21,841 nt of DNA from a virus. The DNA lies in the IMG/VR virus record IMGVR_UViG_3300043427_003614, positions 1-21,841 of that record. One strand, given 5' to 3'. Both the position numbers and the translations under genes were made by a program. Below the pieces are notes generated by a model. It did no database searches. It was given only the letters and a program-made list of their open reading frames with translations, and was not told where the DNA came from. This document shows, piece after piece, positions 1-21,841 of the stretch; position 1 is the first letter of the stretch, and each line of letters begins with the position of its first letter.

Positions 1-3000
1 TCACCTTGATTATTGTTACTAGAATCAATAACTCTAAATTGATTACCGGCAAGTAATCCATGAGCAGAATCACAAGTAATGGTTAATGTTCCGGTAGATG
101 CGTTATATGATGTTCCGGTAATACGAGTAGAAGGACCAACAACATAAGCATATTGAGATGCTAAAATTGTAGAATCCCCTGTAGTCTTAGCAATTGAAAT
201 TTGGTTTTTGGATGGAACCGATGTAATACGATGATATGTATCGGAAGTGGTTCCATCACCAGTAAATTGTACTACATCACCAATGTTTGTGGAGATTCCT
301 GAAGTTGCAACAGTAAATCTTGCATTTCCATTTCCAGCACCGATTCTAGATTGCTCAAAATAAAGTTGACCACTACTGTATCCAGAACCAGGAGCAATTA
401 TATCGGCAGAAACTACAGCACCACTAAAGACTACAACTTTTGCAGTAGCGCCATTCCAGGTTCCAGTTTGAGATCCGTTCAGTAGTTTTACATCATAATA
501 AGTTCCATCATTATATGCAGCTCCTGCTGTTAAGGAACTATAGGTTACGATTCCAGCAAGACCATGATTTCTTCCAAATGTAATCGTAGCACTATTAGTA
601 CTTGAAGATACTGAAGAAATAGTAAGACCAATACCAATGCTCTTAAGAAGAAGGTCAGAGCTTTCACGAGTAATACTCTTCTTCAGATCATTTGTTACAA
701 TCTCACCAATTGGAGAACGCTTCGCAAATGTTTTTGCTGATCTTGGGTTTGAATCAATGTTATCACGATCTAGTTGAGGATATAGATCAGTTGTTGCTTG
801 GCTATATTTTATGTCAGTAAACTCGGTCGGAATTGCATTATTGGCATTCAGAACATAAAGATGATAGATTCCATCCTGAGAACCTTCGACGTATGGAGAA
901 ATAACTTCATTACGATAGATATAAAGATTTCCTTGTAGATCAGTTCTTTCAAATCTTGGAAGACCAGTAGTTCTTACATTTATATCATTTGTAAAAGTCC
1001 CTGGGGTATGAGTTACGCCAAAAACATCAGTAGTAGAATATGTAAATGTTACATCGTCAATTACAGAAACTACAAAGATTCCATTATATCCAATGTTATT
1101 TTCGCCGGTACTATTTGTACTGCTAGTTACACTTTTAACTGTAACAGTATCACCAGTTTGTAGATTATGAGGAAGTTCTGAAACTATCGTAACCGTATCA
1201 GTTAATACGGATGCACTTGTAATGAATCTAGGATTTTTTTGATAATTGTAATCAGAACTAGAAATAGTTGGAGTTGTAAAGTCTGAGTTACTTCTAGCTC
1301 CTGTTGAGCTAGATGCTTGAATAACAAATCCAGATTCTGGATCTTTTCCGTTTCTAAGTTCTTTTGGAATTACAACACGGAGTTTATAAATTTTCTCGTC
1401 CAGACTTCTCTCATCAGTAATTCTTCTTACAAATGATAAGTCGGTTGTTTCTCCTAATCCATTTACACCTAAAGTATTAAATGAATTATAAATTTGATTA
1501 CTAGCATTAGTATGAATGAACCAATTGCTGTTTACACTATCAAACTGAATTGGTGATCCAATTTCTCCAGAATCTTTATCAGATACTCTACTAGAAATAA
1601 CTAGATTTGTTCCACCATAAACGGTGATTGCTTCGCCTAAAATTGCATTTGTAAATGACGTTGCTAAACGAATTTCTGTGCCACTTACTCTAATTGCATA
1701 GTAAACTTGATTAGAGATAACATTTTCCGGTAAATCTCCATCATCACTCAAGATAATAATTTTTTCACCAGTTTGAATTTGATGAGAACCAATTGTGAAG
1801 GTGTTTAATGTTGGTCCGGAGGTAACTGTGTAAGTTTTTGCACTACTAATTGTTCCCAGAGCAGTAGTTCCGGAACCAATTACATTATTACACATGAAAA
1901 TGTCGGCATTGTATGTTGTTCCTGCTCCGATCACATACAATTTGTCTTGTTGACGAGCACCAATTCTATATCCTTGAGTTAAGGATGTTGGAGGTGCATC
2001 AGCAGAAGTAAATCCAAATAGGTAGAGGTGGCTCGATATACCTACCTGAGTTGTTAAACCAACGTTTAGAGACAGCCAATCAATTTGTTCTTCTGTAGTA
2101 GTATCAATTGCTCTTGGAGAAATGATTGAAGTGATGAAAGCATTATTATCTTTATCGAATGCTTCTCTCTTAAATCCTGAAGAGCTAAGTGAAATTTGAC
2201 CGAAGTTTGAGTTAGAGTTGGTGATACTTGCATCACCACCACTTTCAGCATCAAAGTGCTTATTAAAACCAATCGCAAATACCGAAACGATTTGAATAAA
2301 GGCGTCATTAATGATTTTAATGTGACTTGATTCCCAACCTCTTCTATAAATTGCGTTTGGATCTAGGTGATAAACTCTTTCTGAATTGGTTTCTGATGCT
2401 CCTTGAGGAAGAGCGGCACCATAAGGAAATGGTGCTGTGGTTGGTAGTGCAACTCCTTGATATGTTCTAGATTGCTTGTCATATTTTACAAATGCTCTGT
2501 CGTCTTTTTGGAGAGAAACGGCAGTAAACTGTGCAACAACAACGCTTCTAAAACCAGATGCTTTATTACCATCTGCTAGAAGACCATTCATACCCCATAC
2601 AGAACGTAGAGATATGTTGAAGATGTAAGGAGATGCTCCAGAAACAGTATCAGTTTCAATTGTAACTGTTGCACTTGCAGCACTTGGATTTGCGTTTAGG
2701 TTAGGATAAGACGCAATTGCTGGTAAAAGATACGTGAACTGAGTGTCACTTAAGACATTTTGAACTTTAGTTGCAATGTTATAAGGTGCAGTAACACCAG
2801 AACCACTTACACCACGGATCTTAATTGGAGTTCCAGAATTAAGTTCGTGTGGTGAACTGGTTGTAACAGTAACAATTGAATCTGGCGTAGAACCATTTCC
2901 AGAAATAATGTTCGAAATATTGATAGGGTCTGATGCAAATGCACCGACAATTTCCCATTCTGGTCTTTGCTTTTCAAAACCACCAGGAATAGCTGGGAAT

Positions 3001-3779
3001 TTTTGATCTATGTTTCTAACCTGGTTGAAAGCATTAGAAACCTTACTATAATACATGTCAAGGTCAGTAAGACCATATGAACCAATGGCATTCACACCAT
3101 CAGCATACTCAAAACAAGTAAGTTTATGGTGAGAGAATGTTGGTGTTGACTGGAATAATGAGTCGGAGTTGTCTGGGTTTGTATAAACTAATCCAGTCTC
3201 ATCTCCATCAAATATTGAGAATTGCCAGAAATAACAAGCACCAGTAATTCTAAAAATTGCTGATCTACCAACAGTTAAATCTAGAGGATTTGGAACATAC
3301 TTTGGACGAATTTTAGTCTTTCTAAGATCTAGTCCAACAATAGAAGTTCCCCTGGGTACAACTACTCCACCATAAAAACTGTTAAACTTATAAAGAAGGT
3401 TATCTTCCTGAGTAAGGTCAAAATTAGATTCTGGACCTAGTGAAAGGACTGAAGCAGCTAAAGATCCTACACCACCAGCTCTAGATACTGCATATGCCGC
3501 TCCTGCATTATCATAAATTGCATAACCAGGTCTATTATCAATTAAATGTTCCCCTGGAAATAAAAGAATAGTCGTTTTTTCTGTAATATCATTACTATTT
3601 CCTTTAACATATGAGAATCTTGCTGATTCTAAAAGAGCCCTCTGAATGGTTCTAAAGGGTCTTGTGAGTGAATTACCTTGATTTTCGATTGAATCCGTAG
3701 ACTCAAGGTCATTTGGATTCACATACAAGATTCTCCCTTCGACATTTTTAATGAAATTGTCTAATTTATTCAGAGGCAT
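1..3779 (-). CDS. Large virion structural / tail-fibre-type protein, C-terminus beyond window
   Basis: An open frame starts at ATG (3777-3779) and reads for about 1259 codons without a stop to the window edge, so the C-terminus is missing. The N-terminus (GRILYVNPNDLESTDS, then SLTRPFRTIQRALLESARFS and LLFPGEHLIDNRPG) resembles the start of pectin-lyase-like fibre proteins, where a parameter sentence leads into a right-handed beta-helix. Around residues 490-540 (TNSNSNFGQISLSSSGF) it matches a segment of the 1096-residue fibre protein at 8437-11727. Short beta modules of the type PHxLxTGDxVxV recur near 2850, 1770, 1170 and 50, and a PGSGY module lies near 390. No membrane segment or enzyme motif was recognised. 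A CATAAATA late promoter box lies 32 bases upstream. It is probably a tail fibre or other exposed virion protein; the exact role is unknown. Confidence 0.85.
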   Translation of the reverse strand, partial: MPLNKLDNFIKNVEGRILYVNPNDLESTDSIENQGNSLTRPFRTIQRALLESARFSYVKGNSNDITEKTTILLFPGEHLIDNRPGYAIYDNAGAAYAVSRAGGVGSLAASVLSLGPESNFDLTQEDNLLYKFNSFYGGVVVPRGTSIVGLDLRKTKIRPKYVPNPLDLTVGRSAIFRITGACYFWQFSIFDGDETGLVYTNPDNSDSLFQSTPTFSHHKLTCFEYADGVNAIGSYGLTDLDMYYSKVSNAFNQVRNIDQKFPAIPGGFEKQRPEWEIVGAFASDPINISNIISGNGSTPDSIVTVTTSSPHELNSGTPIKIRGVSGSGVTAPYNIATKVQNVLSDTQFTYLLPAIASYPNLNANPSAASATVTIETDTVSGASPYIFNISLRSVWGMNGLLADGNKASGFRSVVVAQFTAVSLQKDDRAFVKYDKQSRTYQGVALPTTAPFPYGAALPQGASETNSERVYHLDPNAIYRRGWESSHIKIINDAFIQIVSVFAIGFNKHFDAESGGDASITNSNSNFGQISLSSSGFKREAFDKDNNAFITSIISPRAIDTTTEEQIDWLSLNVGLTTQVGISSHLYLFGFTSADAPPTSLTQGYRIGARQQDKLYVIGAGTTYNADIFMCNNVIGSGTTALGTISSAKTYTVTSGPTLNTFTIGSHQIQTGEKIIILSDDGDLPENVISNQVYYAIRVSGTEIRLATSFTNAILGEAITVYGGTNLVISSRVSDKDSGEIGSPIQFDSVNSNWFIHTNASNQIYNSFNTLGVNGLGETTDLSFVRRITDERSLDEKIYKLRVVIPKELRNGKDPESGFVIQASSSTGARSNSDFTTPTISSSDYNYQKNPRFITSASVLTDTVTIVSELPHNLQTGDTVTVKSVTSSTNSTGENNIGYNGIFVVSVIDDVTFTYSTTDVFGVTHTPGTFTNDINVRTTGLPRFERTDLQGNLYIYRNEVISPYVEGSQDGIYHLYVLNANNAIPTEFTDIKYSQATTDLYPQLDRDNIDSNPRSAKTFAKRSPIGEIVTNDLKKSITRESSDLLLKSIGIGLTISSVSSSTNSATITFGRNHGLAGIVTYSSLTAGAAYNDGTYYDVKLLNGSQTGTWNGATAKVVVFSGAVVSADIIAPGSGYSSGQLYFEQSRIGAGNGNARFTVATSGISTNIGDVVQFTGDGTTSDTYHRITSVPSKNQISIAKTTGDSTILASQYAYVVGPSTRITGTSYNASTGTLTITCDSAHGLLAGNQFRVIDSSNNNQG

Positions 3780-3811
3780 TGTATTATAACTTCTAAATTA
3801 TTTCTATGTTT

Positions 3812-3819
3812 TATTTATG
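3812..3819 (-). promoter_or_regulatory. T4-type late promoter box (CATAAATA)
   Basis: The minus strand reads CATAAATA, matching the T4-like late consensus NATAAATA, with 32 bases to the ATG of the large structural gene. The box contains the TAA stop codon (3815-3817) of the 103-residue ORF, so terminator codon and promoter are the same bases. Confidence 0.6.
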
Positions 3820-4126
3820 AAGTCAAATCCTCCTCATCAAAAATATATTCCGTATCTGGGGGCATATCCTCAGGATTTTCTAGATCAACTGGAAATAAAC
3901 AAGGATGTGCCTCTTCATCTATAAGATAGAAAGAATTTTTATATAGATCTTCTGGTTCAAATGTACGATATTTATCCGCTTCTCTACAAAGATCTTGATC
4001 GTATAGATGACCGTCAGGAAGTTCATCAAACGTAAAAGGTATTTCATTTATGAAGTACATTTTCACAATCATACTACCATTATTGTACCAACAGTGTGCG
4101 TGACTGATTCTGTACTTAAAAGACAT
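3815..4126 (-). CDS. Acidic 103-residue hypothetical protein
   Basis: ATG at 4124-4126, TAA at 3815-3817. I do not recognise the family. About a quarter of the residues are Asp or Glu against only seven Lys/Arg, with the acidity concentrated in the C-terminal third (ENPEDMPPDTEYIFDEEDL). There is no signal peptide or membrane segment, so it is probably cytoplasmic. It lies directly downstream of tRNA-Leu and has its own AATAAATA late box about 20 bases before the start, so it may be expressed both by read-through of the tRNA transcript and late. The Shine-Dalgarno signal is weak. The strong negative charge would be compatible with a small protein-binding or DNA-mimic role, but nothing in the sequence demonstrates this. 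Confidence 0.7.
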   Translation of the reverse strand: MSFKYRISHAHCWYNNGSMIVKMYFINEIPFTFDELPDGHLYDQDLCREADKYRTFEPEDLYKNSFYLIDEEAHPCLFPVDLENPEDMPPDTEYIFDEEDLTS

Positions 4127-4146
4127 ATGAGTATTTCAATATCTTT

Positions 4147-4154
4147 TATTTATT
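4147..4154 (-). promoter_or_regulatory. T4-type late promoter box (AATAAATA)
   Basis: The minus strand reads AATAAATA, 20 bases upstream of the ATG of the acidic 103-residue ORF and just past the 3' end of tRNA-Leu. It matches NATAAATA. It is AT-rich sequence, so chance occurrence is possible. Confidence 0.45.
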
Positions 4155-4159
4155 TTAAG

Positions 4160-4243
4160 TGGGCGGAGGGGGACTCGAACCCCCACGGGATTACTCCCAG
4201 CGCATTTTAAGTGCGATTCGGCTACCGATTACGACACCCGCCC
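4160..4243 (-). tRNA. tRNA-Leu(UAA)
   Basis: This 84-nt class II tRNA has acceptor stem GGGCGGG paired with TCCGCCC (one G-U) and discriminator A. The anticodon loop CTTAAAA gives anticodon UAA, reading UUA. A long variable arm (GGGA-GTAA-TCCC) is diagnostic of Leu/Ser/Tyr-type tRNAs. The T-arm is GGGGG-TTCGAGT-CCCCC. The outermost anticodon-stem pair appears mismatched (T-C). No CCA is encoded, so 3' addition must come from a CCA-adding enzyme. It is the last of three tRNAs in the transcript. Confidence 0.95.
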
Positions 4244-4287
4244 GTTTGTATGAGACCATTATAACTCAGAAAGTCATAAAGGTCAAG

Positions 4288-4360
4288 TGCTCCTTGTCGG
4301 GATCGAACCGACCTTAGCCGAATTATGAGTTCGGAGCTTTCTCCAGAGAGCTAAAGGAGC
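4288..4360 (-). tRNA. tRNA with CAU anticodon (elongator Met or lysidine-type Ile)
   Basis: This 73-nt cloverleaf has acceptor GCTCCTT/AAGGAGC, anticodon stem CCGAA/TTCGG with loop CTCATAA (anticodon CAU), T-arm GTCGG-TTCGATC-CCGAC and discriminator A. The first acceptor pair is G-C, not the mismatch of initiator tRNA, so it is not fMet. The D-stem seems to have only three good pairs. Whether the wobble C is converted to lysidine (reading AUA as Ile) or left as Met cannot be decided from sequence by eye. No CCA is encoded. Confidence 0.93.
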
Positions 4361-4363
4361 GAT

Positions 4364-4451
4364 AGGAGAGATTCATACAGTGAAACAGAAGCGCACAATA
4401 AGTCATAGGTCTGTTTCATACCGACTTATAGGCAGGGTTTTTCACTCTCCT
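4364..4451 (-). ncRNA. Candidate structured RNA with interleaved helices (pseudoknot) between tRNAs
   Basis: This 88-base spacer lies between the CAU tRNA and the hairpin downstream of tRNA-Ile. Outer stem: AGGAGAG (minus strand, 4451-4445) pairs with CTCTCCT (4370-4364), 7 bp. Inside are two interleaved perfect helices: ATAAGTC (4429-4423) with GACTTAT (4404-4398), 7 bp, and TGAAACAGA (4418-4410) with TCTGTTTCA (4389-4381), 9 bp. The order a-b-a'-b' is an H-type pseudoknot. Read in the direction of transcription the connecting loops are 4, 5 and 8 nt, which is geometrically reasonable. It has no TTCRA T-loop and no complete cloverleaf, so it is not an ordinary tRNA, although its length is tRNA-like and a decayed tRNA is the main alternative. 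Function unknown. Confidence 0.45.
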
Positions 4452-4472
4452 TTTTTCAAGTAGGTTTACTGT

Positions 4473-4509
4473 TGCTTACCCTCAAAACCCACTACAAAAT
4501 GGGTAAGCA
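4473..4509 (-). other. Hairpin 3' of tRNA-Ile (9-bp perfect stem)
   Basis: TGCTTACCC (minus strand, 4509-4501) pairs perfectly with GGGTAAGCA (4481-4473) around a 19-nt loop. It begins two bases after the tRNA-Ile discriminator base. No T-run follows on the minus strand (AACAGTAAACC), so it is not a typical intrinsic terminator. It may be a tRNA 3'-processing signal or part of the structured spacer. Confidence 0.5.
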
Positions 4510-4511
4510 GA

Positions 4512-4583
4512 TGGGAATACTGGGAGTTGAACCCAGACTAAGCCCTTATAAGGAGCCCGCTCTAACCATTAAGCTATACTCCC
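4512..4583 (-). tRNA. tRNA-Ile(UAU)
   Basis: This 72-nt cloverleaf has acceptor GGGAGTA/TATTCCC (one G-U), D-stem GCTT/GAGC, anticodon stem GGCTC/GGGCT (with wobble pairs) enclosing CTTATAA, T-arm CTGGG-TTCAACT-CCCAG and discriminator A. U33 fixes the anticodon as UAU, which reads AUA (Ile) directly. Most bacteria read AUA with a lysidine-modified CAU tRNA, so UAU is uncommon. No CCA is encoded. It starts 6 bases after the antitoxin-like ORF and so is probably co-transcribed with it. Confidence 0.9.
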
Positions 4584-4589
4584 AAAAAC

Positions 4590-4772
4590 TCAACAACCTT
4601 CTTCGTGGTCCGTGTGTATTCGGATAAGGTCGTCAACTTCTTTATGATCTTTATAAGGAATTAGCATAGCATCGCCATATTCGCTTTTGATGAGGAAGGA
4701 TTTTCCGTTCTCAACCTCACCAATTATAGCATCAAAATCTGCTTGGAGTTCTTCGATAGTAATGCTTTTCAT
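4590..4772 (-). CDS. Phd/YefM-type antitoxin-like small protein (orphan)
   Basis: This 60-residue protein begins MKSITIEELQADFDAIIGEV and continues ENGKSFLIKSEYGDAMLIPY. That follows the Phd/YefM pattern: a short first strand, a helix, then x-x-V-x-x-G-x-x-x-x-I-x-x-x-x-G-x-x-x-x-x-x-P. In that family the N-terminal half is a DNA-binding dimer that represses its own operon, and the C-terminal tail wraps and neutralises an RNase toxin. Family members are commonly 75-90 residues; this one is short, so the toxin-binding tail is reduced. No RelE, YoeB, Doc or PIN-type toxin is adjacent. It lies 5 bases after the 61-residue ORF and 6 bases before tRNA-Ile, in the strong sigma70-type transcription unit. 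It may be a regulator, or an antitoxin against host toxins. The family call is by eye. Confidence 0.6.
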   Translation of the reverse strand: MKSITIEELQADFDAIIGEVENGKSFLIKSEYGDAMLIPYKDHKEVDDLIRIHTDHEEGC

Positions 4773-4777
4773 AATTC

Positions 4778-4963
4778 TTAAAAAGGATTTGAATAAACAA
4801 GGGTGTCTTCGTCAAGTTTATCCCGCACGACTTCCAGCACATTCATAAACTGGTCTACGGTCTCACATTCAACAACACGCTCTCCACCTTCGCTAGAATA
4901 GAGGTAAAACTTTCGGGCAAGGGTATCGACAACACATCGTGTCAGAACTTCTTCGGCAGGCAT
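4778..4963 (-). CDS. 61-residue hypothetical protein, first gene of the early-type island
   Basis: ATG at 4961-4963; the stop TAA lies 5 bases before the antitoxin-like ORF. It starts MPAEEVLTRCVVDTLARKFY and ends DKLDEDTLVYSNPF. It has no membrane segment or signal peptide and is moderately acidic; predicted strands around KFYLYS and RVVECE are followed by an amphipathic helix (VDQFMNVLEVVRDKL). I do not recognise a toxin fold in it. It is the first gene downstream of the perfect sigma70-type promoter, with a leader of about 20 bases and only a weak ribosome binding site. Its adjacency to the Phd-like ORF raises the possibility of a functional pair, but this is inference. Confidence 0.7.
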   Translation of the reverse strand: MPAEEVLTRCVVDTLARKFYLYSSEGGERVVECETVDQFMNVLEVVRDKLDEDTLVYSNPF

Positions 4964-4989
4964 CAGGCGTTTTGTTTGATTACCTGAGT

Positions 4990-5018
4990 ATTATAGGGCA
5001 TGTAGGGCGGGGTGTCAA
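4990..5018 (-). promoter_or_regulatory. Perfect sigma70-type promoter (TTGACA-17-TATAAT)
   Basis: The minus strand shows TTGACA (5018-5013), a 17-base spacer, and TATAAT (4995-4990). Both boxes are exact consensus at ideal spacing, so this should be recognised by a host primary sigma factor without phage proteins. The expected start is near 4983, some 20 bases before the 61-residue ORF. The TGA stop codon of the collagen fibre gene (5017-5015) lies inside the -35 box. Confidence 0.85.
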
Positions 5019-7762
5019 GCGTTTTTCAAATCATTAATTTGTGTCTGCAACTCTTTGACACATTCTACTAGAACGCCAACCAGACCGTCATAGTTTATAG
5101 ACTTAAATTTGTCACCATCAACAAGTTCTGGGAATACTTTTTCAACTTCTTGTGCAATTAAACCTATAGAAGGTTTCCCATTTGTCATCCAGTTAAAGGA
5201 TACTCCATTAAGGCTAGAAATCTTTTCAATTGGATTTTCAATAATGTTAACATTTTTCTTCAAATCTTTGTCAGATAGAGAAGTAAATGTAGTTGCTGTT
5301 AGATTTCCTGTAGAAGGATTAAAGGTTAATTTTGTTGTGGCAATACTTAATACTGATAGATCACCAGATGTAATTGTGGAATATCCAACATAATATGTGG
5401 CGTTTGTGGTCGTATCATTTACGACTGAGATAGAACCGGATCCACCAGACGTAGCTGCTGCACCCTGAATTCCTTGAGATCCTTGAGTGCCCTGAGTACC
5501 CTGAGTACCCTGGGCGCCCTGAGAACCTGTGGCTCCTGTAGATCCAAAAGTTCCTTGAGTGCCTTGAGTTCCTTGAGTTCCTTGTGCCCCCTGAGATCCT
5601 GTAGAACCTAAAGCGCCCTGTGTTCCTTGAGAACCCTGAACACCCTGAGTTCCTTGAGCGCCTTGAGAACCAACACTACCAAAGGATCCTTGAGTTCCCT
5701 GAACACCCTGAGTTCCTTGAGAACCTTGAGAACCAACGGCACCAAATGTTCCTTGAGTTCCTTGAGAACCTTGAGTTCCCTGTCTTCCTTGAGTTCCTTG
5801 GAGACCTTGAAGACCTTGAGTTCCTTGGACACCTTGAGTGCCTTGTGCTCCTTGAGATCCTGTGGCTCCAGTGAGACCCGAAACTCCCTGTGGACCTTGC
5901 AATCCTTGAAGACCCTGAGTACCTTGAGTACCTTGAGTTCCTTGAACACCTTGGGCTCCCTGTCTTCCTTGGGTTCCTTGTAGACCTTGAGTACCTTGTG
6001 CTCCTTGAGATCCTGTGCCGCCAGTGAGACCAGAGGATCCTTGAAGACCCTGAAGACCCTGAAGACCTTGAAGACCTTGAGTACCTTGGGTTCCCTGTCT
6101 TCCTTGGGTTCCTTGAAGACCTTGAGTACCTTGTAGACCCTGCCTTCCTTGAGTGCCCTGAAGACCTTGAGTACCTTGACGACCTTGAGTACCTTGGAGA
6201 CCCTGTAGACCAGCAGCAAACGGTGCAGTCCAACTGACACCAACTCCAGTAGAAGTTAGAACCGATCCGGCAATTCCTACATTATTGTAGATATCTCTAA
6301 GTGATGACTCTAATTCAATACTACCAATAAAGGAAGAATCTCCACCAACGTTTAGATTTTTTTCAATTCCAATTCCACCTTCTGTGACAATTGATCCAGT
6401 ATCTTTGCTAGTCGATTGTGTTGTGTCAGTTACATAAATTGCATCATTAATTTGGGTAGTTCCTGCATTTGAATCAATAATAAGATTTCCGGTTGTCGTG
6501 CTGACCGTATTTGTATCTAATTTAATATTATCAAATGTTCCTACACCAGTAACACTTAGATTGTTTATATTAACTTGAGAATCAAATGTAGAAATTCCAG
6601 TTACTCTTAATCTATTAAGTGTTGTAGAGTCAAAAACTTGAAGATCCTTGGTTGTTGCAAGTCCAATGACCTTAAGAGTATTAATTGTAGCAACACCAGT
6701 TACGTTTAGATCCGTTACTTCTGCTAATCCAACAATCTTTGATGCGGTTAAAATTCCTGTGAAGTATGCACTCGTTCCAGTAACAAATCCAATTGTTGTG
6801 ATTCCAGTAACTTGTAGATTTCGAGTCGTTGTTGTTCCAGTTACTCCAAGAGTCGAAATTGTTGCTATTCCAGTTACACGAAGATTATCAATCTCTGTTT
6901 GTCCAGTAAATCTAGAATATCCTCTTACATCTAGTAAATATTCTGGATTTGTGCTTCCAATACCAACACGGCTATTGATACTGTCATAAACAAAATTAGG
7001 TGCTCCATCTACTAATCCAGCATTATTATGAAACTGAACATTTGTAAAAGTTCCACCAGCTCCTGCTTGAACTGAACCTTGATTGACCCAGATTAAACCT
7101 CCTAGACTATCTTTAACTAAGATATCTTGAGTAAATCCAGGGCTGTTGTTAGAATCATAAATGGTTCCAGTAAGTCTAAGATCACCCTGAATATGTAATT
7201 CTTGTGTTGGGTTTGGAGTTCCAATACCCAATAATCCTGTGGGTGTTACTGCAAATATTGTTCCACCACTTCCAACATTTAGCCCTTTACCAACTGTTAG
7301 AATTCCAACAGAACTATTAAAAACTAAATTGGAAGATGTTGCAAAATCATTTAGTTCTTTAAATAAAACACTTCCGTTATTTCCTGGAGGAGATACCGTT
7401 ATTGTAGCGGCTATTGCAGGTGATCCATCAGGATTTAAATAACCACCTACTTGAATTGCATTTCCAACAAAATTGAGTTGACTAATGCTACTAATTCCTC
7501 CTGGAGGAGTTAAGATTCCTTCTTCATAAACACTAATTGCTCCAGGAATTAATCCTCCACCAACTGGGACCCAATATCTTTCTCCTGGTCTTTCAAGAAG
7601 AGTTATAACTTGATATTGAGTTCCTAATGGTATTACTTCTCCAGGTACCGCAGGATCTCCAAGATTTGGTTCTGCTTGATCTAGACCAAGATACCTATAC
7701 CTATCATCAGATAGTGATCCTTGTGGAGTTCTTTTAGATCGATTACTGATATATCTTGGCAT
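5015..7762 (-). CDS. Tail fibre with collagen-like stalk and peptidase S74 chaperone domain
   Basis: A 915-residue protein. The N-terminal third contains the modules LGIGTPNPTQELHIQG and RVGIGSTNPEYLLDVRG. Residues about 285-430 hold a ladder of xVTGI(A/S)T(I/F) repeats. Residues 518-769 are 84 uninterrupted Gly-X-Y triplets, mostly Gly-X-Gln, forming a predicted trimeric stalk. The C-terminal 86 residues are a peptidase S74 / intramolecular chaperone domain: S830-DKDL-K835 gives the Ser-Lys dyad, followed by GLIAQEVEKVFPELV and a final helix. In this family the C-terminal domain drives trimerisation and then cleaves itself off before the serine. It is thus probably a trimeric, self-processed receptor-binding or whisker-type fibre. 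The gene begins 2 bases after the 222-residue ORF, and its stop overlaps the -35 box of the next promoter. Confidence 0.9.
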   Translation of the reverse strand: MPRYISNRSKRTPQGSLSDDRYRYLGLDQAEPNLGDPAVPGEVIPLGTQYQVITLLERPGERYWVPVGGGLIPGAISVYEEGILTPPGGISSISQLNFVGNAIQVGGYLNPDGSPAIAATITVSPPGNNGSVLFKELNDFATSSNLVFNSSVGILTVGKGLNVGSGGTIFAVTPTGLLGIGTPNPTQELHIQGDLRLTGTIYDSNNSPGFTQDILVKDSLGGLIWVNQGSVQAGAGGTFTNVQFHNNAGLVDGAPNFVYDSINSRVGIGSTNPEYLLDVRGYSRFTGQTEIDNLRVTGIATISTLGVTGTTTTRNLQVTGITTIGFVTGTSAYFTGILTASKIVGLAEVTDLNVTGVATINTLKVIGLATTKDLQVFDSTTLNRLRVTGISTFDSQVNINNLSVTGVGTFDNIKLDTNTVSTTTGNLIIDSNAGTTQINDAIYVTDTTQSTSKDTGSIVTEGGIGIEKNLNVGGDSSFIGSIELESSLRDIYNNVGIAGSVLTSTGVGVSWTAPFAAGLQGLQGTQGRQGTQGLQGTQGRQGLQGTQGLQGTQGRQGTQGTQGLQGLQGLQGLQGSSGLTGGTGSQGAQGTQGLQGTQGRQGAQGVQGTQGTQGTQGLQGLQGPQGVSGLTGATGSQGAQGTQGVQGTQGLQGLQGTQGRQGTQGSQGTQGTFGAVGSQGSQGTQGVQGTQGSFGSVGSQGAQGTQGVQGSQGTQGALGSTGSQGAQGTQGTQGTQGTFGSTGATGSQGAQGTQGTQGTQGSQGIQGAAATSGGSGSISVVNDTTTNATYYVGYSTITSGDLSVLSIATTKLTFNPSTGNLTATTFTSLSDKDLKKNVNIIENPIEKISSLNGVSFNWMTNGKPSIGLIAQEVEKVFPELVDGDKFKSINYDGLVGVLVECVKELQTQINDLKNA
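5456..6211 (-). repeat. Collagen-like repeat, 84 Gly-X-Y triplets in 9-bp units
   Basis: Counted directly from the translation: 84 consecutive triplets with glycine in every first position. The common units are GTQ, GLQ, GAQ, GSQ and GRQ. Longer-period landmarks (GLT-G-T-GSQGAQG, TFGxxGSQG) recur, suggesting duplication of larger blocks. Only one proline is present (GPQ). The near-identical 9-bp units should be prone to slippage or recombination. Confidence 0.95.
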
Positions 7763-7764
7763 AA

Positions 7765-8433
7765 TTATGACACGCTATTCTCTAGAATACTACAAATAAA
7801 TTCCATTTGAAGAGGTGCAACATGCCCACCACTTACATAGGTGTGAGCAATTCCTACAACTACTCCAGAATTGGTTACAAATGTCTTTGATGTTCCAACA
7901 CTTCCGATTATAGAATCAACAGTAAATGATTGTTGTGGTGCTGGGAAAATTGATGTTGTTAATCCAAACGATCCACTACAAGTAAATGCCAATCCACTCA
8001 TTGTTACTTCATCATTTGCATTAAAATTATGTGGAGTAAGTGTTGTTATGGTAGTAATACCGGTATTATTATCATAAACACAATTTGTAATTGTTACAAT
8101 ACCTGCCTGAGTTCCTTCAATTATGACGGAATCAGTAACTACAGCCGTTCTTTCTAAAACCAATCTACCATCAATAATTACCACAGCATCATTTGGTGGT
8201 ATTTCCACATCCTTAATGACTCTGATATTTCTTGTATTTCCAGCAGTCCTTGCTGACGTACTTTTTCTACTATGAGTGAGTGATACTGTTGGGTAAGTAT
8301 TAACTCCTACATTAGAAACTTGTGCATAAAGAATAATTGCAGAAACTCCAACAGGAGTTGTGTATACTGTCTGTTCTCCTGGAGCAACAGGAACTGCAAT
8401 AGTTAAAAATTTATTAAGTGGTGCGACTGCCAT
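7765..8433 (-). CDS. 222-residue probable virion structural protein
   Basis: ATG at 8431-8433, three bases after the stop of the 1096-residue fibre gene, and TAA two bases before the collagen fibre gene, so it is translated between two fibre proteins in one operon. The first ~110 residues (MAVAPLNKFLTIAVPVAPGE, then a regular set of beta strands ending IEGTQ) look like a small beta-sandwich. The second half contains the module ITTITTLTPHNFNANDEVTM, related to PHxLxTGDxVxV modules in the large fibre gene at the left edge, followed by FTVDSIIGSVGTSKTF. No enzyme motif or membrane segment is visible. It is likely a fibre-associated or neck/baseplate decoration protein; the exact family is not recognised. 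Confidence 0.75.
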   Translation of the reverse strand: MAVAPLNKFLTIAVPVAPGEQTVYTTPVGVSAIILYAQVSNVGVNTYPTVSLTHSRKSTSARTAGNTRNIRVIKDVEIPPNDAVVIIDGRLVLERTAVVTDSVIIEGTQAGIVTITNCVYDNNTGITTITTLTPHNFNANDEVTMSGLAFTCSGSFGLTTSIFPAPQQSFTVDSIIGSVGTSKTFVTNSGVVVGIAHTYVSGGHVAPLQMEFICSILENSVS

Positions 8434-8436
8434 ATT

Positions 8437-11400
8437 TTATCTCAGTGCAAGTATAAGTGGGGTAACTTCTGCCTGTATTGCCTTACTAAAATCTCTTCCT
8501 CTAATGATTGCGGATGGTTGATTAATCTGAAATCCTTCACCAATATCAAAATTACCTTTTTGATCTGTACTCGTAAATGGAATTTGTGCCCCATCTAAAG
8601 CAACAATTTCATTTTCCTTAATTGGAACACTACCTTTGAAAGGCGTTGATGTATTTATATCAGTTCCTGTTCCGATATATTCAAAAGAATGAGAGCTTGT
8701 AAGAATACGACTGATTCTCTTCAGTGCAACATCTTCTCCACCAAATAATTCATAAGGAATAAATTCATTGAAAGTAACCGTGGTAATTCCAGACAAAGTT
8801 ACTTGTGTTGCAACATCTACAGTGTAATAAATTGGTTGAGTATTTACTGTAGCAGATGCTCCTCCAGAACCATCAATGAAAACTTCCAGATTTTGTGTTG
8901 GTAAGTAATTTCTTCCACTGTTTATAACATCAATTGCCGTAATAGCACCAGATACCTCATCAATGGTTGGACTTATTTCTGCAATAATTCCTTGAGGTCC
9001 CTTTGGTTGTTGAGATAGATCATTTGCATCTCGAATAACTACTGTTGGTGGATTAATTGCACTATATCCAGATCCACCATTCGTAATAGTAATCGAGTCA
9101 ACCTGTCTCATAGGTTCTGCCAAGATAGTACTCGGCAGACCTGTTGTATCGGCGTCGGCATAATTACTCAAATCAATCTTGAAGAAGAGCGCTTGCCCGT
9201 CATATGGTCTTCTAGGATTACCGCTCGAATCAAACAAATTAATGAACGTAACAGTATCAGACCCGGCATCAACTCCATCAATAGATCTTGTTGATGGATA
9301 TCTTGATACTGTTCCGGTGAATTCGGTAGAACCTAATCCCACAGCAACTAATCCAAAGTTACCAAAGGATGAGTTAGAGTTTGTTAGGTCACAAGAACCA
9401 CCAGTGTCCGCATAGATTGCAATATCACAGTTAATTGTGAAAATAGAAACTAACTGAGCATATCCGTTATTGCTAATTGATACTCCAATTCCTGCCTCAT
9501 TATATTGAGTGAAGGAGTCACAAACCATACACTTCAAATCATTACCAATTGTTGCCGCAGTTGCATGGTCTCCATTAATTTTCATACCAATACTGCCACT
9601 CATAAAGTTGGTGCAGTTACGAATATATGGAGATCTCCATCTTCCGGTAGGTCCTTCTGTAGCAGGACCTGGTTCTAAATATCCGGATCTAGCTCTTGAA
9701 ATTCCTGTTGGTGGTGGGAATGCCACTGCCGCACCTTTAATAGAAATTGGTGCATCAGCATCAAATGGATTTTTACTGTAAGCAAAACTTAAGTTCTCAA
9801 CTAAACATCCTCTTCTTACATAGAATACGTCATCATCATTTTGTGGGCATATTGTTACGAGTCTTAAATCTTGACCAGTAACAGTAACATCAGTTCTCAA
9901 TCCAATTGGGTTATTTTCAAAATAAACACCAGAACGAACCATGATAGTATCACCTGGTTGTGCAGCAGCCGCTGCAGCGCCAATTGTAAGTTTTGCCGAA
10001 CCTTCCGTTCTTCCATTATTATCATCATTTCCATACTTAGAAACGTATATAATATTTTTGGAATCAGCACCTGGTGGAGACCAAACAATTTTACCATCAG
10101 GGTAAGTTATTCTAGGTGAAGCAGTAGGGCTTCCACCAATGATTGTTGTAACAATACCAGCACAAACTGTAATTGCAGAAACTACGTTTGAACATCCATC
10201 ATAGTTTGTATTTGATCCAACAATTGGATCATCCTGCAGCATTAAATCTTTAATTTGAGGAATGCTATTACCTATTCCTTGATATGACTTTGGTGGAGAT
10301 ACATTATTAATTACGTATCTTGAAAGTTGTGCTGCCGTGGTGATTGCAACAATCGAAGCATCCTTAATACTGTAACCATTTACATCAGTTCCTGTAATAT
10401 GAATTAGAGTATTTCCATTATAATAAGATAAACCGGCGCCAACTGAACCTGAGTTACCACCTCTAGTGATATCGTAAGTAATTGCTTTTAGAATATCTTT
10501 GATATCATCTTTACAAGATGTATAATCATTTGAAGAAAGATTAAATGCTGGTGATTTGTAATCAGTACTTGTAATAAATCCTACTGCCTCATTTGCAATA
10601 AAATCTAAGTTCAATCTAATTAAATTAGCGGCATCAAAAAATCTTCCTCCAATGATACTACCAGAAGTATCAACTCCGACAGTTGCTAATACATTTCTTG
10701 GAACTTGATATTGCTCTGATCTAAATCCGACGTTTTCGTTGGTATCATATATTGCACTATCATTAAAAAATACATCTCTATTATTAAACTCAACATCTCT
10801 CTCAGGATTATCCGTACCAAATCCAACTAATCCGGCACTAGTTGTGGTAATTACAGTTCCAGCAAATCCGACTTGGAGAGTTGTTTGTAGCGTGGTAGCG
10901 CCATCAACATCTAAAGTGTCGTTAAGTGTAGTAGCACCATCGACATCCAGAGTATCATTGAGAGTGGTAGCCCCATCAACGTCTAAAGTTGCGTTTAAAG
11001 TAGTGGCACCATCAACATCCAGAGTATTGTTAAGGGTGCTGGCACCATCAACATCAAGAGTTGAATTTAATGTGGTTGCACCATCGACATCCAGAGTTGC
11101 ATTTAATGTGGTACCGCCATCAACATCCAGAGTATCATTGAGAGTGGTAGCCCCATCAACATCTAAAGTATTGTTAAGAGTGGTAGCACCATCAACATCC
11201 AATGTGGAGTTTAGAGTAGTTCCGCCATCAACATCAAGAGTTGAATTTAACGTGGTAGCACCATCAACATCTAGAGTTGCATTTAAAGTAGTATCTCCAT
11301 CAACGTCTAAAGTATTATTAAGAGTAGTAGCACCGTCAACATCAAGAGTTGAATTTAACGTGGTTGCACCATCAACATCTAGAGTTGAATTTAATGTGGT

Positions 11401-11727
11401 TGCACCATCAACATTTAAAGTTGCATCAAAGTCAACTGCTTCAGTTGCATGAAGGGTTCCGGTAATATCTAAAGTTGCTGATGGATTACTATTTTGAATA
11501 CCAACATTGGTCATTCTGTAGATATTTCCGCTACTATTATATCCCCACAAGTCTTGTGTACGGATATCTGCAATCCAATTTGGATTGCCAGCATTAACGA
11601 CCGGTATTAAATTATCTGTTCCAATACCAAGGCTATTTGATTGAACAAAATTTAGAGCAGCAAATGCTTGTGCTAAATCATCTGTTGGAATAAACACTCC
11701 TTGGTCTTGAACATAAAATCTTGTCAT
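8437..11727 (-). CDS. Tail fibre with 12-residue repeat array and pectin-lyase-like domain
   Basis: A 1096-residue protein. Residues 1-100 begin MTRFYVQDQGVFIPTDDLAQ and include an NPSATLDITG module. Residues 104-283 are 15 tandem copies of a 12-residue unit (LDVDGATTLNST). Residues about 557-850 begin IIYVSKYGNDDNNGRTEGSA and continue PGDTIMVRSGVYFENNP, typical of right-handed beta-helix (pectin-lyase/DUF1565-like) fibre domains. TNSNSSFGNFGLVAVG near residue 780 matches the large fibre at the left edge. A GGSGY-PPTV-I module with NSGRNYLP lies near residues 885-960. It is a probable long tail fibre or other host-contact protein. A perfect TATAAATA late promoter lies 21 bases upstream. No S74 or other maturation domain is visible at its C-terminus. 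Confidence 0.85.
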   Translation of the reverse strand: MTRFYVQDQGVFIPTDDLAQAFAALNFVQSNSLGIGTDNLIPVVNAGNPNWIADIRTQDLWGYNSSGNIYRMTNVGIQNSNPSATLDITGTLHATEAVDFDATLNVDGATTLNSTLDVDGATTLNSTLDVDGATTLNNTLDVDGDTTLNATLDVDGATTLNSTLDVDGGTTLNSTLDVDGATTLNNTLDVDGATTLNDTLDVDGGTTLNATLDVDGATTLNSTLDVDGASTLNNTLDVDGATTLNATLDVDGATTLNDTLDVDGATTLNDTLDVDGATTLQTTLQVGFAGTVITTTSAGLVGFGTDNPERDVEFNNRDVFFNDSAIYDTNENVGFRSEQYQVPRNVLATVGVDTSGSIIGGRFFDAANLIRLNLDFIANEAVGFITSTDYKSPAFNLSSNDYTSCKDDIKDILKAITYDITRGGNSGSVGAGLSYYNGNTLIHITGTDVNGYSIKDASIVAITTAAQLSRYVINNVSPPKSYQGIGNSIPQIKDLMLQDDPIVGSNTNYDGCSNVVSAITVCAGIVTTIIGGSPTASPRITYPDGKIVWSPPGADSKNIIYVSKYGNDDNNGRTEGSAKLTIGAAAAAAQPGDTIMVRSGVYFENNPIGLRTDVTVTGQDLRLVTICPQNDDDVFYVRRGCLVENLSFAYSKNPFDADAPISIKGAAVAFPPPTGISRARSGYLEPGPATEGPTGRWRSPYIRNCTNFMSGSIGMKINGDHATAATIGNDLKCMVCDSFTQYNEAGIGVSISNNGYAQLVSIFTINCDIAIYADTGGSCDLTNSNSSFGNFGLVAVGLGSTEFTGTVSRYPSTRSIDGVDAGSDTVTFINLFDSSGNPRRPYDGQALFFKIDLSNYADADTTGLPSTILAEPMRQVDSITITNGGSGYSAINPPTVVIRDANDLSQQPKGPQGIIAEISPTIDEVSGAITAIDVINSGRNYLPTQNLEVFIDGSGGASATVNTQPIYYTVDVATQVTLSGITTVTFNEFIPYELFGGEDVALKRISRILTSSHSFEYIGTGTDINTSTPFKGSVPIKENEIVALDGAQIPFTSTDQKGNFDIGEGFQINQPSAIIRGRDFSKAIQAEVTPLILALR
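10879..11418 (-). repeat. Tandem array, 15 x 36 bp coding for a 12-residue repeat
   Basis: Fifteen units of 36 bp with no spacer, found by spacing between successive copies of the VDG codons. Protein consensus: LDVDGATTLN(S/N/A/D)T. Variation is mainly at one position (S/N/A/D) and in synonymous bases. It is flanked by FDAT upstream and TLQVGFAG downstream. It probably forms a regular beta-solenoid or trimeric beta-prism shaft. Confidence 0.95.
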
Positions 11728-11748
11728 TTTACTTCTTTATGTTAAAAA

Positions 11749-11756
11749 TATTTATA
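11749..11756 (-). promoter_or_regulatory. T4-type late promoter box, exact TATAAATA
   Basis: The minus strand reads TATAAATA in the 39-base gap between the 190- and 1096-residue fibre genes, 21 bases before the latter's ATG. It is an exact match to the T4 late promoter core, which is recognised by gp55 sigma with the gp33/gp45 co-activators in T4. Confidence 0.75.
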
Positions 11757-11766
11757 GATCATAATA

Positions 11767-12339
11767 TTAAGGATAAAGTGGAACTCCTTCGTCCAGGACA
11801 AAGATTCCTCCAGTACTAATTCCAGGAACTTCTGGTCTCGATTCCGCAACCAGAGGAATCCAGCGAATGCCACGATCATCTCTAGTTAAGAAATAACCGT
11901 TTCTTCCAGGAACGTTTATTGAGTCGTAAATAGTTACATCAATCTTAACGCTTCCGGCAACATCTAATGCTTGTTGAGGTTCTACACTTCCAATTCCAAC
12001 TCTATCACTAACTATTGCAGTTCCAATTACATCTAGATTTTTTCTTGGTATTGTTGTTCCTATTCCAACATTTCCAGTTGAAGCATCTGCTCTTAAAGTT
12101 TGCCCATCAACACCAACATCTAATCTTTGCCTAACTGTTAAAATTCCTACAGATATACCACTTTCAAAATATACGTCAGATAAAAAAGTTGCAGATCCTC
12201 TGACTTCTATGTCATTAAATATTTCTTTAGTATTTGATTCGAATTCATAATAAAGAGTACCATAAATGTAAACGTCCTTAAAGAACTTAGCATCTTCATT
12301 AAAATATGCTTCTTGTCCGGTTACATTAATGTTAGACAT
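11767..12339 (-). CDS. 190-residue tail-fibre / baseplate-associated structural protein
   Basis: It begins MSNINVTGQEAYFNEDAKFF and contains two GIGT/GIGS-x-x-P-x-x-x-LDV-x-G modules (VGIGTTIPRKNLDVIG and VGIGSVEPQQALDVAG). It ends with TIYDSINVPGRNGYF followed by a domain WIPLVAESRPEVPGISTGG. The same VGIG and TIYDS-N-PG modules appear in the N-terminal part of the 915-residue collagen fibre, so the two share a building block. Its length and lack of a distal domain suggest an adaptor or fibre base rather than a receptor-binding tip. Its ATG follows the stop of the spike gene by one base, linking it translationally to the hub operon. Confidence 0.75.
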   Translation of the reverse strand: MSNINVTGQEAYFNEDAKFFKDVYIYGTLYYEFESNTKEIFNDIEVRGSATFLSDVYFESGISVGILTVRQRLDVGVDGQTLRADASTGNVGIGTTIPRKNLDVIGTAIVSDRVGIGSVEPQQALDVAGSVKIDVTIYDSINVPGRNGYFLTRDDRGIRWIPLVAESRPEVPGISTGGIFVLDEGVPLYP

Positions 12340-12340
12340 C

Positions 12341-12907
12341 TTAGAAAACCTTACTTATAAACGGAGTAACCGCTTTAAATACAGACCCTAATACATCAGC
12401 ACCCACAAAACTTCCAGAAAATACTTTCATACCAAATCCAATACCCATATTTTCAATCACATTTCCGCGCATTCCATCAGCATCTACAGAAACTCCTTTA
12501 AGCAAAATACGACCAGAAGATGATTGTTGAATAATATTTCTACCTGCCTTAAGAGTAATATCTTCGTCTGCATCAAGCATGATATTATTTGCTTTGATGC
12601 GAACCATTCCGGTTCTTTCTGCGGTAATTGTTACATCACCATTTCTACCGACAATTACAATATCTACACTCTTTCCTTCGTTATTTTCTCCAGCAACAAT
12701 CTCAATTGTTCGATCATTTTTAATCGAATAAAGTCCAGAACTAGTTAAAGAGATTGAAGATTTATCATTATCATCAGTAACACCATAAAGACGATAAACG
12801 TCAGTTCCACTTCCGGACATTTGTGGATTTGCAGTATCAATCCTGAAATTTGGATTGAAACTGATGAGTTGTCTTTTGTAAATATTTTGATTTGGTCTTT
12901 CTGCCAT
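12341..12907 (-). CDS. Baseplate central spike (gp5 C-terminal / VgrG-like beta-helix)
   Basis: A 188-residue protein. Residues ~70-145 show alternating beta-strand repeats (VDIVIVGRNGDVTITAER, then MVRIKANNIMLDADEDITLKA, then GRNIIQQ and GRILLKG), the pattern of the intertwined trimeric beta-helix of the T4 gp5 C-terminus and of VgrG spikes. In T4 this helix is part of the gp5 polypeptide; here it is a separate gene one base downstream of the gp5 OB-domain gene. The C-terminal ~35 residues are hydrophobic/glycine-rich (GMKVFSGSFVGADVLGSVFK) and could cap or anchor the needle. It probably sits below the hub and punctures the outer membrane. The structural assignment is from repeat pattern and position. 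Confidence 0.65.
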   Translation of the reverse strand: MAERPNQNIYKRQLISFNPNFRIDTANPQMSGSGTDVYRLYGVTDDNDKSSISLTSSGLYSIKNDRTIEIVAGENNEGKSVDIVIVGRNGDVTITAERTGMVRIKANNIMLDADEDITLKAGRNIIQQSSSGRILLKGVSVDADGMRGNVIENMGIGFGMKVFSGSFVGADVLGSVFKAVTPFISKVF

Positions 12908-12908
12908 T

Positions 12909-14771
12909 TTATGTGACGCAATCGATTACTTGTTGAACTTCACCTTTAGTCTCTGGAAGACCTAGAATAGGTCTCAGTACTGCACCAGAACCAGTAGAAG
13001 ATTGAACTGTAAGAACTGGCAGATCTCTAACTATATTATTTAGAGGCTCTACTTGATAGATACGTCCATTTACAATCTTAGCGTTATAAACATTTCCAAG
13101 ATTATCAAAAACAACGTCCTCAGTCTGATAATTGGATCCACCACTTTCAATTAAGACACTACTGATCGAATATTCACTAATATTACCAGGAGTATAATTT
13201 TCACCTTCAGATACAATATAAATTTCTGTTACTTGACCTTTATCATTAATTCTTGAACGTGCAATTGCTCCATATCCCTGATCTGCATCATCATTAATTT
13301 CTACGAATGGTGGGTATCTATATCCAGATCCACCATCAATAACTTGAGCTCCAATCACACTGCCAGTTACTTTATCATCACTGGATATAAGAGATCCAAA
13401 TAATGGTATTGCTTTAGCACCATCTCCACCTCCACCAAAAATATTAATGATTGGTGGAGATGCAATATCTAAAATATTTGTTGAACATTCTTGAGTTTCA
13501 CTTATATTTTCTCCAGAATCAATTAAATTAACATTTTCTAAAATATTATCATAAGAGTCTAATGGAGTTGATCTTGGATTATTACCAACTGTCCATTGAT
13601 CAACTATTCCATCATAAGATAAAGCATCTTGATTACAGTCAAATAGACCCCCAATGGAACGAATACCATCTACAGATCCTCTAATTGTATCTCCGACACT
13701 AAAGTTGGGGAAGAATTGGAGTATTTTACCGACTCCTGAAATAGATTCTGAAAGACCAATATCAATTTTATCTATGATTGTATTTAATAAAGATCCAGTG
13801 AATTGATCAGAAGCACATGAACGAAATACATCAACATTATCTACAGTAGATCTAATCAAATCTCCTACAATATCATTAAGATTTGATCCAATTTCACCAG
13901 AAAGGCAAGGAATTGCATCTTCTAATCTTTTTACAGGTTCGACCATTGCAGTTTGTGCCGCTACTCCAGCTAAATGTGCCGCTGCTGCATTTTGAGTTGC
14001 TGCCAAAACTGTTGCATAAACTTTCTTATATAATAATCCCAGTCCTTCCTGCATTACAGGTATTAATTGAGTATAAAGTTGGTTAATACCGGTTCCAATA
14101 AAATCATTTGATATTGATTGTATTTTATCAGTAGATTTGGTAATTTCTTGGACAATTCGTTCTGCGTCGGAAATGACAGACACATCGAATGATCTTATTT
14201 TTCGTAAAAGATTATCAATCTCAGAAATAATCCCTAATGTTTTGGTATTTCCTATCGTGTTAGCAAAAACAACTTTTCCAAACGACAAATCTCTTGGAGT
14301 TGGTTGTGAATCTTTGGTCATTTCATTAGATTCACTTGGACCTAATGTGTCGTTTTTAGGAATTTTGCTTGAAAATCCAGTGAAAGGAACAAATGGAGAA
14401 CTAAAAGAATTGCTCGGAACATCTCCAGTTCTACCAAATGCTGCTAAAATAACAGGTATCTGAGCATTATCACCATCCAAGAAAAATCCAAGAACTACAT
14501 CTCCAGGTTGTAATTGAACTCCTGTAGAACAATTTGCCGCACCGGTTCCCGAAGTGGTTGGAACTAAACATTGGGCCCAAGGAAGTTCTTCATTTGGAAG
14601 CTCATTCTCATCGTATGGATGATATCCAATAATACGAACTTTAAATCTATTTCCCCATCCACCACCTTCAACTTGTTGACCCATTGATTCGACAGGTGGA
14701 ATCTGCCCTATCCACCAACGAAATCCATCTCTTCCAATAAAATTACTTTTTAATAAAGATTCGTCTATCAT
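12909..14771 (-). CDS. gp5: Baseplate hub protein, gp5-like OB-fold N-terminus, no lysozyme
   Basis: A 620-residue protein. Residues ~14-115 match the T4 gp5 OB-fold pattern (FRWWIGQIPPVES; RFKVRIIGYHPYDENELPNE; LPWAQCLVP; QPGDVVLGFFLDGD; ILAAFGR). In T4 this domain joins the gp27 trimer to the spike. The T4 lysozyme domain is absent: residues ~165-440 are a predicted mostly helical region (AATQNAAAAHLAGVAAQTAM). Residues ~470-600 contain a GGSGYRYPPFVEI module that also occurs in the fibre genes, and the beta-helix needle is encoded separately downstream. The gene overlaps the gp27-like gene by ATGA, consistent with a fixed subunit ratio in the hub. Confidence 0.8.
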   Translation of the reverse strand: MIDESLLKSNFIGRDGFRWWIGQIPPVESMGQQVEGGGWGNRFKVRIIGYHPYDENELPNEELPWAQCLVPTTSGTGAANCSTGVQLQPGDVVLGFFLDGDNAQIPVILAAFGRTGDVPSNSFSSPFVPFTGFSSKIPKNDTLGPSESNEMTKDSQPTPRDLSFGKVVFANTIGNTKTLGIISEIDNLLRKIRSFDVSVISDAERIVQEITKSTDKIQSISNDFIGTGINQLYTQLIPVMQEGLGLLYKKVYATVLAATQNAAAAHLAGVAAQTAMVEPVKRLEDAIPCLSGEIGSNLNDIVGDLIRSTVDNVDVFRSCASDQFTGSLLNTIIDKIDIGLSESISGVGKILQFFPNFSVGDTIRGSVDGIRSIGGLFDCNQDALSYDGIVDQWTVGNNPRSTPLDSYDNILENVNLIDSGENISETQECSTNILDIASPPIINIFGGGGDGAKAIPLFGSLISSDDKVTGSVIGAQVIDGGSGYRYPPFVEINDDADQGYGAIARSRINDKGQVTEIYIVSEGENYTPGNISEYSISSVLIESGGSNYQTEDVVFDNLGNVYNAKIVNGRIYQVEPLNNIVRDLPVLTVQSSTGSGAVLRPILGLPETKGEVQQVIDCVT

Positions 14772-16111
14772 TTTCTTTCTTGATTATTAACCCCAAAAGT
14801 ATCTCTCAACAATTTCATTGAAGTATAAGAATTGTTTGTATCAAAATGATGACAAAGTTCCTTAATCATATATAGACCACTTGTTTCGGAGTCATATTCT
14901 CTTTTTTGAGATTCAGTAACCTTCGGAAACAGACACTCAATTACATCACCCGCTCTTAGATTTGTATTAATTGGAACTATTACACTTAAAGTTTGGGTAA
15001 ACAGAATATTATATCTCATCAAAGATTGAGATTGATATAATACTGGATCAGAATTATTATCAGTAGAAGCATCTTGCTCCATTGTACCAATATCCAAAAC
15101 TGCGGTAATAATTCTAGTTGGAACATCACCCAAAGATAAATCAGAACCTTCGGATATTTTAGGAAGTTTTAGGTCTCTTCCACCAAGATTTTCAGTTTTA
15201 TTTGCATAGTTTTCAAGTTTAAATAATCCTTCTTGATACTTTGTAAATGAAAAATCTAAGGGGTTGAAAAAAGATCTTTGACTTGCATAAGTTCCTAGTC
15301 TTAATTTTTCAACTAGATTTTGATTTTTTTCTGTAATGTAATTTAAAATTTTAAAATCATTATTAACCTTTTTATCATCCTCATCATAAGAAACTGTCGT
15401 TGGACTATGAACGTAAGTTGCTTTTGATTTTTGAGAGATTAAATTATCAATAGATCTAAACTGAAATCCATCTTGAGTTTGATAAAATACAAATCCGGCG
15501 GTTGCATCTCCAGAAGAAACAGGAACTCCTTTAGATGCAAGCCAAACTAATACGGTAAATGGTTTTCTCATATTTCCAATAAAACCATACTTATTGGAAG
15601 TTTCATCAATTGTTCCGATGCTATCAGTTTTTAGTACATCAGTTAAGATTTTTTGAACTGATTCATTAATCTTAAGTGATGTGGGATATTTTCTCATTAC
15701 TCTTGAAGTTTCATTTGTAATTGCTTCTCTTGAAACTAAATTAAGAGTAAAACTCTCTTGCTGTGCCTCAGAGATTACATCCGTAATACTTGAAACATAA
15801 AGATATTTTTTTGGATTTACAGAAAAATCTAGTGCCGGACTTCCAGGAGAATTACCAGCAATTCTCATTGAAAGTCTTTCACCACCACGAAGAGGAAGAC
15901 CGTTATAAATTGATTGTCTTTCTCCATCAGTATCATTGAATGATGTAATAGTATTTCCCGTGTTGACTACCTTAACCTTTGCAGTAATTGTTGGAGAAAA
16001 AATGTCTTCAAAATACTCAATAGCAATTGTTCCGTTGGAAATATCAACTGTTCTTTTCTGATCGTTTGATTGAAGAATTAGTTCTTCATATATTGATTTA
16101 TTAAGAGCCAT
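14768..16111 (-). CDS. gp27: Baseplate hub subunit, gp27-like
   Basis: A 447-residue protein beginning MALNKSIYEELILQSNDQKR. It shows the layout of gp27/gpD-type hub proteins: an early beta domain (GTIAIEYFEDIFSPTITAKV), then SFTLNLVSREAI, a helical section with KINESVQKILTDVL, and a closing beta domain (LRAGDVIECLFP; GLYMIKELCHHFDTNNSYTS). The last resembles the C-terminal part of T4 gp27 (DEVIHELSNNNSVTHLYM). T4 gp27 has 391 residues. Its position immediately before the gp5-like gene, with overlapping start and stop codons, supports a gp27-gp5 trimeric hub. Its start overlaps the stop of the upstream dual-enzyme gene by one base (TAATG). It acts at the end of the tail tube in the assembled virion. 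Confidence 0.75.
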   Translation of the reverse strand: MALNKSIYEELILQSNDQKRTVDISNGTIAIEYFEDIFSPTITAKVKVVNTGNTITSFNDTDGERQSIYNGLPLRGGERLSMRIAGNSPGSPALDFSVNPKKYLYVSSITDVISEAQQESFTLNLVSREAITNETSRVMRKYPTSLKINESVQKILTDVLKTDSIGTIDETSNKYGFIGNMRKPFTVLVWLASKGVPVSSGDATAGFVFYQTQDGFQFRSIDNLISQKSKATYVHSPTTVSYDEDDKKVNNDFKILNYITEKNQNLVEKLRLGTYASQRSFFNPLDFSFTKYQEGLFKLENYANKTENLGGRDLKLPKISEGSDLSLGDVPTRIITAVLDIGTMEQDASTDNNSDPVLYQSQSLMRYNILFTQTLSVIVPINTNLRAGDVIECLFPKVTESQKREYDSETSGLYMIKELCHHFDTNNSYTSMKLLRDTFGVNNQERK

Positions 16112-17952
16112 TATAGATAAGCGAGGTCTAGTAGAAGTTTGTTTCTCATAAAATTATTTAACAAAGTAAATTCATCGATTTCTGGAGAAGAAATAGTAGA
16201 AGGGGGAGGACCAGACTGAATTACTTGAGGTTGTGGTGCAGGAGTCTCGGAAATAATTACGGTTGGTCCAGTTCTTTCTCGTGAAAGTTGTTGTGATCCT
16301 TGTTGTCTCTGTTGAGTTTGTAACGATGCTATTTGTGCCGGTGCTGGTTGTTGTCTTGCAATTGCTGCAGGTACACCACCTCGTTCAACAGTTTTAATAT
16401 AATCAGTAGGATCTAAAAGTTTTGACCCGGCATAAAGTTCAATATGTAGGTGAGTTTGATTTCCAAGATCTACCAATCTTCCAATTCTTTGTCCTGCAGA
16501 CACTTTTTGTCCCGGTCTTACGGAAGGAGACATATGTAGATATCTTATTGAATATCCATCATCCTGATCTATCACCATTCCACTTAGATATTGTGATCCT
16601 GGTACGTAATTTCTTGAAGAAACAACTCCACCACGAATAGCAACTACAGGTATTCTTGGATCAGATCCTGGTTTCCAATTAGACTCTGTAATATCAACTC
16701 CCAAATGCTTTCTTTTACCACCATCTCTTGGAGCATTAAATCTTTGTCTTTCTCCACCCTTAAATGATCCTTGAGGCAATGGTCTAAAAACTTGACCTGT
16801 TTGTGGTTGTGGTTGTTGAGGTGAAGATCCTGGCTTAAAAGATTTAATAAATTGATTATGCTTTCTTCTTCTATCATTATAAACTCTTTTTGAGGGATTT
16901 TCCCAATTTCTCATAAAATCGTCTGCTGCTTCCTCTGGAGAAGAAAATTGTTTATTCAAATATAATGGAGTATTTGGATCTCTGCCCATAGCAAAATCTA
17001 TCTGACCTTTCCAATTTGTCTTATAATCAGGAACTGCTTGTAAAAATGCTTGTTTTCTTGATGGAAAGGTATATTGAAATAATCCAACACCTTGCTTACT
17101 ATCTCCCTTTTCTTGAGCACCTATTTGAAATCCACTTTCACCTTCAATATTTGCCAAGATGCCCATTGCATGAATATGCCCTATTCCTTTGGATCTCAAA
17201 TAAGAATACACTGCTTGAGGACTAACCCTCCCTCCAGAGGTTTCCGGACCTTCAATGCCACTGTAAGGTGCTCCAGGTTCATAAGCACCTTCAGAAGTTC
17301 TATCTTGTCCAGTAGCAGGAGCATTTTCTCCGGACACCATTCCTTCGGTTAATGGAGTCGTTAATAGTTTAATAGACTCTTCAAGTTCTCTACCCATTTC
17401 ATCTACACTTCCGGTTAATTGCCCGAAAGCATCCTTTACTCGATTAGAAGTATCAAATAAGTCAAACTGAACTAAATTTTGATATGTTGCGCTTAAAAGA
17501 TTACCAAATCCTAAAAATATATTTGTAATATTTCCAACAAATCCAGAAATTAACTGACCCATTCTTTGGGCTCTGGCAATAAATTCTTTACCCATTGCAA
17601 TCCAAGTGGGTAAATTATTTAATATCCATCCAGCAGTCAAATATCCAAGGAATCCAAGTATTCTTTCTAAAAACCCCTTAGTACTACTTTGAATTAATTG
17701 TGCGGCACCTCCAGGTCTAATTACAAGATTTGATGCCTCAAGTTGATCTTCTACATTTCTTCTCCTTTCATTTTCAGATCTACGATTTTGTAGAATAGTT
17801 TGATTCTGAAATATTTCTTTTCTGACTTTTGTTTTTTTCACTAAGACATCCTGAACTTTCTTAATTGTTTCTGTAGAACCAGAAGACAATTTTTTATTCT
17901 TTCTTAAAGATCCTGATATTTGTTTAACTGAGAGTGGTGATGAAATTGCCAT
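16111..17952 (-). CDS. Tail protein with lysozyme-like and M23 peptidase domains
   Basis: A 613-residue protein. Residues 1-80 are basic and likely coiled-coil. Residues ~88-165 contain hydrophobic segments (LERILGFLGYLTAGWILNNL and GFVGNITNIFLGFGNLL). Residues ~245-370 resemble the phage tail lysozyme family, with candidate catalytic Glu in ILANIEGESGF followed by GVGLFQYTF. Residues ~395-525 are a complete M23/LytM zinc peptidase: HLGVD (HxxxD, about residue 417) and HLHIE (HxH, about residue 502), with IRYLHMSPSVRPGQ between. The C-terminus is Gln/Pro-rich, ending in a short hydrophobic helix. It should cleave both peptidoglycan glycan and peptide during DNA entry. Its position before gp27 suggests a tape-measure or hub-lumen protein. 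Confidence 0.8.
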   Translation of the reverse strand: MAISSPLSVKQISGSLRKNKKLSSGSTETIKKVQDVLVKKTKVRKEIFQNQTILQNRRSENERRRNVEDQLEASNLVIRPGGAAQLIQSSTKGFLERILGFLGYLTAGWILNNLPTWIAMGKEFIARAQRMGQLISGFVGNITNIFLGFGNLLSATYQNLVQFDLFDTSNRVKDAFGQLTGSVDEMGRELEESIKLLTTPLTEGMVSGENAPATGQDRTSEGAYEPGAPYSGIEGPETSGGRVSPQAVYSYLRSKGIGHIHAMGILANIEGESGFQIGAQEKGDSKQGVGLFQYTFPSRKQAFLQAVPDYKTNWKGQIDFAMGRDPNTPLYLNKQFSSPEEAADDFMRNWENPSKRVYNDRRRKHNQFIKSFKPGSSPQQPQPQTGQVFRPLPQGSFKGGERQRFNAPRDGGKRKHLGVDITESNWKPGSDPRIPVVAIRGGVVSSRNYVPGSQYLSGMVIDQDDGYSIRYLHMSPSVRPGQKVSAGQRIGRLVDLGNQTHLHIELYAGSKLLDPTDYIKTVERGGVPAAIARQQPAPAQIASLQTQQRQQGSQQLSRERTGPTVIISETPAPQPQVIQSGPPPSTISSPEIDEFTLLNNFMRNKLLLDLAYL

Positions 17953-17953
17953 A

Positions 17954-19465
17954 TTACATTACCACATTATAATTTAATTGTGAATAAAGAACATAGAAGT
18001 TATCAGGATTTGATGAACTAATTAATGGAACATCCGTACCTGATGATGCTGAAGAAATTAAAGATTGTTGAGGATTATTTCCACCTGAGGGCATCATAAT
18101 TACATTTGGTTCTGGTTCTGGAAGTGCTCCTACATTTGGTGATGGTGTTGGTAATCCTTGCAATTGCGTAGAAGAAATTAAAGATGGCGTAGAAGATACT
18201 TGAGAAGGAGTTGCATTCACATTAGCAATATTTTTTCCCGATTCCGATTCGAATTGAGACATTGATTCTTGTTGAGGAGTCAATGAAAGTTCTGATGCAT
18301 TTGGCATCATAGGACTTTGTGGAGTTGCTGCTACAGTTGGTGGAGGAGATGTTGGGTTTGATTGTGCTTGTGCTTGAGTTTCTCCATCTTCACCCTTCAA
18401 ATATCCATAACCTAACCTTAAACCAGCCCCTATCCAACCAATAGGACCAGGAAGCATTGATGTTGCACTTAAAGATGCAGCGGCATAATCTTTTTGACTA
18501 ATATCATATGCTGTTGCTGCGCCACCTAAAGCAACATTTAATCCAGGAACAAATCTTCCAAAAGCTCCAAGCCCTTTGCCTGCAGATGCGGCACCAGTTG
18601 CACCTCTAGTCGAAGATCCAATACCCCTAAAAAAGTTACCAAGTTTAGTCGTCCAATTTCCACCAGTCACAGGAACTCTTGGTTTCGGGGTCGTAGGTGG
18701 TTTTCTAGCACCAGCACCAAATAATCTTCCCACCAATGGCACTTTTGCAAGTTGACTTCCGGCAAATCTAAATGGAGCAAGAGCAAGTCGAATTGCAATA
18801 CCACTTATTCTTCCAGCAATACCAAGAACAGAACGAACTACCAGACCAAACCCAACATTGATTGCGGCAATTGCTCCTATTGCATACGCAATATTTTTAA
18901 GAACATTATCTTTAATTTGCTGTAGTTTTTCTTTATTTCCTTGTTCTGCCGCTTTAAGTGTTTCAATTCCTTGGTTTGTCAACCATCCAAGAAATAATGT
19001 TGTTAGAGCGTTTCCAATATTTCCAAATACACCACTAACTTTTCTTTCAAGAGCAATGATAGGTGCAGATAAAGCAGCAGTAATTTTTTTCTCTAATTCA
19101 GATTCTTTTCCTATTCTAACCTGCCTCTCAGCAAGTTTCCTCTCATTCTCTTGCTCTCCTTTTAGTCTTTGTTGCTCTAAAACACTATCTTGCTGTATTA
19201 GATTACCAATATTTACAAGACCGGTATTTAAGAATATTACTTCTGATCGAAGAGAATTGATTTGTTCTTGAAGTGTGGAAATTTGTTGAGTTTGAGCTAC
19301 CACTAATGAAGAACTATCATCAGTTCTCTTAACTAAAGCACCGCCACGACCAAAAACACTACTAGGAGTTATAGTTCTTTTAAAAAGAGCTTTACGAACT
19401 TCTGCTGACAGGGGAGATCCTGTAACGGGGTCGATTCCACTTTGTGCTATCGTTACAGGATCCAT
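17954..19465 (-). CDS. Candidate tape-measure protein (gp29 position)
   Basis: A 503-residue protein. Residues ~55-150 are a charged coiled coil (QQISTLQEQINSLRSEV; QQRLKGEQENERKLAER). Then come GNIGNALTTLFLGWLTNQGI, a hydrophobic stretch (NIAYAIGAIAAINVGFGLVV) and two glycine-rich hydrophobic segments. The C-terminal 140 residues are a low-complexity Pro/Ser/Gln region ending LYSQLNYNVVM. No homology to T4 gp29 can be claimed by eye. The gene follows the tube-cap gene, gp26 and the 57-residue ORF, where the tape measure sits in many tail modules and near where gp29 lies in T4 (26-51-27-28-29). T4 gp29 has 590 residues. The coiled coil plus hydrophobic segments resemble those in the next gene, suggesting paralogy. 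Confidence 0.6.
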   Translation of the reverse strand: MDPVTIAQSGIDPVTGSPLSAEVRKALFKRTITPSSVFGRGGALVKRTDDSSSLVVAQTQQISTLQEQINSLRSEVIFLNTGLVNIGNLIQQDSVLEQQRLKGEQENERKLAERQVRIGKESELEKKITAALSAPIIALERKVSGVFGNIGNALTTLFLGWLTNQGIETLKAAEQGNKEKLQQIKDNVLKNIAYAIGAIAAINVGFGLVVRSVLGIAGRISGIAIRLALAPFRFAGSQLAKVPLVGRLFGAGARKPPTTPKPRVPVTGGNWTTKLGNFFRGIGSSTRGATGAASAGKGLGAFGRFVPGLNVALGGAATAYDISQKDYAAASLSATSMLPGPIGWIGAGLRLGYGYLKGEDGETQAQAQSNPTSPPPTVAATPQSPMMPNASELSLTPQQESMSQFESESGKNIANVNATPSQVSSTPSLISSTQLQGLPTPSPNVGALPEPEPNVIMMPSGGNNPQQSLISSASSGTDVPLISSSNPDNFYVLYSQLNYNVVM

Positions 19466-19466
19466 C

Positions 19467-19640
19467 TTAATTGCTTATGCCTTGTTTTAAGTTTTCTTCT
19501 TCAATATACTGTGAAAGAAGAGTAATGTAAACTTCTCTTTCCCAGGGCATCATATTTTCTAACTCTGTTAATGAATATTTATGATGCTGTATCAATTGAA
19601 ATGTAGTTTTGTAATATGACTCCAACGACGTGTGAGCCAT
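19467..19640 (-). CDS. 57-residue tail assembly protein, gp51 position; likely frameshift partner of gp26
   Basis: ATG at 19638-19640, TAA at 19467-19469, one base before the next gene. The protein begins MAHTSLESYYKTTFQLIQHH and contains SLTELENMMPWEREVYITLL, a helix-MPWERE-helix signature typical of small tail assembly proteins encoded just before tape-measure genes. T4 has gene 51 in this position, but T4 gp51 is much longer, so that equivalence is positional only. Its frame is -1 relative to gp26, and a T TTT TTC heptamer lies near the gp26 stop, so a gp26-57 fusion can be made by -1 frameshifting. The AGGA before its own ATG is too close for good independent initiation. It may be expressed alone, as a fusion, or both. 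Confidence 0.75.
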   Translation of the reverse strand: MAHTSLESYYKTTFQLIQHHKYSLTELENMMPWEREVYITLLSQYIEEENLKQGISN

Positions 19641-19642
19641 TC

Positions 19643-20362
19643 CTAGGCGAAAAAAGATGTTAAACCCTCCAATACAACCTCACTTTCTACACCAGTATTT
19701 GGATTTTTTAATTTAACAGTATGAGATAATTTGGGCATCGTTTCGAAGAACTTTTCAATCTGCTTAAATTGATTTGTAGTAAGTTGCTCTAGAAAATCTG
19801 CAAGTTCTTTCTTTGTACAATCAGATGAAGACCAGGATTCTTCCTCATTATAAATTTGTTCAATGCAAGAAGAAATCATATCAAAAGTATCATCAACACT
19901 TACATTCATATCATCACCAAAATTATTTTTAATAAATTCCTCCATTGAAGGATATTTCATCCTAAGGATTAAATGATCGTCAAGTTTAATATCTCTAGAG
20001 TGTTCTTTACTTACATTCACTTCAATATCATCTAGATTAATTGAGACTGGAACTTGCGTTGTTCCATCATCAGGGCAAGTAATTAGAACATCTACAGATT
20101 CTCCTACAGACTTTCCACGAATATTCAAAAACAAATATTCAATATCAAAAGTTGCCAGATTTTCTACTTTGATTCCTCTGGTAAGAATACAATTTGAAAT
20201 TACAGTTTTTACTGCCTCTGCAATTTGTTTTGTATCCTCACTCTCCATAGCAATAATTAAAATCTTTTCTTCTTTAACAAGAAAGGGTCTATACTTAATA
20301 TTCTTTTTTAATGAAGGAACTTCCAACTCATAAGTCGGTGTTGCAATTTTAGGTAAAGGCAT
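19643..20362 (-). CDS. gp26: Baseplate hub assembly protein gp26
   Basis: A 239-residue protein starting MPLPKIATPTYELEVPSLKK, with KYRPFLVKEEKILIIAMESE and the region NCILTRGIKVENLATFDIEYLFLNIRGKS, characteristic of the T4 gp26 (T4_baseplate) family. It has a central DDIEVNVS/MKYPSMEEFI part and a C-terminal helical part (ADFLEQLTTNQFKQIEKF). T4 gp26 has 208 residues. It acts in hub assembly; by gene position it corresponds to the first of two tail assembly chaperones. It ends SFFA before TAG, with TTT TTC forming a slippery site 3 bases before the stop. A late promoter box lies 31 bases upstream, overlapping the stop of the tube-cap gene. Confidence 0.85.
   Translation of the reverse strand: MPLPKIATPTYELEVPSLKKNIKYRPFLVKEEKILIIAMESEDTKQIAEAVKTVISNCILTRGIKVENLATFDIEYLFLNIRGKSVGESVDVLITCPDDGTTQVPVSINLDDIEVNVSKEHSRDIKLDDHLILRMKYPSMEEFIKNNFGDDMNVSVDDTFDMISSCIEQIYNEEESWSSSDCTKKELADFLEQLTTNQFKQIEKFFETMPKLSHTVKLKNPNTGVESEVVLEGLTSFFA
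19649..19655 (-). promoter_or_regulatory. Candidate -1 ribosomal frameshift site (T TTT TTC)
   Basis: The minus strand reads TCT TTT TTC GCC TAG in the gp26 frame. The heptamer T TTT TTC has the canonical X XXY YYZ form. After a -1 slip the next codons are CGC CTA GGA ATG, entering the 57-residue ORF frame directly through its own ATG. No strong downstream stem was found by eye; a weak GGCTC/GAGTC pairing follows. Confidence 0.6.
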
Positions 20363-20393
20363 TTTATGTTAATTACAATATTTCAACTATGCT

Positions 20394-20401
20394 TATTTAT
20401 T
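20394..20401 (-). promoter_or_regulatory. T4-type late promoter box (AATAAATA)
   Basis: The minus strand reads AATAAATA 31 bases before the gp26 ATG. The TAA stop codon of the tube-cap gene (20399-20397) is part of the box. It matches NATAAATA. Confidence 0.6.
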
Positions 20402-21209
20402 CTGAAAAATTAACATTAGTATTGGCACCGAATCTAGAAAAATCTAGATTATTTCCGATTCTATAAGCATCTTCTGCAGAAATAGGAGAATCAATTGGAT
20501 TACCATTGACAAGACTCTTAGGTAAATTTGTAGATTGACCTGGTTGATTGTTGTTATTACTTCCTACAATCTCATCTAATGAAAGAGATTTTCCTGCAAT
20601 GTAACGATCATATTGAAATATGACAGACATCTTTAAAGTATCCGAAGCAGCATAAGTTACTGGAAGCGATGCAATTTGTGATGGAAATAATCCTATGAAG
20701 GTATATTCAACTTCTTTATTGTAATCTCTATCAAACTTAGTGATTGTCGTTCTATCAGATTTATAATATTCTGGATATTGCATTCTAGAAATATAATCCT
20801 TACGGTTTTGCCCTATTGGGGCAAGGTTACTCTCAATTGGATTATTAGAACCACTTGCAATAAACTCCATCCAACTTTCCATAAATTTAAGAGCATTATA
20901 ATTTTTATCTACATAAAAATCAAGTGAAATTGTATCATATATTCTAGTATGAGCAAACTTTTCAGTTATGCCCATAAAGTTTCCGCTGATACTTGCTGTT
21001 GCTAAAGAGGTAGTTGGAAGAGATGCTGAGTAACAAAGTAGTCCAGCGTCTTCGGCAATGAATCTTTGACTAATGCCTTTACGAGAAAGATATGCCATTA
21101 GTGGACCACCAAGAGGTCCCACCCCACCAAATCTTACTTCATAGTGAGAAGTTTGTGCGAGATTCGTAAAGAGTGGCTTAAAGTCGGATATCCTGCGTTG
21201 AATAGGCAC
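20397..21209 (-). CDS. Tail tube cap/initiator-type protein (gp48/gp54-like, gp19 superfamily)
   Basis: A 270-residue protein starting with GTG (21207-21209). The start is supported by AAAAGG 8 bases upstream and by the absence of an ATG that would preserve the N-terminal domain. It begins MPIQRRISDFKPLFTNLAQT and has SHYEVRFGGVG, AGLLCYSASLPTTSLATASI, GITEKFAHTRIYDTISLDFY and KFMESWMEFI, the pattern of gp19-superfamily tube proteins (first strand, P-T at the inner loop, F-A-x-x-R, L-x-F-Y, W). At 270 residues it is longer than the T4 tube protein gp19 (163) and shorter than gp54 (320) and gp48 (364). In T4, gp48 and gp54 close the hub and initiate tube assembly. The C-terminal ~60 residues are Asn/Ser-rich. 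Cap versus initiator cannot be decided here. Confidence 0.7.
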   Translation of the reverse strand: MPIQRRISDFKPLFTNLAQTSHYEVRFGGVGPLGGPLMAYLSRKGISQRFIAEDAGLLCYSASLPTTSLATASISGNFMGITEKFAHTRIYDTISLDFYVDKNYNALKFMESWMEFIASGSNNPIESNLAPIGQNRKDYISRMQYPEYYKSDRTTITKFDRDYNKEVEYTFIGLFPSQIASLPVTYAASDTLKMSVIFQYDRYIAGKSLSLDEIVGSNNNNQPGQSTNLPKSLVNGNPIDSPISAEDAYRIGNNLDFSRFGANTNVNFSE

Positions 21210-21218
21210 TCTAAATAC
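21210..21218 (+). promoter_or_regulatory. Late-type promoter box for gp4 (TCTAAATAC)
   Basis: TCTAAATAC on the plus strand ends 32 bases before the gp4 ATG. It differs from TATAAATA by one base in the core (C for A). An exact copy in opposite orientation occurs at 21243-21251, so the pair forms a 9-bp inverted repeat in the divergent gap. Confidence 0.5.
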
Positions 21219-21242
21219 CTTTTATGAGTCTTATTAGTATAA

Positions 21243-21251
21243 GTATTTAGA
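21243..21251 (-). promoter_or_regulatory. Late-type promoter box for the tube-cap gene (TCTAAATAC)
   Basis: The minus-strand copy of TCTAAATAC ends 33 bases before the GTG start of the tube-cap gene. It includes the first base of the gp4 start codon. Each box lies on the far side of the gap from the gene it would serve, so the two transcripts would overlap at their 5' ends. Confidence 0.5.
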
Positions 21252-21694
21252 TGTCTTATAAAGGAAAGTTTAAACCATCATTTCCGGAAAAGTATGTTGG
21301 AGATCCAACTAATATCATCTATAGATCTTTATGGGAATTAAAGTTTCTAAAATATTGTGATACGAATGAAAATATTTTAGAGTATGCTTCCGAAGAACTT
21401 GCAATTCCATATCGTTCTCCGGTAGATGGAAGAATTCATAGATACTTTCCTGATGCTTATATAAAAGTCAAAGAACCAGATGGAAGCACTAAAAAATATT
21501 TAATTGAGATTAAACCATATAAGCAAACAATGCCTCCACCTAAACCCAAAAGACAAACTAAAGGATACTTGTATGAGGCATTTGAATATGCCAAAAATCA
21601 ATCAAAATGGGAAGCAGCAAGAGAATATTGTAAAGATAGAGGATGGACTTTCAAAGTAATCACAGAACACGAACTCGGAATTACTAAAAAATGA
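21251..21694 (+). CDS. gp4: Head completion protein gp4 (PD-(D/E)XK nuclease-like fold)
   Basis: A 147-residue protein starting MSYKGKFKPSFPEKYVGDPT, as T4 gp4 does, with IIYRSLWELKFLKYCDTN next. A PD-(D/E)XK-type signature is visible: FPDAYI (P67-D68) followed by YLIEIKPY (E86-x-K88), with E29 in SLWEL as a further active-site-type acid, as in TnsA-like nucleases. Gp4 proteins complete filled heads before tail attachment. The C-terminus (EAAREYCKDRGWTFKVITEH) is a conserved helix-strand end. The start has no clear Shine-Dalgarno signal. The gene is divergent from the tail module and overlaps the next gene by ATGA. Confidence 0.85.
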   Translation: MSYKGKFKPSFPEKYVGDPTNIIYRSLWELKFLKYCDTNENILEYASEELAIPYRSPVDGRIHRYFPDAYIKVKEPDGSTKKYLIEIKPYKQTMPPPKPKRQTKGYLYEAFEYAKNQSKWEAAREYCKDRGWTFKVITEHELGITKK

Positions 21695-21841
21695 ACCGTA
21701 TTAAACCTCTGCTTAAAAACTTATATGGAACAGAAGATGCTGACGATTTGATGTTGGAAATACTTGATGTATTGAAGCAAACAACTACTTCTCCAAAGGC
21801 AGGTAAGTTTTATACTTTTGTTTATAGACCAAAGACTCCTC
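21691..21841 (+). CDS. N-terminal fragment of a gene after gp4, unidentified
   Basis: ATG at 21691 overlaps the gp4 stop (ATGA), and the frame is open to the window edge, giving about 50 residues: MNRIKPLLKNLYGTEDADDL, an amphipathic helix (MLEILDVLKQ), then GKFYTFVYRPKTP. The tight coupling to gp4 marks it as a real gene in the same late transcript. In T4 the gene following gp4 is 53 (baseplate wedge), but these 50 residues do not let me assign it to that family. The C-terminus is outside the window. Confidence 0.7.
   Translation, partial: MNRIKPLLKNLYGTEDADDLMLEILDVLKQTTTSPKAGKFYTFVYRPKTP

Follow-up and report, generated by a model that had tools for sequence, protein, structure and literature searches.

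In phage lambda, the tail assembly chaperones gpG and gpGT are reportedly produced by means of a frameshift (Levin, 1993; Xu, 2004). The lambda G/GT scheme has been reviewed (PMC5009743). The gp26 and gp51 proteins of T4 act as chaperones in the assembly of the hub (PMC3004832), and passages in two later papers (PMC10885494 and PMC12846349) credit Vladimirov, Gautam and Davidson (2022; Virology 566:9-15) with the identification of gp26/gp51 as the tail assembly chaperone (TAC) genes of T4-like phages. According to the passage reporting Vladimirov et al. in the first of these papers, some T4-like phages have a short gene and a fused gene in place of the frameshift (PMC10885494), and the corresponding passage in the second credits the same authors with slippery sequences rich in T that lie in TAC-N genes of T4-like phages (PMC12846349). 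The TAC frameshift of Vandenendeviridae and Andersonviridae, as described in passages of the latter paper, resembles the locus presented here in having a slippery site rich in T where TAC-N ends and a -1 frame that is open throughout the family; it differs in its motif (GTTTTT) and in belonging to other phage families, and no hairpin is reported in these passages (PMC12846349). Cyanophage gp51 has only about 20% of the length of T4 gp51 and is without the first ~200 residues (Sullivan et al., 2010, PMC3037559). In the literature examined, which did not include Vladimirov et al. (2022) itself, we found no description of the cyanophage frameshift site or of its hairpin.

We analyzed a stretch of DNA of 21,841 nucleotides from an ocean virus (IMG/VR record IMGVR_UViG_3300043427_003614), referred to here as the window, in which gp26 is directly followed by a 57-aa ORF (Table 1). 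The two very likely constitute a single tail assembly chaperone gene that is decoded in two ways by a predicted -1 ribosomal frameshift. This reading is based on the conservation of the heptamer, the frame and the hairpin, on missing start codons, on the chaperone fold and on the fusion found in T4; the slip itself, its rate and the chaperone roles are what we infer from these data, and the fusion protein is a predicted one. On the minus strand, the 3' end of gp26 reads GAG GGT TTA ACA TCT TTT TTC GCC TAG, followed by GA ATG GCT CAC. The TAG stop codon is located at 19645-19643 and the ATG of the 57-aa ORF, which lies in the -1 frame relative to gp26, at 19640-19638, 2 nt past the TAG. The initial annotation had pointed to the heptamer T TTT TTC in this end of gp26 and had proposed that a -1 slip runs directly into the 57-aa ORF; the heptamer was indeed found at 19655-19649, the FF-RLG-MAH reading was reproduced, and the -1 frame is without a stop codon from 34 nt upstream of the gp26 TAG to the end of the 57-aa ORF. 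The predicted fusion consists of gp26 residues 1-238, RLG and the 57 aa, together 298 aa. Peptides spanning the predicted junction would be ...LTSFFR, in which the Arg is read from the -1 frame, and LGMAHTSLESYYK, of which the LG precedes the annotated start. If translation began at its own ATG, the product of the 57-aa ORF would start with MAHTSLESYYK. The junction of one related locus (L001) is identical to that of the window.

Table 1. Features of the chaperone locus and its neighbors (positions in the window).
Feature	Position	Strand	Remarks
gp26, tail assembly chaperone, predicted short form (TAC-N, lambda G-like)	19643..20362	minus	239 aa; PF12322, phrog_150, AF2 model
Slippery heptamer T TTT TTC	19649..19655	minus	zero frame TTT TTC; -1 frame TTT TTT
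57-aa ORF, gp51-like C-terminal extension (lambda T-like)	19467..19640	minus	phrog_634 and phrog_150 C-terminal end
Predicted -1 frameshift product gp26-gp51 (TAC-NC, GT-like)	19467..20362	minus	298 aa; junction SFF-RLG-MAH
Downstream hairpin	19616..19640	minus	arms 19640-19634 and 19622-19616; 8-nt spacer after heptamer; includes ATG of 57-aa ORF
Shine-Dalgarno-like GGAGG	19666..19670	minus	10 nt upstream of heptamer; possible dnaX-type stimulator
Tail tube-like protein upstream of gp26	20397..21209	minus	PF23849 E 1.5e-15; phrog_45 E 2.9e-39
503-aa ORF after chaperone pair, candidate tape measure protein	17954..19465	minus	position

The heptamer alone is weak evidence, since in-frame X XXY YYZ heptamers are not rare in the window (25 in 6,631 codons), and another T TTT TTC is present in a 447-aa ORF. 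At the level of sequence it is the conservation of the heptamer that decides, not its mere presence. Junctions were read at loci recovered with five different gp26 queries of viral contigs and in annotated phages. T TTT TTC is present in 252 of the 258 distinct loci and T TTT TTT in two more, located exactly at codons -3/-2 before the stop codon. The four loci without the heptamer are those of T4 and PP01, where gene 51 is not downstream, and those of two Vibrio phages. T TTT TTC was also found in 17 of 17 loci of a second deep clade (L306-L322), which is about 28-36% identical to the query; in two members (L318 and L320) the heptamer is displaced by two codons away from the stop codon, and the fusion reading FFRFSISYDSLANHY shifts along with it so that the register is kept. 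Annotated phages with T TTT TTC include Cronobacter LPCS28, Aeromonas phiWae14 and S-PM2, and those with T TTT TTT are Caulobacter Cr30, Sinorhizobium phiN3 and Acinetobacter SH-Ab 15599. An early stop codon in the -1 frame was seen in one locus only (L061, about 71 nt past the gp26 stop), which could be an assembly error as this is a metagenome contig. Searches of the viral contigs with Cr30 and T4 gp26 yielded few related loci. In the comparison of related phages that had been proposed, no synonymous loss of the heptamer was seen and the -1 relation was kept, across all Kyanoviridae that were sampled and several further T4-like groups.

A different situation was observed in CBA120 (L298, around 3280-3480; Ackermannviridae), in which gp26 is followed by about 500 nt without an annotated gene. 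The open -1 frame encodes a gp51-like peptide LLSYFVMCDELKAHGYSIFEISESMPWHL and has no start codon at the junction. The junction, GAG ATT TTC ATT TAA, contains no obvious standard heptamer, and CBA120 possibly represents another type of frameshift.

Without any frameshift, the heptamer could also merely reflect a conserved Phe-Phe near the C-terminus of gp26 and a genome rich in A+T, and a Phe-Phe near the C-terminus is indeed also found in T4 gp26. Codon choice was compared within 138 gp26 genes that share less than 85% identity across their last 100 residues. In the Phe-Phe before the stop codon, the first codon is TTT in 138 of 138 genes and the second TTC in 136 of 138, against a TTT share of 74% for Phe elsewhere in the same genes. 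The codon preceding this Phe-Phe always ends in T, compared to a background of 66% (S/N/D/A/G codons). Phe-Phe pairs elsewhere in gp26 (n = 152) are encoded by TTC TTT (99), TTT TTT (43), TTC TTC (8) and in only two cases by TTT TTC. An in-frame T TTT TTY occurs at the junction in 138/138 genes and once in 32,885 other gp26 codons; owing to the relatedness of the gp26 sequences the counts are not independent of each other, but within the same genes the contrast is very large. In T4-type phages, in which gene 51 does not follow, the aligned Phe-Phe is encoded as GAG TTC TTT or GAG TTT TTT, i.e., with TTC TTT or G TTT TTT. These codon patterns make a mere protein constraint extremely unlikely. 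Chance as an origin of the heptamer was ruled out by the codon statistics of the diverged gp26 genes.

The identical fusion would also result, without a ribosomal slip, if transcription slipped on the six T in a row and added one base or lost two. The homopolymer run is conserved and three phages carry seven T. In bacteria, transcriptional slippage usually needs about nine bases in a run. At the junctions, six T followed by C are found in nearly all lineages and never eight T at those that were read, and the hairpin downstream stands at the spacing usual for ribosomal frameshifting, which makes transcriptional slippage very unlikely as the source of the fusion.

A third possibility is the one given by the database annotation, namely that the 57-aa ORF is a separate gp51 gene translated from its own ATG by re-initiation after the gp26 TAG 2 nt earlier. 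It is annotated as such in P-SSM2, S-PM2 and other phages, and most of the window's relatives have an ATG. We searched the -1 frame from 10 nt before to 26 nt after the gp26 stop codon in 232 distinct junctions for start codons. An ATG was present in 149 of them, only a GTG or TTG in 36, and no ATG, GTG or TTG in the remaining 47. A Shine-Dalgarno sequence at 5-16 nt was found for one of the 149 junction ATGs. The initial annotation had described the ATG of the 57-aa ORF as poorly served by ribosome binding bases, and the window agrees with this: there is no Shine-Dalgarno sequence at normal spacing and the GGAGG (19670-19666) is far too early. In S-RIM2 and S-RSM4 the annotated gp51 is forced to begin 51 nt downstream, within the conserved domain, and in S-WAM2 gp51 was left without annotation; the -1 reading is conserved despite these annotations (FFRIALLHTNLRSYYE, FFRIALFHNTLEGYYK). 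Separate translation also leaves the invariant TTT TTC codons unexplained, the ATG in the window sits in the stem of the hairpin, and in T4 the two parts are fused. Two Vibrio phages (L086, 3700-3730; L096, 3200-3230) do fit a separate gene, as their gp26 and gp51-like ORFs overlap tightly (TAATGATG) and no heptamer is present; these phages probably make the extension by re-initiation, which would be a third arrangement of the pair. For the window, an independently initiated gp51 is considered unlikely.

The predicted frameshift site is followed by a hairpin. To locate structure around the heptamer, sliding 36-nt segments were folded in 138 relatives, with z-scores derived from dinucleotide shuffles that do not preserve codons. 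A single sharp minimum of folding energy was found in the segment starting 6 nt past the heptamer (mean z -2.7), whereas the segments on both sides mostly gave z between -0.8 and +0.7. In the clade of the window the mean z is -3.25 and 96% of the cells of the stem alignment are paired, with one pair varying between G-C, U-A and A-U; this hairpin is paired in 40 of 40 distinct sequences, compared to a maximum of 29 in shuffles. The S-SM2 clade has a different and shorter stem with a 10-nt spacer that covaries (one pair, 63/76 against a shuffle maximum of 56), and the S-WAM2 clade a third stem, 90% paired, in which changes are one-sided only. Not all lineages share a strong hairpin; it is weak or missing in some, among them the S-RIM2 group, LPCS28, phiWae14 and L296, where it is weak, and the whole 76-nt region of the window is not unusually stable (z 0.10), indicating that the hairpin signal is local and not universal. 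In S-PM2 (L299, 4215-4265) a 14-bp hairpin TTCTATAATAATCTCGAAAATTATTATAGAA is located directly after T TTT TTC.

The -1 frameshift signal of Escherichia coli dnaX is composed of a Shine-Dalgarno-like element about 10 nt upstream, a heptamer, and a hairpin a few nt downstream. Its heptamer is A AAA AAG and frameshifting is about 50% efficient; the dnaX product is unrelated to that of the window. The window has a similar layout, with the GGAGG as a possible third part. In 81 of the 138 relatives, GGAGG or GAGG precedes the heptamer at a spacing of exactly 10 nt, and it is missing in the other 57; its conservation is partly explained by protein constraint, as it is part of conserved Glu-Gly codons. 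The GGAGG is regarded as no more than a possible stimulator.

Profile searches assigned gp26 to PF12322 (T4_baseplate; E 1.2e-76, 257.7 bits with a cut-off of 24.5) and to phrog_150 (E 1.2e-83). The 57-aa ORF matches phrog_634, annotated as baseplate hub assembly catalyst (gp51), with E 5.1e-26 over profile positions 60-112 of 121. It also matches the C-terminal end of phrog_150 (241-278 of 282, E 0.00098), likely because T4 gp51 spans both the gp26 domain and the extension. T4 gp51 itself (249 aa) matches phrog_150 over positions 13-280 of 282 (E 1e-87) as well as phrog_634 (2-103), and T4 gp26 (208 aa) matches phrog_150 over positions 14-235. From these matches it follows that T4 gp51 is a gp26-like domain and the extension in one ORF and that T4 gp26 is the domain alone. 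Since T4 gp51 corresponds to full-length gp26 plus gp51, two genes supply both forms in T4. T4 carries 26 and 51 as separate genes in divergent orientation, with gene 25 following gene 26, in contrast to the single gene with a predicted frameshift in the window.

The AlphaFold2 model of gp26 (pLDDT 84.9) was compared to the PDB. Structural re-alignment gave as top matches the HK97 TAC protein 2ob9 (Z 7.9, rmsd 3.9, 84 aligned residues), 3fgx (Z 7.9), YqbN 3klu (Z 7.1) and 5ir0 (Z 5.1), the latter three of which we take to be TAC relatives, compared to Z of at most 4.0 for unrelated chains; the Z-scores are middling, and it took the structural re-alignment to bring out the TAC match. A Foldseek search of the PDB with the gp26 model gave no significant E-value, a PDB sequence search with the gp26 profile returned nothing (best E 0.49), and a search of NCBIfam gave no matches. 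The modeled fold thus supports gp26 as a TAC-N (G-like) protein.

Directly after the chaperone pair lies the 503-aa ORF; its homologue in P-SSM2 (E 3e-22) is the gene that follows gp51. No family found for it in profile searches names a tape measure, and no alignment was obtained between the annotated tape measure protein of Cr30 and the P-SSM2 gene at the equivalent position, so that the tape measure assignment is positional. Further away, the window contains tRNA genes for Leu(taa), Met(cat) and Ile(tat) (4159-4584, minus strand), and several of the short plus-strand ORFs listed over these tRNAs are artefacts. A 60-aa ORF (4590-4772, minus strand) matches Phd/YefM antitoxins, though below threshold (E 0.0005), with no evident toxin gene adjoining; the neighboring ORF (4778-4963) is assigned to DUF7294. 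Two large minus-strand ORFs encode a 915-aa fiber-like protein (5015-7762), which carries collagen-type repeats and, at its C-terminus, a self-cleaving chaperone domain (Peptidase_S74), and a 1096-aa protein with many LDVDGATTLN-type repeats near the N-terminus (8437-11727).

The arrangement in the window resembles lambda gpG/gpGT in having a short chaperone and a longer -1 product (a predicted one in the window) and in the predicted TAC fold of the short form; the pair also follows a tail tube-type gene and precedes what is presumed, from its position, to be the tape measure gene. The heptamers differ (G GGA AAG in lambda, T TTT TTC followed by a hairpin in the window), and the likeness is one of organization and fold rather than of a direct sequence comparison with gpG/gpGT. 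The proposal that gp26 is the upstream chaperone and the 57-aa ORF the T-like extension is supported by sequence, by the modeled fold and by the fusion in T4 gp51. Recasting gp26/gp51 as equivalents of G/GT, as had been suggested on the basis of the window, is likewise supported, but it is not new (Vladimirov et al., 2022) and T4 itself uses two divergent genes.

In the proposed two-way decoding, most ribosomes would terminate at the gp26 TAG and produce the short chaperone, and a fraction of the ribosomes positioned on TTT TTC would slip back by one base, with both Phe-tRNAs re-pairing to TTT TTT. The slipped ribosomes would continue in the -1 frame across the gp51-like part and complete the 298-aa long form. 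The hairpin about 8 nt downstream, and perhaps the GGAGG 10 nt upstream, would increase the rate of slipping. By analogy with lambda G/GT, the more common short form would be expected to coat the tape measure protein, and recruitment of tail tube subunits would fall to the rarer long form.

The frameshift is very probably real; the mechanism itself is known, and the hairpin together with the scale of conservation are the main additions of this study. The predicted frameshift also explains why cyanophage gp51 is so short, as the missing part is gp26, to which it would be joined. The annotation 'gp51' in cyanophages should accordingly be replaced by a gp26-gp51 fusion, and a very abundant group of marine phages comes under the lambda G/GT scheme. 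The signal is short, well conserved and easily testable, and the comparison with T4 provides a natural contrast between frameshifting and gene duplication as the source of two chaperone forms. On balance, we lean towards a broader scenario in which the hairpin-stimulated frameshift is the sole source of the long chaperone in cyanophages and several other T4-like groups, with the hairpin burying the gp51 start codon in the clade of the window, and in which this would be the older arrangement, from which a T4-type duplication gave rise to genes 26 and 51. If this scenario is true, every cyanophage 'gp51' in the databases would be a mis-annotated fragment.
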